Assembly (NCBI GenBank): GCA_018814355.1
Contig: JAHIZT010000120.1
Location: 1-55,534, forward strand
Source of the DNA: Candidatus Thermoplasmatota archaeon
GTDB lineage: Archaea > Thermoplasmatota > Thermoplasmata > UBA10834
Direction of reading: 5' to 3'
DNA: 55,534 bases
The notes under the pieces are model-generated. The model saw nothing but the letters and a program-made list of their open reading frames with translations. It did no database searches and was not told the origin of the DNA. Of the stretch, positions 1-55,534 are shown piece by piece. The translations under genes were made by a program, and so were the position numbers. How positions within the stretch are numbered: the stretch's first letter is position 1; the number at the start of each line of letters is the position of its first letter.

Positions 1-1042
1 GCCTGTCGAGGTGCCAGCCGCACTCACATACGAACTCCGTGCCCATTCGGGAATCTTGTATTTTCCCACATATCGGGCACTTTCCGCTGCTGTATCTTGG
101 ATCGACTTTGACGACAGGGATTCCTCTCCACTGAGCTTTGTACTCGATGATGCTGTGAAGCTTCCTTCTCGGCCACAGGCTGAGGCGACGATTCATATCC
201 TTTCCCCTTTTGAATCGGATTCCTGTCAGGTCCTCGAGCACCACGGCCGACTTCTTGCCCTCGGCAAAGGAGAGCACTGCATCCGCCACCTGGTGGAGTC
301 TGTACTCGATTCGGTGGTGCTCTCTCGCCCCCTCCTTCTTGCAGAGATCTCTCGCTGTCCGTCGGTCGTGTGCTTTCTTCTTCTGGAGCCTCCTGCGCCG
401 GTCATGATGTCTTTGCTGTATGATGGCGACATCAGGGAACTCCGCCTTGACGACCGTGACGTCACCGCCTTTGGTGAACACGCCATCCAGACTGCGCTCG
501 TTCGTGTCGAGTGAAAGTGCGGATTCAGGCACAAACGGTCTAGGTGCGTCTTTCCTGAAAGCGATTATGGCGCGGTCTGGAAAGAGGGTCAGCGAACCGA
601 GGCTGTAGCCCGCGTCATCCAGATATCTCCGATGGTAGTTGCTGAGGACCAGCTTGAGCTTGACATGACATCCTGCCCTGATCGGCAGGTCGATGACGCC
701 GTTCGCACGGTCAAGCTTGTATGCCTGATTCTCGGTCTTCATGAACAATCGCCGGATATAGGGAACATGGCCACCGTTACCCTTCCGAAGCCGCCTGCGA
801 TGGTTCTTCAGGATGCAGCCAGCCACTTCGAACGCGGAGACGAGATGCTGGGCATACATCCGAGGATGATCTTCCCGAAGACCCTTATAGGCCAGCTTGC
901 AAATGGCATTCCGAGAAGTCACACGCGCCAGGAGGCCGATCCGGATTGCGCTGTTTGCTGAGAGGCGGAAGTCCTCGAGCAGTGACTTCGCTTCAAATGG
1001 GAGTTCACCTACCAAGCGGAATACCACTCCCTTGGTCAGCAT
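1..1042 (-). CDS. tnpB: TnpB-family RNA-guided nuclease / IS200-IS605 OrfB (3' end cut by window edge)
   Basis: Reading the minus strand from ATG 1042 gives 347 codons without a stop, running off the left edge. A RuvC-I-like segment (SLDTNERSLDGV, near 500-515) is followed by a basic helix, the RuvC-II glutamate in VVLEDLTGIRFKRGKDMNRR (near 200-240), the typical helix ending IIEYKA, and a CPICG/CECG zinc finger (about 10-75). The last visible residues are CGWHLDR, so the third catalytic aspartate would be the next codon outside the window. In this family the protein cuts DNA guided by an omegaRNA encoded past its 3' end; that region and the right element end are not visible. An in-frame TAG lies just upstream near 1085, so the start is ATG 1042 or GTG 1054. 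No frameshift is seen in the visible part. Long plus-strand frames here are antisense shadows. Confidence 0.9.
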   Translation of the reverse strand, partial: MLTKGVVFRLVGELPFEAKSLLEDFRLSANSAIRIGLLARVTSRNAICKLAYKGLREDHPRMYAQHLVSAFEVAGCILKNHRRRLRKGNGGHVPYIRRLFMKTENQAYKLDRANGVIDLPIRAGCHVKLKLVLSNYHRRYLDDAGYSLGSLTLFPDRAIIAFRKDAPRPFVPESALSLDTNERSLDGVFTKGGDVTVVKAEFPDVAIIQQRHHDRRRRLQKKKAHDRRTARDLCKKEGAREHHRIEYRLHQVADAVLSFAEGKKSAVVLEDLTGIRFKRGKDMNRRLSLWPRRKLHSIIEYKAQWRGIPVVKVDPRYSSGKCPICGKIQDSRMGTEFVCECGWHLDR

Positions 1043-1167
1043 CTGGTCCTTCACGATTCTCTTGATACTTGCTTCTCGCCACTACATGTAGCGTCGAACA
1101 CAGCACATGTACCCATCCATCCGCTCGTGCATGCTCACCACCCGGTTTCTTACAGAACCACGATAAT

Positions 1168-1175
1168 GTAATATA
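1168..1175 (+). promoter_or_regulatory. TATA-like box of the CPBP protease gene
   Basis: The AT-rich stretch GTAATATA is centred about 28 nt before the GTG at 1200. This is the normal archaeal TATA-to-transcription-start distance and implies a leaderless mRNA. The 1043-1199 gap otherwise holds only a short palindrome (CTACATGTAG) near 1082, close to the upstream side of tnpB. Confidence 0.55.
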
Positions 1176-1199
1176 GAAAGGACATGGTTTGCGCGCCCT

Positions 1200-2558
1200 G
1201 TGTCTGTGGGTCCTGAGCCAGTCACCACATCACCTGTGCCGGAGTACTGCACGAATTGCAGCGCGGAGATACCACCGAGGGGGCACTACTGTCCCAGATG
1301 CGGCGCGCTGAAGCCATCCGCTAGATATGCCGGCCTGCCCACGGCCGGAGACAGACGCCATTGGGCGCCTCAACCTACCTACTATCGGCCAACAAGGATG
1401 AATTGGAGGGTTGTCATCAAGGGGATATCGGCATTCGTGATGGTCACTTTCATCATCCAGATTCTCGTCTCGCTCTTCACACTGATCTACGGAATCCATC
1501 TCGTGGTTCCCGACATACTAGACGTCTGGACAGGATTCACGCTCTTCCTAGTCCTCCCTGTCATCGTTGATATCGTTTCCATCTCGGGCTATGCCTTGCT
1601 TGTCTGGTACTTGTTCCTCGTCGGAGCCATAGTGGCCGCATGCACTTGGGTTCTGCTGAGCGGATACAAAGGCTTCGCAAAGGAACTCGGCATGAACGCG
1701 AAGTCGCGCGAACACAGCGCCATCTTCGAGACCTGCGGCCTGATGTTCGCGACGCTCTTCTTCTCCGTCCTAGTCGTGATACTGCTGAGACCATCGGCGG
1801 CTGATGCCCCCAGCACGGGTTCGCTTACGGAGAACCTGTTCCTGCTAGCCAATGCATCTGTCTGGGAGGAGATCGCGGTCCGCGTCCTTCTGATCGGACT
1901 GCCAATGGTCGTTGTAGATCTCGCGCGGAGGAACTATCGGAGAAAGGCCTATTCCTATCTTCTGGGAGGCGGGTTCAAGTTGGGGATTCCGGAGGTGTCG
2001 CTCATCATCATCTCCGCCACGATATTCGGGTTCGCTCACTACCTCGGCGGATGGGGCTCATGGAAGATCGTACCCGCGGCAGTGGGCGGGTTCGCATTCG
2101 GATACCTGTTCCTGAGGTACGGCATAGCTGCTTCGATCATGCTGCACTTCGGAACCGACTACCTGAGCATGCCCATGGATGTCTTCAATTCCAACGGGTT
2201 GACCCTACTGTTGGGCCTGGCAATCCTCGTATGGCTTGGCTTCGGACTGCTATTCTTCGTCTACTATGCCGTCCGGATCGGCGAATTCTTCTCAGGCAAG
2301 AAATATCTGGACGGAGGATCTGCTCCAGCTCCAACCCCATGGAGTGATCCTAGGATGCAGATGCACGCCTACTATCAGCCCCCAGACACACAACACACTG
2401 TCCAGGTTCATTACGGTCCTGCTTCGGGGCGGGCACCGCATGCACCTCCTCCCCGGCAAGGCTTCGGGGGAGGATACGTATGTCCCATCTGTGGCAATAC
2501 ACAAGCACGTTGGATAGATGGCAAGTTCCAGTGCCTAGGGTGCGGTCACTTAGGCTAA
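1200..2558 (+). CDS. CPBP (CAAX-type) intramembrane metalloprotease with zinc ribbons at both ends
   Basis: A 452-residue membrane protein with a GTG start. A zinc ribbon opens it (CTNC at 17-20, CPRC at 31-34), followed by a multi-helix membrane core. The core carries the CPBP glutamyl protease motifs: EE-x3-R in WEEIAVR, FGFAH, and H-x3-D in LHFGTD. A Pro/His/Tyr-rich linker leads to a second C-terminal zinc ribbon (CPICG and CLGCG). The family includes CAAX prenyl endopeptidases and uncharacterised prokaryotic proteases; in archaea the substrate is usually unknown. Two zinc ribbons on one CPBP protein suggest regulated or partner-dependent activity (inference). The last 9 nt overlap the convergent gene at 2550. 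Confidence 0.87.
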   Translation: MSVGPEPVTTSPVPEYCTNCSAEIPPRGHYCPRCGALKPSARYAGLPTAGDRRHWAPQPTYYRPTRMNWRVVIKGISAFVMVTFIIQILVSLFTLIYGIHLVVPDILDVWTGFTLFLVLPVIVDIVSISGYALLVWYLFLVGAIVAACTWVLLSGYKGFAKELGMNAKSREHSAIFETCGLMFATLFFSVLVVILLRPSAADAPSTGSLTENLFLLANASVWEEIAVRVLLIGLPMVVVDLARRNYRRKAYSYLLGGGFKLGIPEVSLIIISATIFGFAHYLGGWGSWKIVPAAVGGFAFGYLFLRYGIAASIMLHFGTDYLSMPMDVFNSNGLTLLLGLAILVWLGFGLLFFVYYAVRIGEFFSGKKYLDGGSAPAPTPWSDPRMQMHAYYQPPDTQHTVQVHYGPASGRAPHAPPPRQGFGGGYVCPICGNTQARWIDGKFQCLGCGHLG

Positions 2559-3308
2559 CATCTTCTCAAGAACGCATTTGCTCTCTGAGCCGCTGTCGAG
2601 GTCCGTCGCCTCAATGATGATGTTTCCCTTGTACCATCTTCTGAGGACGGAGACCACCTTCCCGAGGTCGGCGGACCCGTCGTCTACCTTGTTGTGCTGA
2701 TCCCAGTCGCCCTCGTTGTTGTGCATGTGCACGTTCCTGAACCTGTCGACGAGCGCGAGCATCTCGTCGAGCTGACCAGCCGTATTGGCATGGCCCATGT
2801 CGAAGCAGATCCCGAGGTCTGTACCTTCGACGACCTCGAGAAGTTCCGCAGCCTGGGTACAGGTGGCATTGATGTTCGCCGGGAGATTTTCGACGGCGAT
2901 CGACACCGATTGATCCATTGCGAACGAGGCTATCTCCTTGATCGACTGCTTGGTTCTCTCGAGCGCGTTGTGCCTGTTCAGGAACGCGATGCCCTGGACG
3001 AATCCGGGATGCACGGTCACCAGAGGAATCTCCAATTGCCTGCACATCACGACTGTTTGCTTGATTTCGTTTACTGCAGCGATCCTCATCGGTTCATGAA
3101 CGCTCCCGATGTTGACGTCGCTCAGGGGGGCGTGGACCTGAAACCGCATCCCCAAGGATTCACGCCCGTACTTGATGCCGTCTCGTATCAGTTCGAGCCT
3201 GTTCTCTCCCTCTGAGAGGACCTCCCACAGTTTGAAGCGCTCGGAGATCTGCTCAAGCGTGTTCATGAACGGGGACATGCAGAATGCTGGGGACCCAATG
3301 CCTATCAT
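2550..3308 (-). CDS. sugar phosphate isomerase/epimerase family TIM-barrel protein
   Basis: A 252-residue protein of the AP-endonuclease-2/xylose-isomerase-like barrel fold. Visible motifs are the ATG-initiated strand GIGSPAF, VTVHPG, VENLP, CFDMGHAN (metal-ligand Asp/His) and HMHNNEGDWDQH, ending in IIIEATD. These Glu/Asp/His positions match the divalent-metal site of the family, which covers sugar isomerases, epimerases and endonuclease IV. The exact substrate cannot be read from sequence. It overlaps the upstream UPF0201 gene by 4 nt (ATGA type), so the two are translationally coupled in one operon. Confidence 0.82.
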   Translation of the reverse strand: MIGIGSPAFCMSPFMNTLEQISERFKLWEVLSEGENRLELIRDGIKYGRESLGMRFQVHAPLSDVNIGSVHEPMRIAAVNEIKQTVVMCRQLEIPLVTVHPGFVQGIAFLNRHNALERTKQSIKEIASFAMDQSVSIAVENLPANINATCTQAAELLEVVEGTDLGICFDMGHANTAGQLDEMLALVDRFRNVHMHNNEGDWDQHNKVDDGSADLGKVVSVLRRWYKGNIIIEATDLDSGSESKCVLEKMLA

Positions 3309-3685
3309 CGCCGACCCTCCATGCGAGTGTTTGGTGCGATTGAATCTATCAGAGCTTCTATGTCCTCCGATTCTATGGTGACCTCGATGTCGCCGAGAGC
3401 GTGGCTCTCTTCGGAGAACGATATCTTGCCGATCGCGGCCACCTGCTTGTTCAGCCTGAAGCTTGTGCTGTTGCCCTTGATACCACGCCTCATGACCTTC
3501 CGTGCCGCATCCCTGATTCTATACCGTTTGAGGATCTCTCCGAATAGTTCGATAGACGTTGAGGTTGCTGTGAGAGTCTCCTCGCCAACGATCTCAGCGT
3601 CCGGGAAGATCTGGGTGATAGCTCCCATGACTCGGGCCTTGTCCTCCGTTGGATAGTATCGAGACGCGAGCCGGACGAGAACCAT
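3305..3685 (-). CDS. UPF0201 / PF01877-type RNA-binding domain protein
   Basis: A 126-residue small alpha/beta protein. It begins with an ATG and a typical UPF0201 opening (YYPTEDKARVMGAITQIFP), followed by a basic middle (AARKVMRRGIKGN) and an acidic end (VTIESEDIEALIDSIAPNT). Members of this archaeal family fold like L5/L11-type RNA-binding domains and are presumed to bind RNA; no reaction is established. It heads a two-gene unit with the TIM-barrel gene and is divergent from the PolD small subunit gene, sharing a palindromic TATA box. Confidence 0.8.
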   Translation of the reverse strand: MVLVRLASRYYPTEDKARVMGAITQIFPDAEIVGEETLTATSTSIELFGEILKRYRIRDAARKVMRRGIKGNSTSFRLNKQVAAIGKISFSEESHALGDIEVTIESEDIEALIDSIAPNTRMEGRR

Positions 3686-3706
3686 GTGCCAGCCATGTTG
3701 GAAAAG

Positions 3707-3716
3707 ATATTTAAAG
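3707..3716. promoter_or_regulatory. shared bidirectional TATA box between the UPF0201 and PolD small-subunit genes
   Basis: The self-complementary hexamer TTTAAA at 3710-3715 is centred at 3712.5, which is 27.5 nt from the minus ATG at 3685 and 27.5 nt from the plus ATG at 3740. Both distances suit leaderless transcription, so one TBP site may serve both genes. Confidence 0.6.
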
Positions 3717-3739
3717 ACGTCCGCGCTAGGATTGGCGGA

Positions 3740-5179
3740 ATGAAGAAACGGATTCTGAAGATGTTTGAGGAGAAGGGCATACTAGTCGAGCCCGACGCCA
3801 TCGACGCACTTGCCGGGGCACCTGACGCAATCAAATGCGCGAACACGATCCTCAACGATTCGAACAGACCGCTTGTTTTGACCAAGACGGATGTGAATGA
3901 CTATCTGACCTGCCAGCCCAAGAGGGAATCTGCTCCTCCGAGATCGGAGAATGTGGCGAAAAGCGAGCACCTTGAGAGCACGGGCGACCTGAAGATCCTG
4001 AAGGACATAACTGGCGATTCGACCTGCGTAGGGAATATCATCGATTTCGCGAAGCTGTTCAATGACCGGTTCTCGAACATCAAAAGAATCCTCGTAAAGC
4101 GAAGGGAGCTGTCGGGTCTGATGCCCATCTCGAAAGCAAAGAAGGTGAAGAAGGACATCAGATTCGTCGGCATAGTCAACGATGTGCGGACCACCAAGAA
4201 CGGTCACACTATGATTGACCTTGAGGACGAGGAGGACAAGATACAGGTCCTCATCATGAAGGGCTCGAAGAAAGGAATGGACTCGTTCATCAAGGACGAG
4301 GTCATTGGAGTCATCGGGTCCTTCAGCAAGGACGGAGAGATAGTTGTCGCGAAGGAGGTCATCAGGCCAGAAGTGCCGTACAACAGCGGCATGACGCCGA
4401 ACGGTTCGAGATCGGTCGTCGCATTTGTCTCTGACATCCATGTAGGGAGCACTGAGTTCCTGCCAGATGCTTGGAGCAGGTTCGTCGCCTGGCTGGCGAA
4501 GGACCCGTCAGCCAAGGATATCAGGTACATCATCATGCCAGGAGACCTCGTGGATGGCATCGGAATCTACCCAGGCCAAGAGGACGAGCTACTGATCGAA
4601 GACATCTATGATCAATACACCGAATTTGCGAGGCTCGCGAACCTGATCCCGGGATGGATCAAGCTGGTGATGATGCCCGGCAATCACGATGCCGTAAGGC
4701 TTGCGGAGCCGCAACCGGCTCTGCCTACAGAGGTCACATCCATGTTCGATTCGCGGGTGACCTTCGTCGGGAACCCGTGCTATCTCGAGATCGAGGGAAG
4801 GACCATCCTCGCATACCATGGGAGAAGCATGGACGACTTCATCGCGAGCGTCAGGAACCTGAGCTACTCGGAGCCGACCGAGATCATGAAGGAGATGCTG
4901 AAGAGGAGGCATTTGGCTCCCACGTATGGAGAAAAGACCCCGCTCGCGCCCGAACAGAAGGACTACATGGTCATCGACCGGGTGCCAGACATATTCGTCA
5001 CAGGGCACGTGCACGCATGCGGGATCGCAGAATACAGGGGAATCAAGCTCATAAATGCCTCTGCATGGCAGTCCCAGACCGCGTTCCAGAGGATGCACAA
5101 CCAGACTCCGGACCCGGCGAAGGTCCCGATGGTGAATCTGGGAACCGGTGAGGCATGGATCGAGGATTTCTCGAGCTGA
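3740..5179 (+). CDS. dp1: DNA polymerase II (PolD) small subunit, DP1
   Basis: The small subunit of the archaeal replicative polymerase PolD, providing the Mre11-like 3'-5' proofreading exonuclease and contacting the large subunit. An OB-fold region (FVGIVNDVRTTKNGHTMIDLED) precedes a calcineurin-like phosphoesterase domain. Its metal motifs are intact: SDIHVGS, MPGDLVDG, PGNHDA, YHGRS and GHVHA. The C-terminus (NASAWQSQTAFQ, MVNLGTGE) is typical of DP1. An upstream in-frame GTG at 3686 would add 18 residues, but the TATA box at 3707-3716 lies inside that stretch and sits 27 nt before ATG 3740, so I use 3740 (479 aa). The large subunit is not in the window. Confidence 0.93.
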   Translation: MKKRILKMFEEKGILVEPDAIDALAGAPDAIKCANTILNDSNRPLVLTKTDVNDYLTCQPKRESAPPRSENVAKSEHLESTGDLKILKDITGDSTCVGNIIDFAKLFNDRFSNIKRILVKRRELSGLMPISKAKKVKKDIRFVGIVNDVRTTKNGHTMIDLEDEEDKIQVLIMKGSKKGMDSFIKDEVIGVIGSFSKDGEIVVAKEVIRPEVPYNSGMTPNGSRSVVAFVSDIHVGSTEFLPDAWSRFVAWLAKDPSAKDIRYIIMPGDLVDGIGIYPGQEDELLIEDIYDQYTEFARLANLIPGWIKLVMMPGNHDAVRLAEPQPALPTEVTSMFDSRVTFVGNPCYLEIEGRTILAYHGRSMDDFIASVRNLSYSEPTEIMKEMLKRRHLAPTYGEKTPLAPEQKDYMVIDRVPDIFVTGHVHACGIAEYRGIKLINASAWQSQTAFQRMHNQTPDPAKVPMVNLGTGEAWIEDFSS

Positions 5180-5223
5180 TGGTTCACAAAAGGTTTGATA
5201 TCCACTGAACGGGATTGCCCGTC

Positions 5224-6600
5224 GTGAACAATCTGGATGCGTTCTTCAGGCCGAAATCAGTGGCCGTCATAGGGGCGACGCCCACCTCCGGGAAGATCGG
5301 GAACATCATCATCGAGAATCTGTTCAGCGACGGCTACAAGGGCAAGATATACTTCGTGAACCCTAACTACAAGGAGATCCTGGGAATGCCCTGCTATCCC
5401 ACGATCCTCGACACGCCTGGCCCAGTGGACATGGCGATCGTGGTCGTGCCTGCCAACCTCGTGCAGGATATCATGGAGCAGATCGGGAAGAAGGGCACCA
5501 AATCCGTCACCATCATATCTGCGGGGTTCTCGGAAGGGGATGCCGATGGAAAGGAGCGCGAGAGGAAAGTTCTGGAGATCGCTCACAAGTACGGGATGCG
5601 CATCATCGGCCCGAACTCACTCGGCGTCATCTCCCCCCATCACCACCTGAACGCGTCGTTTGCGCGGACATCTCCCATCGATGGCTCCATCGCGTTCTTC
5701 TCGCAGAGCGGCGCATTCTGCACAGCAGCCATAGAATACTCGATCGGTGAGATGCTAGGATTCTCAGCCTTCGTGAGCTCGGGCAACAAGGCGGACATAG
5801 ACGATGCTGACCTCGTGCGCTACTTCGGTCAGGACCCGAAATCCAAGTGCATCGCCGCGTACATGGAATCGACCAGAAGGGGGCAGGAACTGTTCCGAGC
5901 GCTCGATAAGGCCTCCAAGAAGAAGCCAATAGTCATCCTGAAAGCTGGCAGGTCCAAAAGGGGGGCAAAGGCCGCGAGATCCCACACCGGAGCGTTGGCC
6001 GGCTCTGATGCCGCCTTCGACGCCGCGTTCAAGCAGACGGGTGTGTTCCGCGCCAAGACGATGTTCGAGCTTTTCGACGCGGCTCAGGCACTCGCGAGCC
6101 AACCGCCCATGATGGGGGATGGGGTCGTCATTGTCACCAATGCAGGAGGCATGGGCGTTATTGCGACCGACTGTGCGGAGTATATGGGGCTAGACCTCGC
6201 GGACCTCTCCGAGGAGACCTTGGACGCGATCGGAAAGGTCTGTCCGCCGACCTGGAGCTGGGGAAACCCGATAGACATCATCGGGGACGCCGACACTGCG
6301 CGATATGCGAACGTTCTGAAGGTCGTGGGCCAGGCCCCTGAGGTGAAGGGGATAATGGTGATAGCTGCAAGACAGGCGGCAACGAACCTCTACCAGATCG
6401 CAAAATGGATCTCCATAACCTCGAAGCTAAGCGGCAAGCCGACTGTTGCCTGCTTTGCCGGGATAGAGGACCCCGAATCAGAGCGGTTCCTGGATTCTAG
6501 AGGCGTGCCTGTCATGCCTGTCCCTGAGAGGGCGGTTACAGCGCTGCATGCGCTGTCGCTCAGAGGTAAGTACCTCCAGAAGAAGGGCCTGATCAAGTAG
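5224..6600 (+). CDS. ADP-forming acyl-CoA (acetyl-CoA) synthetase alpha-subunit-like protein
   Basis: A 458-residue protein with a CoA-binding Rossmann domain at the N-terminus (SVAVIGATPTSGKIG), then two succinyl-CoA-ligase-like domains (IIGPNSLGVISP, SQSGAFCTA). The phosphorylated histidine is in RSHTGALAGSD, about residue 254. NDP-forming acyl-CoA synthetases convert acyl-CoA, ADP and phosphate to acid, CoA and ATP. The ATP-grasp beta subunit is not fused or adjacent, so it must be encoded elsewhere or this paralogue has a different role. A TTG at 5215 is possible, but a TATA-like TTTGATAT at 5194-5201 sits 27 nt before GTG 5224, which I prefer. Confidence 0.85.
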   Translation: MNNLDAFFRPKSVAVIGATPTSGKIGNIIIENLFSDGYKGKIYFVNPNYKEILGMPCYPTILDTPGPVDMAIVVVPANLVQDIMEQIGKKGTKSVTIISAGFSEGDADGKERERKVLEIAHKYGMRIIGPNSLGVISPHHHLNASFARTSPIDGSIAFFSQSGAFCTAAIEYSIGEMLGFSAFVSSGNKADIDDADLVRYFGQDPKSKCIAAYMESTRRGQELFRALDKASKKKPIVILKAGRSKRGAKAARSHTGALAGSDAAFDAAFKQTGVFRAKTMFELFDAAQALASQPPMMGDGVVIVTNAGGMGVIATDCAEYMGLDLADLSEETLDAIGKVCPPTWSWGNPIDIIGDADTARYANVLKVVGQAPEVKGIMVIAARQAATNLYQIAKWISITSKLSGKPTVACFAGIEDPESERFLDSRGVPVMPVPERAVTALHALSLRGKYLQKKGLIK

Positions 6601-6604
6601 CGTC

Positions 6605-6730
6605 TTATCCGAACAGGTCCTTGAGCATTATGAAGAGGCCGATCCCCATGATCGCAAGGCTTGATATGTAAGCCAACCAGACGAGCTTCGTCAGCTTCGC
6701 CCTGTCCTGAAGGATGTCAAACAGCGCCAA
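6605..6730 (-). CDS. small single-helix membrane protein at the end of the ATP synthase operon
   Basis: A 41-codon frame starting at TTG 6730, 4 nt after the atpD stop. The protein (start MALFDILQDRAKLTKLVW) has a charged amphipathic N-terminus, one membrane helix around residues 17-36 (AYISSLAIMGIGLFIML) and a short KDLFG tail. A Shine-Dalgarno-like GAGGCGTGA lies just upstream of the TTG, at the end of atpD. The stop is 4 nt from the convergent synthetase gene's stop. Tight packing, the ribosome site and the coherent membrane profile support a real gene. It could be a small assembly or accessory subunit of the ATP synthase (inference); I recognise no family. Confidence 0.6.
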   Translation of the reverse strand: MALFDILQDRAKLTKLVWLAYISSLAIMGIGLFIMLKDLFG

Positions 6731-6734
6731 GGAC

Positions 6735-7376
6735 TCACGCCTCTGCCGTCTTAGTGCTCTTGTCCTTTATCCTCTTGAGCCTGAAGGTATTGTCGCGTTC
6801 CATCTCGTCTAGCCGGAACCTGATGAACCGTTCAATCTCCTCAAGCTCTGGAAGCACTTTGAACTCGAGCGCATTGACCCGTCGCTTGGTCTTCTCGATC
6901 TCCTCCAGGAGCTTCTTAATCGTGGTCTCGAGCTCCGCCGCCTTGACGACTGTCTCGACGAGCTTCTCATAAGCATCCGTCGCCTCGTCGATCCTGGGCG
7001 ATGTCCCGATTATGCCGTACCCGCGCTCATTCAACGGCGCGACGATCGTCGATGATTGGATGATCGGAACGACCACGCCCATGAGGTTTCTGCTGCGGAG
7101 CTGTATCTCCGGGTGACCGGTGAGCGCATATGACGCAGATCGGACGGCGATCGCACCGTCAATCGCAGTGGCGATGGCAATCTTCTCGTTAGCCTCCTTG
7201 TATCTCATGGCAATCTCCTGCCGCAGGTCCTTCGCCTGGTCGAGTATCTTGAAGAACTCCAAGATAAGGCCGTCCCTCTTCAGCTTCAGAATCTTGTGCC
7301 CGTTCTTGGTCAGCTTGATCTTCTTCCCGACCTCGAGCAGCTCTGATCTGGTCGGCTGTATCTCGCGCACTGACAT
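6735..7376 (-). CDS. atpD: A-type ATP synthase subunit D (central stalk)
   Basis: A 213-residue coiled-coil protein of the rotary central shaft that couples the A3B3 head to the c-ring. It shows the family opening (QPTRSELLEVGKKIKL), central EIQLRSRNLMGVVVPII, and a long C-terminal helix (TKRRVNALEFKVLPELEEI) with a basic end. It lies 7 nt downstream of atpB in the same operon. The length is normal for the family. Confidence 0.95.
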   Translation of the reverse strand: MSVREIQPTRSELLEVGKKIKLTKNGHKILKLKRDGLILEFFKILDQAKDLRQEIAMRYKEANEKIAIATAIDGAIAVRSASYALTGHPEIQLRSRNLMGVVVPIIQSSTIVAPLNERGYGIIGTSPRIDEATDAYEKLVETVVKAAELETTIKKLLEEIEKTKRRVNALEFKVLPELEEIERFIRFRLDEMERDNTFRLKRIKDKSTKTAEA

Positions 7377-7383
7377 CTGTCAA

Positions 7384-8769
7384 TCACTTCTTCTTCATGA
7401 GCGGATGATATTTCTCGATGATCTTTCTATCAATCTTCGTCAGCGAGTCGACCGGCAAAGATGAAAGCAGCTCCCAACCTAGGTCCAGAGTCTGCTCGAT
7501 GCCTCTGTCCTCGTCCTTGCCCTGGCGGATGAACCGGTCCTCGAAGGCGTCGGCGAAATCCAGGAACTTTCTGTCCCTCTCGGACAGGGCTTCCTTGCCG
7601 ACGATCGATACGAGGCCTCTGAGGTCTCTTCCCTCGGCATATGCAGCATACAGTTGGTCCGAGACCGCCCTGTGATCTTCCCTAGTATGCCCAGGACCGA
7701 TTCCTTGACCCATCAGCCTCGACAAGGAGCGCTCAACTGCGACCGGCGGGAACACTCCCTTCCTGTGCAGGTCCCTGGATGCCACAATCTGTCCTTCCGT
7801 GATGTAGCCCGTGAGGTCAGGGATCGGGTGTGTTATGTCGTCGCCAGGCATCGATAGGATCGGGAACTGGGTGATCGAGCCCTTCTTGTCCTTGATCCTG
7901 CCCGCACGCTCGTACAGGCTCGCAAGGTCGGTGTACATGTAGCCCGGGTAGCCACGCCTTGCGGGCACCTCTTCTCTCGCAGCTCCTATCTGTCTCAGTG
8001 CTTCACAGTAGTTCGTTATGTCCGTCAGAATGACGAGCACGTGCATGTCAAGGTCGAACGCGAGGTACTCTGCTGTCGTGAGCGCCAGCTTCGGAGTCAG
8101 AAGCCTTTCGATCGCTGGGTCATCCGCGAGATTCAGGAAAACTACCGCCCTTTTGAGGGCGCCAGTCCTCTCGAAATCCTTCATGAAGAACTGGGCCTCC
8201 TCGCTAGTGATGCCCATGGCAGCGAACACGACGGCAAACTCCTCCTTTTCCCCGAGGACCTTCGCCTGTCTCGCAATCTGAAGTGCGATATCGTTGTGAG
8301 GCAGACCTGAGCCTGAGAAAATCGGAAGTTTCTGACCTCTCACGAGTGTGTTCATGCCGTCTATCGATGAGATTCCTGTCTGAATAAACTCCCTCGGATT
8401 GTCCCTCGCCCACGGGTTGATTGCGGCGCCGATGATCTCGAGCCGCTTCTCAGGAATGATAGGCGGTCCCTTGTCCAACGGGTCGCCTGAACCACTCAGT
8501 ATCCTTCCAAGCATGTCCTTCGACACAGGCATCTTGATGGTCTCGCCTAGAAACTTCACGCCGGAGGCCCTGTCGATGCCGCCCGTGCCTTCAAAGACTT
8601 GAACGACGACAACATCGTCGGATGTGTCGAGGACCTGTCCCCTCTTCGTCGATCCATCTGGCAAGGCTATTGTCACGAGCTCCCCGAATCCGACGGGTTC
8701 GGTTTTCTCAACGAACACCAGAGGTCCTGCGATCTGATTTATGGTGTGGTATTCCTTTGCCATCCGCAT
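7384..8769 (-). CDS. atpB: A-type ATP synthase subunit B (non-catalytic nucleotide-binding)
   Basis: A regulatory subunit of the A3B3 hexamer, about 461 residues. It has the beta-barrel N-terminus ([17 protein letters not shown]), a degenerate P-loop region ([12 protein letters not shown]) that marks subunit B as non-catalytic, and [21 protein letters not shown] and [25 protein letters not shown] 8769 overlaps the atpA stop as TGATG, implying translational coupling; ATG 8763 is an alternative. The length and all blocks match the family. Confidence 0.96.
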
Positions 8770-10505
8770 CACGCCCCCAGGCTCGCGAACTGTTTGTCCA
8801 TCGCAGCAGTCACGGTCTTCAGATCCTCATCGATCGTTTCCTCGAACTTCAGCTTACCCAGGTCCGCCCTGCATGGTAGCGATACGATCTTCTCCAAAGG
8901 CATCTCGAGCGCTATGGCCTTCTTCGCGTGCTCAGAGAACTTCCTTATGGCGTTCATATATTCGTACTGCCGCTTGAGCGGGCTGTAGGTGTCGACCGGG
9001 TGGTATGCGCTCTGCTGCAGGAAGAACTCCCTGATCATCCTTGCGACCTCGAGAGTCAGTCTCTGCTCTTCCGGGAGAGCGTCAGAACCGACAAGCTGGA
9101 CTATGTCCTGGAGTTCAGACTCCTTCTGAAGGGTCTCCATGGCCCATAGTCGCACCGAATTCCAGTCCTCTGCGACGTTCTTCCTGTACCAATCCTCGAG
9201 GATCGGGCTGTACAGGCTGTACGAAGTCAGCCAGTTGATGGCGGGGAAATGTCTTCTTTCCCTGAGCTTCGAGTCGAGCGCCCAGAACACCTTCACAATC
9301 CTCAGGGTGTTCTGCGTGACAGGCTCACTGAAGTCGCCCCCCGATGGCGATACTGCACCAATCACTGTGATAGACCCGATGGCACCTGATAGCGTCTGGA
9401 CCCTGCCGCATCTCTCGTAGAACTCCGACAGCCTAGATGCGAGGTATGCTGGGTATCCTTCCTCACCTGGCATCTCCTCGAGCCTTGAGGAGATCTCTCT
9501 CATCGCCTCTGCCCATCTCGATGTCGAGTCGGCCATTAGCGAGACGTCATAGCCCATATCCCTGTAGTACTCTGCAACTGTGATGCCTGTGTAGACGGAC
9601 GCCTCTCTCGCCGCGACAGGCATGTTTGATGTGTTGGCAATCAGGACTGTCCTGCCCATCAACGGCTTCCCCGTCTTTGGGTCCTCGAGCTCCGGGAATG
9701 TCGTCAGCACCTCTGTCATCTCATTCCCTCGCTCTCCGCATCCCACATAGATGACGATCTGGGCATCGCTCCACTTGGACAGTTGCTGGGACGTGACCGT
9801 CTTGCCAGTCCCAAAACCTCCAGGGATCGCGGCCGTGCCACCCTTCGCGAGAGGGAACAGAGTGTCGAGGACGCGCTGGCCTGTCACGAGTGGGATGTCC
9901 GGAAGAAGTTTGTCGACGTATGGCCTTGAGTGCCTCACGGGCCAGCTCTGCATCATCTTCAACTTGTGACCAGTATCGAGCTCTCCGATCACGTCAGCGA
10001 CTGTGTATTCTCCTTCAGAGATGCTCTTGACCTTGCCTTTGACGTCTGGTGGAAGCAACACCCTGTGGACGATGTTGCCTTCGGGGACCTCACCGACTAT
10101 CGCCCCCGGTTGCAGATCATCGCCCTTCTTGACCTTTGGCGTGAACTTCCACTTCTTCGTCCTGTCGAGTCCCGGGGCAGTTACGCCCCTGGACACGAAA
10201 TCCCCCTGCTTCTCCCTGAGGACCGGGAGCGGCCTCTGGACACCGTCATAGACGCTCGACAGCAGTCCGGGCCCAAGCTCAACCTGCAGAGGAGCGCCCG
10301 TGTCGACTACTTCCTCCCCCGGCCTGATGCCTGAGGTGTCCTCGTAGACCTGGATGACCGTCTTGTTGCCAATGAGCTTGATGACCTCCCCCATGAGCTT
10401 CAGCTCGCCCACGAAGACGACATCGTACATCCTCGGCGAGATGCCCTCCGCCGTGACGACTGGTCCTGCAACCCTGCTTATCTTGCCCTTCTTCTTTTCC
10501 GCCAT
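8769..10505 (-). CDS. atpA: A-type ATP synthase subunit A (catalytic)
   Basis: The catalytic subunit, 578 residues, ATG start ([17 protein letters not shown]). The Walker A region is [10 protein letters not shown], followed by the catalytic GERGNEM segment, a Walker B-like [14 protein letters not shown], and [20 protein letters not shown]. The non-homologous insertion (about residues 115-190) that distinguishes A/V-type from F-type catalytic subunits is present. No intein is seen, unlike some archaeal atpA genes. It is 16 nt downstream of atpF. Confidence 0.97.
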
Positions 10506-10521
10506 ATCGAACGCTCTCCCA

Positions 10522-10821
10522 TTACTTCGTCTTGTAAAGGTCGATACCCATCGCCCTTCGAACTTTGTCCCTCAAGTCGCCCTCCTCAATGCCCACCGGG
10601 ATGACGACTGGATCCACGCTCTCCATCATCTTAGCGCGCAGCTGTGGAGGCAGTCTCTCGAGATCCGGTGTGTGCACGGCGAGTATGCCGACCTCGGCCT
10701 CGTCCATCACCTTCACGATGGTCTCCAGCAGCTTCTCCTGCGAGACGGCGTACACTTTCCTGATGCCGGCCAGCCTGAAGCCCGTGACGAACTCCTCCGA
10801 GCCTACCACCGCGATCTCCAC
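10522..10821 (-). CDS. atpF: A-type ATP synthase subunit F (central stalk)
   Basis: A 99-residue Rossmann-like subunit associated with subunit D. Visible are the opening [18 protein letters not shown], the middle [15 protein letters not shown] and the C-terminal [10 protein letters not shown]. The GTG start follows the atpC stop by 1 nt, so it is translated within the operon. The length is normal. Confidence 0.92.
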
Positions 10822-10822
10822 T

Positions 10823-11893
10823 TCACATCACCAACAGGTCCTCGATCACTCTGGTAGAGAGGCCACTCTGTTTGCCCCTCGCAATGATCCTGATGTTGTC
10901 CACTTCCACCTTCTTACGTATTATGTAATTGACGATGGGAAGCACAGAGAGAGGGTAGAAGTGGGCGAACTTCTCACTCGTGCGTATGAGCGCTTTGTCC
11001 AGCGCAATAGTGATGCCCGAGAGCTTCTTGTCATCCTTGAATTTCTCAAGCGCGGGCTTGATATCCTGGTGCATCGAGGACTTCTCGAGCTCTTCAATGA
11101 CTGGGGCCAAGCCTTCCTGCTGCGCGAGACTCCTGAGCCGGTCCATGCTGTAGTCCATCCCGCCAGGTATGAGGTACGTGACGATCTTGTCCTCCGGTAT
11201 ATGCTCCGCCTTCAACTTCAGAAGCACCTTGAGATTGGTGACATCGACCTCTCTTCGTATGAATTGCCTGAGTATCTGCTGCGCAGTGTCAGTCCCCTTG
11301 ACCACGTGTAGCAAATCGTAGTAGAGGAGCTGGTCAAGGTGGTCCTCGAACTGAGCCAACCTCTTGGTGTCCACGACCTCTCTCGCGAGCTCGGGCGTGA
11401 TGCCCAGTGAGGGTTCCTTGGAGAGAGCATCCATGATCTCCTGGATCGAAGACATCTGCACGAGAGACCTGAGATACTCATCAGAGAAGGCGCCAGCGGG
11501 TACAAGCGTCTCGATGATCTCATCGTCTCTGACATCGGTGGTCTTCCCCCTCAGGACGGTCTTGACATTGAACATGTCCCACCGCCTCAGGTAGTCCCCG
11601 ACCATGACTCTGAGATGGCCCGTGGTGAATGCCAGGATGTCGGAGTAAGTCCTCGCAAGGTTGCGTGTGACCGCGACTTCGATCAGGTTCGCCCCGGAGT
11701 ACCTTGAGCCGTACCTGCTCATCTCCTCGCGATACTGTGTCTCACCCAAGAACCTGGCGATCTCGTGTACGTCCATCAGTAGCACCCTCGAGTAGGTGTC
11801 GCGCGCCATCAAGAATCGCTTCTTTGCTTTGACGCGCGTGCACGCATATGCGAAGTTGCCCTTGCTGCCACCAAACAACATCTGCTTGCTCAC
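10823..11893 (-). CDS. atpC: A-type ATP synthase subunit C (central stalk-rotor connector)
   Basis: A 356-residue all-helical subunit linking the central stalk to the membrane c-ring. It begins FAYACTRVKAKKRFLM and contains repeated helical units with YLRRWDMFNVKTVLRG and YIIRKKVEVDNIRIIARG. This internal repeat is typical of the C/d family. The GTG start overlaps the atpE stop by 4 nt. Confidence 0.93.
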   Translation of the reverse strand: MSKQMLFGGSKGNFAYACTRVKAKKRFLMARDTYSRVLLMDVHEIARFLGETQYREEMSRYGSRYSGANLIEVAVTRNLARTYSDILAFTTGHLRVMVGDYLRRWDMFNVKTVLRGKTTDVRDDEIIETLVPAGAFSDEYLRSLVQMSSIQEIMDALSKEPSLGITPELAREVVDTKRLAQFEDHLDQLLYYDLLHVVKGTDTAQQILRQFIRREVDVTNLKVLLKLKAEHIPEDKIVTYLIPGGMDYSMDRLRSLAQQEGLAPVIEELEKSSMHQDIKPALEKFKDDKKLSGITIALDKALIRTSEKFAHFYPLSVLPIVNYIIRKKVEVDNIRIIARGKQSGLSTRVIEDLLVM

Positions 11894-12447
11894 CCGAACA
11901 GTCTTGTATGTATCTCCTTCATGCTCTTGTTCCAGACATCGTCAAGAACGCTCTCAAACCGGAAGTCCAGCCGGACGCTCCTGTCCTTGCTCTCGAAGAC
12001 GAATCCTCCCCTGCACGGGATTATGCCTCCGCTGGTCATCCCGGAGGGCAGCTGCAGAAGCGCCTTATCGTCCTTGTTGGAGTAGACGTAGCAGTCTCCG
12101 AGCTCTGTCCTCGCTCTCGAGACGAGCTTAGAGTATATCTCTTTCCTTTTGTCTGGAGGATAGCTCGCCAGCTCTTCGAGTGCCTGTTCTCTCAGCTCTT
12201 CCATGGCCTGCCTCTCTGCGGCAAGAAGCATCTTCTTCGATTCGAGCTCTGCGCTGGAGACCTCCTGCTGCTCCATCTGAGCGAGCATCGCTTCGGCCCT
12301 CTTCTCGGCCTTCTGGCGGTTCTCTTGTATCTTCTTGTCCGCCTGTAGGACCTGCTCGTCACGCTCCCTCTGGCCGAGCTGGATGATCTCGCGCCGCTTC
12401 TCCTCTCCCTTTCGGAGTATGTCCTCGACTACCTTGTTCAAGCTCAT
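11890..12447 (-). CDS. atpE: A-type ATP synthase subunit E (peripheral stalk)
   Basis: A 185-residue peripheral-stalk subunit that pairs with subunit H. The first 100 residues form a charged coiled coil (VEDILRKGEEKRREIIQLGQ), followed by a small alpha/beta head containing SGGIIPCRGGFVFESKDRS. The length and architecture match the family. The atpK gene lies 56 nt upstream, the longest gap in the operon. Confidence 0.92.
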   Translation of the reverse strand: MSLNKVVEDILRKGEEKRREIIQLGQRERDEQVLQADKKIQENRQKAEKRAEAMLAQMEQQEVSSAELESKKMLLAAERQAMEELREQALEELASYPPDKRKEIYSKLVSRARTELGDCYVYSNKDDKALLQLPSGMTSGGIIPCRGGFVFESKDRSVRLDFRFESVLDDVWNKSMKEIHTRLFG

Positions 12448-12503
12448 AGCGTCTCAACTCCTGTTGCGACTGGGTCGTTCCGCCGACTCCCAAATTCCAG
12501 TTC

Positions 12504-12722
12504 TCACTTGTTCATCATCAGGAACGCCACGACGAAGCCCAAGATGACTATGGTCTCAGGGAGCACCATCATGACGATGCCCTTACCAAACATCTTGGGG
12601 TCTTCAGCGGTCGCGCCCACTGCTGCCGCACCTACCTGTGCTTGTGCCCAACCAGTGCCCAAGCCCGCGACGCCTATCGCGATGCCCGCACCGATGAGGG
12701 CTAGCCCGGTTCCTATGTCCAT
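12504..12722 (-). CDS. atpK: A-type ATP synthase proteolipid c/K subunit
   Basis: A 72-residue two-helix hairpin forming the rotor ring. Helix 1 is glycine/alanine-rich (IGAGIAIGVAGLGTG), the loop is ATAEDP, and helix 2 carries the ion-binding carboxylate Glu56 in VLPETIVILG. Thr follows the glutamate, as in several sodium-binding rings, but the usual helix-1 glutamine of such rings is not at the position I would align it to. Sequence alone therefore does not settle H+ versus Na+. It is a single hairpin, not a duplicated proteolipid. Confidence 0.94.
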   Translation of the reverse strand: MDIGTGLALIGAGIAIGVAGLGTGWAQAQVGAAAVGATAEDPKMFGKGIVMMVLPETIVILGFVVAFLMMNK

Positions 12723-12725
12723 TTT

Positions 12726-14726
12726 TTATGCCTCCTGTTTTGTTGCTACAGAGTACTTCCTCTCATAGCTCAAGGGGGCGAAGTCCGTGCCTCCGCCCTC
12801 GAAGAACTTGAGGAAGAACTCCACATAGTTCAACCTGATAGCCTGGATCCCTGCGGACAAGGCTCCCAGGAAGAACACGAAGAACATCTGAGTGACGAAG
12901 AGTGCGATGATGCCCACAATCGCGATACCGATGTTGCCGCTATCGAATATCAGTGGGAAGAGCATGGAATTGAACGCAAGGGCCATCGCGCCCTTGCCGA
13001 CGGCAAGCGCGGCCAATCTGGCATAAGATACGAGATTGGAGAAAATGCCGACGACCTCTGTCATTGCCAAGGGACCTTCCAAGAACGGGAGGCCGGCGAC
13101 ACCAACGACGATGAACGCAATGGCTGGAATCGATAGCTTGATTCCCGAGAGCGTTGTGATCATCGAGGGTATCGGGGAGAACAAGGTCGAGTTGATGAAG
13201 TGACTCGTCTCAGTTGCGCTCCCAGCTATCACCATGATCTCCTGGAACAGCCCGAATAGGATAACCATCCACGCGATCTTGCCGAGGGCGTGCTTCTTGC
13301 TGTGATGGTAGCTGTTGACGAAACCGAACACTAAACCCAACGTCAGGTGCAACCATCCGGCCAAGAGAGATATTGCCAGCATCTCCTTGGTATCATGCAT
13401 CTTGTCAAGGATGGGGTTGATAGGGATGTTACCGACAGACTCCCAAGAGGCCTCATCAGGGCTCTGTGGCGGAGGATGGAACGGCACTCCAAATGCTTCC
13501 GCGAATACGAACAGGCCAAAGATGCTTGCAAGAAGACCGCCCACGAGCACGATCGCCCCGAGACGATAGAGGTCGGGATACCTCTTCAGCTTCATCAGCA
13601 TCACCGCGCCAAGGGCCACAAGTCCCAAACCGAAGCCGACATCACCTATCATGAAGCCGAAGAAAAGCGGGAACGTGATGAAGAGAATCAATGTGGGGTC
13701 GACCTCCTTGTATTTAGGGGTCGATACGAGATTGATGAAGAACTCAAAGGGCTTCACCAGCTTCGGGTTCTTCAGCTTGACCGGTGGTTCCTCTTCCTTC
13801 TCGGGGGAGACCGTTTCTATGAATGCCAATCCGCAGCACATGGTATCGAGTGCGATGTTGATGTCTGGCAACATCGAGCTCGGCACCCAACCATCAATGA
13901 CGAACGCATTCGCCGAAGTGGCGATCCTGAGCGGGGTCTCTGACTTGAGCACATCGATGGCGAGGTGCTCCTCTGATGAGATGATGAGATCGGCGAACTG
14001 CTTCCTTATGTGTTCGATGTCGGTCTCTACACGCTTAAGATCCGCTTGCAGTTCCTTGATCTCAGCATGGTGCTTAGAGACGATATCGGCCGGCTGTCCC
14101 ACCAGTTTTGGCAGCCTGACTTCCTGGAGATTGTGCTCCGAGAGTATCCGGGAAGCCTCCAGCCTATCGACATTCTTAACAAAAACCGCGACCGCGATGC
14201 TGCCCTTCCTGACTTCCTTGAAGAGTTCGATGCCTTTGATCCTTGATCTCAACGCGGTCTCGGGATCATTCTTGCATACGCCGGCGAAGGATGCGATACT
14301 GTCAAAGCCCTCGTAATCCTCGACCGGGATTCCGAAAGTGACGAATGGTTCGAGTGCCTTGATCTCGATTTCCTTTTCGCGGATAAGAGACTGGATCTTC
14401 TGTCTGGCCTCCGCCTTGCTTGATGTATTGACATCCAGCGTCACAAGGGCGTGCTCGATCTTCTTGTCGATGTCTTTGACGTGGAGTTTGTCAGAAGGCT
14501 CGTGCTCTTCGATGTTGAGGGTGCGGATCATCGATCTCAGCTTCAGGAGTTTCTGTGAGGAATCAGATGCTCTCGGCAGGGGCTGGCCGAGCTTGAACTC
14601 CTCGTCCTGCTTTGTGAAGTCTATGAGGTGCAGTATCCCGAGCTCGTAGAGACACTCGATGGTTGCGTCGAGGCTGTCCATGGACCCGACGACCACCGCA
14701 CGGGTCATTTCTTCAGGCCTAAGCAT
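12726..14726 (-). CDS. atpI: A-type ATP synthase subunit I/a (membrane stator)
   Basis: A 666-residue subunit with a cytosolic coiled-coil half (about 1-350) and a C-terminal membrane half with about eight helices (GFMIGDVGFGLGLVALG, LAGWLHLTLGLVFGF). The essential arginine is in the conserved NLVSYARLAALAVGKGAMA helix. It forms the ion half-channels against the c-ring. ATG 14726 overlaps the atpH stop by 8 nt; a TTG at 14741 is possible but would overlap more. The length is normal for archaeal subunit a. Confidence 0.94.
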   Translation of the reverse strand: MLRPEEMTRAVVVGSMDSLDATIECLYELGILHLIDFTKQDEEFKLGQPLPRASDSSQKLLKLRSMIRTLNIEEHEPSDKLHVKDIDKKIEHALVTLDVNTSSKAEARQKIQSLIREKEIEIKALEPFVTFGIPVEDYEGFDSIASFAGVCKNDPETALRSRIKGIELFKEVRKGSIAVAVFVKNVDRLEASRILSEHNLQEVRLPKLVGQPADIVSKHHAEIKELQADLKRVETDIEHIRKQFADLIISSEEHLAIDVLKSETPLRIATSANAFVIDGWVPSSMLPDINIALDTMCCGLAFIETVSPEKEEEPPVKLKNPKLVKPFEFFINLVSTPKYKEVDPTLILFITFPLFFGFMIGDVGFGLGLVALGAVMLMKLKRYPDLYRLGAIVLVGGLLASIFGLFVFAEAFGVPFHPPPQSPDEASWESVGNIPINPILDKMHDTKEMLAISLLAGWLHLTLGLVFGFVNSYHHSKKHALGKIAWMVILFGLFQEIMVIAGSATETSHFINSTLFSPIPSMITTLSGIKLSIPAIAFIVVGVAGLPFLEGPLAMTEVVGIFSNLVSYARLAALAVGKGAMALAFNSMLFPLIFDSGNIGIAIVGIIALFVTQMFFVFFLGALSAGIQAIRLNYVEFFLKFFEGGGTDFAPLSYERKYSVATKQEA

Positions 14727-15054
14727 CAACTGCCCTCTCAAATTCCGAAAGAACGAATTCTTTCGCCTCGCCCATTCTCTTGCGGGCGCTGGATGTCAGC
14801 GACGCAGCCTTCCGAGCACCATCCTCCAGGAGGGCCCTCTTACGGCTGTCGATCCTTGACCGGGCTTCTGCGACCTTCGCATCGTGCTCCTTCCTGAGAA
14901 CCGCATCCGAGGAGTCTATCTTCTGTATCGCCATGCGCTTCCCCTCGGCCTGGAGCTGCTTCCGCCTCTCCTCGGCCTCCTTGCTCATGGAACGGACCTT
15001 CTCCTCAGTGGTTTTTATCTCGTGAAGGATCGCGGCCTTGCCCAAGTCAGACAC
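14719..15054 (-). CDS. atpH: A-type ATP synthase subunit H (peripheral stalk)
   Basis: A 111-residue, almost entirely charged coiled coil (ILHEIKTTEEKVRSMSKEAE) that pairs with subunit E to form the peripheral stalk. It is the first gene of the operon and begins at GTG 15054, about 31 nt downstream of a clear TATA box, so the operon mRNA is probably leaderless. Confidence 0.85.
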   Translation of the reverse strand: MSDLGKAAILHEIKTTEEKVRSMSKEAEERRKQLQAEGKRMAIQKIDSSDAVLRKEHDAKVAEARSRIDSRKRALLEDGARKAASLTSSARKRMGEAKEFVLSEFERAVDA

Positions 15055-15079
15055 GTCCAGCTCGTTGATGCGGGTTTCG

Positions 15080-15089
15080 ATATAAATAG
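15080..15089 (-). promoter_or_regulatory. atpH promoter: TATA box of the ATP synthase operon
   Basis: On the minus strand the AT box CTATTTATATC is centred near 15085, about 31 nt before the atpH GTG at 15054. It is the only strong AT-rich element in the gap and would drive the whole nine-gene operon. Confidence 0.65.
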
Positions 15090-15167
15090 GCTACGGGGTC
15101 TGACATTTTCGACTTCTTTGGTCGCTATTCCGACAGTTAACGACATTTGCTAGAGAAGGCAACGGAC

Positions 15168-15656
15168 CTACTTCTTCAACTTGTCCGCGAAGCTCTTCTT
15201 ATCCAGGCGCGTGAGCTTGATCCCGGCCTGCTTGAGCAGCTCAACGCCTGTCAGATCGGAATAGTCATCTATGAACACCACACGAGCTATCTGCGCGTTC
15301 AGTATCATGCGCGCGCATATTGGGCAAGGAACGATCGTGGAGTAAAGTGTGGATCTGCGCGAGTTCGTTCCTGCTTGGATGAGGGCATTCTGTTCCGCGT
15401 GAACAGCCGTGCACGTCTCGAGCCTGGTGCCCGAAGGGATTCCAAGCTTGTCTCTGATGCATCCAATCTCGTGACAATGCGGCAGTCCGCGTGGGTTCCC
15501 ATTGTAACCCGTGCTCTTGATCTCACCAACATCGCTTACGATGATTGCGCCTATCTGCCTCCTAGTGCATGTGCTCCTGCGGGCGACCTCGATGGCGATG
15601 TTCATGAAATAATGATCTTTCGAGATCCTGGAGTTCCTCTGCTCGACCAAGCGCAC
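15168..15656 (-). CDS. dCMP/cytidine deaminase family zinc enzyme
   Basis: A deaminase with both zinc motifs: HAEQNAL (His and catalytic Glu) and PCPICA. The N-terminal block ISKDHYFMNIAIEVARRSTC and the CTRRQIGAIIV strand match dCMP deaminases, which make dUMP for thymidylate synthesis; the EIGCIR-KL segment also fits. The frame opens as far upstream as 15725, but homology begins near ISKDHYF, so I use GTG 15656 (162 aa). A weak TATA-like GTTAGAAAT lies about 34 nt upstream. It ends about 110 nt from the ATP synthase promoter and reads in the same direction. Confidence 0.82.
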   Translation of the reverse strand: MRLVEQRNSRISKDHYFMNIAIEVARRSTCTRRQIGAIIVSDVGEIKSTGYNGNPRGLPHCHEIGCIRDKLGIPSGTRLETCTAVHAEQNALIQAGTNSRRSTLYSTIVPCPICARMILNAQIARVVFIDDYSDLTGVELLKQAGIKLTRLDKKSFADKLKK

Positions 15657-15786
15657 CCTCGCCGGACCCAAGCCTCTTGTGGCATTTCTAACTTTCTGTC
15701 CATGGGCGCAGACCAGATGGACCATTCAGGAGTGGGGAAGCCTAGAAATAGCTTGGTACAACTGAGATGACCATCGAGAGCGGAAT

Positions 15787-16368
15787 ATGAGCAAACGAAT
15801 GAAGATACTTGCAGTCGTGATAGTCGCAGTCGCCGTCGTGATACTGGCGTATGCGCTGCTGACGCCTCAGACTGACACGGACAGCACTGACCACATGGGC
15901 ATGTGGGGCAACCACACGAGCTACAGCTCCGGCAATGTGGGCCTCATCGCGATATCATCGGCTTTGATCGTCCTTGCTCTGATGATTATGATCCTGTGGC
16001 AAGAGTATGAACCTCTGCCGCCGAACCTGATGCCCCTCATACCTCCGGCAAGTGGAATACGCGTGGCCCCCGAGGAGGAGAAGAAGACAGAGACGGAAGA
16101 ACAGTCGCACGCCCAGACGCGCGAAGTGGGCGCAGACGAAGCGATGGCCAGGGAGTACCTGGTGCTGAGGCTCCTGTCCGGGGACGAACGGACGATGTTC
16201 AAGGCGATCATGGATTCCGGCGGCGAGGCGCTCCAGAAGGAATTAATTGTCCGGACCAAGATGTCCAACGCGAAGGTCTCTCGCCTGTTGGACCGCCTCT
16301 CGCAAAAGGGTGTCGTCACAAAGGAGAGGCATGGGGCGACGAACAAGGTAAGGGTTAAGCCGGGGTGA
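15787..16368 (+). CDS. membrane-anchored winged-helix (MarR-like) regulator with Met/His-containing outer loop
   Basis: A 193-residue protein with two membrane helices (about 6-25 and 50-72). They bracket a short outer loop rich in Met, His and Trp (TDHMGMWGNHTSY). A charged linker (about 90-120) leads to a C-terminal winged helix: DERTMFKAIMDSGGEALQKE, the recognition region TKMSNAKVSRLLDRLSQKGV and the wing VVTKERHGATNKVRV. The topology puts the DNA-binding domain in the cytoplasm and the loop outside, as in one-component membrane sensors. The downstream gene encodes a Met/His-rich secreted protein, and repeated inverted half-sites lie between them. Metal (copper?) sensing is an inference. 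Confidence 0.8.
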   Translation: MSKRMKILAVVIVAVAVVILAYALLTPQTDTDSTDHMGMWGNHTSYSSGNVGLIAISSALIVLALMIMILWQEYEPLPPNLMPLIPPASGIRVAPEEEKKTETEEQSHAQTREVGADEAMAREYLVLRLLSGDERTMFKAIMDSGGEALQKELIVRTKMSNAKVSRLLDRLSQKGVVTKERHGATNKVRVKPG

Positions 16369-16395
16369 GTTCCGGGGACTGAGCCTTTTCGTCTG

Positions 16396-16432
16396 CTTTT
16401 CAGAAAAGTGAAAACGTTTCGAGTGGTTTTCA
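16396..16432. promoter_or_regulatory. candidate operator: three alternating TTTTCA/TGAAAA half-sites
   Basis: TTTTCA occurs at 16397-16402 and 16427-16432, with its complement TGAAAA at 16409-16414. These form two inverted repeats: CTTTTCAGAAAAG at 16396-16408, and TGAAAAC/GTTTTCA arms with a 10-nt spacer at 16409-16432. They end about 9 nt before the TATA box at 16441, the usual place for an activator or repressor site. Confidence 0.5.
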
Positions 16433-16440
16433 GCACACGT

Positions 16441-16450
16441 CCTTATACCA
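16441..16450 (+). promoter_or_regulatory. TATA-like box of the Met/His-rich secreted protein gene
   Basis: CCTTATACCA would place the transcription start near 16472, giving an unusual leader of about 48 nt for this window. The leader ends in a near-perfect Shine-Dalgarno site. Confidence 0.5.
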
Positions 16451-16505
16451 TTTCACCCAAAGGTGATCTCAGACACTCTGGGTACATAGAACCCGAAAGA
16501 ATACG

Positions 16506-16513
16506 GAGGTGAA
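16506..16513 (+). promoter_or_regulatory. strong Shine-Dalgarno site of the Met/His-rich secreted protein gene
   Basis: GGAGGTGA lies 6 nt before ATG 16520 and matches the archaeal anti-Shine-Dalgarno sequence fully. It fixes the start and shows this mRNA has a leader, unlike many neighbours. Confidence 0.75.
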
Positions 16514-16519
16514 ACAAGG

Positions 16520-16807
16520 ATGAAGACATCAGTGCTCTTTGCAGTCATAGCGGTCGGAGCCGTCCTCGCAGTTGCAGGCCTCGCAGTCGCATCATCGACA
16601 GGCGCGAGCGTCTACAGTTCGCAGACCAGGTCTGGAACCGACAATGGCATGATGGGTGGCGGGTCTGGAATGATGGCCGGCAACATGCATCAATGGGGCT
16701 CCGGATATCAGTATCAGAACTCTGGCAGCCCTGGCATGTGCCCCATGGACTACGACCGGAACCACACCTACGACTACGATGAGGACCGCTGCCCATGTAT
16801 GGGCTGA
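16520..16807 (+). CDS. small secreted Met/His-rich protein
   Basis: A 95-residue protein with a signal peptide or N-terminal anchor (TSVLFAVIAVGAVLAVAGLA, cleavage possible after ASS). The mature region has repeated Met/Gly clusters (NGMMGGGSGMMAGNMHQWG), then a CPMDYDRNHTYDYDEDRCPC segment with four cysteines-plus-acidic spacing near the end. Met, His and Cys clustering suggests metal binding, copper being the usual ligand of such Met motifs (inference). I recognise no named family. It lies about 150 nt downstream of the membrane-bound regulator. Confidence 0.72.
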   Translation: MKTSVLFAVIAVGAVLAVAGLAVASSTGASVYSSQTRSGTDNGMMGGGSGMMAGNMHQWGSGYQYQNSGSPGMCPMDYDRNHTYDYDEDRCPCMG

Positions 16808-16861
16808 TCTCATCGAACTAAACCCCTTAGCACCCTTTCTTCAAGGCCAGATCACACCATA

Positions 16862-16870
16862 TTTATTTTA
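16862..16870 (+). promoter_or_regulatory. TATA box of the signal peptidase gene
   Basis: TTTATTTTA is centred about 29 nt before GTG 16895, consistent with a leaderless transcript and supporting the GTG start. Confidence 0.6.
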
Positions 16871-16894
16871 TACCCGCCTCCCTCTCTGAGCGCC

Positions 16895-18028
16895 GTGGCT
16901 GATAAGGAAGAGCCTGACAATCGGGCACGCACCAAGTACAGGGGTGTGATCCTGTTCTTGCGGGACGCGGGTGTGGCACTGCTATTCGTCATTCTTGTGC
17001 TTCTCGCGATGTTCGCGTACACCGGCCTCTGGCCGCCCTTAGTCGTCGTCGAGTCGAACAGCATGATGCACGGAGAGGACAACCTTAGCCACATCGGCAC
17101 AATAGACACCGGCGACCTTGTGCTCGTCAAGAAGGTCGACAAGGTTTCTGAGGTAGAAACTTACGTCGATGGGCTGTCGTCCGGGCACAAGACCTACGGC
17201 GATTACGGGGACGTCGTCATCTACAAGAGAGGCGGATCCGACACGATCACCCCCATCATCCACAGGGCCATCATCTATCTCGAGATCAACGCTGACGGAC
17301 AGAGCTACAGGTCGGAGTCGTTGAGCTCTGCACCATCAGACAGGTGGTGGACGGCAGATGCTGCAGACACTTGGGATAGGCTCACGAGCACATTGTCAAT
17401 CACCCACGTCGGCTACAAGGATCTCACGGTCGCAGTCGACATAGGGAACATGATATCATCGCACAGAAGTGGGTTCATCACGAAGGGTGACCACAACTCA
17501 CAGACTGACCAGTACGCCAGGGGCGAGCCTGTCGACCTCACGTGGATCGTTGGCAAGGCACGCGGGGAGATCCCTTGGTTCGGTCTTCTCAAGCTCTGGA
17601 CCACTGATTCACTTGGCAGCCCTGCGCCCCCGAACAGTGTGACGAATCTGTGGATCGCCTTGGGCGCTATAGTCGTCATACCGATAGCGATAGACATCTC
17701 GATGACGATCATCGAGAGACGCAAGATCGCCAAGAAGAGAGTCGGCCTGCTTACAGGGTCCACAGAGGAAGATGAAGAGAATGAGGGAGCGGCGGCTGCG
17801 GCCGAGCACTTCGAGTGTCCTCAGTGCGGTACTTCAATCGAAGCTACCGCGACCCAATGTCCGAAATGTGGAGTTGCGTTCGCCGAGGAGGGCGCGGAGA
17901 TGTTCCAGTGCCCTGCCTGCAATACTCTTGTCAGCGTGGACGCCAAATCCTGCCCTGGCTGCGGCGCCGTGTTCATCGAGCCCGAGAAGAAGTGGGAGAA
18001 AACCGAGGAACCCCCGAAACGGCCCTAG
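16895..18028 (+). CDS. signal peptidase I-like (S26B) membrane protease with C-terminal zinc ribbons
   Basis: A 377-residue protein with an N-terminal membrane helix (VALLFVILVLLAMFAYT). The serine-protease blocks of the archaeal/ER-type signal peptidase follow: VESNSMMHG with the catalytic Ser, PIIHRAI with the His that replaces Lys in this subtype, and FITKGDHNSQTDQ with the Asp. A second membrane helix (LWIALGAIVVIPIAIDI) follows. After an acidic linker come two zinc ribbons (CPQCG/CPKCG and CPACN/CPGCG). Signal peptidases remove leaders from secreted proteins. The zinc-ribbon tail is an unusual addition and would be cytosolic (inference). The stop is 3 nt from the convergent orc1 stop. 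Confidence 0.85.
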   Translation: MADKEEPDNRARTKYRGVILFLRDAGVALLFVILVLLAMFAYTGLWPPLVVVESNSMMHGEDNLSHIGTIDTGDLVLVKKVDKVSEVETYVDGLSSGHKTYGDYGDVVIYKRGGSDTITPIIHRAIIYLEINADGQSYRSESLSSAPSDRWWTADAADTWDRLTSTLSITHVGYKDLTVAVDIGNMISSHRSGFITKGDHNSQTDQYARGEPVDLTWIVGKARGEIPWFGLLKLWTTDSLGSPAPPNSVTNLWIALGAIVVIPIAIDISMTIIERRKIAKKRVGLLTGSTEEDEENEGAAAAAEHFECPQCGTSIEATATQCPKCGVAFAEEGAEMFQCPACNTLVSVDAKSCPGCGAVFIEPEKKWEKTEEPPKRP

Positions 18029-18031
18029 AGC

Positions 18032-19267
18032 TCACATCAGAGTTGTCTGGCACCGCAGCTTATAGTTCTTCAGCTGATTCAGTATCTCGTCCTCTTCCAG
18101 GATCGTCCGTGCTTCCACCACGGGCACGCTCGGCTCGATCTCCTTCGTTCTCCCCCCCCTTCCGAAGGACTTCACACGGGCGTGTATTATCCCGAGCATA
18201 TCGAGCTCCGAAATCAGGTCAGTGATCCTGCGTTGTGTGAGAATGGCCATCGACGTGCACTGGCACAGCTCCTTGTAAGTCTCGTACAGGTCGCCCGTTG
18301 TCAACTTGCTGTCGCCCCGCTCGTTGTTGAGCAGCACGCCCATCAGGACGAGCTTTGACTGCACGGGCAATGTCCGTATGGCCTCGGTGACGCAATCCAG
18401 CTCGATCTTGTTCTTAGCCTTGACGACATCTGATTCCGTGACAACGGGAACATGACTCCGGTCGGCGATCTCGGCTGCTACCCTCAGGAGATCGAGTGCG
18501 CGCCTAGCATCTCCGTGCTCCTGTGCCGCGAGGGCGGCGCAGAGCGGGATGACGGATGGTTCGAGCACCCCGTCCTCGAATGCAACCTTGCAGCGCTGCT
18601 CCAGGATGTCCTTCAGCTGCTCCGCATTGTACGGTGGGAACACCATCTTCTCCTCGCTCAGGGAGCTCTTCACTCGGGGGTCCAGGAATTCCATGAACCT
18701 GAGATCGTTAGATATGCCGATCACGCTCACCTTCGCGTTCTTGAGGTCGTCGTTGATCCTACACAGGTGGTAGAGGACGTCGTCCCCGCTCTTGGATACT
18801 AGCTGATCTATCTCGTCGAGAGCGATCACAATCACGCGCTTCTCCTGATCGATCTTCTCTCTGAGGATGCTGTATACTCGCTCGGTGCTCCAACCTGTGA
18901 ACGGGATCTTCTCCTCGAAGTTCTCGATGAACCTGTTCCCGATGTTCTGCAGGACTCCGTACTGTGTGTCGATGACCTCGCAGTTCATGTAGATGAAGTG
19001 GACCCTCTTCAGGTCTGTTGTGGCGCGCTCTATCTCCTTGCCGATGTATTTCATGCACGCCGTCTTGCCGGTGCCGGTCTTCCCGAACAGCAAGACGTTG
19101 GAGGGCCTCTGCCCTTCGAGTGCTGTGACGAGGATAGATGCCAGCTGATTGATCTGCTCTTCTCTATGAGGCAACACGCCTGGGATATACGATGACCTCA
19201 GGACGTCCTTGTCCCCTTTGAAGATAGTCTTCGAGCTGACATATCGCTGGAATATAGTATCCTGCAT
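18032..19267 (-). CDS. orc1/cdc6: Orc1/Cdc6 replication initiator
   Basis: A 411-residue AAA+ initiator that binds origin recognition boxes and loads MCM. The N-terminal block is IFKGDKDVLRSSYIPGVLPHRE, Walker A is LFGKTGTGKTACMKYI, and Walker B is IALDEIDQL. Sensor 1 (VIGISNDLRFMEFLDPRV) and the initiator-specific SLSEEKMVFPPYNAEQL are present, followed by a C-terminal winged helix (about residues 310-411). ATG 19267 is preferred over TTG 19288, which would add seven unconserved residues. ORB-like elements lie directly upstream, so autoregulation is possible. Confidence 0.95.
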   Translation of the reverse strand: MQDTIFQRYVSSKTIFKGDKDVLRSSYIPGVLPHREEQINQLASILVTALEGQRPSNVLLFGKTGTGKTACMKYIGKEIERATTDLKRVHFIYMNCEVIDTQYGVLQNIGNRFIENFEEKIPFTGWSTERVYSILREKIDQEKRVIVIALDEIDQLVSKSGDDVLYHLCRINDDLKNAKVSVIGISNDLRFMEFLDPRVKSSLSEEKMVFPPYNAEQLKDILEQRCKVAFEDGVLEPSVIPLCAALAAQEHGDARRALDLLRVAAEIADRSHVPVVTESDVVKAKNKIELDCVTEAIRTLPVQSKLVLMGVLLNNERGDSKLTTGDLYETYKELCQCTSMAILTQRRITDLISELDMLGIIHARVKSFGRGGRTKEIEPSVPVVEARTILEEDEILNQLKNYKLRCQTTLM

Positions 19268-19300
19268 CTCCGTCCCCCGCTGAAGCAAAAAGGCTCCTTT

Positions 19301-19324
19301 CCCCCCCTTGGTTTCCTATGGAAG
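19301..19324 (-). promoter_or_regulatory. ORB-like element 1
   Basis: Read on the minus strand this is CTTCCATAGGAAACCAAG followed by a run of G. It has the dyad TTCCA-n2-GGAAAC and the 3' G tract of archaeal origin recognition boxes. It sits about 35 nt upstream of the orc1 start. Confidence 0.6.
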
Positions 19325-19335
19325 CCGCTCTCGGA

Positions 19336-19355
19336 ATCCACTTGAAACAGAGGGG
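19336..19355 (+). promoter_or_regulatory. ORB-like element 2
   Basis: ATCCACTTGAAACAGAGGGG matches the short mini-ORB form (CACTTGAAA core) plus a G tract. It faces the opposite way from element 1, 11 nt away. Confidence 0.5.
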
Positions 19356-19513
19356 ATTATGGAATGCAATAGAGGCTACTTAAGCGTTAATTTTATTGTG
19401 AGATATCATTTTTTCCGCAGCCCGGATATTTTCGAGATTTGTTTGAGCCAGTAAGAATGGAGAATGGAGTGGTCAGAATAAAAGGTTTGGATGCACAAGC
19501 GTGCGCATTTCAT

Positions 19514-19541
19514 GAGGGGGACCCCTTCGCTTCCGGTGGAA
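19514..19541 (-). repeat. left arm of a perfect 28-bp inverted repeat; ORB-like
   Basis: The 28 bases here are the exact reverse complement of 20964-20991. On the minus strand the arm begins TTCCACCGGAAGCGAAGGGG and continues into a C run, resembling an ORB. It lies about 130 nt before the hflX ATG. Confidence 0.85.
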
Positions 19542-19674
19542 CTGAATTTCGACGAGCTCTGGCGGGCAATTGAGTGGGCCTCCAACGGAACCCGGGGTTT
19601 CCCGGCCCCATAAACTGCCGGGAATCGTCGGCAAATACCATTATCTCCCGAAAGACCCTAAGCATTTGGCACAC

Positions 19675-20997
19675 ATGAAGAACGCGGTGATATTTGCCAC
19701 CAGTGAAGAGACAGAAGAGATACGATCGCTTCTGAGTAACATAGATATCGGAGTCGTGAAGGAATATGTTCAGAGGCGAACTGCTGCTCATAGGACAGGG
19801 TTCCTCGGTCCCGGTAGAATCGACGGGATATTTGACGAGATGAAGTCGATGGACGTCGACTTGATTGTTGTGAATGGAGTCCTCAAACCCTCTCAACACC
19901 ATTTCTTGGAGATGAAGTTCCAGAAGGAGTGTATTGACAGGCTGGGAGTGATTCTCAGGATATTCACTGATCATGCACACACGCAAGAGGCAATCGCTCA
20001 AGTCACTCTGGCCAAGCTCAGATATGAGCTCCCCTTCCTTCGCGAGTGGATACACAAAGCAAAGAGCGGCGAGAGGCCTGGATTCTTGGCAGGAGGAGCC
20101 TACGCTACGGATGTGTACTTCCAGCATGCGAAAACCCATACTAGACGGATTGAGGAGGATCTTGAGGAGCTATCAAAGCAAAGGGAAATCACTCGAACGA
20201 AGAGAAGAGAGAAGGGGTATTCTCTCGTGTCTCTTGCCGGGTATACCAACGCTGGGAAATCCGCCTTGATGAACAGGTTATGCTCAGCGAGCGTTGAAGT
20301 CGATGGTCGCCTATTCTCCACTCTTGCTACAACTACCAGACGAATCAAAGGGGTCCATGGGAACATGCTGATGAGCGACACCGTTGGGTTCATCAAGGAC
20401 CTTCCTCCAGATCTGATCAATGCGTTCAACTCGACGCTGGAGGAGATTTTCTATGCCGATTTGATCCTCCTAGTCTTTGATTCAAGCGAAGACAGAAGCA
20501 CTGTTGAGATGAAACTGTCAACTTCGCTTAACATCCTCCTTCCAAACATCGAAAACAGGAAGTTGGTAGTCGTTGGCAATAAGACCGACCTCATCTCCAA
20601 AGAGAGAGTGAAAGAGATGCGCTCGTTTGTAACTCCAATGATTAGACCTTATGAGCTCGTGATGGTTTCCTCGTTGACCGACGAAGGTCTAGAGATGCTC
20701 AAAGAGAGGATTGCCAGTATTCAAGATTACTCATCCGTGATTGAAGCGATTGTTCCGTTGACGAACGAGGTCTTCGGCTTCTTGTCCAGACTCCGAACAA
20801 AGGCTGACGTATCACAGATGATTCTGAAGGACTCGGTCAAGGTCGTGATTCGATGCAAGCCAGAAGAATCGGACAAGATCATGGGCCACCTGAGGACAAT
20901 CGGAGCAATCAGAGCCGAACTGCGCACGAACGCCTCTGAGGGTGCCAACCAAGGCGAATCGGTTTCCACCGGAAGCGAAGGGGTCCCCCTCCACTGA
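19675..20997 (+). CDS. hflX: HflX-family GTPase
   Basis: A 440-residue ribosome-associated GTPase. The N-terminal HflX domain (VGVVKEYVQR-like segment, GFLGPGRIDGIFDEM, LDR-like RLGVILRIFTDHAHTQEA) precedes a G domain with G1 GYTNAGKS, G3 DTVGFI and G4 GNKTD. HflX splits or rescues ribosomes under stress. The frame opens at 19570, but homology begins at ATG 19675 (MKNAVIFATSEETEE), which I use. Its codons use more A/T in third position than neighbouring genes (for example many AGA, CGA, ACT, GCT), hinting at transfer. The last codons overlap the right arm of the inverted repeat. Confidence 0.92.
   Translation: MKNAVIFATSEETEEIRSLLSNIDIGVVKEYVQRRTAAHRTGFLGPGRIDGIFDEMKSMDVDLIVVNGVLKPSQHHFLEMKFQKECIDRLGVILRIFTDHAHTQEAIAQVTLAKLRYELPFLREWIHKAKSGERPGFLAGGAYATDVYFQHAKTHTRRIEEDLEELSKQREITRTKRREKGYSLVSLAGYTNAGKSALMNRLCSASVEVDGRLFSTLATTTRRIKGVHGNMLMSDTVGFIKDLPPDLINAFNSTLEEIFYADLILLVFDSSEDRSTVEMKLSTSLNILLPNIENRKLVVVGNKTDLISKERVKEMRSFVTPMIRPYELVMVSSLTDEGLEMLKERIASIQDYSSVIEAIVPLTNEVFGFLSRLRTKADVSQMILKDSVKVVIRCKPEESDKIMGHLRTIGAIRAELRTNASEGANQGESVSTGSEGVPLH
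20964..20991 (+). repeat. right arm of a perfect 28-bp inverted repeat; ORB-like
   Basis: This is the exact reverse complement of 19514-19541. It covers the final hflX codons (encoding STGSEGVPL) and ends 6 nt before the stop's last base. It begins TTCCACCGGAAGCGAAGGGG on the plus strand. Flanking bases differ from the left arm, so the identity is limited to 28 bp. Confidence 0.85.
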
Positions 20998-20998
20998 C

Positions 20999-21415
20999 TC
21001 AGAGCTTGAACTCCTTCTTCTTCTCAATGACATGATCCTCGAACTTCTTCGGCAAGGACCAAGCCAGGTATTCGATGTCATCCATGTTCCTGACGAACTT
21101 GGCCTTGCTCGACGTGTCAACGAGTCCAGCCAGCTCTCTGATCTTCTTCACATAGTCGTAGACCCACCAGGCACACACCACCAGGCCGATCGGCGCAGCT
21201 ACCACGAGCCAGTAGACCCAGGTCCCGAACGGGTCTGAGAGGTAATTCTTGATTGGAAGCAGGTACGAGGGGACCGTTTGCGGTGGTTCCTGGGCCTCTG
21301 CGTGGAGCGCAAGCACTCCCACTATGCTGACGATGGTGAGGAAGCCGAACAAAAGAGCCAGGAGGCTCCCAAGCTCGAGCCTGTATTCCGTCAAGAAGCT
21401 CTTTGACAAACTCAC
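20999..21415 (-). CDS. two-helix membrane protein of unknown function
   Basis: A 138-residue protein with two membrane helices (LELGSLLALLFGFLTIVSIV, and VYWLVVAAPIGLVVCAWWVY). They are separated by a short loop containing PPQTVPSYLLPIKNYLSDP. A cytosolic C-terminal region (IRELAGLVDTSSKAKFVRNM, then IEYLAWSLPKKFEDHV) follows, with a basic end. I do not recognise a function; it may belong to a Thermoplasmata-restricted DUF family. The GTG start is preceded by a TATA-like ATTTTAAC about 31 nt upstream. The stop is 1 nt from the convergent hflX stop. Confidence 0.7.
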   Translation of the reverse strand: MSLSKSFLTEYRLELGSLLALLFGFLTIVSIVGVLALHAEAQEPPQTVPSYLLPIKNYLSDPFGTWVYWLVVAAPIGLVVCAWWVYDYVKKIRELAGLVDTSSKAKFVRNMDDIEYLAWSLPKKFEDHVIEKKKEFKL

Positions 21416-21494
21416 ACCTGAGTCCCGATAAAACGGTAACCTGTTAAAATGGTTTTGTGTCTTTTGGCGTTCGCTACATGTAATCCTAGCTCAC

Positions 21495-22205
21495 ATGAAC
21501 AAAACGACAGGATGTCGGTGTGTGCGAATCAGCGTAATTGACACACGGAAGATAGCGGCACTGCTTTCAGTTCTCCTCGGCGCAATGGTCCTCCTTGCAT
21601 CGGCATCGTCTGCGCCATCCGTACGGATATCAGAGGTATCGTTGCTGGACGACGGTCAGGAAGCCTCCACTTCCGGGATCCTCGTGGACATCCGCGTCTT
21701 TGACAGCGGAGCCGAGGCGCTCTTGCTCACTGATGATACTGACGGAGCCGTTCTCAAGGTCATCAGTTCGCCCGGCATCAGGCCACAGCCCAGCAGCTAT
21801 GTCGACATCGGGGACGAGATTCGCGTTCTGGGCGAGGTATCCAATTCGAGGGTTTTATCCATCATGTACTGCAGCAGCGATCGTATCAATCTGATGAGGG
21901 CATCCGAATACGTCCTCACCGTTGAGATACTGTCGAGGAACTGGTTGCTGTTCCAAGGGGACGAGTTCCGCATATGTGGGTTCCTTGCGGCAGATACCTC
22001 CAACGAGACTCTTCGGCTCTTTGACTCGGACATGGATCATAGCATATCGCTTCGGAGCGGCGGACAGGACGTCTCGCGCCTCATGTCGAAGAAGGTCATG
22101 GTCGGAGGGATCCTAAGGTTCGATTCGAACTCCATGGGCTTCTACATCGATGCTGGCTCCATATCAATTGCCCATGACAACCCTTTTCTGGACGTCCAGC
22201 GATGA
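21495..22205 (+). CDS. secreted/anchored protein with two OB-fold-like repeats, unknown function
   Basis: A 236-residue protein with a signal-like helix (IAALLSVLLGAMVLLASASSA, about 21-41). Two similar beta-rich units follow: the first includes TSGILVDIRVFDSG and VDIGDEIRVLGEVSNSRVLS, the second FRICGFLAADTSNETLRLFDSD and KKVMVGGILRFDSN. The pattern of a modulating strand followed by an IG-D-IRV-LG-type strand resembles OB-fold nucleic-acid-binding-like domains found in secreted archaeal proteins (inference). The last 4 nt overlap the tiaS start, so the two genes are co-transcribed. Confidence 0.65.
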   Translation: MNKTTGCRCVRISVIDTRKIAALLSVLLGAMVLLASASSAPSVRISEVSLLDDGQEASTSGILVDIRVFDSGAEALLLTDDTDGAVLKVISSPGIRPQPSSYVDIGDEIRVLGEVSNSRVLSIMYCSSDRINLMRASEYVLTVEILSRNWLLFQGDEFRICGFLAADTSNETLRLFDSDMDHSISLRSGGQDVSRLMSKKVMVGGILRFDSNSMGFYIDAGSISIAHDNPFLDVQR

Positions 22206-23539
22206 GCGTTTCCGTGGCATCCACGTTGCTCGCCTTCGATGACACAGATGCACCTGACGGGATGTGCACTACATACCTGGCTACCCTGGTCATCGAGGCA
22301 CTAGCCGACTACGATTTGATGGGCCTTCCTCGGCTTGTACGGCTGAACCCAAACATCCCTTGGAAGACCAGGGGGAACGCCGCCATATGCCTTTCGTTCG
22401 GGCATGCTGCCGGCAAGGGCAGGGTGTGCGGCAACCTCGACGGCACCTCTCTGAAGTATTACGAGCGCGGAAGGCCGGCCGAGCCAGAAGATATCCTCCG
22501 CCGCGCATCTAAGGTGGTAGAGAGGGTCGCTAGATTCGAGTGCGAAAAGACAAACCCAGGGATTGTGTCATCCAATACCAGGCCTCCACCGTCACTCTAC
22601 TGGAGAGCCGTCCGGGAGGTCGTGTCCCTCAAGGAAGTCGAATCCACACTCAGATCGTGCGGAGCTGTTTGGAAGAAGTACAAGTCCGGCCGCGGGGTGA
22701 TCGGCGCCTCTGCGGCGATGTCGTGGCGGCCGAAAGACCGGACTTGGGAAGTCATTGCATACAGATTGCCAACCATGGTCGGGACCCCCAGGCAGATCGC
22801 TCCGAAGAGCGTCATCGCCATGGACAAGTCAACGCGAATGACTTTCAACAACTATGACTACGAGAACGGCCACATCGCAATAGCGCCAGGTTCCCCATGT
22901 CCCATCCTCTTCGGGATAAGGGGCGATTCGGCGGAGGAGCTGCTGAAGGCCAGGAGGATGATCAGGGGGGAACGGTCGGACAAATGGCTCCTGTTCCTGA
23001 CCAATCAGGCGACGGAGGATCACATTGTCCGCAGGCGCGTCTCCGATCTCAGGCCGTGGGGATCGGCTCGAATCCACGTCCGCGTGGCCGCAGTCCCAGT
23101 GACTATCCCGGGAGGCCACGTGATCGTGAGGGTTTCGGACGGCGACGAGATGGACGCCGCGTTCTACGAACCCTCCAAGGGATTCAGAGAGGTGGCTCGC
23201 GAGCTTATTCCAGGTGACGATGTCGTCCTCTTCGGATCTGTGAGGAAGGAACCCAGGAGTCTGAATGTGGAGAAGATGATCGTGAACCGACTGGTCCAAG
23301 ACGTCAGGAAGGTGCACAACCCCGTTTGCAAGAAGTGCAAGAAGAGCATGGGATCCATGGGTTCAGGCCAAGGCTACCGGTGCAAGAGGTGTGGCGAGAA
23401 AGCTAGTGAGTCCGCTGCGAAGTTCCAGAAGTTCGATCGGAAGATCGGGAAAGGATGGTTCGAGCCCCCTGTCGCCTCGCGTCGCCACCTTCACAAACCA
23501 CTACGGCGAATGTCGAGGGTGAACATAGACAATCTATAA
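22202..23539 (+). CDS. tiaS: tRNA(Ile2) 2-agmatinylcytidine synthetase TiaS
   Basis: An ATP-dependent enzyme that attaches agmatine to C34 of tRNA-Ile2 so it reads AUA; essential in archaea. The 445-residue protein opens with the TiaS phosphate-binding block (LAFDDTDAPDGMCTTYLATL), then RLNPNIPWKTRGNAAICL, an OB-fold region (about 280-365) and a C-terminal zinc ribbon (CKKCKKSMGS and CKRCGEKA). ATG 22202 overlaps the upstream stop by 4 nt. Its length is typical. Confidence 0.94.
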   Translation: MSVSVASTLLAFDDTDAPDGMCTTYLATLVIEALADYDLMGLPRLVRLNPNIPWKTRGNAAICLSFGHAAGKGRVCGNLDGTSLKYYERGRPAEPEDILRRASKVVERVARFECEKTNPGIVSSNTRPPPSLYWRAVREVVSLKEVESTLRSCGAVWKKYKSGRGVIGASAAMSWRPKDRTWEVIAYRLPTMVGTPRQIAPKSVIAMDKSTRMTFNNYDYENGHIAIAPGSPCPILFGIRGDSAEELLKARRMIRGERSDKWLLFLTNQATEDHIVRRRVSDLRPWGSARIHVRVAAVPVTIPGGHVIVRVSDGDEMDAAFYEPSKGFREVARELIPGDDVVLFGSVRKEPRSLNVEKMIVNRLVQDVRKVHNPVCKKCKKSMGSMGSGQGYRCKRCGEKASESAAKFQKFDRKIGKGWFEPPVASRRHLHKPLRRMSRVNIDNL

Positions 23540-23573
23540 ATACGCTCAGGCAAATCATCAGCCCAGGCATCGG

Positions 23574-23597
23574 CAGCACCATGGTTATCGGGTGCTG
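23574..23597 (+). promoter_or_regulatory. inverted repeat in the thiolase leader
   Basis: Arms CAGCACC (23574-23580) and GGTGCTG (23591-23597) enclose a 10-nt loop, 13 nt before the thiolase start. A TATA box (CTATAAATA, about 23534-23542) upstream would give a transcript beginning near 23566 that contains this hairpin, so it could affect translation or be an operator. Confidence 0.4.
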
Positions 23598-23609
23598 GGC
23601 GTGTGATGG

Positions 23610-24788
23610 ATGATGAAGGAAGCAGTCATTGTAAGCGCTACCCGAACGCCCGTCGGCAAGTTCGGCGGCGCCCTCAAGGACCTGAGCGCCCCGAAGATCG
23701 GTGCGATAGCCGTCAGAGAAGCCGTGCGAAGGGCTAGGATCGAACCAAAGGACATCGAAGAATGCATCATGGGAAACGTCATCACTGCCGGGCTCGGACA
23801 GAATCCCGCGCGACAGGCGGCCCTTTGGGGTGGCCTGACGGATGAGGTTGCGGCGCTGACGATCAACAAGGTCTGCGGCTCCGGTCTGAAGGCAGTCATG
23901 CTCGCCGCGGACGCGATACTCGCGGGCAAGGAAAAGGCAATCGTCGCGGGCGGCATGGAGAACATGACCAATGCTCCGTATCTTCTAGAGAAAGCCCGGT
24001 TCGGCTACAAGTTGTTCGACTCGTCGCTCGTGGATTCGATGGTGAGGGACGGCCTCTGGGAGGTCTACAACAACTATCACATGGGCAACACGGGCGAGAT
24101 CGTCGCCCAGAGAAACGGCGTCACAAGGGCCGATGCCGATAAGTTCGCCCTGTGGAGCCACCAGAAGTCCGTTGCGGCGATCAAATCGGGGGCGTTCAAG
24201 GAAGAGATTGTTCATGTCGAGCTTCCTTTGAAGAAGGAGGTCTCGATCTTCTCAGTCGACGAGGGTCCAAGAGAGGACACATCTCTTGAGGCCCTTGCCA
24301 AGCTGAAGCCCGTCTTCAAGAACGATGGTGTTCTCACTGCCGGGAACTCGTCGAGCATCAATGATGGCGCATCAGCGGTTGTCGTCATGGACTCCGAGCT
24401 CGCGAAGGAGAGAGGGATCAAACCTCTCGTAAAGATCGTGGACTACGTCACCTCAGGCGTAAAGCCAGAGCTCCTGATGGAGGCGCCCATACACGCAGTC
24501 AGGAAGCTACTGGAGAGGAACGGGCTCGAGGTCAAGGACATCGACCTCTGGGAGCACAACGAGGCGTTCTCTACCGCATCAGTTGCGATCATGAAGGTCC
24601 TCGGGATCCCCGAGGACAAGTTCAACGTCAACGGCGGCGCTGTCGCCCTCGGTCATCCGATAGGGTGCAGCGGCGCGCGAGTTCTCACCACCCTCATCTA
24701 CGCCATGCGCGCGCACGGCTCAAGGCGCGGCATAGCCACGCTCTGCCTCGGCGGCGGGAACGCAGTAGCGATGCTTGTGGAGCGGTAG
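23610..24788 (+). CDS. acetyl-CoA C-acetyltransferase (thiolase)
   Basis: A 392-residue thiolase condensing or cleaving acetoacetyl-CoA. The nucleophilic cysteine is in NKVCGSGLKAVML (about residue 91). The His of GHPIGCSGARVL and the second cysteine in TLCLGGGNAVA complete the active site, and EHNEAFS is also conserved. Its single-gene layout, without adjacent HMG-CoA synthase or DUF35 protein, differs from the archaeal mevalonate thiolase cluster, so a fatty-acid or butyrate-type role is possible. Start ATG 23610 or the adjacent ATG 23613. Confidence 0.92.
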   Translation: MMKEAVIVSATRTPVGKFGGALKDLSAPKIGAIAVREAVRRARIEPKDIEECIMGNVITAGLGQNPARQAALWGGLTDEVAALTINKVCGSGLKAVMLAADAILAGKEKAIVAGGMENMTNAPYLLEKARFGYKLFDSSLVDSMVRDGLWEVYNNYHMGNTGEIVAQRNGVTRADADKFALWSHQKSVAAIKSGAFKEEIVHVELPLKKEVSIFSVDEGPREDTSLEALAKLKPVFKNDGVLTAGNSSSINDGASAVVVMDSELAKERGIKPLVKIVDYVTSGVKPELLMEAPIHAVRKLLERNGLEVKDIDLWEHNEAFSTASVAIMKVLGIPEDKFNVNGGAVALGHPIGCSGARVLTTLIYAMRAHGSRRGIATLCLGGGNAVAMLVER

Positions 24789-24814
24789 TCTATCAGGGTC
24801 CACTCAAAACCAAC

Positions 24815-24845
24815 ATATGGGGGAACGGTCTACCCCCGCCCATAT
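24815..24845 (+). promoter_or_regulatory. inverted repeat upstream of the M20 peptidase gene
   Basis: ATATGGG (24815-24821) and CCCATAT (24839-24845) form perfect arms, and inner G5/C5 runs can extend the pairing. It lies 18-49 nt before ATG 24864, so it may be an operator or leader hairpin; it could also act as a terminator for the thiolase gene, though no T run follows. Confidence 0.35.
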
Positions 24846-24863
24846 CATCCGCGGAATGATGCA

Positions 24864-26102
24864 ATGGACGCAAAGGAATTGATGGATGCCGTCGCAGAGG
24901 ACAAGGGCAAGATCGTCGAGAGCCTCTGCTCTATGATTAGGCATGTTGCAGTTGGACCTGAGAACGGCGGCCCAGGTGAGGCAGAGAGAGGCAAATTCCT
25001 TGTGAACCTGGCGAGGGGCCTTGGCCTGAAAGACATCGAGGTTCTCGAATCGAGCGACCCGAGCGTCCTGAAGGGCAAGAGGCTGAACATCATCGTGCGG
25101 GTGAAAGGAGCCACCTCCAAGAACATGTGGGTAGTGACCCACATGGACACCGTTCCAGAGGGGGATTTGAGTGCCTGGAAATATCCTCCGTACGAACCGA
25201 AGATCGTCAAGGGCAGGATCTACGGGAGAGGCTCCGAGGACAACGGACAGGAACTGATGGCTTCCCTGTTCGGACTCGCCACCCTCGTTAAGAAGGGCGT
25301 GACTCCCGAGTGCAACATAGGCTTGGTCTTCGTATCTGACGAGGAGCATGGGAACGTACATGGGATCGATTTCCTCATCCCCAAGAGAGTTTTCAAGAAG
25401 GGTGACCTGGTCGTCGTGCCCGACCATGGTGAGCCGGATGGAGACGCGATATCCATCGTTGAGAAGGGCATAGCATGGCTGAATGTCGAAGTCATCGGCA
25501 AGCAGACGCACAGCAGCACCCCAGACGAAGGCATAAACGCCTTCGAGGTCGCCGCCCGATATATGATCGCAGCGGTCGATTCTCTTCGGAAGAGATTCCC
25601 TATCAAGAATCCGCTGTTCGAGCCGCCGGTGAGCACGTTCGTTCCGACGAAGTGCGAAGCCAATGGCCTGAACATCAACACTGTCCCCGGGAAGCTGGTG
25701 TTTGCATTCGATTTCAGAGTGCTGCCTGAATACAGTCTGGATGATGTCTCGTCGGAGCTTCGGCACATCGCAAAGAAGTTCGAGAAATCGACAGGAGCGA
25801 AGATCAACATATCCTTCCTTCAGAGGGCGGATGCCGCTCCGAGGACGGCCACCGATGCCGAGATCGTCAAGAGGCTCTCAAAGGCCGTAGAGAGGGTCAG
25901 AGGCATCAAGCCGCACCCGATTGGAGTGGGTGGAGGCACATGTGCAGCACCGTTCAGGCGAGCCGGGATCGATGCGGTTGTTTGGTCGACCATACCCGGA
26001 ACTGCGCACGACGCGAACGAATACGCCAAGATCGAAGACCTCGTAGCCGACACGAAGGTGTATGCACTTCTGTTCGCAGGCAAGAACGTGAAGAACGTTT
26101 AG
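24864..26102 (+). CDS. M20-family metallopeptidase (DapE/ArgE/carboxypeptidase type)
   Basis: A 412-residue zinc amidohydrolase/peptidase. Metal ligands are visible in THMDTVPEGD, GRGSEDNGQE, SDEEHGN (general base Glu) and the late TAHDANEY histidine; the lid/dimerisation domain contains KQTHSSTPDEGINA. It matches DapE/ArgE-like or Sso-type carboxypeptidases, and the substrate cannot be assigned. No arginine or lysine biosynthesis genes are adjacent. The stop overlaps the ftsY stop region by 4 nt on the opposite strand. Confidence 0.88.
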   Translation: MDAKELMDAVAEDKGKIVESLCSMIRHVAVGPENGGPGEAERGKFLVNLARGLGLKDIEVLESSDPSVLKGKRLNIIVRVKGATSKNMWVVTHMDTVPEGDLSAWKYPPYEPKIVKGRIYGRGSEDNGQELMASLFGLATLVKKGVTPECNIGLVFVSDEEHGNVHGIDFLIPKRVFKKGDLVVVPDHGEPDGDAISIVEKGIAWLNVEVIGKQTHSSTPDEGINAFEVAARYMIAAVDSLRKRFPIKNPLFEPPVSTFVPTKCEANGLNINTVPGKLVFAFDFRVLPEYSLDDVSSELRHIAKKFEKSTGAKINISFLQRADAAPRTATDAEIVKRLSKAVERVRGIKPHPIGVGGGTCAAPFRRAGIDAVVWSTIPGTAHDANEYAKIEDLVADTKVYALLFAGKNVKNV

Positions 26103-27064
26103 AGGTCCTGGGCGGCCATCGACTGCTTGTCGCCGAAGATTCGTTCCACCATCCAGTCGGGGTCGAACTTCCTGAATTCATCGTACTCCTGACCGATGCT
26201 CACATATGCTATTGGCTTCCCGATGGTCTTCGCAATCGACAATGCCGCACCGCCCTTGGCATCCGCGTCTATCTTCGTGAGAATGACAGCGTCTATGCCA
26301 ACTGCGGCGTCGAACCTCTTCGCTTGTTCGACGGCGTCGGACCCGGCAAGAGCGTCTCCCACAAAGAATACGAGGTCCGGTTTCGCGACCCTCCGGATCT
26401 TCTTCATCTCGTCCATCAGGTTCGTGTTTGTTTGCATGCGCCCCGCCGTGTCGATGAGCACGATGTCCTTCCTCCTAGCCTTGGCATGCTCTATGGCGTC
26501 GTAGGCGACCGCTGCGGGGTCGCTCCCCTCCTGGTGTTTGATGATCTTGCACCCGAGCTTCTCTGAGTGCAATGTCAGCTGTTCGATAGCTCCAGCTCTG
26601 AATGTGTCTCCTGCAGCGAGGACGCAGCTCAGGCCATGTTTCTGCATCCTGTATGCCAACTTGGCGATCGCCGTCGTCTTTCCTCCGCCGTTGATGCCCA
26701 CGAACATGATCACGAACGGCGGCGGTTTCGACTTGATCTTGTCGGTAAGAGCCAAAGTCTGGCCAGCGAGCACTCCCTTCACCGCGGCCTTCAGTGCTAG
26801 TTTGACGGCATCCTCGATGTCGAAGGCCTTGTCTATACTCTTTCCAAGCAGGTATTCCTTGACGCTCTTGGTGAGCTCCTCGGCGACTGGAAGGGCAACA
26901 TCTGCTTCCAGAAGTCCGATTTCCAGGTCATGCAAGAGGCCGTCCAGAACTCCCTCCCTCAACCTTCGCCCTGACTCGTCAACAACTTCTGAGATGTAAT
27001 CGATCGATTTGGTTTTGGCCTCGTGAGAAACGGAGAAGAACTTCTCTCTGAGACCTTTGAACAT
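26099..27064 (-). CDS. ftsY: signal recognition particle receptor FtsY
   Basis: The SRP GTPase receptor that docks ribosome-nascent chain complexes at the membrane. A 321-residue protein with an N domain (about 1-100) and a G domain: G1 GINGGGKTTAIAKL, DTFRAGAIEQL, the G3 IDTAGRMQTN, G4 TKIDADAKGGAA. The ALAGSDAVEQA segment is also an SRP-GTPase hallmark. ATG 27064 is used; a TTG 12 nt earlier overlaps pfdA. It is the last gene of the L18Ae-pfdA-ftsY operon. Confidence 0.96.
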   Translation of the reverse strand: MFKGLREKFFSVSHEAKTKSIDYISEVVDESGRRLREGVLDGLLHDLEIGLLEADVALPVAEELTKSVKEYLLGKSIDKAFDIEDAVKLALKAAVKGVLAGQTLALTDKIKSKPPPFVIMFVGINGGGKTTAIAKLAYRMQKHGLSCVLAAGDTFRAGAIEQLTLHSEKLGCKIIKHQEGSDPAAVAYDAIEHAKARRKDIVLIDTAGRMQTNTNLMDEMKKIRRVAKPDLVFFVGDALAGSDAVEQAKRFDAAVGIDAVILTKIDADAKGGAALSIAKTIGKPIAYVSIGQEYDEFRKFDPDWMVERIFGDKQSMAAQDL

Positions 27065-27072
27065 GATCGCCC

Positions 27073-27519
27073 TCAAGCCTTTCCAGCTGACTGAAGAAGC
27101 TCCATCTGGTCTTGGACCCTTTGTGTGAGCTCCTGGACCAATGCCTCCGTCTCGGCGGCCTTGTCTGAGATGGACTTGAACGCGCGGGACAAATCATCGA
27201 TCTTCGAGTCAAGTATCTTCTCTGCCTCGTCGGGCTCCCTCTTGATCGACACACCAGAGCCGGCGCCCACGATGGCGTCCCTGTTGTCCGATATCTTCGC
27301 ATGAATGTAAGAGTCAGCCCCCAACGGAACAAGGATATCATCTCCGGGGTTCCCCTGAGCCATCTGCTTGATGGTCTCTCGTGCCCGGACGTGCTCCTCT
27401 ACTGCCAGCTGTATCAACTCTTGCTGTTTTGCCAGTCCTTCAAGCTGGGCCTTAGCGGTCTCCATCATGACGTAATTGTCTCTGAGTTCCTGCTCTGTTG
27501 GCATCTGCTTCGGATTCAC
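27073..27519 (-). CDS. pfdA: prefoldin alpha subunit
   Basis: A 148-residue subunit of the hexameric prefoldin chaperone. Two coiled-coil helices (about 8-58 and 95-140) bracket beta strands with DDILVPLGADSYIHAKI. The GTG start overlaps the L18Ae stop by 4 nt, implying translational coupling. The L18Ae-pfdA-ftsY order is common in archaea, where eIF6 often precedes it; eIF6 is not here. Confidence 0.93.
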   Translation of the reverse strand: MNPKQMPTEQELRDNYVMMETAKAQLEGLAKQQELIQLAVEEHVRARETIKQMAQGNPGDDILVPLGADSYIHAKISDNRDAIVGAGSGVSIKREPDEAEKILDSKIDDLSRAFKSISDKAAETEALVQELTQRVQDQMELLQSAGKA

Positions 27520-27749
27520 TTCTTCGCCTCCAGCAGATGTTTCACCGCGTGGTCGGAGACCTCTGCTGCCTTGAGTGATTTCACGCCGGAGATCTTGATG
27601 AACTTGCGCTTCATCTTGTGCCTGCTCCCTATCAGCGCCATAGTCTTCTCGATAGCGGCCTTCTCATCCACAGCTGCAACCTCGAGCGTGAACGGTTGCC
27701 ACTTGCGGCGCGACATCACGAATTCGCCGCTGACTTCGAAAGCTTTCAT
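27516..27749 (-). CDS. rpl18a: 50S ribosomal protein L18Ae (LX/L20A)
   Basis: A 77-residue archaeal large-subunit protein. The opening MKAFEVSGEF and basic middle MSRRKWQPFTLEVAAVDEKA are typical, followed by GSRHKMKRKFIKI. It is the first gene of the operon. A TATA-like GCTTTATCTG on the minus strand (about 27780-27790) lies some 36 nt upstream, next to a separate plus-strand promoter for the radical SAM gene. Confidence 0.92.
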   Translation of the reverse strand: MKAFEVSGEFVMSRRKWQPFTLEVAAVDEKAAIEKTMALIGSRHKMKRKFIKISGVKSLKAAEVSDHAVKHLLEAKK

Positions 27750-27863
27750 TTGGACCAGCCCGCCCTAGAGATAGCACTTCAGATAAAGCTTTTGCCGGGA
27801 CACCGGCCTGCTGACCCGGTGATGCGCAACCTTCATAACCGATGGCCACAATGAGAACTGTTT

Positions 27864-28709
27864 GTGCATAGGACCATCGACTGTTTCTATCCAGGAAGTA
27901 GCTTCCCGGCGATATCCGTCACCGGGCGGTCGTGTGCCCTCAACTGCAAACACTGCTCCAAAAAGTATCTCGAGGGGATGGTTTCGGCTACAACTCCCGG
28001 AGAGTTGATGGAGGTGGCCGAGGCGCTTGCCGAGCGCGGAGCGCAAGGTTTCCTGCTCAGTGGAGGATTCGACAGCTCGGGCAAGGTGAGAATGGTCGAC
28101 TTCGCGGAGGCGATCGAAGAGATCAAGAGCACGACCGATCTCAGAGTGAATGCGCACATCGGGCTGACGCCGCTTGACGAGATCCAGCGGCTTGTCAGGT
28201 GCGGGATCGATTCCTTCTCCGTAGATGTATATGGCTCGGAGGAAACCATCCACGAAGTGCTTGGGCTCAACGCTTGTCCGGAGGACTACATAGGAGTCGT
28301 TGAGGCCCTCCAAAGGTCAGGAGCGAGTGTTGTCGCTCCGCACATATGTGTCGGCATCCATGGTGGTCGTCTCGGGGGCGAGAACGCGGCCATCGAGCGA
28401 CTGAAGAAAGTCGAGCTAGATGTCCTCATATTGATATCGCTCATCCCCAACAAGGACACCGAGTATGACTCGGTTTCTCCTCCCAGCAAGGACATGGTCC
28501 TGTCCGTAATCAGGAAGGCTAGGGCCGACTTGCCCGACACGAAGCTGTTGCTCGGCTGCATGCGGTCCAAGCTTGACAGGTCCTCAGAGTTCGATTTCGT
28601 GGAGGCGGGTCTGAACGGGATCGTGTTGCCCGCTTCGAGTACCGTCGAAAGACTGAAGAGTGGGGGCTACACCATCAAGAAGCGGTCCGTTTGCTGCTCG
28701 CTCGTCTGA
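27864..28709 (+). CDS. radical SAM protein, biotin-synthase-homologue (COG1856/LipS-like) type
   Basis: A 281-residue radical SAM enzyme. The 4Fe-4S cysteines are C24, C28 and C31 (SCALNCKHC), preceded by FPAISVTG, then a GGFDSSG SAM-binding region and barrel strands VNAHIGL and FSVDVYGS. This start pattern resembles archaeal homologues of biotin synthase, some of which act with a partner as lipoyl synthases; that assignment is from memory. The protein ends in a Cys-Cys motif (KRSVCCSLV). The partner gene is not in the window. GTG 27864 follows a TATA-like CTTCATAACC by 28 nt, consistent with a leaderless mRNA. Confidence 0.8.
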   Translation: MHRTIDCFYPGSSFPAISVTGRSCALNCKHCSKKYLEGMVSATTPGELMEVAEALAERGAQGFLLSGGFDSSGKVRMVDFAEAIEEIKSTTDLRVNAHIGLTPLDEIQRLVRCGIDSFSVDVYGSEETIHEVLGLNACPEDYIGVVEALQRSGASVVAPHICVGIHGGRLGGENAAIERLKKVELDVLILISLIPNKDTEYDSVSPPSKDMVLSVIRKARADLPDTKLLLGCMRSKLDRSSEFDFVEAGLNGIVLPASSTVERLKSGGYTIKKRSVCCSLV

Positions 28710-28711
28710 TC

Positions 28712-29563
28712 TCATTTGTAAATCGAGCTTGCCCCATACTTGCGCTCGATGGGGATGAGATAGGTGACCCATGCGATGTTGGTCACGACGAAAGCGCTCA
28801 TCAGCAGAGAGATGATTCCCGTGAATGTGCCCGAGAGCTCCTTCACGACATCCACCCTGATGCTCGTGTTCGGGTTTTCCATGTCGTTCAGAACTAGGTG
28901 GTACAAAACAAAGCCAGAATAGGGCACTTCGATCACCAGAACCTGGTTCTCTAGGACTTCGAAATTCTCTCTATTCAGCCGGTAGGAGGACATGAGGTTC
29001 ATCGATTCTGGACTGTTCGGCTCCCAATAGTCTGAGAAGATCTTGTCTTCCAGGAGATAGACCTCGACCTGTTTCGCGGCAGTCACATCCACCTCGTTCG
29101 TCTTGACCAGATTCATGATATCGGATGAGTAGAAACTGGGAGGTTCCACGCCCGGGCTTACTACAATCCTCTGCTGGACCGAGCTCTCGACTGCATTCAC
29201 TATGGAAGGGACCGCCAGAACCATGGCAGCGATCCCCGCCACTATTGCAATAAGGACCGCCCTCTTCATCGAGTTCTTGGCCATCAGGTGCCGCGCGCTG
29301 GAGCTCCTCGCGAACTTGATCTCCAGCATCCTGAAGAAGAAACTCTCAAGACAGATGATCAGCAGAAGAAGGACAAGGACCGCCAAGAACGAGTCGAGCG
29401 GCACATACAGATGTGGCTTCAGGGTCGCTCCACCGACCACGAATATTAGGAGAAACCCCAGGGCTATCAGCATCACTGCCTGAACGATGTAAAGGGTCAG
29501 TTTGATCCTCCTGATCCTGCTTAGCCTGATAGAATCTTCGAGGACCCTTCCTGATGCTGGCAT
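28712..29563 (-). CDS. membrane protein with four helices and an outer domain, unknown function
   Basis: A 283-residue protein from ATG 29563. Membrane helices occur at IVQAVMLIALGFLLIFVVGG, FLAVLVLLLLIICLESFFF, AVLIAIVAGIAAMVLAVPSI and near the C-terminus (GIISLLMSAFVVTNIAWVT). A roughly 120-residue extracytoplasmic domain lies between helices 3 and 4 (SSVQQRIVVSPGVEPPSFYS, then EVYLLEDKIFSDYWEPNSPE). I do not recognise a family. An earlier frame start at 29635 would overlap priS; the TATA-like GATAAATAG (29588-29596) sits 29 nt before 29563 and supports the shorter form. Confidence 0.65.
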   Translation of the reverse strand: MPASGRVLEDSIRLSRIRRIKLTLYIVQAVMLIALGFLLIFVVGGATLKPHLYVPLDSFLAVLVLLLLIICLESFFFRMLEIKFARSSSARHLMAKNSMKRAVLIAIVAGIAAMVLAVPSIVNAVESSVQQRIVVSPGVEPPSFYSSDIMNLVKTNEVDVTAAKQVEVYLLEDKIFSDYWEPNSPESMNLMSSYRLNRENFEVLENQVLVIEVPYSGFVLYHLVLNDMENPNTSIRVDVVKELSGTFTGIISLLMSAFVVTNIAWVTYLIPIERKYGASSIYK

Positions 29564-29601
29564 CGATTGTTTAAATGACGAGGTCTTGATAAATAGTTTT
29601 G

Positions 29602-30834
29602 CTAGTGGTTCTCGATTGAAGCCAGCCGTCTGCACACTAGGTAGACAGCTGCGAATTCGGGCACTGCGCTCTTTCCGGCGTCCAAAGAGAACGTCTGGTC
29701 TCTGAGGCGGAGCTCAGCTGGCTTCTCGAGGATCACATGGACATCCCTATCGCCGAATGCTTCGGGGACCGCATCTCTGAAGGGGTCGAACTTGTCAAGC
29801 TCCTCCCTTTCAAGAGGTACGACCTTGAACCCCGTCTTTCCGTGGAGCGAGCTCGGCAATCTTATCAGTCTCTTGATGTCGGATGTCACTGGCTCGTCGG
29901 TCTCTCCCTTCATCTTCATCTTGACCTTCATCTCTACGATATCGATGAACGCGTCCGCATGCCTCTTCTCAGAAAATATCTCGAATGTGTTGTCAGAACG
30001 CATCCTGTCAACCCCTCGCTTCCCCTTAGGACCGGTGAACAGGTCCTTGTAGAGTCCATCAATCGTCTTCTTGCCTATGTCCCTCTTCGATTCCGAAACC
30101 ATGGTCTGCAGTCTCAAAGTCGCATCTGCTCGAGGCACGCTTTCAAGATCCACCAAGAGCGCATCGATCCCCCTCCTTATCCGCGCCCTCCACCCGCCCT
30201 CATCGAGAGCCGGCATGGTCCGCTTGTGATCTGAGCCCACCCGGTCCTTGAATCTCCCGAGCTCGAACACGGTCGCCGGAAATACCCAGTCCATGTCCAA
30301 GTCGGTCCCTGTGACGTAGTCCACGATTTCCCTCCTCTCGTGGCTCGAGAGCTTGATCACCCTCGGGCTGTTGATGTGGACATGATAGCCCCTACCACCG
30401 GAGAAGACAATCCTTAGCTCGTCGTGGTCGAATCCGAGATCGCCCAGAAGGAACTCGTCGATTAGCCGAATGACTTCCTGCTTCACCCTCTTCAGCATCT
30501 CTTCATAGGGAAGGTTCTGGGCGCCCTCGACGTGGTCCGCATCGAGGTCGAAGATGAGGTCTGCGCCTTGCCACTTTTTCTCCACCATGGTCGGCGCGTT
30601 CGGTTTCTCATAGTATGCACACGAGTAGTAGACGTGTGAGGGCGCCTGCTCTACTAGGTATTTCTTGAGCGCAGCCCTTGTCGGGAAACCCAGGTGCCTC
30701 ATGACGAACTGCCTGTCGAAGAACATGAATCCGAATTCCCTTTTCGAGAAACGCTCCGGCATGAAAAGCGCGGTCTCCCTGTAGTACTTGGAGAACCTAT
30801 CCATTACGAATCGCACTGACTCGTCCGAAGGCAT
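29602..30834 (-). CDS. priS: DNA primase small catalytic subunit PriS
   Basis: The archaeo-eukaryotic primase catalytic subunit that makes replication primers. It has 410 residues with the metal-binding DLDAD motif, nucleotide-binding SGGRGYHVHINS, and the third block TSDIKRLIRLPSSLHGKTG. The N-terminal FSKREFGFMFFD is also conserved. ATG 30834 is 31 nt after a TATA box (30861-30869, minus strand), so the mRNA is probably leaderless. Its partner PriL is not in the window. Confidence 0.96.
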   Translation of the reverse strand: MPSDESVRFVMDRFSKYYRETALFMPERFSKREFGFMFFDRQFVMRHLGFPTRAALKKYLVEQAPSHVYYSCAYYEKPNAPTMVEKKWQGADLIFDLDADHVEGAQNLPYEEMLKRVKQEVIRLIDEFLLGDLGFDHDELRIVFSGGRGYHVHINSPRVIKLSSHERREIVDYVTGTDLDMDWVFPATVFELGRFKDRVGSDHKRTMPALDEGGWRARIRRGIDALLVDLESVPRADATLRLQTMVSESKRDIGKKTIDGLYKDLFTGPKGKRGVDRMRSDNTFEIFSEKRHADAFIDIVEMKVKMKMKGETDEPVTSDIKRLIRLPSSLHGKTGFKVVPLEREELDKFDPFRDAVPEAFGDRDVHVILEKPAELRLRDQTFSLDAGKSAVPEFAAVYLVCRRLASIENH

Positions 30835-30860
30835 CCTGCCGAGTCATGTGACTGACCTGT

Positions 30861-30869
30861 ATATTAAGC
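30861..30869 (-). promoter_or_regulatory. TATA box of priS
   Basis: The minus-strand AT box TTAATATAC is centred about 31 nt before the priS ATG and supports that start. Confidence 0.55.
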
Positions 30870-30959
30870 TCACATCTGCCCGACCACTACACGTATCCGA
30901 TAGCATCAGAAACAATAAAAAGGCCCCAGCTCCATCAGCGTTGCCAGCGTGGGTATCTG

Positions 30960-31838
30960 ATGATCAAGACATACATTCGCGTCGAGCTGAGCAGCGAGGG
31001 AGAATCGCCCAAGCAGATCATCGAACGGATGAGAAGGATGGGTGCTGTCCCCATCGTAGGCGATTACGATTTCGAGATGGATCTGGAAGATGATGAGAGG
31101 CTGTTCGACAAGCTCGAGGAGATACATCTCGCGCTCAAAGGCTCGAACGTTAGATACACACTCACAACCCGCACCGATGCCGAAGCGGCCTCCGTGGCCA
31201 GGAGCAGGCACGAGATCATACACTACGTGGACCAGAAGCCGATCGAGCTGAAGAAATCGTTGTACAAGGCCAAGCTGGAACGATGGCGTGACATGGGCCT
31301 CGATGTCTCCGAGCTCGAGGAGCTCCTAGAGAAGGATCTCGCTCATTTCAAGGCTGCGAGCAAGGAATTCTTGAGGACACATCTGAACCACCTGTCAGTG
31401 GTGAAGGACAAGCGTGTCCCGGACAACCAGATCGACGGTGAGATTCTCGCTCTCCTTGATGAGAATGGGAAGACCCTGAGGCAGATCATGTCCGTGACGG
31501 GCTATTCGGAGGATACGGTCACCCTCTCGCTCGGGCGGCTCATTTCGTCCGAGAGCGCACGGCGTGTTCAGCGGGATTCCGTGGAAATCTACTGTCTGAT
31601 ACCTCCGCCTGCACCGCCCGTGAGGAAGGCTCTGCAAGTGGTGCCCGCGATGGACCAGGACGAAGCCGAGGAGAGGGTCTATGCCTCCATCAATTCGGAC
31701 GGCATCTCTTTAAAGGACCTCGTCAGGATCGCGAAATTGCCCAGGGAACAGCTCGCGAAAGCCATCGACGCCCTGATCAAGAAGGAGAAGATACGGAAAG
31801 AGCTCAGGGCCAAGAAGGAGTATTATTCTCAGACATGA
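30960..31838 (+). CDS. two-winged-helix protein with an N-terminal alpha/beta (RAM-like?) domain
   Basis: A 292-residue cytosolic protein. Residues 1-70 (VELSSEGESPKQIIERMRRM, GDYDFEMDLEDDERLFDKLE, RYTLTTRTDA) form an alpha/beta unit whose GDYDFEM-plus-helix pattern recalls the Lrp/AsnC ligand-binding fold. A coiled-coil section follows (about 90-145). Two winged-helix domains come next: residues about 165-205 (TLRQIMSVTGYSEDTVTLSL) and about 235-290 (ISLKDLVRIAKLPREQLAKA). I cannot name it; a transcription regulator is likely. A TATA-like ACAATAAAAAGG (30911-30922) lies about 43 nt upstream, giving a short leader. Confidence 0.6.
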   Translation: MIKTYIRVELSSEGESPKQIIERMRRMGAVPIVGDYDFEMDLEDDERLFDKLEEIHLALKGSNVRYTLTTRTDAEAASVARSRHEIIHYVDQKPIELKKSLYKAKLERWRDMGLDVSELEELLEKDLAHFKAASKEFLRTHLNHLSVVKDKRVPDNQIDGEILALLDENGKTLRQIMSVTGYSEDTVTLSLGRLISSESARRVQRDSVEIYCLIPPPAPPVRKALQVVPAMDQDEAEERVYASINSDGISLKDLVRIAKLPREQLAKAIDALIKKEKIRKELRAKKEYYSQT

Positions 31839-31923
31839 ACCGCCGCCTCGACGAGTATGCTGGCCATCGTTCCAAAGGTTTAATAGAGAACTGCCCGATT
31901 GAGCGGCGTTCACAGGGTGACTG

Positions 31924-32793
31924 ATGCGCGCGTTCGATCTGCAGGATGTACGGTTCAAGCACAGGGGTTCGGATCATTGGGCCCTTGACGGTGTATCTCT
32001 CCAAGTGGAGAAAGGTGAGTTCGTCACGCTCCTTGGCTCGAACGGTTCCGGCAAATCCACCATCTGCATGTTATCAAACGGGCTCATACCGCACGCTCTC
32101 CCGGGCGACCTGCAGGGCAAGGCCGAGATCTTCGGATTCGATGTGAAGGAGCATTCGGTCGCTGAATTCTCGACGAAGGTCGGGATAGTCTTCCAGGAAC
32201 CAGAGAGCCAGCTGTTCTGCATGAGCGTCGAGGAAGAGGTTGCATTCGGACCAGAGAATCTTGCCGTGCCTCGGGAGGAGCTCAGGGAGCGGGTCGAATG
32301 GGCCCTGGAGCTCGTGGGCATGAAAGGTTACAACGATCGTTCACCTTTCAGCCTCTCCGGCGGCCAGAAGCAGCGCGTGGCTATCGCCGCAGCCCTCTCG
32401 ATGCGTCCGGACATGCTCGTGCTCGACGAACCCGCGTACGCATTGGATCCGGTTGGCAGGGTGGAGCTCTACCAAGTTCTCATGCAGCTCAAGGAGCAGC
32501 ATGGCATGACCGTGCTCCTGGCCGAGTGCGACTCAGAAGAGGCAGCCAAGTACTCTGACAAGGCCGCTTTGATGAAGGATGGTCGAGTTATCTCATATGG
32601 GGCACCACGTGAGGTGCTCAAGGACCCTGAGAGGTTGCGCTCCCTCGGCGTAGTGCCTCCACAAGTGTCCGAGGTCTCTGCCCTCCTCAAAGAACGCCTT
32701 AAAGGCTCGGATTTCTCATTCATCAGTGTTGACGAGGCCGAACGCTCGATCAAAGAGAAGTTCACGAATCGCAAGCGAGGGAGAGGACCATGA
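31924..32793 (+). CDS. ecfA1: ECF transporter ATPase subunit (EcfA-like, first)
   Basis: A 289-residue ABC ATPase. Walker A GSNGSGKST, Q-loop in FQEPESQLFC, signature LSGGQKQRVAIAA, Walker B MLVLDEPAYALD and the C-terminal ECF-type extension are present. Walker B is followed by AYALD rather than the usual TSALD. It powers vitamin uptake with the second ATPase, EcfT and an S component. A Shine-Dalgarno-like AGGGTGA lies just before ATG 31924, and a TATA-like GTTTAATAG is about 41 nt upstream. Its last 4 nt overlap the next gene (ATGA). Confidence 0.93.
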   Translation: MRAFDLQDVRFKHRGSDHWALDGVSLQVEKGEFVTLLGSNGSGKSTICMLSNGLIPHALPGDLQGKAEIFGFDVKEHSVAEFSTKVGIVFQEPESQLFCMSVEEEVAFGPENLAVPREELRERVEWALELVGMKGYNDRSPFSLSGGQKQRVAIAAALSMRPDMLVLDEPAYALDPVGRVELYQVLMQLKEQHGMTVLLAECDSEEAAKYSDKAALMKDGRVISYGAPREVLKDPERLRSLGVVPPQVSEVSALLKERLKGSDFSFISVDEAERSIKEKFTNRKRGRGP

Positions 32794-33650
32794 TCCCGAG
32801 AGCTCCCGCGTCGGCGGACCGGGACAAGATCATTTCAGTTCACGGGTTGAAGTTCGTCTACGACGGGGGCGTGCAGGCACTCGCAGGGATCAATCTAGAT
32901 GTCAGAAGGGGCGACTACCTGGCCATCGTCGGAGGCAACGGCTCTGGGAAGACGACCCTCGCGAAGAACCTGATCGGGCTCCTCAGGCCTACTAGTGGGA
33001 GCGTAACCATCAATGGCATTTCAACGTCCGGGCTGACGGTGGCCGAGCTCGCGAAGGTCATCGGATTCGCCTTCCAAAACCCGGATCATCAGTTGTTCTG
33101 CTCTTCCGTGGTTGAGGAGGTCAGGTTCGGCCCGCTCAATCTCGGATTCCCTGAAGCGGAGGTGGCGAAAAAGACCGCGCTTTCGATCGAGGCGATGGGC
33201 CTATCGGCGGTCAAGGACCAGCCACCGTTCTCACTGACTCTGGGCGAGAGGCGGCGAGTATCCATCGCATCCATAATGGCCATGGATCCTCAGGTGTTCA
33301 TTCTGGATGAGCCGACAACCGGTCTTGACGCCCGCGAAACTGACGATTTTATGGACTGCATAGATCGGCTAAACCGCGACGGCCACACGGTGGTGCTGAT
33401 CACCCATGACATGAAACTGGTAGCGAAGCACGCCAAGAGGGTCGTCGTGATGTCAGAGGGGAGGATAGTCCTGGACTCCGACCCAGGAGGGGTCTTCACC
33501 GACCTGGAGCTGCTGCTGCGTAGCAAGCTCGTACCCCCTCCCGTGGCTCAGCTGGCCCACAGACTCTCCTCCTTGGGAGTGCCTAGGGAGGTGCTCTCTC
33601 CAGAGGAGCTCGTGTTCCATCTCATGTCCAGGCGAGGTGCTGGCAAATGA
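32790..33650 (+). CDS. ecfA2: ECF transporter ATPase subunit (EcfA'-like, second)
   Basis: A 286-residue ABC ATPase paired with the upstream one. Walker A is GGNGSGKTTLAKNL, the Q-loop FQNPDHQLFC, Walker B VFILDEPTTGLD and the H-loop LITHDMKL. The signature motif is LTLGERRRVSIA rather than LSGGQ, a variant that makes the heterodimer asymmetric. It overlaps its neighbours by 4 nt on both sides, so the three genes are a tight operon. Confidence 0.93.
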   Translation: MIPRAPASADRDKIISVHGLKFVYDGGVQALAGINLDVRRGDYLAIVGGNGSGKTTLAKNLIGLLRPTSGSVTINGISTSGLTVAELAKVIGFAFQNPDHQLFCSSVVEEVRFGPLNLGFPEAEVAKKTALSIEAMGLSAVKDQPPFSLTLGERRRVSIASIMAMDPQVFILDEPTTGLDARETDDFMDCIDRLNRDGHTVVLITHDMKLVAKHAKRVVVMSEGRIVLDSDPGGVFTDLELLLRSKLVPPPVAQLAHRLSSLGVPREVLSPEELVFHLMSRRGAGK

Positions 33651-34435
33651 CGGGCTTCATCGACCTCTACACCGAGGTTGGCACGTTCCTGCACAGGATG
33701 GACCCGAGGGTGAAGATTGTCGCCGTGGCTACGCTCAGCCTTCTAGCTCTCATCATGAGCCATCTCGCCTACCTTCTGATCTTGGCGGCTGTCATGGTAG
33801 TCCTGATCCTCTTCGGGAGGGCAAGCTTCAAGAAGACGATGCTCGCCTTCAGTTATGTCTTCAGGGTGATGGCGCTCATAGTCGTCCTGTGGCCGTTATT
33901 CAACCCCGGCGGGACTCCCGTGCTCTTCGAGCTCGGGCCGATAACGATAACTGAGCCGGGCATCTTGGCCGGCATCGCCACAGCAGTCAGGATCTTCTGT
34001 CTCGCCGCAGCATGGTACCTTCTGATGTTCACGACCTCCCAGCGGGATCTCGTTCGCGGCCTCGTGAAAATGGGCCTGAGATTCGATTTCGGCCTTTCAC
34101 TCGCGATGGCTCTCAGGTTCCTGCCTACATTCAGTGCAATAGTGGCGTCGATCAAAGATGCCCAGCGTGCAAGAGGACTGGAGCTGGACAAGGGCAATTT
34201 CAGAAAAAGGGCTAGGGACTATGTGGCGGTCCTGGTTCCCACCGTCATCACCGCATTGAAGATGGCTGACACGCTCTCCCTCGCCCTGCAATCAAGGGCG
34301 TACGGTGCGAGAACAGACAGAACCTACATGCGCGAACTGAAGATGCGCGCAGCCGACTATGTCGCCTTGTTCATTGCAGTCGCCGTGTTTGCATTACCCG
34401 TCACCGCCAAGTACATCTTCTCAATTCCTCTGTGA
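33647..34435 (+). CDS. ecfT: ECF transporter transmembrane subunit EcfT
   Basis: A 262-residue coupling membrane protein with five to six helices (VVAVATLSLLALIMSHLAY, LMVFTTS-like segment, ALRFLPTFSAIV). The two Ala-Arg-Gly-type coupling motifs that contact the ATPases are visible as AQRARG (about 180) and LQSRAYGA (about 220). It connects the ATPases to exchangeable S components. It overlaps the second ATPase by 4 nt. Confidence 0.92.
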   Translation: MTGFIDLYTEVGTFLHRMDPRVKIVAVATLSLLALIMSHLAYLLILAAVMVVLILFGRASFKKTMLAFSYVFRVMALIVVLWPLFNPGGTPVLFELGPITITEPGILAGIATAVRIFCLAAAWYLLMFTTSQRDLVRGLVKMGLRFDFGLSLAMALRFLPTFSAIVASIKDAQRARGLELDKGNFRKRARDYVAVLVPTVITALKMADTLSLALQSRAYGARTDRTYMRELKMRAADYVALFIAVAVFALPVTAKYIFSIPL

Positions 34436-34503
34436 TGTACATGATTCAGCTATCGAACCCTGGAGAATATAAGTAGGAGTTAGTAGTCTTGGCAAGCGTT
34501 AGC

Positions 34504-35052
34504 ATGGAATCTCAGACTCCCCCGAAGACCGTGGGGGCCACACCTGCGAAGTTCGTTTCGCCCAGAACAGTGGCCTTGTACGCTGTCCTCACCGCGCTGA
34601 CCACCGCAGTCACGATGACTCTTGTTATTCCTCTCCCCACCAGAGGTTATTTCAACATTGGAGATGCGATGGTCTTCTTCAGCGCCTTCACCTTTGGCTG
34701 GCGCGCAGGTATGATCTGTGGCGGCATTGGATCGGCGGCGGCGGACCTTCTGCTCGGATTCGGATACTTCGCTCCAATAACACTGGTTGCAAAAGGTTCC
34801 GAGGGGCTGGTCGCGGGTCTTCTCGGACCGGCCTACAGGGGAACGACACGGATGAAGATTCTTGGTATTTGGGCCGGCGGCTCATGCATGGTCACGACAT
34901 ACTTCGTCGGCGAATGGGTCTTGTATGGCTTCGGCAACGCAGCCCTAGAGCTGCCATTGAACATCGGCCAGGTGCTCTTTGGAGGCCTGATTGGTCTTGC
35001 GCTCTCCCAAGCCATATCTCAGTACAGGAATCAGCGTCCCAAGACACCCTGA
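34504..35052 (+). CDS. ECF transporter substrate-binding (S) component
   Basis: A 182-residue, roughly six-helix S component of the riboflavin-transporter-like group (ECF_ribofla_trS type). Features are YFNIGDAMVFFSAFTFGWRA, GGIGSAAADLLLGFGYFAP and the PTLVAKGSEG-like loop. It captures a vitamin for the EcfAA'T module. Substrate cannot be read from sequence; no FMN, TPP or cobalamin riboswitch is visible upstream. ATG 34504 is preferred over TTG 34489, with a TATA-like GAATATAAG (34465-34473) about 34 nt upstream. It has its own promoter despite the adjacent operon. Confidence 0.85.
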   Translation: MESQTPPKTVGATPAKFVSPRTVALYAVLTALTTAVTMTLVIPLPTRGYFNIGDAMVFFSAFTFGWRAGMICGGIGSAAADLLLGFGYFAPITLVAKGSEGLVAGLLGPAYRGTTRMKILGIWAGGSCMVTTYFVGEWVLYGFGNAALELPLNIGQVLFGGLIGLALSQAISQYRNQRPKTP

Positions 35053-35069
35053 GCCTGGGCAAGAGCTCT

Positions 35070-36533
35070 CTACTTTTTGAGCTTCGACAGCTCCTTCTCG
35101 CCTATCTTATCCCTGGGCAGAATCCTCTTGACTGAGCCCATCATCTGCATGCCGAAGTTCATCAGGAAGGCCGGCATCGAGATGCCCCATCTGGTGCCGG
35201 TCTCGACCATCTTGCCGGGGTTCATGATGCCATGCGGGTCGAGCGTCTCTTTGAGCGATCTTATCAGCTTCGCGCCCTCCTTCCCCCGGACCTTGGCCAA
35301 GTTGCCCGCGAAGAATATCCCGAGCCCAACCGGCCTCCCGCCGTTGTCGAACGCGAGATCGCCCAGTCTCTTGGCGAAACCCATTGCCGCGGTTGAGGCC
35401 ACAAGTTTGCGCTCATCCGTCAGGTAATATGGCATGAGCATGACAGTGTTGTTGTCCGCGACAGTGCCTATCAGAGGCGCGTTCATCTTGAGCTGTTTGA
35501 TGATCTTCGCCGTGCCCTCGAGGACGACGTTCATCCTGTCGATCGGGACAAGAATCTCGCCTGGGATTGCTCCCACTCCAAGCTCTCTAACTCTGAACTC
35601 GTAGTTCCTCTCGGACCACTCGTGTTCGGCGGTCTCCTTCGGTTCCTTCTTGGCACCTGCGGCGGTGAATATGTCGTCGATGGTCTTCTCCTCGTAGTCG
35701 ACCTGGGCCTTGGTGCCAGTGAGCGCCATGGTCACCATACACCCGACCTCGGGTGCGTGCTTGCCAATTGCTCTCAGGTAATCGAAGTGCAGCCTGTCGC
35801 CGAACATAATGTGCATCGGGGCAACGCCGGACCTCACCAGCTTCTTGAGGGCCGGCTGGAATTTCATGATGTCATCGAACGAATAGCTGACGGGCCTGAG
35901 CTCCTCAGGCTTGGGAAGGATGGAGAACGTGACCTCAGTCACGATGCCCATCGTGCCCTCCGAACCGACGAACAGCCAGTTCAGGTTCGGACCGGCACCG
36001 TTCTGTGGGACCAGCTTGTCGCCAGTGTGTACTATCTCGGTGGTCGGCAGTACGATCTCCAGGTCTCTGATAATGTCGCCCGCGCTGCCGTACTTGAACG
36101 CCCCTATGCCTGTCCCGCCAGTGCCGATCCATCCGCCCAAGGTTGCAGACGGCGCGCTACTGGGGTAGCATGGCAGGAAAAGGCCCTTGGCGTCCAGCGC
36201 ATCTGCCAGCGCCTTCCAAGTGATACCTGCTTGGACCGTCACGACGAGGTTCGTCTCATCGATAGAGATGATTTTGTTCATTCCGGTCATATCGATCGTG
36301 ATGCCGCCCTTGACCGGGACGGAACCGCCAAGGCCCCAGGAACCCGCCCCCCTCGGGACTATTGGTTTGTTGGTCGAGATGGCTTTCCTAACGATCTGGA
36401 CGACATCCTGCGTGTACGCCGGTCTTACGACCTGGTCGGGCATGGTCTTGAAAATGAGATCCATTTCTTTCGGAAGCGGTGCGAGATCGTGGCTGTAGAG
36501 CCTTCTTTCCATCTTGTCATCCGTGGTCTCCAT
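35070..36533 (-). CDS. FAD-linked oxidase, GlcD/D-lactate dehydrogenase family
   Basis: A 487-residue flavoprotein with an N-terminal PCMH-type FAD-binding domain (IVPRGAGSWGLGGSVPVKGG, then GIGAFKYGSAGDIIRDLEI, GSEGTMGIVTEVTF). The C-terminal FAD-oxidase domain ends with LDPHGIMNPGKMVE. Members oxidise D-lactate, glycolate or other 2-hydroxy acids. No adjacent GlcE or Fe-S GlcF subunit is seen, so the electron acceptor is unknown. Start choice: ATG 36533; a GTG nine bases earlier is also possible. Its stop is 17 nt from the convergent S-component gene. Confidence 0.88.
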   Translation of the reverse strand: METTDDKMERRLYSHDLAPLPKEMDLIFKTMPDQVVRPAYTQDVVQIVRKAISTNKPIVPRGAGSWGLGGSVPVKGGITIDMTGMNKIISIDETNLVVTVQAGITWKALADALDAKGLFLPCYPSSAPSATLGGWIGTGGTGIGAFKYGSAGDIIRDLEIVLPTTEIVHTGDKLVPQNGAGPNLNWLFVGSEGTMGIVTEVTFSILPKPEELRPVSYSFDDIMKFQPALKKLVRSGVAPMHIMFGDRLHFDYLRAIGKHAPEVGCMVTMALTGTKAQVDYEEKTIDDIFTAAGAKKEPKETAEHEWSERNYEFRVRELGVGAIPGEILVPIDRMNVVLEGTAKIIKQLKMNAPLIGTVADNNTVMLMPYYLTDERKLVASTAAMGFAKRLGDLAFDNGGRPVGLGIFFAGNLAKVRGKEGAKLIRSLKETLDPHGIMNPGKMVETGTRWGISMPAFLMNFGMQMMGSVKRILPRDKIGEKELSKLKK

Positions 36534-36713
36534 CGTTAACACCTACTGGCATGCGATGAGTGGGAGGTCTGCCGGTCCTCCCCTGGGCAAGGTAAGCCCT
36601 CATTGCCAATAACCTTTATGATGTGTAACACCTGGTCTGTTCACAGAGGGCAACTAGATGCATCACAACCAAACGGCATCCCGGCGAAATCCTTTTATCT
36701 CGCTTGGTAGTGA

Positions 36714-36744
36714 GTGGAAGTCCACGCACGACGCGTATAGCGTC
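36714..36744 (+). promoter_or_regulatory. hairpin-forming leader of htpX
   Basis: Two perfect inverted repeats, GTGGA/TCCAC (36714-36725) and GACGC/GCGTC (36730-36744), lie between a TATA-like CTTTTATCT (36692-36700) and ATG 36762. The transcript would start near 36721 and so include the second hairpin. A heat- or stress-responsive leader would fit HtpX (inference). Confidence 0.4.
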
Positions 36745-36761
36745 GGGAGAGGGGAGACAGA

Positions 36762-37631
36762 ATGCATTCGACACTTAGAATGATGGCGCTGTTCATGGCC
36801 CTGACAGCGATATTCGTCGCCATCGGTTACGTGCTAGGGGCCGTGTTCTTCGGGGATTGGATATTGGGGTCTCTCATGTTCCTGGTGTTTGCTGGTCTGA
36901 TCAACTTCATCAGCTACTTCTTCAGCGACAAGATCGTCCTGTGGTCGTATAGGGCAAAGCCAGCCTCTAAGGCCGAGCAACCCAGGCTATATAGCATCGT
37001 GAACAAGGTGTGCCTCAAGGCCGATCTACCAATGCCGAGGATTGCGATTATACCGACCCAGACGCCAAACGCCTTCGCGACCGGGAGGAACAAGAACAAC
37101 GCGGTCATAGCAGCCACTGAGGGCCTCATGTCCCTTCTGACAGACGACGAGCTCGAGGGCGTGCTAGCTCACGAGATGGCTCACATCAAGGACCGGGACA
37201 TACTGCTGATGTCCGTCGCAGCAACGATAGCGGGTGCGATATCCTTCGCCACAAGGATGGCCCTCTGGAGCTCACTGGGGAGCCGCAGGGGTAATGGGAA
37301 CATTCTAATCCTTCTGCTTGTCGCGATAACCGCTCCACTCGCCGCTCTCTTGCTGAGATTGGCGATATCTAGGAGCAGGGAGTACAAGGCGGACAAGGAG
37401 GGCGCGCTCATGATCCAAAGGCCGTTGGCCCTGGCCAGAGCTCTTGAGAAGCTGGAGGAGGGCAACAGGCGGAGACCGATGACCAGGGGAAGCCCTTCGT
37501 CATCATCCTTGTTCATCGTGAATCCTTTCACGGGCGGGACCTTCGTTACCCTGTTCATGACCCACCCCCCGATCGCTAAGAGGGTCAAGAGGCTCGAGGA
37601 CCTCGCGGACAAGACCGGGTTCATAGGATGA
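36762..37631 (+). CDS. htpX: HtpX-like M48 membrane metalloprotease
   Basis: A 289-residue stress-linked quality-control protease. Membrane helices occur near the N-terminus (LRMMALFMALTAIFVAIGY, LGSLMFLVFAGLINFISYF) and in the middle (ILILLLVAITAPLAALLL). The zinc site is HEMAHIKDRD (about 135-145), with the third ligand Glu in SREYKADKEGA. TPNAFATGRN and a C-terminal THPP block are typical. A purine-rich GAGAGGGGAGA precedes the ATG. Confidence 0.94.
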   Translation: MHSTLRMMALFMALTAIFVAIGYVLGAVFFGDWILGSLMFLVFAGLINFISYFFSDKIVLWSYRAKPASKAEQPRLYSIVNKVCLKADLPMPRIAIIPTQTPNAFATGRNKNNAVIAATEGLMSLLTDDELEGVLAHEMAHIKDRDILLMSVAATIAGAISFATRMALWSSLGSRRGNGNILILLLVAITAPLAALLLRLAISRSREYKADKEGALMIQRPLALARALEKLEEGNRRRPMTRGSPSSSSLFIVNPFTGGTFVTLFMTHPPIAKRVKRLEDLADKTGFIG

Positions 37632-37658
37632 TTGAAGGAACCTCCTTCGCTCTCCAAT

Positions 37659-38207
37659 TCATTCTTGCAGGAACTTGACCATTAGCACGTCGTCGTGGTA
37701 CTCCTTGCCCTCTTTGTTGGCTTTCGGGATACGGCCCACTTCGATGAATCCGATCCTCTTGTAGAGCGCCTGAGCCCTCTCGTTGTAGTCTAACGTCTTG
37801 AGGTGAAGCATCTCCAGGCCACGCATGCGCCTGCGCGCAAGCTCGATGATATTGATCATCAACGCCTCCCCGATCCCCTTGCCGCGCATCTCGCGGCTCA
37901 GGGCGATGCCGACGTCCGCTGCGTGCGAAGTCTTCCAGGGCAGACGGCTGACCGTGCAGTTGCCCACGATCCTCCCGTCGACCTCGACGAGGAGCATCAC
38001 CCCTTTCCTCCTTCTGATGTCCGCCCGCCACGATTTGAGCCAGGCTCTTTCATCTTCAAGGCCCACACTCGTGTTCATGAGTAGTCCAGACCTCTTCTCC
38101 ACGACTAAGGCGTTAATGAACCTCATCAGCTGGACTGCGTCCTTCGGCCTCGGCTCCCTGAAAAGAACCCGCGTGCCGTCCTTGGCCCTGAATTTGAAAG
38201 CGACCAC
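37659..38207 (-). CDS. GNAT-family N-acetyltransferase
   Basis: A 182-residue acetyltransferase (RimI/RimJ-like). The acetyl-CoA pyrophosphate loop is SREMRGKGIGEALM, followed by the ALYKRIGFIEVGRI strand-helix that closes the fold. Substrate, protein N-terminus or small amine, is not determined. ATG 38207. Its 3' end is 27 nt from the convergent htpX stop. Confidence 0.88.
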   Translation of the reverse strand: MVAFKFRAKDGTRVLFREPRPKDAVQLMRFINALVVEKRSGLLMNTSVGLEDERAWLKSWRADIRRRKGVMLLVEVDGRIVGNCTVSRLPWKTSHAADVGIALSREMRGKGIGEALMINIIELARRRMRGLEMLHLKTLDYNERAQALYKRIGFIEVGRIPKANKEGKEYHDDVLMVKFLQE

Positions 38208-38253
38208 GCCTCAGAAAGCTACTCCCCGAAGAAGAAGCTTGTGCACACAGGCG

Positions 38254-39546
38254 TCAGCCAATCTTTTCCCATTTCTCAAGCTTCATGACGCTAGACAGAG
38301 TGCCGCCCTTCTTGATCTCCTCTCTCAGCCTGTTCTCCTTCTCGAGGACATCCAAGGCCCTGTTCGCGACCTCGACTGCGTTCTCCTGAGGTACGACGAC
38401 AACACCATTCTCATCGCCGATTATCCAGTCGCCGGTCCTCACAGTTACTCCACCGCAGAGGATCTCGTGTCCGATGCCGCCGTAGCCTTTCGGCTCCCCC
38501 GCATTGGATGCTATGTGTTTCGAGAAGCATGGGAAGCCCATGTCGATGATAGCTTCGATGTCTCTGACCGCCCCGTCGACTACTACACCGGCGACCTTCT
38601 TGGTCTTGCAGCTCCAGGAGGCGAGTTCTCCCCAAACAGCGATCTCGCCTCCGCCGGCGTCGACAACGATAACGTCACCGGGTTTGGCCCGGTCCACCGC
38701 TTCGACGGACTTGGCCCAATCACCGTTGATGGTGTGAACCGTCAATGCGCGTCCGACCATCTTGACACCGTGCTCGATCCTAGGATGGATCCTCTTCATC
38801 GCCCCTTTCTTGTGCTGGGCGTCTGCGACGTTGGGTGAAGACACCTTGGAGAACGCGACGAAGAGCTCGTCCTCGCGGTACTTCTTAAACAGGTCCGTGC
38901 TGACCTTCCTACCCGTGGAAATGGATCTCTTGACCTTCCGGGCTGCCCCGGCCACATCCTTCGCTTTGATTATGGCTCCGCCAACGATGATTATCGATGC
39001 TCCTGCCTTCACGATGCTGGGGGCAGTCTCGCTGTTTATGCCTCCAGCGACGGCAATCGGAAGCTTGGTGGCCTTGGCCAGCCCCTTCAGCTCGGAGAGC
39101 GGCGAGCCTCCAACCATCTGCTCATCGACGCCAACATGGACGCAGATGTAGTCCGCGCCCATGCGTTCAACCTCCTTGGCCCTAGTCTCCTTATCTCTTA
39201 CATTGAACAGGTCGACCATGACCTTCGCACCATACTGGCGGGCGGTCAGGACGGCTTCCGTGATCGTAGGGTCGGATGACACGCCAAGAATCACGACGAC
39301 ATCTGCACCAGACTTCGCGGCTATCTCCACTTCTGCTCCCCCGACATCGATTGTCTTCATGTCGGCCACGATTGTGTGTGTCGGGAAGGCCTTCTTCAGT
39401 TGCCTGACGATTTCCATGCCCTCGCTCTTGATCAGAGGCGTTCCCGCCTCTATCCAGTCAACGCCTCCTTTGACGGCGGCAGTGGCTATCGGGATTGCAC
39501 GTTCCCCATGCACGAGGTCGAGAGCGACCTGTAGGATTGGCTTCAT
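38254..39546 (-). CDS. fused 3-hexulose-6-phosphate synthase / RraA-like protein
   Basis: A 430-residue fusion. The N-terminal half (about 1-210) is an OMP-decarboxylase-fold HPS: ALDLVHGERAI, WIEAGTPLIKSEGM, ADMKTIDVGG, VHVGVDEQ and AVAGGINSETAP. The C-terminal half (about 220-430) is an RraA/aldolase-like domain with GDVIVVDAGGG-E, GVVVDGAVRDIEAI and GDWIIGDENGVVVVP. HPS condenses formaldehyde with ribulose 5-phosphate or, in archaea, makes ribulose 5-phosphate in reverse. The fusion is known from some archaea; the RraA half is probably a metal-dependent aldolase or decarboxylase. The HPS partner isomerase is not here. ATG 39546, preceded by GAGGTG. Confidence 0.88.
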   Translation of the reverse strand: MKPILQVALDLVHGERAIPIATAAVKGGVDWIEAGTPLIKSEGMEIVRQLKKAFPTHTIVADMKTIDVGGAEVEIAAKSGADVVVILGVSSDPTITEAVLTARQYGAKVMVDLFNVRDKETRAKEVERMGADYICVHVGVDEQMVGGSPLSELKGLAKATKLPIAVAGGINSETAPSIVKAGASIIIVGGAIIKAKDVAGAARKVKRSISTGRKVSTDLFKKYREDELFVAFSKVSSPNVADAQHKKGAMKRIHPRIEHGVKMVGRALTVHTINGDWAKSVEAVDRAKPGDVIVVDAGGGEIAVWGELASWSCKTKKVAGVVVDGAVRDIEAIIDMGFPCFSKHIASNAGEPKGYGGIGHEILCGGVTVRTGDWIIGDENGVVVVPQENAVEVANRALDVLEKENRLREEIKKGGTLSSVMKLEKWEKIG

Positions 39547-39711
39547 CGGTTCGAACACCTCATTCCACCTGTAAAAACCTGTCGAAGGGACAGTACTGAC
39601 CTGCGAGTGCCGGAACCACCCGAGGAATCATCGATGGAGAGGATGGCTCATTCTCTCTGCCGCAACCAGAAAGAAACAATAATAAGCGGTTCACGTCATT
39701 CTCAAGAATAG

Positions 39712-40461
39712 ATGGTGCAGAAGCCGGGTGAAAGGGAAAGGTGCGCGACGGGCCTGGAAGGCCTCGACACCATACTATATGGCGGCATCCCCAGGGCCAA
39801 CACGATCCTGTTGACAGGCAGCTGCGGCACAGGCAAGACCTCGCTGGCGCTCGAGTTCCTCATACACGGTGCGATCAAGGGCGAGAACTCACTTTTCATA
39901 TCAGTCACGGAGAACTCGGAGAAGCTTCTCCAAAACATCATGCCGTACAAGTTCTTCGACAGGAACCTCATCAAATCCGGAAGGCTGGTATTCGTCGATC
40001 TCCCAATCATGTATGAGCGCCTGGGAATGACGAAGGCCGAGCTGAGCATGGAGGAGATCGACCTCCTCGCGACCGCGATCAGCGACTTGGCGGCAGAGCT
40101 CGGCACCAAGAGGCTCGTGATCGATTCGATAACATCCGTTTGTTACAAGCTCAAGACATCTGAGAAGATCAGGGACTTCATTCTGAAGCTCGGGAAGGCG
40201 CTCTCGGACCTGAACTGCACGTCGATCTTGGTGGGCGAGGTCCCCGCAGAATCGACGTCCTACTCCAGTTTCGGGGTCGAGGAGGCCATCGCGGACGGGA
40301 TCATACTGATGGCGAACATGGAGCGGAGAGGCGATCTGCTCAGGACGCTTCAAGTGATCAAGATGCGGGGCACGATGCACTCGAGGGCCAAGTACGTCCT
40401 GGACCTTACTCCGATGGGAGTGCTCCTGGTGCCACTGCTTAAGGGAGGTAGCACTGGATGA
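39712..40461 (+). CDS. KaiC/RadA-like RecA-fold ATPase with intact Walker A
   Basis: A 249-residue RecA-fold ATPase. Walker A GSCGTGKT at residues 36-43, a Walker B-like RLVIDSITSV, and the KaiC-type opening ATGLEGLDTILYGGIP. A C-terminal sensor strand contains MRGTMHSRAKYVLDLTPMG. Related archaeal proteins bind ATP in signalling, clocks or the archaellum (FlaH). ATG 39712 follows a TATA-like AACAATAATAAG by about 29 nt. It heads three overlapping RecA-like genes; its 3' end overlaps the second by 4 nt. Confidence 0.88.
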   Translation: MVQKPGERERCATGLEGLDTILYGGIPRANTILLTGSCGTGKTSLALEFLIHGAIKGENSLFISVTENSEKLLQNIMPYKFFDRNLIKSGRLVFVDLPIMYERLGMTKAELSMEEIDLLATAISDLAAELGTKRLVIDSITSVCYKLKTSEKIRDFILKLGKALSDLNCTSILVGEVPAESTSYSSFGVEEAIADGIILMANMERRGDLLRTLQVIKMRGTMHSRAKYVLDLTPMGVLLVPLLKGGSTG

Positions 40462-41054
40462 GCCCGGAGATGATCAGCGCACAGCAGATCGCCAATGAGC
40501 TCTCGGAGACGCCTCCGGCCTCTGCCGTGTCGCTCCAGATGAGCGTCGATAACTACCTGGACGTGATCAGGGGCGTCATAGACTTGTTCGCCAACAAGAA
40601 GGACATGGATGTGATCTACGTCACAGCCACGATATCGTCCGACGCCATCAAGAGGGTGCTGGAAGCGCTGGACATAGACTCCTCCAGAGTGTACTTCGTG
40701 GACTGCATATCCCACATAATGATGGGCGTTCAATCTGCGCGGCAGGACGAACACACGACCCTCGTCGAGAGCCCGACCATGCTGGAGAACTTGATGCTTA
40801 AGGTCGAGTACCTGATCAGGAGGTCCCAGTCGAAGAACAAGCTCGTGGTCATCGACTCCATCAACTCTCTCGCGATCCACAACAACAACTGGATCCTGTC
40901 CGAGTTCCTTCACATACTCGTTTCGGGCCTAAGGTCGAGGGAGGCGTACACCATCATACTCTCCGTCGAGGAGCACTCGACCCCTGACATAAACAACATG
41001 GTCAACCTCGTGTGCGATCACGGCATACACGCGGGAAAGAAACATGAGGGTTGA
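40458..41054 (+). CDS. degenerate RecA-like protein without a Walker A motif
   Basis: A 198-residue protein whose strands still follow a RecA core: VDNYLDVIRGVIDLFANKKD, VIYVTATISSDAIKRVL, a Walker B-like KLVVIDSINSLAI and FLHILVSGLRSREAYTIILS. There is no GxxGxGK[ST] loop, so it should not bind ATP in the usual way. It overlaps the upstream ATPase by 4 nt and the next gene by 11 nt, so it is probably a structural or regulatory partner (inference). Confidence 0.72.
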   Translation: MSPEMISAQQIANELSETPPASAVSLQMSVDNYLDVIRGVIDLFANKKDMDVIYVTATISSDAIKRVLEALDIDSSRVYFVDCISHIMMGVQSARQDEHTTLVESPTMLENLMLKVEYLIRRSQSKNKLVVIDSINSLAIHNNNWILSEFLHILVSGLRSREAYTIILSVEEHSTPDINNMVNLVCDHGIHAGKKHEG

Positions 41055-41781
41055 GATGAACCTCACAACGATCGGCATTCCGGCACTGGACGAACACCTG
41101 GGTGGCGGCATTCAGAAGGGCTCCACTGTGCTCGTCATGGGCAGCCCGGGCTCCGGGACCGAGTTCTTCGCCAAGCAGTTCGCGTCGGCGGGGACCGAGA
41201 CCGTCACTTACTTCACATCCACCGAGAGGGACGAGGACGTTCTGGGGGTCATGCGCGAATACGGATGGAGGACGGATCTGAGGATCATCAACGTGGGCAC
41301 CAAGTACTATGAGGGAGTGCTCGCCAAGAAGCTGGAGATCAGCAGGTTCAGGCAGGAAGGGATCACCCTCGGCGACGTGAGACGCTTTAGGGAGCAGGAT
41401 GCCGCCAAAGAGGAGAACTTCCTCACTTTCCTTGCGTACGAGGTCTCTAAGCTCACGCCACCGTTCAGGGTCGTGATCAACTCTCTCGACTTCTTTCTCG
41501 AGAACTACGACAGCTCCGAGGTGCTCATGGCCATGCGCACTGTGAAGGCACACACGCAGCACTCCGAGAGCGTCACCCTGATGACCATGTTGAAGGGAGT
41601 GCACGACTCGCGCATCCAGAGCAGCATCGAGGACCTCGCGGATGTCATAATCGAGCTGGACAGGGAGAAGGTCGGGCACGAGTTCAAGAAGTTCATCATC
41701 GTGCAGAAGGTCAGGAACAGGCCCGCAATGGTGGGCATAATCCCCACGACCTTCGACAAGACTGGGATCAAGCCCGGATGA
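41044..41781 (+). CDS. RecA/KaiC-like protein with a broken Walker A lysine
   Basis: A 245-residue RecA-fold protein. It opens TTIGIPALDEHLGGGIQKG, then has GSPGSGTEF at 33-41 where GSPGSGK[ST] is expected: the lysine and the following Ser/Thr are replaced by Thr39 and Glu40. A Walker B-like FRVVINSLDFFL also lacks the aspartate at the usual position. The C-terminal strand contains EFKKFIIVQKVRNRP. It is the third member of the cassette. ATG 41056 is an alternative start. Confidence 0.76.
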   Translation: MRVEMNLTTIGIPALDEHLGGGIQKGSTVLVMGSPGSGTEFFAKQFASAGTETVTYFTSTERDEDVLGVMREYGWRTDLRIINVGTKYYEGVLAKKLEISRFRQEGITLGDVRRFREQDAAKEENFLTFLAYEVSKLTPPFRVVINSLDFFLENYDSSEVLMAMRTVKAHTQHSESVTLMTMLKGVHDSRIQSSIEDLADVIIELDREKVGHEFKKFIIVQKVRNRPAMVGIIPTTFDKTGIKPG

Positions 41782-41845
41782 GTGCGTCCTTCGACAGGTC
41801 GCACTTTCTGTGAATGTCGTCGTTTTCGTACTGACTCACGTGGAA

Positions 41846-41864
41846 AAGAAGACTACGTCTTCTT
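41846..41864 (+). terminator. possible terminator hairpin after the RecA-like cassette
   Basis: AAGAAGAC and GTCTTCTT form a perfect 8-bp stem with a 3-nt loop, about 65 nt after the third cassette gene. A short TTGTTA follows, not a strong T run, so termination is only plausible. Confidence 0.3.
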
Positions 41865-41897
41865 GTTACGAGGAATAATGCGACATAGCCAGATGTG

Positions 41898-41923
41898 TCG
41901 AATCGGCAATTATCGAATCCGAT
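41898..41923 (+). promoter_or_regulatory. repeat cluster upstream of the first pilin promoter
   Basis: TCGAATC occurs twice (41898-41904 and 41913-41919), 15 nt apart, overlapping an ATCGG/CCGAT inverted repeat (41902-41923). It lies about 30-55 nt before the pilin TATA box, a position suited to a transcription factor. Confidence 0.35.
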
Positions 41924-41953
41924 AACGACCGCGCCTGATAATCACCCGCAAAG

Positions 41954-41962
41954 CTATTTAAG
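41954..41962 (+). promoter_or_regulatory. TATA box of the first pilin gene
   Basis: CTATTTAAG predicts transcription from about 41985, leaving a leader of about 36 nt that contains the ribosome site at 42008-42012. Confidence 0.65.
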
Positions 41963-42007
41963 CTCAGTTCGGTCGTATTAGTCTCCACGCAGGCCGAAAG
42001 GCTTGCA

Positions 42008-42012
42008 GGAGG
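42008..42012 (+). promoter_or_regulatory. Shine-Dalgarno site of the first pilin gene
   Basis: GGAGG, 8 nt before ATG 42021, fixes the start at that ATG rather than the in-frame TTG at 42003, which lies upstream of the site. Confidence 0.75.
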
Positions 42013-42020
42013 ACAAAACA

Positions 42021-42542
42021 ATGAAGAAGATCTGGGCAATCCGCAAGGATGCCGAGGCAGTGTCCCCAGTCATCGCAACCATCCTAATGGTCGCGATCAC
42101 TGTTGTTCTAGCGGCCGTGCTATATGTCATGGTCCTAGGATTTGGCGGGACGACTACTCAAACCCCAACGTCGAGCATAACGAAGTCGACCGTGACCAAC
42201 GGTGTGAAGTATACCTTCGCCCCGATGAGCAAGGACACGCCATGGAGCGATGTGTCATTACTCATCCAGGACCAGTCGGGCAACACACAGAGCTGGGCGC
42301 CAGCGACCACGGACCTGAACGCCGGCACTACCGATGTCTGGAATGGCACGTCCAAGGCATTGGGATCGTTGACCGTGTTCTGCACGTTCACCGATCTTGC
42401 AGGTAACGGCTACGTGAACCAGGGTGATTTCGCCACCTTCCAGACAATTGGGACCGCGTACTCAGCATCAGTCACCTACACAGTGACCGTGATGCACGAC
42501 CCATCGTCCGCTGAGATATGCCACGCCAGCTTCAACGGCTAG
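42021..42542 (+). CDS. archaeal type IV pilin-like protein (first copy)
   Basis: A 173-residue prepilin. A short basic leader (MKKIWAIRKDAEA) precedes the archaeal pilin block VSPVIATILMVAITVVLAAV; cleavage by PibD is expected near EA/VSPV. The hydrophobic helix is followed by a beta-rich Ser/Thr head (about 60-173) containing ITKSTVTNGVKYTFAPMSKD and LAGNGYVNQGDFATF. It builds adhesion or surface filaments. It shares block after block with the second copy at 42753, so the two are a tandem duplication. The nearby RecA-like genes might supply assembly or regulation (inference). Confidence 0.88.
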   Translation: MKKIWAIRKDAEAVSPVIATILMVAITVVLAAVLYVMVLGFGGTTTQTPTSSITKSTVTNGVKYTFAPMSKDTPWSDVSLLIQDQSGNTQSWAPATTDLNAGTTDVWNGTSKALGSLTVFCTFTDLAGNGYVNQGDFATFQTIGTAYSASVTYTVTVMHDPSSAEICHASFNG

Positions 42543-42752
42543 ACGAGCGGGCATCTGAAGTGGATAGAAACCGATCAAACCTTTTCCCTTCCCTTTTCAT
42601 TCTTCAACATGTAGCGGCGGCATTTCATCTCTCAGCGTTTCTTTTCGAACCTGCCGTCCAGCGAGTGAATCCCTGATGCAACCATTTTAATATTCACAAG
42701 CGTTTATGAACGGGTTGGGACGCTGCCCCGCGTTCCAGGAAGGTTCGATTCC

Positions 42753-43286
42753 ATGAGCAAGAAGTGCTGGTTGAGAAAGTACGATGCTGAAGGCGTTTCG
42801 CCTGTGATCGCAACGATCTTGCTGGTGGGCATTACCGTGGTCTTGGCGGCTACTCTGTACGTCATGGTCTTCGGATTCGGGAACAACTCGACCAACTCTC
42901 CTCCCGTGGCGAGCTTCACGAAGTCATCAATTCCGGATGGCTTCAAGTTCGCATTCACACCTTTTTCTAGGGACACGGTCTGGGGCGACCTGTTCATTGT
43001 CCTCGTTGACGGGAGTGGAAACACCGTGACCTTCGACAACATGACCACACAGTCCCTGGCAACGGGTTCTTTGGTAACGGTCAGCTTTGGCAGCCGGGCT
43101 CTTGGCTCGCTCACGGTGTTCATGAACGTCACGGACCTCGCTGGTAACGGCTACGCCAACCAGGGAGACTCATATTCGCTTACTACCAGCGGAGGGAACT
43201 TCTCGAATGCGGTGACCTATGAGGTCTTCCTGATGCACGGTCCGACAGGGTCCCTGATCGACTCCATGCCCTTCCTGGGCGACTGA
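42753..43286 (+). CDS. archaeal type IV pilin-like protein (second copy)
   Basis: A 177-residue prepilin paralogue of the upstream gene. Leader MSKKCWLRKYDAEG, then VSPVIATILLVGITVVLAAT. Shared head blocks include SFTKSSIPDGFKFAFTPFSRD and LAGNGYANQGDSYSL. A TATA-like ATTTTAATATT (about 42684-42694) lies roughly 60 nt before ATG 42753, so it has its own promoter. The two copies may form heteropolymers or alternate surface structures (inference). The preceding 42543-42752 gap holds no other feature I can support. Confidence 0.88.
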   Translation: MSKKCWLRKYDAEGVSPVIATILLVGITVVLAATLYVMVFGFGNNSTNSPPVASFTKSSIPDGFKFAFTPFSRDTVWGDLFIVLVDGSGNTVTFDNMTTQSLATGSLVTVSFGSRALGSLTVFMNVTDLAGNGYANQGDSYSLTTSGGNFSNAVTYEVFLMHGPTGSLIDSMPFLGD

Positions 43287-43361
43287 GCAGCTCGAGCAAG
43301 GCTTTTCAGCCCATCTAGCATATGCCTGAGCGTGAGCGCACCAGGGCCTGGTCTGGACATC

Positions 43362-43571
43362 ATGAACGCCTCAGAGGCGGAGGCGTTCGTAATAGAGCTC
43401 CTCAGGCAGAGGGGCCCGCTCAGCACAATGGAAATCGAGAAGCTCGCGCGCAAGGAGCACAAGCGTTGTCCCGACCAGACGGTCATTTTCTTGACGAAGA
43501 TGCGGAAGAAGGGCATGATCAAGGGCGAGGCCTCGATTGAGAAACGAGGCTGGGTCTGGTGGGTGCCCTAG
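43362..43571 (+). CDS. small winged-helix protein
   Basis: A 69-residue protein consisting almost only of a winged helix: ASEAEAFVIELLRQRGPLST, MEIEKLARKEHKRCPDQTVI and the wing KGMIKGEASIEKRGWVWW. ATG 43362 is preferred; an in-frame GTG at 43332 lies too close to the AT-rich element at 43316-43325. It may regulate the pilin or RDD genes (inference). I recognise no named family. Confidence 0.6.
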   Translation: MNASEAEAFVIELLRQRGPLSTMEIEKLARKEHKRCPDQTVIFLTKMRKKGMIKGEASIEKRGWVWWVP

Positions 43572-43596
43572 TGAACAGCGAAGAGAACGTCCGGGT

Positions 43597-44013
43597 CTAA
43601 TAGAGCATGACCGAGGTCTTGGCGATCTGGTCCGTCCACTTCTGCCTCGGGTCCTTCGTGTCAACAGCCATGCCGATGATCCAGTCCAGGAGCAGGAGTA
43701 CCACGAAGATCTTGGATATGTTCCTGAGAATCGCCTTGGCGAAATCCACCTTCCCCGTCGTGGAAACTGTCTTCAGATGGAGCAGCATCTTGCCAACCGT
43801 TCCCCCTATCGTAGCGTCGAAGAGCGCGCAGTACAGGAAGAACAGGCCTCCTGCGAAGAACCAGGGGTAAAACAGAGGGGTCCCCAGCACCCGGAAAAGG
43901 ATCGAAATTGGTGCATAGATGATCAGCGCGTCGATGATGATGGCCGCGAACCTGCGGGCCCAGTGTTCCTGGAGCGCCTTGTCCTGGCTCAGGTAGTCGA
44001 ATCCTGTTACCAT
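43597..44013 (-). CDS. RDD-family membrane protein
   Basis: A 138-residue protein with three membrane helices (IIIDALIIYAPISILFRVLG, FFAGGLFFLYCALFD, FVVLLLLDWIIGMA). The family block WARRFAAIIIDALI starts it, TIGGTVGKMLLHLK follows, and DPRQKWTDQIAKT closes it. RDD proteins are of uncertain, possibly transport, function. A strong ribosome site (AAGGAGGCTGAT on the minus strand) precedes ATG 44013. Confidence 0.85.
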   Translation of the reverse strand: MVTGFDYLSQDKALQEHWARRFAAIIIDALIIYAPISILFRVLGTPLFYPWFFAGGLFFLYCALFDATIGGTVGKMLLHLKTVSTTGKVDFAKAILRNISKIFVVLLLLDWIIGMAVDTKDPRQKWTDQIAKTSVMLY

Positions 44014-44237
44014 GCTAAATCAGCCTCCTTTCTCGGATGCCCCGCTCATGTATATTACTTTCCATCTGGAAAGCGTGGTGCCACTCGGATCGCCCGTCTT
44101 TCATCACATGTCAGCATGAAAGTTCTCGTCATCGTGGCGTGGGCATAATCGCATCCCCTGCCTTAAGAACCATCGGCCAGGTCCGCTCGGCCGAGGCCCA
44201 TTACTTTATGCTGGCCTTGGCACTACTGGTCAAAGCG

Positions 44238-44783
44238 ATGGCAGAGATAAGGCTCTTCGCTCTTATGGAGCGGGAGGACGACCCGAAGAAGTGCACCGCT
44301 GCAAAGCTGGTCAGGCTGGGAGATGTCCGGGAGGTCATCCATGCCGGGCGGATCCCAAGGGGTGCACTGGTCCTCGACCCCGAGGCGGAGAAGGCGCTTT
44401 CGCGGGAGGACCTCGCTTCGGCGAAGAAGCTGGGCATTCTAGTGCTCGACTGTTCATGGAACAAGCTCTCGAGGTTCCCCAAGGTGAGAAAGGGGCTGAG
44501 GCACAGAGGCCTTCCATTCCTCCTCGCTGCGAACCCGACCAACTTTGGCAAGGCGCAGAAGCTCTCAACCGCGGAAGCCCTTTCCGCATCGCTGTACATC
44601 CTGGGAGAGAAGGAGCAGGCCGAGCACCTCATGAGCAGGTTCAAGTGGGGAGAGACCTTCATCTCGATCAACAGGGACCGGCTCGAGGCATACGCGGCCG
44701 CGAACACGAGCGCGGAAGTCGTCGAGGCACAGACAAGAATACTGAAGGTAATCGAAAGGCACAAAGATGCACGAGCAGAGTAG
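44238..44783 (+). CDS. tsr3: Tsr3-like rRNA aminocarboxypropyltransferase (DUF367)
   Basis: A 181-residue SPOUT-fold enzyme that adds an aminocarboxypropyl group to small-subunit rRNA. Conserved blocks are DDPKKCTAAKLVRLG near the start, VLDCSWNKLSRFP, LPFLLAANPTNFGKAQKLST and FKWGETFISIN. ATG 44238 is used because a TATA-like TTACTTTATG (about 44201-44210) lies 32 nt before it; earlier in-frame starts lack homology. The 44014-44237 gap holds only promoters. Confidence 0.92.
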   Translation: MAEIRLFALMEREDDPKKCTAAKLVRLGDVREVIHAGRIPRGALVLDPEAEKALSREDLASAKKLGILVLDCSWNKLSRFPKVRKGLRHRGLPFLLAANPTNFGKAQKLSTAEALSASLYILGEKEQAEHLMSRFKWGETFISINRDRLEAYAAANTSAEVVEAQTRILKVIERHKDARAE

Positions 44784-44875
44784 CCTTATGTATCACATGG
44801 TCGATTCCCTCTCCCCTTTTGCCAAGAGTATCGGGAAGGGCAAGAGCATCGACCGTGATTCGAGGGGGGAACTGA

Positions 44876-46999
44876 ACGCCTAAAGAATACACTCCTGAAG
44901 ACCTAGTCTCCATCTGGGAAGAGTTCCTGGGAGGGCAGGAGCGGAGGCACCTTGTGTCGACTATCGCCGACCTGTACCCCGATGTTAGAAGCATATACGT
45001 GGACTTCTCCAGCATTGAGAAGTTCGATCCCGACCTCGCCAACTACACCCTCGTGAATCCGACCCTGTCGCTGCGCTCGGCGGAGGAGGCCATCAAGCGT
45101 ATGGTCTCACATGCTCTCACGAACCCATTCGTCCATTTCCGCATCAACGGGCTTCCGCGCGATTCGCGCATAGAGGTCAGAAAGCTGAGGGCAAAGCACC
45201 TCGGGAGTTTCGTGTCCATCGAGGGCCTGGTGCGGAAGGCGACGGAAGTCAGGCCCAGGGTGACCATCGCGGAGTTCGAGTGCGCCAGGTGCGGACACAA
45301 AATCACGGTCGAGCAGGAAGGCATGCTCTTTCACGAGCCGCTCGAGTGCTCCAAGGAAGAGGGCGGATGCGGCCGAGGCACCGGCTCTACGAAGTTCAGG
45401 CTTCTCACAGATCCGTCCAAGTTCGTGGACACCCAGAAGATAGAGGCCCAGGAGCCACCGGAAGGACTGAGAGGAGGCGCTCAGCCCGAGAGGCTAGTGG
45501 GCTACATCGAGGACGACCTCTCGGGTCGTATCTCTCCCGGAGACAGGGTCATCCTCAACGGGATCCTGAGAAGCCAGCAGAAGGGCACGCAGGTCAAATC
45601 GACGCTGTTCGAGATACACATGGATGTCAACTCGGTGGAGTACGAGGAGCACGAGTACGAGGAGATACTTATCACTCCCGAGGACGAGCTGAAGATACGC
45701 GAGTTCGCGAAGTCTCCGGACATCTTCGAGAAGGTCATAGCGTCTATATCGCCCACGATCTACGGCTACGATCAGGAGAAGGAGGGCCTAGCCCTGCAGT
45801 TGTTCGGGGGCGTTCCAAAGACGATGGATGACGGCACCAGGATCAGGGGGGACATACACATCGCACTCATCGGTGACCCAGGCACTGCCAAGTCGCAGAT
45901 TCTGAGATACATGGCGCAGCTTGCCCCCAGAGGCATCTATACGTCCGGGAAATCGTCATCCGCAGCGGGCCTCACTGCCGCTGCAGTCAAGGACGAATTC
46001 GGAGAAGGCAGGTGGACCCTCGAGGCGGGCGCTCTTGTCATCGCGGACAAAGGACTCGCGTGCATCGACGAGCTCGACAAGATGAACGACCAGGATAGGT
46101 CCGCCATTCACGAGAGCCTCGAGCAGGGCACGATCTCAGTGGCCAAGGCTGGGATCACGGCCACTCTTCAGTCCAGGTGCGCAGTCCTCGGAGCAGCGAA
46201 CCCAAAGTACGGCAGGTTCGATGCGAACAGGAACATGGCCGAGCAGATCGACCTCCCGCCCGCACTTCTGTCCAGATTCGATGCCATCTTCACAATGACC
46301 GACCGGCCGGATTCCGAGCAGGACAAGAAAGTGGCCGCACACATCCTCAAGGCGCACAGGAGGGGCGAGGTCATGCTGCACGAGTCGCCCGAGAGCATCA
46401 CACATGTTGACGTCGCTGAGATACTCAGAGATAGCTCAGGCCTGGTGCCGGCCATGGATCGTGACTTCCTTAGGAAGTACGTCGCGTACAGCAAACGCAT
46501 CACCCCCGTCATGAGCGACGAGTCCATTCGTACGCTCCAGGGGTATTACGTCTCCATCAGGAAGCTGGGCGAGGGCGAGGAGGCCTCCGTGCCTATCACC
46601 GCGAGGCAGCTAGAGGCGCTGATACGTATGTCCGAAGCCAGCGCGAGGGCAAGGCTCAGTACGATCGTCGACACGGACGATGCGAATCGCGCGATCAAGA
46701 TAGTTGAGTACTACCTCAGCAAGGTTGCGAGCGAGGGCGGCAGGAGGGACATAGACCTCATCGCGACAGGCACGAGCAGGGTTCAGAGGGACCAGATCTA
46801 TGTGCTGAGGAACCTCGTGCAGCAGCTCGCAGATGCCAAGAGGGGCGTGAGCGAGGCCGAGCTGGTCCAGAAGGCCGGGTCGGAGAACATATCGGAGGAC
46901 AGAGTGAGAGCGCTGCTGAAGAAGCTGAGCGATGCGGGTGAAGTCTATTCGCCTCAGCCAGGATACTTCAAGCTGGCGAGCGAGGAGCGCATCGGATGA
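44876..46999 (+). CDS. mcm: MCM replicative helicase, apparently starting at ACG
   Basis: The replicative helicase, 707 residues if translated from ACG 44876. The conserved MCM N-terminus (EYTPEDLVSIWEEFL) is encoded before the first standard start, GTG 44954; an in-frame TGA precedes ACG directly. A GAGGGGGG Shine-Dalgarno-like run sits about 5 nt before the ACG. Downstream: zinc finger Cys136/139/158/165, beta-hairpins, Walker A GDPGTAKS (333-340), Walker B CIDELDKM (from 396), the arginine finger in LLSRFDAIF (R467), and a C-terminal winged helix. If translation began at GTG 44954 the protein would lack 26 conserved-looking residues. It overlaps DUF424 by 4 nt. Confidence 0.9.
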   Translation, partial: TPKEYTPEDLVSIWEEFLGGQERRHLVSTIADLYPDVRSIYVDFSSIEKFDPDLANYTLVNPTLSLRSAEEAIKRMVSHALTNPFVHFRINGLPRDSRIEVRKLRAKHLGSFVSIEGLVRKATEVRPRVTIAEFECARCGHKITVEQEGMLFHEPLECSKEEGGCGRGTGSTKFRLLTDPSKFVDTQKIEAQEPPEGLRGGAQPERLVGYIEDDLSGRISPGDRVILNGILRSQQKGTQVKSTLFEIHMDVNSVEYEEHEYEEILITPEDELKIREFAKSPDIFEKVIASISPTIYGYDQEKEGLALQLFGGVPKTMDDGTRIRGDIHIALIGDPGTAKSQILRYMAQLAPRGIYTSGKSSSAAGLTAAAVKDEFGEGRWTLEAGALVIADKGLACIDELDKMNDQDRSAIHESLEQGTISVAKAGITATLQSRCAVLGAANPKYGRFDANRNMAEQIDLPPALLSRFDAIFTMTDRPDSEQDKKVAAHILKAHRRGEVMLHESPESITHVDVAEILRDSSGLVPAMDRDFLRKYVAYSKRITPVMSDESIRTLQGYYVSIRKLGEGEEASVPITARQLEALIRMSEASARARLSTIVDTDDANRAIKIVEYYLSKVASEGGRRDIDLIATGTSRVQRDQIYVLRNLVQQLADAKRGVSEAELVQKAGSENISEDRVRALLKKLSDAGEVYSPQPGYFKLASEERIG

Positions 47000-47292
47000 T
47001 ATGCATCAAGGTCCACATGCAGGGCACTGAGACTGTCGTTGCCGCCTGCGACTCCGACATAGTTGGAAAGACATTCAGGTCCAAAGACCTCAAGATACAT
47101 GTCTCAGAAGGGTTCTACAAGGGCGACACGGGCGACGAGAACATGCTCGTCAGCAGACTCGAGATGGCGACCATCGCCAACCTCGTCGGCGAGAAGACCC
47201 TTGAGATAGCGATCAAGCACGGGTTCGTCGACCCTACCAGCGTCCTGGTCATCGGAGGAGTGCCGCACGCGCAGATGGCGAGGATGATGTAG
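46996..47292 (+). CDS. DUF424 family protein
   Basis: A 98-residue archaeal protein of unknown function (start MICIKVHMQGTETVVAACD, then LKIHVSEGFYKGD and VGEKTLEIAIKHGFVDPTSV). The family is near-universal in archaea and often sits near translation genes. It overlaps mcm by 4 nt and abuts the next gene directly. Confidence 0.85.
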   Translation: MICIKVHMQGTETVVAACDSDIVGKTFRSKDLKIHVSEGFYKGDTGDENMLVSRLEMATIANLVGEKTLEIAIKHGFVDPTSVLVIGGVPHAQMARMM

Positions 47293-48327
47293 TTGTTCTG
47301 CGTCGAGTGCGGCCGCGAAGGCGAGCTCATAGGCTCCCTATGCGAGGAGTGCTATTCCAAAAGGCATGTCCAGCCGTCTCTGCCAGACCATGTCGACGTG
47401 ACGCTCTGCGCCCACTGCTCCTCTATGCAGACGGAGAAGGGCTGGGAGGATGTCGGCTCCGTCAAGGAGGCATCGGAGCGCGCTCTCAGGCAGGCGCTGG
47501 TCCTCCCAAAGAATTCGAAGCTCTCGGACATGCGCGTGCAGCTCGGCGAGAAGGACGAGAGGAACCTGGATGCCAAGGTGAGCGTCCTGCTGACCGTTCT
47601 GGGCCATGAGTTCGAGCGGGAGCTCGGCACTATCGTGAGGTTGAAGCGCGGTTCCTGCACCGAGTGCTCGAAACAGCAGGGGAATTACTACGAGGCGATA
47701 CTCCAGGTCAGGGGCCCGGGTCGTGATCTCACAGAGAGCGCTCAGAAAGACATCGAAAACCTTGTCCAGAACAGGGTCGCCACAATGAGGAAGTCAAGCA
47801 GAGGAGCATTCGTCAGCAAGATCGAGCGTGTCAAGGGCGGGCTCGATTTCTACTTCAGCACCAGCCCTGCCGCTAGGAGCCTGGCGAAGGAGATACGGGA
47901 GTCCTTCTGCGCGGAGTACAAGGAATCATCGAAGCTCTGGGGCAGGCGCCTGGGCAAGGAGATCTACAGGATGACCTTCCTCGTGCGGCTGCCAGGGTTC
48001 TCCCGAGGCGACATCGTCGAGCACCAGTCACGGGAATACCTCGTGCGCGGAATGTCCAGAGGGATGATACGCGGCGTCGATCTCAAGACGGGCGAGGAAC
48101 GCTCCCTCAGGATGAAGGAGGCAGACGATTGCACGCTGATCCGCACCGGCGCTCAGGTGCTGAAGGCAGTCGTGCTGGTGGAGAGGGAGAGCGAGCTCCA
48201 GGTCCTTGACCCGGAGACCAACACGCCTGTCGACTTGCGCAAGCCAATCGGCTTTTCTCGAAAAGGCGAACACGTGAGGATCGTGAAGACGAAGCTCGGG
48301 ACGTTCGCCATCAGTGACAGCTGGTAA
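47293..48327 (+). CDS. nmd3: NMD3 family protein
   Basis: An archaeal NMD3 homologue, 344 residues, linked to large-subunit maturation. N-terminal zinc ribbons (CVECGREGELIGSLCEEC, CAHCSSM) and a later CTECSKQQGNYYEAILQVRG block, typical of NMD3. The start is TTG 47293, directly after the DUF424 stop; no better start lies nearby and the zinc finger begins two residues later. It completes the mcm-DUF424-nmd3 unit. Confidence 0.88.
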   Translation: MFCVECGREGELIGSLCEECYSKRHVQPSLPDHVDVTLCAHCSSMQTEKGWEDVGSVKEASERALRQALVLPKNSKLSDMRVQLGEKDERNLDAKVSVLLTVLGHEFERELGTIVRLKRGSCTECSKQQGNYYEAILQVRGPGRDLTESAQKDIENLVQNRVATMRKSSRGAFVSKIERVKGGLDFYFSTSPAARSLAKEIRESFCAEYKESSKLWGRRLGKEIYRMTFLVRLPGFSRGDIVEHQSREYLVRGMSRGMIRGVDLKTGEERSLRMKEADDCTLIRTGAQVLKAVVLVERESELQVLDPETNTPVDLRKPIGFSRKGEHVRIVKTKLGTFAISDSW

Positions 48328-48406
48328 TCGTCTCGATTCTGACTTGTTCCACCAAAAAGGCATTAATTATCTAGTCTCATACACCGGCCGAGAGGTCCGA
48401 CAAGTT

Positions 48407-49279
48407 ATGGTTACTGAAGCAGATGTTTCGAATGCCACCGTCGAGCTGCTCCGGAAGACAGTCGTCAAGCTCCCCGCGGACGTGGAGACGGCCGTCAGGA
48501 AGGCCTACGCCGCTGAGACCGACGAGGTACCGAAGATGCAGCTCAAGGCGATCGTGGACAACATGGACATGGCGATCAAGGGGAACACCCCGATGTGTCA
48601 GGACACTGGTGTGACGATCTTCTACGCCACGCTGCCCAAAGACTGCAAGGTCGATGTCGCAAAGGGCATCGTAGAGGGCGTCAGGAAGGCCACGAAGGAG
48701 GTCCCGCTGAGGCCGAACGCAGTGCATCCGATCACTAGGAAGAACCCTGGCGACAACATTGGCGAGAGACACCCTTACATCAACTGGAAAATCCACGACA
48801 AGGACTACATCGAGATCACGGTGATGACGAAAGGCGCAGGCTCAGAGAACATGAGCCAGCTCGCGATGCTGACGCCGACCCAGGGTCTCAAAGGGATCAA
48901 GGAGTTCATCCTCAACTCAGTCCTGAGGGCCAGCAGCAACCCGTGCCCGCCTACGATACTGGGCGTGGGAATAGGCGGCTCGTCCGATATCGCGATGAAG
49001 CTCGCCAAGGAAGCGCTACTGAGGCCGATCGACGAGAGGCACAAGGACCCGGAGATCGCGAAGCTCGAGAGCGAACTGCTCGAGGCCATCAACATGTTGG
49101 GCATCGGCCCGATGGGCCTTGGTGGAAAGACCACGTGCCTCGGTCTGAACATCGAATATGCGTATTGCCACACGGCGAGCCTGCCCGTTGGCTTGAACGT
49201 CCAGTGCTGGGCCGGCAGACGCGGCACCGTCAGGATACATCCAGACGGCAAAGTCGCCTACCCGACCCATGAGAGGTGA
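48407..49279 (+). CDS. fumA: class I fumarate hydratase, alpha (N-terminal) subunit
   Basis: Converts fumarate to malate in the TCA cycle with the following subunit. The 290-residue protein has the iron-sulfur cysteine blocks MCQDTGVTIFY, NPCPPTILGVGIGGSSD and GKTTCLGLNIEYAYCHT. ATG 48407 is used: the frame opens at 48314, but the upstream part overlaps nmd3 and lacks homology, and a TATA-like ATTAATTAT (48362-48370) lies about 40 nt before the ATG. Confidence 0.93.
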   Translation: MVTEADVSNATVELLRKTVVKLPADVETAVRKAYAAETDEVPKMQLKAIVDNMDMAIKGNTPMCQDTGVTIFYATLPKDCKVDVAKGIVEGVRKATKEVPLRPNAVHPITRKNPGDNIGERHPYINWKIHDKDYIEITVMTKGAGSENMSQLAMLTPTQGLKGIKEFILNSVLRASSNPCPPTILGVGIGGSSDIAMKLAKEALLRPIDERHKDPEIAKLESELLEAINMLGIGPMGLGGKTTCLGLNIEYAYCHTASLPVGLNVQCWAGRRGTVRIHPDGKVAYPTHER

Positions 49280-49285
49280 TCCAAG

Positions 49286-49885
49286 ATGCCAAAGAGGTTG
49301 AAGACCCCATTGACGGAGAGCGATGTCCGAGCGCTGAAGCTGGGAGAGACCATCTATCTTGATGGCATCATCTACACAGGAAGGGATGAGGTCCACATAC
49401 ATGCCCTCGAGGGTCTGGAGAAGGGAAAGAACCCCCCGGTCGACTTCAAAGGGTCCGCGCTGTTCCACTGTGGTCCGATCATGAGGAAGGTCGGGGACGA
49501 GTGGCAAGCAGTCGCCGCAGGTCCTACGACATCGTCAAGGATGAACTCTCTGGAACCTCAGTTCATAGAGAAGTTCAGGCCCGGGGCGATCATAGGCAAG
49601 GGCGGCATGTCACAGCCGACAGTCGATGCCATGAAGAAGTTCGGGGCTGTGTATCTCGCAATCACCGGCGGGGCGGCCGTTCTGGCCGCGAAGGGTGTCA
49701 AGAGCGTGGAGGGCGTCGAGTGGTTCGAGCTGGGGATGCCGGAGGCAATCTGGATCCTGAACGCCGAGAACTTCGGACCACTGACCGTTGCGATAGATGC
49801 GAGCGGCAACAGCCTGTTCGCAGATGTCAACGCGAAGGTCAAAGAGAACGAGAAGAAGGCCCGTGCGAAGCTCGGCCTCGCCTGA
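49286..49885 (+). CDS. fumB: class I fumarate hydratase, beta (C-terminal) subunit
   Basis: A 199-residue partner of the alpha subunit, with LKTPLTESDVRALKLGETIYLDG, YTGRDEVH, LFHCGPIM, the active-site block IIGKGGMSQPTV and GAVYLAITGGAAVL. It lies 6 nt after the alpha gene. The two-gene arrangement is usual in archaea and anaerobes. Symbol use follows position, not E. coli numbering. Confidence 0.93.
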   Translation: MPKRLKTPLTESDVRALKLGETIYLDGIIYTGRDEVHIHALEGLEKGKNPPVDFKGSALFHCGPIMRKVGDEWQAVAAGPTTSSRMNSLEPQFIEKFRPGAIIGKGGMSQPTVDAMKKFGAVYLAITGGAAVLAAKGVKSVEGVEWFELGMPEAIWILNAENFGPLTVAIDASGNSLFADVNAKVKENEKKARAKLGLA

Positions 49886-49907
49886 AGATACAGACAGACG
49901 AGCGGGC

Positions 49908-51626
49908 CTACTCCCCGCCCTTCTTGATCTTCCTCACTTTCTTTTCCTGCGAGTCAGGTGCTTCTGAGGACTCCTCGGCTGTCTCAGCGTCCTCCGTCTG
50001 TTCACCTTCCTTCTTCACTTCCTCTTCAGCCTCATCGTAGACTGCGGGAGCGGACTCAGGCGCTTGGAAGGTGCGTATCCTGAGGTATACCGCTACTGCG
50101 AGAATCACTATCGTCAGGAACAGTGCCAGGATCATCATGGAGTGTGCCATGTCGAATCCGAAGATGAACCCCTCTCCCACCCCCCTCCTGAGGGGATTCA
50201 TGAAGAACCTGTGGTTCGTGGTGTCGTTCTCTCTCACCTCCAGTTGACCGATCTCGAGAGGTCTGTAACCATCCTTCTCGAACTGGATGGTGTAGTTCCC
50301 GTCCATGAGTCCGGGGAAGACGAATTCGCCATTGATGTTCGTGTATGTCGACTGCGTGTTCTTGTTCTCGGCGATAATCGTGATCAACACGCCTGAGAGC
50401 GGTGAATTGGAGTCTCTCGCAATCACGGTGCCCTGGAGGAGGGAGCCGGGCATGGCGGTTAGATTCACCTCTAGCTGCGTCTCCCCTCCCGCCGGGATCA
50501 TGATTCCCTCGATAGTCTTGGGGGAGTAGCCAGTTCTTGAGGCGAGGACCGTGTATGTTCCAGCCGTGAGGTTCCATATTGCGAAGTTGCCATCGATACC
50601 CGATATGCTGTAGAACTCGGTTCCGACGACAGAAATGTTCACTCCTACCAAGAGAAATGAGCCCGATTTGACGATCCCGTAGAGCCTCGTCGGTTTCTCG
50701 GTGAGGTTGAAGTCTACACCCGCGGTCACATTCCCTCTTGTCACACGGATGTCGACGCTGGTATTGGAGAAGAACCCGTCCTTGGACGCGGTCAGTGAGT
50801 AGATGCCCTCAGGGATGTTGGTGATGTTGTAGCTGCCGTCGGATCCGCTGCTGACAGTCAGGGTGACCGACCCTACCTGCACTGACACATTCGTGTTGTC
50901 GAGCGGGGAGAAATCGTCGGCGCAGTAGACATGACCTGAGATCGACCCGTTCTGGGATATCAGGACGAAGTGCTTCGTGACACTACCGCCCAGGGGGACC
51001 ACGATGGCCTGGAGCGAGCTCGGGACATACCCAGAAGCATTCGCGGTAACGGAGTAAGTGTTAGCGGGTATTCCCGCGAGTTGATAGAACCCATCCGCGG
51101 GGGAAACATCGGCCGAGTAGCCGAGAGGGGTTATGGTCACGTTCGCTCCCGTCACTGGTTTGGGCGACCCTCCCGAGATGGTCGTGACCGTGCCTTGGAT
51201 GAATCCGCCGTAGACCGTGAGATCGATGTATGCGGTCTCGTTCTCGATCAGGTCGACGGTTGCCTGGTAGCTATCCCTGTACCCGCCCGCACTGGCGTTA
51301 AGCTGGTATGTGACAGGAGACCCAGACTCCCCGGCCGTCAAGTTCGTCAGCGCGACCGTCCCGTTGATTGCCGTTAGGTTCTGCCACGATATGCCGTCTC
51401 CCCATGTCTTCACGGTCGCTCCGGTCAATGGCCTCCCGACATCGTCTGTGACGTTGACTATGAGTGTCCCCGAAGGCCAGGTCTGCATCGCTGCGGCCTT
51501 CTTCACAGGCTCCTCGTTTGTTCCTGGGTCGAAGGAGAAGAACAAAGCTGTCGACAGCATCAGAAAGACGAGCGTAAGCGCCAGCGCGCCCAGCATTGAA
51601 ACCACACGTCTAGTCATTCGGTCCAC
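49908..51626 (-). CDS. surface protein with repeated carboxypeptidase-regulatory-like domains
   Basis: A 572-residue protein with a signal/anchor helix (VSMLGALALTLVFLMLSTALF, about 9-31). About five tandem beta-sandwich repeats follow, each with a GxVxx...G...V opening and a DGxYxxxxIPxGxYxxxASxxGY closing (for example SVTANASGYVPS, YSLTASKDGFF, YTVLASRTGYSP). Many N-x-S/T sequons are present. A C-terminal helix (MMILALFLTIVILAVAVYL, about 505-523) anchors it, leaving an acidic then basic cytosolic tail (KKVRKIKKGGE). Such repeats usually give stiff, adhesive surface stalks. GTG 51626 is 29 nt after a TATA box. Confidence 0.82.
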   Translation of the reverse strand: MDRMTRRVVSMLGALALTLVFLMLSTALFFSFDPGTNEEPVKKAAAMQTWPSGTLIVNVTDDVGRPLTGATVKTWGDGISWQNLTAINGTVALTNLTAGESGSPVTYQLNASAGGYRDSYQATVDLIENETAYIDLTVYGGFIQGTVTTISGGSPKPVTGANVTITPLGYSADVSPADGFYQLAGIPANTYSVTANASGYVPSSLQAIVVPLGGSVTKHFVLISQNGSISGHVYCADDFSPLDNTNVSVQVGSVTLTVSSGSDGSYNITNIPEGIYSLTASKDGFFSNTSVDIRVTRGNVTAGVDFNLTEKPTRLYGIVKSGSFLLVGVNISVVGTEFYSISGIDGNFAIWNLTAGTYTVLASRTGYSPKTIEGIMIPAGGETQLEVNLTAMPGSLLQGTVIARDSNSPLSGVLITIIAENKNTQSTYTNINGEFVFPGLMDGNYTIQFEKDGYRPLEIGQLEVRENDTTNHRFFMNPLRRGVGEGFIFGFDMAHSMMILALFLTIVILAVAVYLRIRTFQAPESAPAVYDEAEEEVKKEGEQTEDAETAEESSEAPDSQEKKVRKIKKGGE

Positions 51627-51649
51627 TTTTGTTCTTCATCGGCTAGTTC

Positions 51650-51659
51650 AGATAAATAC
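51650..51659 (-). promoter_or_regulatory. TATA box of the surface-protein gene
   Basis: The minus-strand CGTATTTATC is centred about 29 nt before GTG 51626, consistent with a leaderless transcript and supporting that start over ATG 51617. Confidence 0.55.
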
Positions 51660-51700
51660 GTTTGCCGATGTCCCCGCATTTTCCATAGTCCCTGACAACC

Positions 51701-51709
51701 ATTTAATAT
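51701..51709 (+). promoter_or_regulatory. TATA box of lhr
   Basis: ATTTAATAT is centred about 44 nt before ATG 51749, giving a leader of roughly 15 nt. It faces away from the surface-protein promoter in the same gap. Confidence 0.5.
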
Positions 51710-51748
51710 CAACACTGAATAACGAAGCAAGATTGACGGTCAAGCACC

Positions 51749-54700
51749 ATGATTACCAAGACTACAGATAAGCGGTCAACCGAGGGCGTTCTGTCCCTGA
51801 TGCACCCAATAGTGTCAGAGTGGTTCAGAACGAAGTTCGGCGATGTGACCGAAGCTCAGTCCATGGCCGTTCCATTGATTCACGAGCGGAGGAATGTGTT
51901 GGTGTCCTCGCCCACGGGATCGGGCAAGACGCTCACCGCCTTCCTATCCATTCTCAACGAGCTCATCCTTCAGGCTGAGAAGGGCGCGCTCGAGGACCGG
52001 ATATACGCGGTCTACGTGTCTCCCCTGAAGGCACTGGCGAACGACATAAACGAGAACCTGATCAAGCCCTTGGCGGAGATATCCGAGCTGTTCAGGGTCA
52101 AAGGATTATCTCCGCCTGGGGTCAAGGTCGCGGTAAGGACGGGGGACACCCTCCCGAGCGAGAGACAGAAGCAGGCAAGGGTGCCTCCTCACATCTTCAT
52201 CACAACCCCAGAGTCGCTCTCCCTCGTGCTGTCGACGCCGGTCTTCAGCACGAAGTTCGAGGATGTCGACTACGTGATAGTGGACGAGGTCCATGAGATA
52301 TGCGACTCGAAAAGAGGCGTCGCGCTCTCGGTCGCGATTGAGCGCCTCCAGAGCTTCTGTCCCAAAGAGTTCGTCAGGATAGGCCTGTCTGCGACCGTGG
52401 CCCCTCTCGAGCAGGTGGCCGAGTACCTCGCAGGTCTTAAGGATGGACGCCCGAGGGATGTCAACATCGTCGAGGTCTTCGCCCAGCGCGACCTCGACCT
52501 GCAAGTCATCTGCCCGACGAAGGACATGACGGCCCTGTCGTTCGAGGTCGTGAACTCGAAGATGTACGATTTGCTCAAGGAGATGATCGAGCAGCACAGG
52601 ACGACTCTGGTGTTCACAAACACCAGAAGCGGAACCGAGAGCGTTGTGTACAAACTCAAGGAGAGGGGCCTGGAGAATATAGGGACACACCACGGGAGCC
52701 TGAGCCGGGAGACCAGGATGGAGGTCGAGGGCAACCTGCGAAACGGTGAGCTCCAGGCGGTCGTCTCCTCCACCTCCCTTGAACTCGGGATTGACATAGG
52801 GTCCATAGACCTCGTGGTGCAGATTGGCTCTCCAAAGTCCGTCGCCAAAGGTCTTCAGAGGGTCGGCAGGGCAGGCCACCAGTATGGAGGCACGTCGAAG
52901 GGCAGGATTGTCGTCTTCGAGAGTGACGACTTAGTCGAGTGCGCGGTTCTGTGCCGTGCGGCCCATAGGAAGGCGATCGACCGCGTCACCATCCCGATGA
53001 ACTCTCTGGACGTGCTTGCACAGACACTCATCGGTATGTCGATCGAGCGCAAGTGGAAGGTAGACGAGGCCTACGCCCTGGTAAAACGGGCATATAACTA
53101 CAAAGACCTGACAATGGGCCAGCTCGAGAGCGTTCTCCGATTCTTAGGAGGGAAGAACGAGTTTCAGGGCATATACTCGAAACTCTGGTACGACGAGAAG
53201 GAGCAGACGTTCGGGAAGAAGCGCGGCTCGAGGATGATATACTATCTGAACCAGGGGACGATTCCCGAAGAGGCGGACTACAGGGTGTTCTCGGAGCGCG
53301 GGTCGCCGGTCGGGTCCCTTTCCGAGAAGTTCGTGGAACGGCTGTCCCAGGGCGACATATTCGTGCTCGGGGGCAGGAGCTACGAGTTCATCAAGTCGAA
53401 GGGCACGAAGGCCTTCGTGAAGAGCGCCAGCGGCAGGAAACCTACCGTGCCTTCATGGACGGGCGAGATGTTGCCTAGGAGCTTCGACCTTTCCGTCATG
53501 ATTGGCAGGTTCCGAGAAGAGATGGAGCAACGGCTGGGCAAGATGCCAGAGTCAGAGATCGCAGCCTGGCTGATGGAGGAGTTCGATGTTGATGAGGGTT
53601 CCGCGACGACCATCGTCAACTACTTCAAAGAGCAAAGGATCGTCGCGAAGATCCCGACGGATACAAGGCTAATAATCGAAGGCTATGTCGACGCCTCCGG
53701 GAACAAGAGCGCAATATTCCATTTCCCTTTCGGCAGACGGGTCAACGACGCGATGAGCAGAGCATACGCATTCTCTCTATCCGGGAAGCTGAAGTGCAAT
53801 GTCACGGTCTCCGTCACGGACGATAGCTTCATGCTGACCGCCTCGAAAGGTTTCAGGCTGGAGGAGCTCGGGGACGTGCTCAGGTCCGAGGATCTGGAGA
53901 AGGTCCTCAGGAAGGCGGTCCGGGATTCCGAGCTCTTCTCCCAGCGCTTCAGGCACACCGCGACCAGGAGCTTCATGGTCCTAAGGAACTACAAGGGCAA
54001 GGAGCTCTCTGTCGCCCGCCAGCAGCTGCGGTCCAGCAGGCTCCTCGATGCGCTGCACGAGCTCGACGACTTCCCCGTTATGGTCGAGACGTACGAGGAA
54101 ATACTGACTGAAGTCATGGACCTCGGACATGCGAAGGAGGTTCTGGAGAGCATAGAGAAGGGAGAGCGAACGATAGAGTATCTTCCGTTCTCGGGCGTGC
54201 CCTCTCCCTTCGCCCACAATGTAATCCTGGTTGGAGTCTCGGACATCGTGCTCATGGAGGACAGGAGCATGCTCCTGAGGGAGCTGCACAGGAAGGTCCT
54301 CGCCAGGGTTCTGGGTGAGGAATCAATTACGGAGTATCAGTTTGACACGGAGAAGGTCGAGGGTTACTTCGCAGCCAAGTTCCCGAAGATATCATCGAAG
54401 CAGGACATACTCGACACGCTCAAGCTGGTAGGCCCGATGAATCTCTTCCGCGAGAAGGGCGAGAGCATATACTCGCACTCGCAGCAGCCATTTGACGAGC
54501 TGAGAACATGGGCTGGAGATCTTCTACGGGAGGGAAAGGTGCGTTCGGTCTGGATCGGCGAAGACGTTTACATCGAGACTGAGGACTTCCAGCTCTACTC
54601 GTGCCTGCATCACAAGGACCTGACCCACGGCCCAGTTGAGAAGAAGGTCATGGCAGCCCTCGGGGAAAGCCACGGGAACCTCCAAGAGCTGGCAGGCGCG

Positions 54701-55534
54701 CTCGCCCTCGACAGAGGAGCGGTCCGCGAATCTCTCAGACGCCTGGAGACGGCCAGCCAGATATGTCGCTCTGATGTCAAGGGTGATTCCTATCGTTACT
54801 CGAAGGTGGACACAGGTTTCAGGCCCCGCAGGGATTGTCTCAGAGAGGCGATCGAGAGACATCTCGCCTATCACGCACCGATCACTGTCGAAGACGTTGC
54901 GTACGAGGTCGGCGTATTGGAGCATGAGGCCGAGGAGACCTTGCACGAGCTAGTCTCATATGAGACCGTCGTCTCAGGGAGGTTCATCGTCGGCGAGCAA
55001 CAGCAGTACATGCTGGCCAAGGACTACCTCCGTCTGAGGTCGGAAGGCCAGCCGGTCTTCGACCGCGAGACTGTCAGGGCCTATAGCGAGGCGAAGCAGT
55101 TCGCGAAGGTAGGCTCCATCAAGGGCTATTTCGAGAAGTTCGGAGAAGCTGGGATGATCTATGACATCTTCCAGAGGGTCCAGGACTTCGACATGGAGGA
55201 GTTCGGTGATCTGAGGAAGAAGGGCGAGATTCTCCTCGGTAGGTTTGTTCGCGGGCGGCTCAGGTACGTTCTGGCCAGTGATGCTCCTCATTATCTCGGC
55301 GTCTACAGAAACGATCGCCTGGACAAGTACGAGCTCGAGATCATGCGTGTCATCAACAAGCTGGGGTCGGGGACCTTTCAGGAGATCGCGTCTGCCTCGG
55401 GATTCCCTCCGGACATCATGAGGGAGCACTTCGACTCTCTCGATCGAAAGGGATACCTGTTGCGCGAGTACGACGAGGCCGAATCATGGAGTTCGAGGAA
55501 CGTCTATACTATCTGCGGCATAGAACCTGCGGCA
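51749..55534 (+). CDS. lhr: Lhr-type large DEAD/DEAH helicase, long form (3' end cut by window edge)
   Basis: 1262 codons stay open from ATG 51749 to the right edge. The helicase core has the Q-motif region (FGDVTEAQSMAVPLI), Walker A SSPTGSGKT (53-61), the DEVH box at 179-182, GLSATVAPLEQV, then LVFTNTRSGTE and the HHGSLSRETR / RVGRAGHQ blocks of the Lhr family. Lhr proteins unwind DNA or RNA:DNA in repair. Typical archaeal Lhr is about 850-950 residues; this one is longer, with several winged-helix-like units after the core (such as KVMAALGESHGNLQELAGAL and EIMRVINKLGSGTFQEIASA). Large minus-strand frames within it are antisense shadows. Confidence 0.92.
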   Translation, partial: MITKTTDKRSTEGVLSLMHPIVSEWFRTKFGDVTEAQSMAVPLIHERRNVLVSSPTGSGKTLTAFLSILNELILQAEKGALEDRIYAVYVSPLKALANDINENLIKPLAEISELFRVKGLSPPGVKVAVRTGDTLPSERQKQARVPPHIFITTPESLSLVLSTPVFSTKFEDVDYVIVDEVHEICDSKRGVALSVAIERLQSFCPKEFVRIGLSATVAPLEQVAEYLAGLKDGRPRDVNIVEVFAQRDLDLQVICPTKDMTALSFEVVNSKMYDLLKEMIEQHRTTLVFTNTRSGTESVVYKLKERGLENIGTHHGSLSRETRMEVEGNLRNGELQAVVSSTSLELGIDIGSIDLVVQIGSPKSVAKGLQRVGRAGHQYGGTSKGRIVVFESDDLVECAVLCRAAHRKAIDRVTIPMNSLDVLAQTLIGMSIERKWKVDEAYALVKRAYNYKDLTMGQLESVLRFLGGKNEFQGIYSKLWYDEKEQTFGKKRGSRMIYYLNQGTIPEEADYRVFSERGSPVGSLSEKFVERLSQGDIFVLGGRSYEFIKSKGTKAFVKSASGRKPTVPSWTGEMLPRSFDLSVMIGRFREEMEQRLGKMPESEIAAWLMEEFDVDEGSATTIVNYFKEQRIVAKIPTDTRLIIEGYVDASGNKSAIFHFPFGRRVNDAMSRAYAFSLSGKLKCNVTVSVTDDSFMLTASKGFRLEELGDVLRSEDLEKVLRKAVRDSELFSQRFRHTATRSFMVLRNYKGKELSVARQQLRSSRLLDALHELDDFPVMVETYEEILTEVMDLGHAKEVLESIEKGERTIEYLPFSGVPSPFAHNVILVGVSDIVLMEDRSMLLRELHRKVLARVLGEESITEYQFDTEKVEGYFAAKFPKISSKQDILDTLKLVGPMNLFREKGESIYSHSQQPFDELRTWAGDLLREGKVRSVWIGEDVYIETEDFQLYSCLHHKDLTHGPVEKKVMAALGESHGNLQELAGALALDRGAVRESLRRLETASQICRSDVKGDSYRYSKVDTGFRPRRDCLREAIERHLAYHAPITVEDVAYEVGVLEHEAEETLHELVSYETVVSGRFIVGEQQQYMLAKDYLRLRSEGQPVFDRETVRAYSEAKQFAKVGSIKGYFEKFGEAGMIYDIFQRVQDFDMEEFGDLRKKGEILLGRFVRGRLRYVLASDAPHYLGVYRNDRLDKYELEIMRVINKLGSGTFQEIASASGFPPDIMREHFDSLDRKGYLLREYDEAESWSSRNVYTICGIEPAA

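Follow-up and report, generated by a model that had tools for sequence, protein, structure and literature searches.

The question raised by this locus is why a single gene, hflX, should be enclosed by a perfect inverted repeat in the genome of a Thermoplasmatota archaeon. In the window, i.e. the whole stretch of 55,534 nucleotides that was analyzed, a repeat search returned one long perfect inverted pair, at 19514-19541 and 20964-20991, with 28 of 28 positions identical and 1422 nt between the arms; every other inverted pair in the window was imperfect. By a rough estimate, only about 1e-7 perfect 28-bp inverted pairs are expected by chance in 55 kb. Read outward from hflX, each arm consists of TTCCACCGGAAGCGAAGGGG followed by TCCCCCTC, and the flanks of the two arms are unlike, so the original prediction of exact reverse complements set in different surroundings was borne out, as was its placement of the right arm within the final hflX codons (the stop codon occupies 20995-20997). 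Across the 2.06-Mb genome, the exact 20-bp core of the arm is found at these two sites only, and contig C53 adds one match with three mismatches. Judged by its sequence, the repeat around hflX is probably a pair of putative sites for the archaeal replication initiator, i.e. origin recognition boxes (ORBs).

This assignment, which had also been predicted, is supported by the arm sequence, by a nearby initiator gene, and by conserved position. An orc1/cdc6 gene of the Orc1-1 type (18032..19288, minus strand; PF09079, 7.7e-27; PF22703, 2.7e-26) lies directly to the left of hflX, and the closest solved structures to its product are Sulfolobus Orc1-1 (2QBY_A, 2e-103) and Aeropyrum ORC1 (2V1U_A, 7e-99). 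Scanning the window with the ORB pattern gave four consensus matches around the orc1-hflX module, here termed A to D. ORB A (TTCCATAGGAAACCAAGGGG; 19304..19323, minus strand), which is proximal to orc1, shows 0 mismatches to TTCCANNNGAANCNAAGGGG and occupies the same position in most of the genus; ORB B (ATCCACTTGAAACAGAGGGG; 19336..19355, plus strand) is weak, with 2 mismatches to the pattern, and is degenerate in relatives. The left arm of the repeat (19514-19541, minus strand) is made up of ORB C (20 bp, 19522-19541) and a G/C tail, its G run pointing away from hflX, and the right arm (20964-20991, plus strand) of ORB D (20 bp, 20964-20983) and a G/C tail, at the hflX end and 7 bp from a convergent gene. 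Between ORBs A/B and C, base composition reveals an AT-rich stretch (19335..19509) that is a candidate unwinding element: AT content reaches 68% at 19335-19414 versus 45% locally, and GC content is 35-43% in most 60-bp windows across 19350-19509. A further ORB-like match with one mismatch inside hflX (TACCAGACGAATCAAAGGGG; 20334-20353, plus strand) is probably due to chance, and no ORB-like site was seen at this position in the scanned relatives.

The bracketed gene (19675..20997, plus strand, with an in-frame upstream start at 19570) encodes the ribosome-binding GTPase HflX, as indicated by its N-terminal (PF13167), middle (PF16360), and GTPase (PF01926) domains, and is the only PF16360 gene of the genome. 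The convergent gene (20999..21415, minus strand) encodes a small membrane protein of the DUF3198 type (PF11433, 2.6e-6), whose 27.5 bits fall just under the 28.7 cut-off, with relatives scoring above it. In most genomes of the class, the DUF3198 gene adjoins ORBs with or without hflX or orc1 (e.g. L056-L061, L295), and a link of this small membrane protein with the origin is suggested. Beyond the 3' end of orc1, a membrane protein (16895..18028, plus strand), in which Pfam recognizes zinc ribbons only, was read by eye from its N-terminal half as signal-peptidase-like; most relatives encode a homolog at the same place.

Since orc1/cdc6 lies to the left of hflX, and the gap separating the two genes contains an AT-rich stretch as well as another good ORB, the locus has the appearance of the origin linked to orc1 in a Thermoplasmata lineage. 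We consider it likely that arms C and D are the outward-facing ORB pair of a chromosomal oriC1-type replication origin, at which Orc1 would bind and replication would start. The features expected of such an origin that we found are an adjacent Orc1-1-type initiator gene and ORB sequences comprising a dyad and a G run; in terms of layout, A/B and C flank the AT-rich stretch, and the outward pair C-D flanks hflX. In the mechanism that we propose, Orc1 produced from the neighboring gene would bind each ORB with fixed polarity and recruit the MCM helicase, and the AT-rich stretch between A/B and C would be the likely melting site. The location of hflX between C and D would then mean that the ORB pair of this lineage spans a gene rather than a short AT-rich spacer alone. 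The GC skew of one relative (G011), calculated from 40 samples of 20 kb, shows no clear turn at orc1 and thus speaks neither for nor firmly against an origin; archaeal GC skews are often weak.

Perfect 28-bp inverted arms could also be recombination sites, used either to invert hflX or to insert it, and the original prediction had offered, as one option, an insertion of hflX between two ORBs or its gain by recombination at them, and had noted a possible inversion of the 1.4-kb segment. The lower frequency of G or C at third codon positions (GC3) in hflX, on which the first proposal drew, is real (0.59 versus 0.67-0.78 in 11 neighbors). Nevertheless, hflX GC3 is below that of orc1 in 22 of 22 genomes, and low GC3 was rejected as a sign of recent gain because it is family-wide. 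Moreover, HflX and Orc1 distances are correlated over 18 genomes (r = 0.93), so that hflX evolves in step with orc1, and the bracket is present in all 17 family genomes sequenced at both ends as well as in many other families; a recent insertion is thus unsupported. Inversion fares no better: although the segment is surrounded by inverted repeats, as an invertible segment should be, hflX has a single, constant orientation throughout the family and order of the window, in no relative is the hflX segment inverted within unchanged flanks, and no dedicated recombinase is encoded between the arms or among the neighboring genes examined. Two cases of flipped hflX genes might have favored this explanation. 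In Aciduliprofundum/DHVE2 relatives (L149, L150, L152, L291; G032, G074), hflX adjoins orc1 on the strand opposite to that in the window, but no repeats resembling an ORB pair were found around the gene. In G044, hflX is flipped relative to DUF3198 with ORBs on both sides, but the locus has been relocated and its whole neighborhood changed, making this case ambiguous. Neither flip can be tied to recombination between ORBs, no clear ORB-mediated inversion was found in the relatives, and we regard a role of the arms as recombination sites as very improbable.

We scanned the orc1-hflX region of 20 relatives along with 80 named loci, mostly from uncultured Thermoplasmata and Methanomassiliicoccales. 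All 17 family members in which both ends are sequenced carry an outward ORB pair around hflX with a spacing of 1431-1445 bp. The left ORB, always on the minus strand, is 232-247 bp away from where orc1 starts, and its partner on the right, always on the plus strand, is at the hflX end. Both genomes of the sister family have the bracket (1526 and 1395 bp), as do about 30 further loci, Methanomassiliicoccales included. With or without DUF3198, hflX is bracketed in genomes of the Methanomassiliicoccus type as well as in families f13, f16, f19, f20, f23, and f24, and the bracket extends outside the class to f28 and f51. Scanning found no bracketing ORBs in family f39 or at hflX in four genomes of the class (G021, G022, G061, and G098), which speaks against the origin reading. 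The absence of the arms from relatives, or their dissimilarity there, would have spoken against the prediction; the arms are present, though seldom identical to each other. As far as sequence comparison can tell, the outward ORB pair around hflX is an old arrangement, common to many related archaea.

The pair is kept although orc1 is elsewhere in G043, G068, G089, G075, G095, G133, G141, G165, G190, and G128; in the first five of these, and in f28, orc1 is distant or on another contig. In f7, f15, and f21, the outward pair encloses DUF3198 and hflX is not there. In some genomes, 9-18 bp separate the end of the right ORB's 20-bp core from the last base of the stop codon; in others the core continues beyond the stop, and it is read in more than one frame. 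Because the reading frame and stop position differ between genomes, ORB D is evidently maintained as DNA and not as protein, and a protein-level explanation of the right arm was rejected.

The same survey bears on the possibility that ORB C, and perhaps D, are operators through which bound Orc1 regulates transcription of hflX and of the gene convergent with it, linking a ribosome-associated GTPase to replication, rather than helicase-loading sites. Where the orc1-hflX gap is wider, ORB C remains with hflX (L106, L111, L113), an observation that we also counted in favor of the origin pair; ORB A is just upstream of orc1, and in the f28/f51 relatives the hflX start is preceded by a minus-strand ORB at a distance of about 55-64 bp. 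The f28 locus L277 has an ORB directly upstream of GTTTATATGG and the partner ORB likewise placed before an inward-facing radical-SAM gene. Both of its ORBs (L277, 6320-6400 and 10800-10845) adjoin the same TATA motif, AGTTTATATGGG, and the two motifs precede hflX and, 4.4 kb away, the radical-SAM/helix-hairpin-helix gene. With both f28 ORBs placed right before TATA boxes, ORB C may have a function at a promoter, and we counted this against the origin reading. On the other hand, ORB D is located at the 3' end of hflX or at the convergent junction in the family of the window, where a promoter is unexpected, the distance from ORB C to hflX ranges from about 50 to 300 bp among the scanned loci, and the f7 pair encloses DUF3198, a dehydrogenase, and a gcvT-like gene without any hflX. 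Operators are therefore a possible but rather doubtful explanation for these sites.

If C and D belong to an origin, good ORBs should be rare elsewhere. Whole-genome searches of 17 genomes with the pattern TTCCANNNGAAANNAAGGGG, allowing one mismatch, returned only two or three matches in most of them; the reversed pattern, used as a control, matched once in all 17 genomes combined. Of the 28 good ORB matches in the 12 genomes with a full hflX, 23 are no more than 5 kb from that gene, and 8 of these genomes have the hflX-adjacent pair as their only good ORBs.

We then considered why the two arms are identical in this genome. In the other family members, left and right ORBs of the same genome agree at 16-25 of 28 positions, and this genome (G000) is alone in reaching 28; the arms of its nearest sister (G002) differ from those of this genome, and the maximum of 272 left-right comparisons between different genomes of the family is 25. 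Read against the genus, the G000 right arm has a left-like T at positions 1 and 21 and the left arm has a right-like GCG in its core, suggesting that homogenization was two-way or convergent. Pairs matching at 26-28 positions make up 13 of the 63 examined (G060, five from f7, four from f28, two from Methanomassiliicoccales, and G000) and often share genome-specific variants in both arms. When partners were shuffled inside families across the phylum, after making orientation consistent and splitting families, the within-genome identity was 21.62 versus 20.97 expected (p = 4e-5, an indicative value given that the families are small and some relatives close). The excess persists with G000 left out (p = 5e-4), and the same permutation gave no excess identity for the 10-bp flanks on either side of the ORBs. 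Within the family of the window, left/right identity shows no average excess (20.3 versus 20.2), which counts against the origin reading. Across the phylum, the two ORBs of a genome thus tend to resemble each other, and the 28/28 identity is an extreme example of this tendency. Spread of the paired ORBs by gene conversion had been one option of the original prediction; the part that holds is that the two ORBs of one genome evolve together, of which the cause may be a shared Orc1 specificity or gene conversion. Their likeness is most simply explained by their fit to the same Orc1, with gene conversion possibly helping.

Co-variation and near-uniqueness also bear on the suggestion that ORB D titrates the initiator or is a regulatory site, like the Haloarcula oriC2D cluster, the origin proper being A/B, the AT-rich stretch, and C. 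These elements already look like a complete origin beside orc1, titration of the initiator by ORB-rich DNA next to an origin has precedent (PMC3936714), and the genome has a second ORB pair, located between gyrB and thiC. However, D is a lone site rather than a cluster, nearly all relatives retain it, its sequence varies together with that of its partner, and the pair comprises the only good ORBs in many genomes, leaving a titrating or regulatory role of D unlikely.

The gyrB/thiC pair also faces outward, its ORBs being about 270 bp apart (L054, G000:C53:52000-67142; 4714-4733, minus strand, and 4985-5004, plus strand). Pairs of this type with similar spacing occur in G001, G002, G003, G005, and G008, and in G005, G007, and G008 about 45 kb separate the pair from orc1, in the direction of hflX. 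It is possibly a second origin, an initiator sink, or a means of gyrase regulation. About 2.4 kb from the pair, L054 (7431-9611, plus strand) encodes an archaeal protein in which a DnaA-type AAA+ domain (PF00308, 1.8e-48) is joined to DUF835.

Returning to C and D as an origin pair, the closest precedent comes from Methanomassiliicoccales, a related order in which ORBs are "gathered by pairs" around orc1/cdc6.1 in a conserved gene context and have nearly the same consensus (PMC4153887). ORBs at orc1 were thus already known from that order; relative to the portion of that account considered here, the features added are the enclosure of hflX by the ORBs, their outward pairing with a gene in between, the maintenance of the pair without orc1, and the co-variation. 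We found no description in the literature of ORBs bracketing hflX. Haloarchaeal oriC1 has a comparable context (GTP-binding protein, origin, cdc6, and signal peptidase; PMC4010727, PMC3403918), in which the origin lies between orc1/cdc6 and a divergent gene for a GTP-binding protein that may or may not be HflX, and its ORBs are inverted with G runs that point outward as read from a mutation list (PMC4010727, PMC3936714, PMC3403918). Haloarchaeal matches to hflX on plasmids are not beside orc1 and say nothing on this point. Both inverted ORBs of Haloarcula oriC1 are needed for autonomous replication (PMC3936714), and at Sulfolobus oriC1 the inverted ORB2 and ORB3 are both required, are bound with polarity by Orc1-1, and direct MCM to the intervening space (PMC12141716). 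The geometry is different: haloarchaeal ORBs flank a short AT-rich region and Sulfolobus ORB3-DUE-ORB2 spans about 130 bp of AT-rich DNA, whereas here one ORB lies beyond a 1.3-kb gene, C and D enclose 1.4 kb of coding sequence, and the AT-rich stretch is outside the pair, which also counts against the origin reading. ORBs embedded in a coding sequence near an origin are known from Thermococcales (PMC2643942); the gene that contains them there encodes DP1 of PolD instead of HflX, and bracketing goes unmentioned. On balance, we file the locus as an unusual but recognizable variant of an oriC1-type origin, with an outward ORB pair spanning hflX, and as neither an inserted gene nor a switch.

A broader proposal, which we put forward tentatively and hold to be questionable as a whole, is that the Thermoplasmatota origin is marked by one outward ORB pair, independent of the location of orc1, whose members can enclose genes, in most cases hflX and/or DUF3198, at a spacing of 0.5-4.5 kb, the ORBs acting as separate, opposed helicase-loading sites that are kept alike by concerted evolution. 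Such sites have been proposed for yeast, where each of two inverted ORC sites is able to recruit an MCM hexamer according to PMC10813338, with reference to Coster and Diffley 2017; separated helicase loading in archaea would be an extrapolation by analogy.

If these proposals are true, the origins of many uncultured Thermoplasmatota could be located from the hflX-associated ORB pair, even in genomes with a distant orc1. These loci would also provide natural archaeal test cases for whether helicases for bidirectional replication can be loaded from two opposed initiator sites that lie kilobases apart, and a ribosome-linked GTPase kept at an origin would offer a lead on the coupling of replication with translation.
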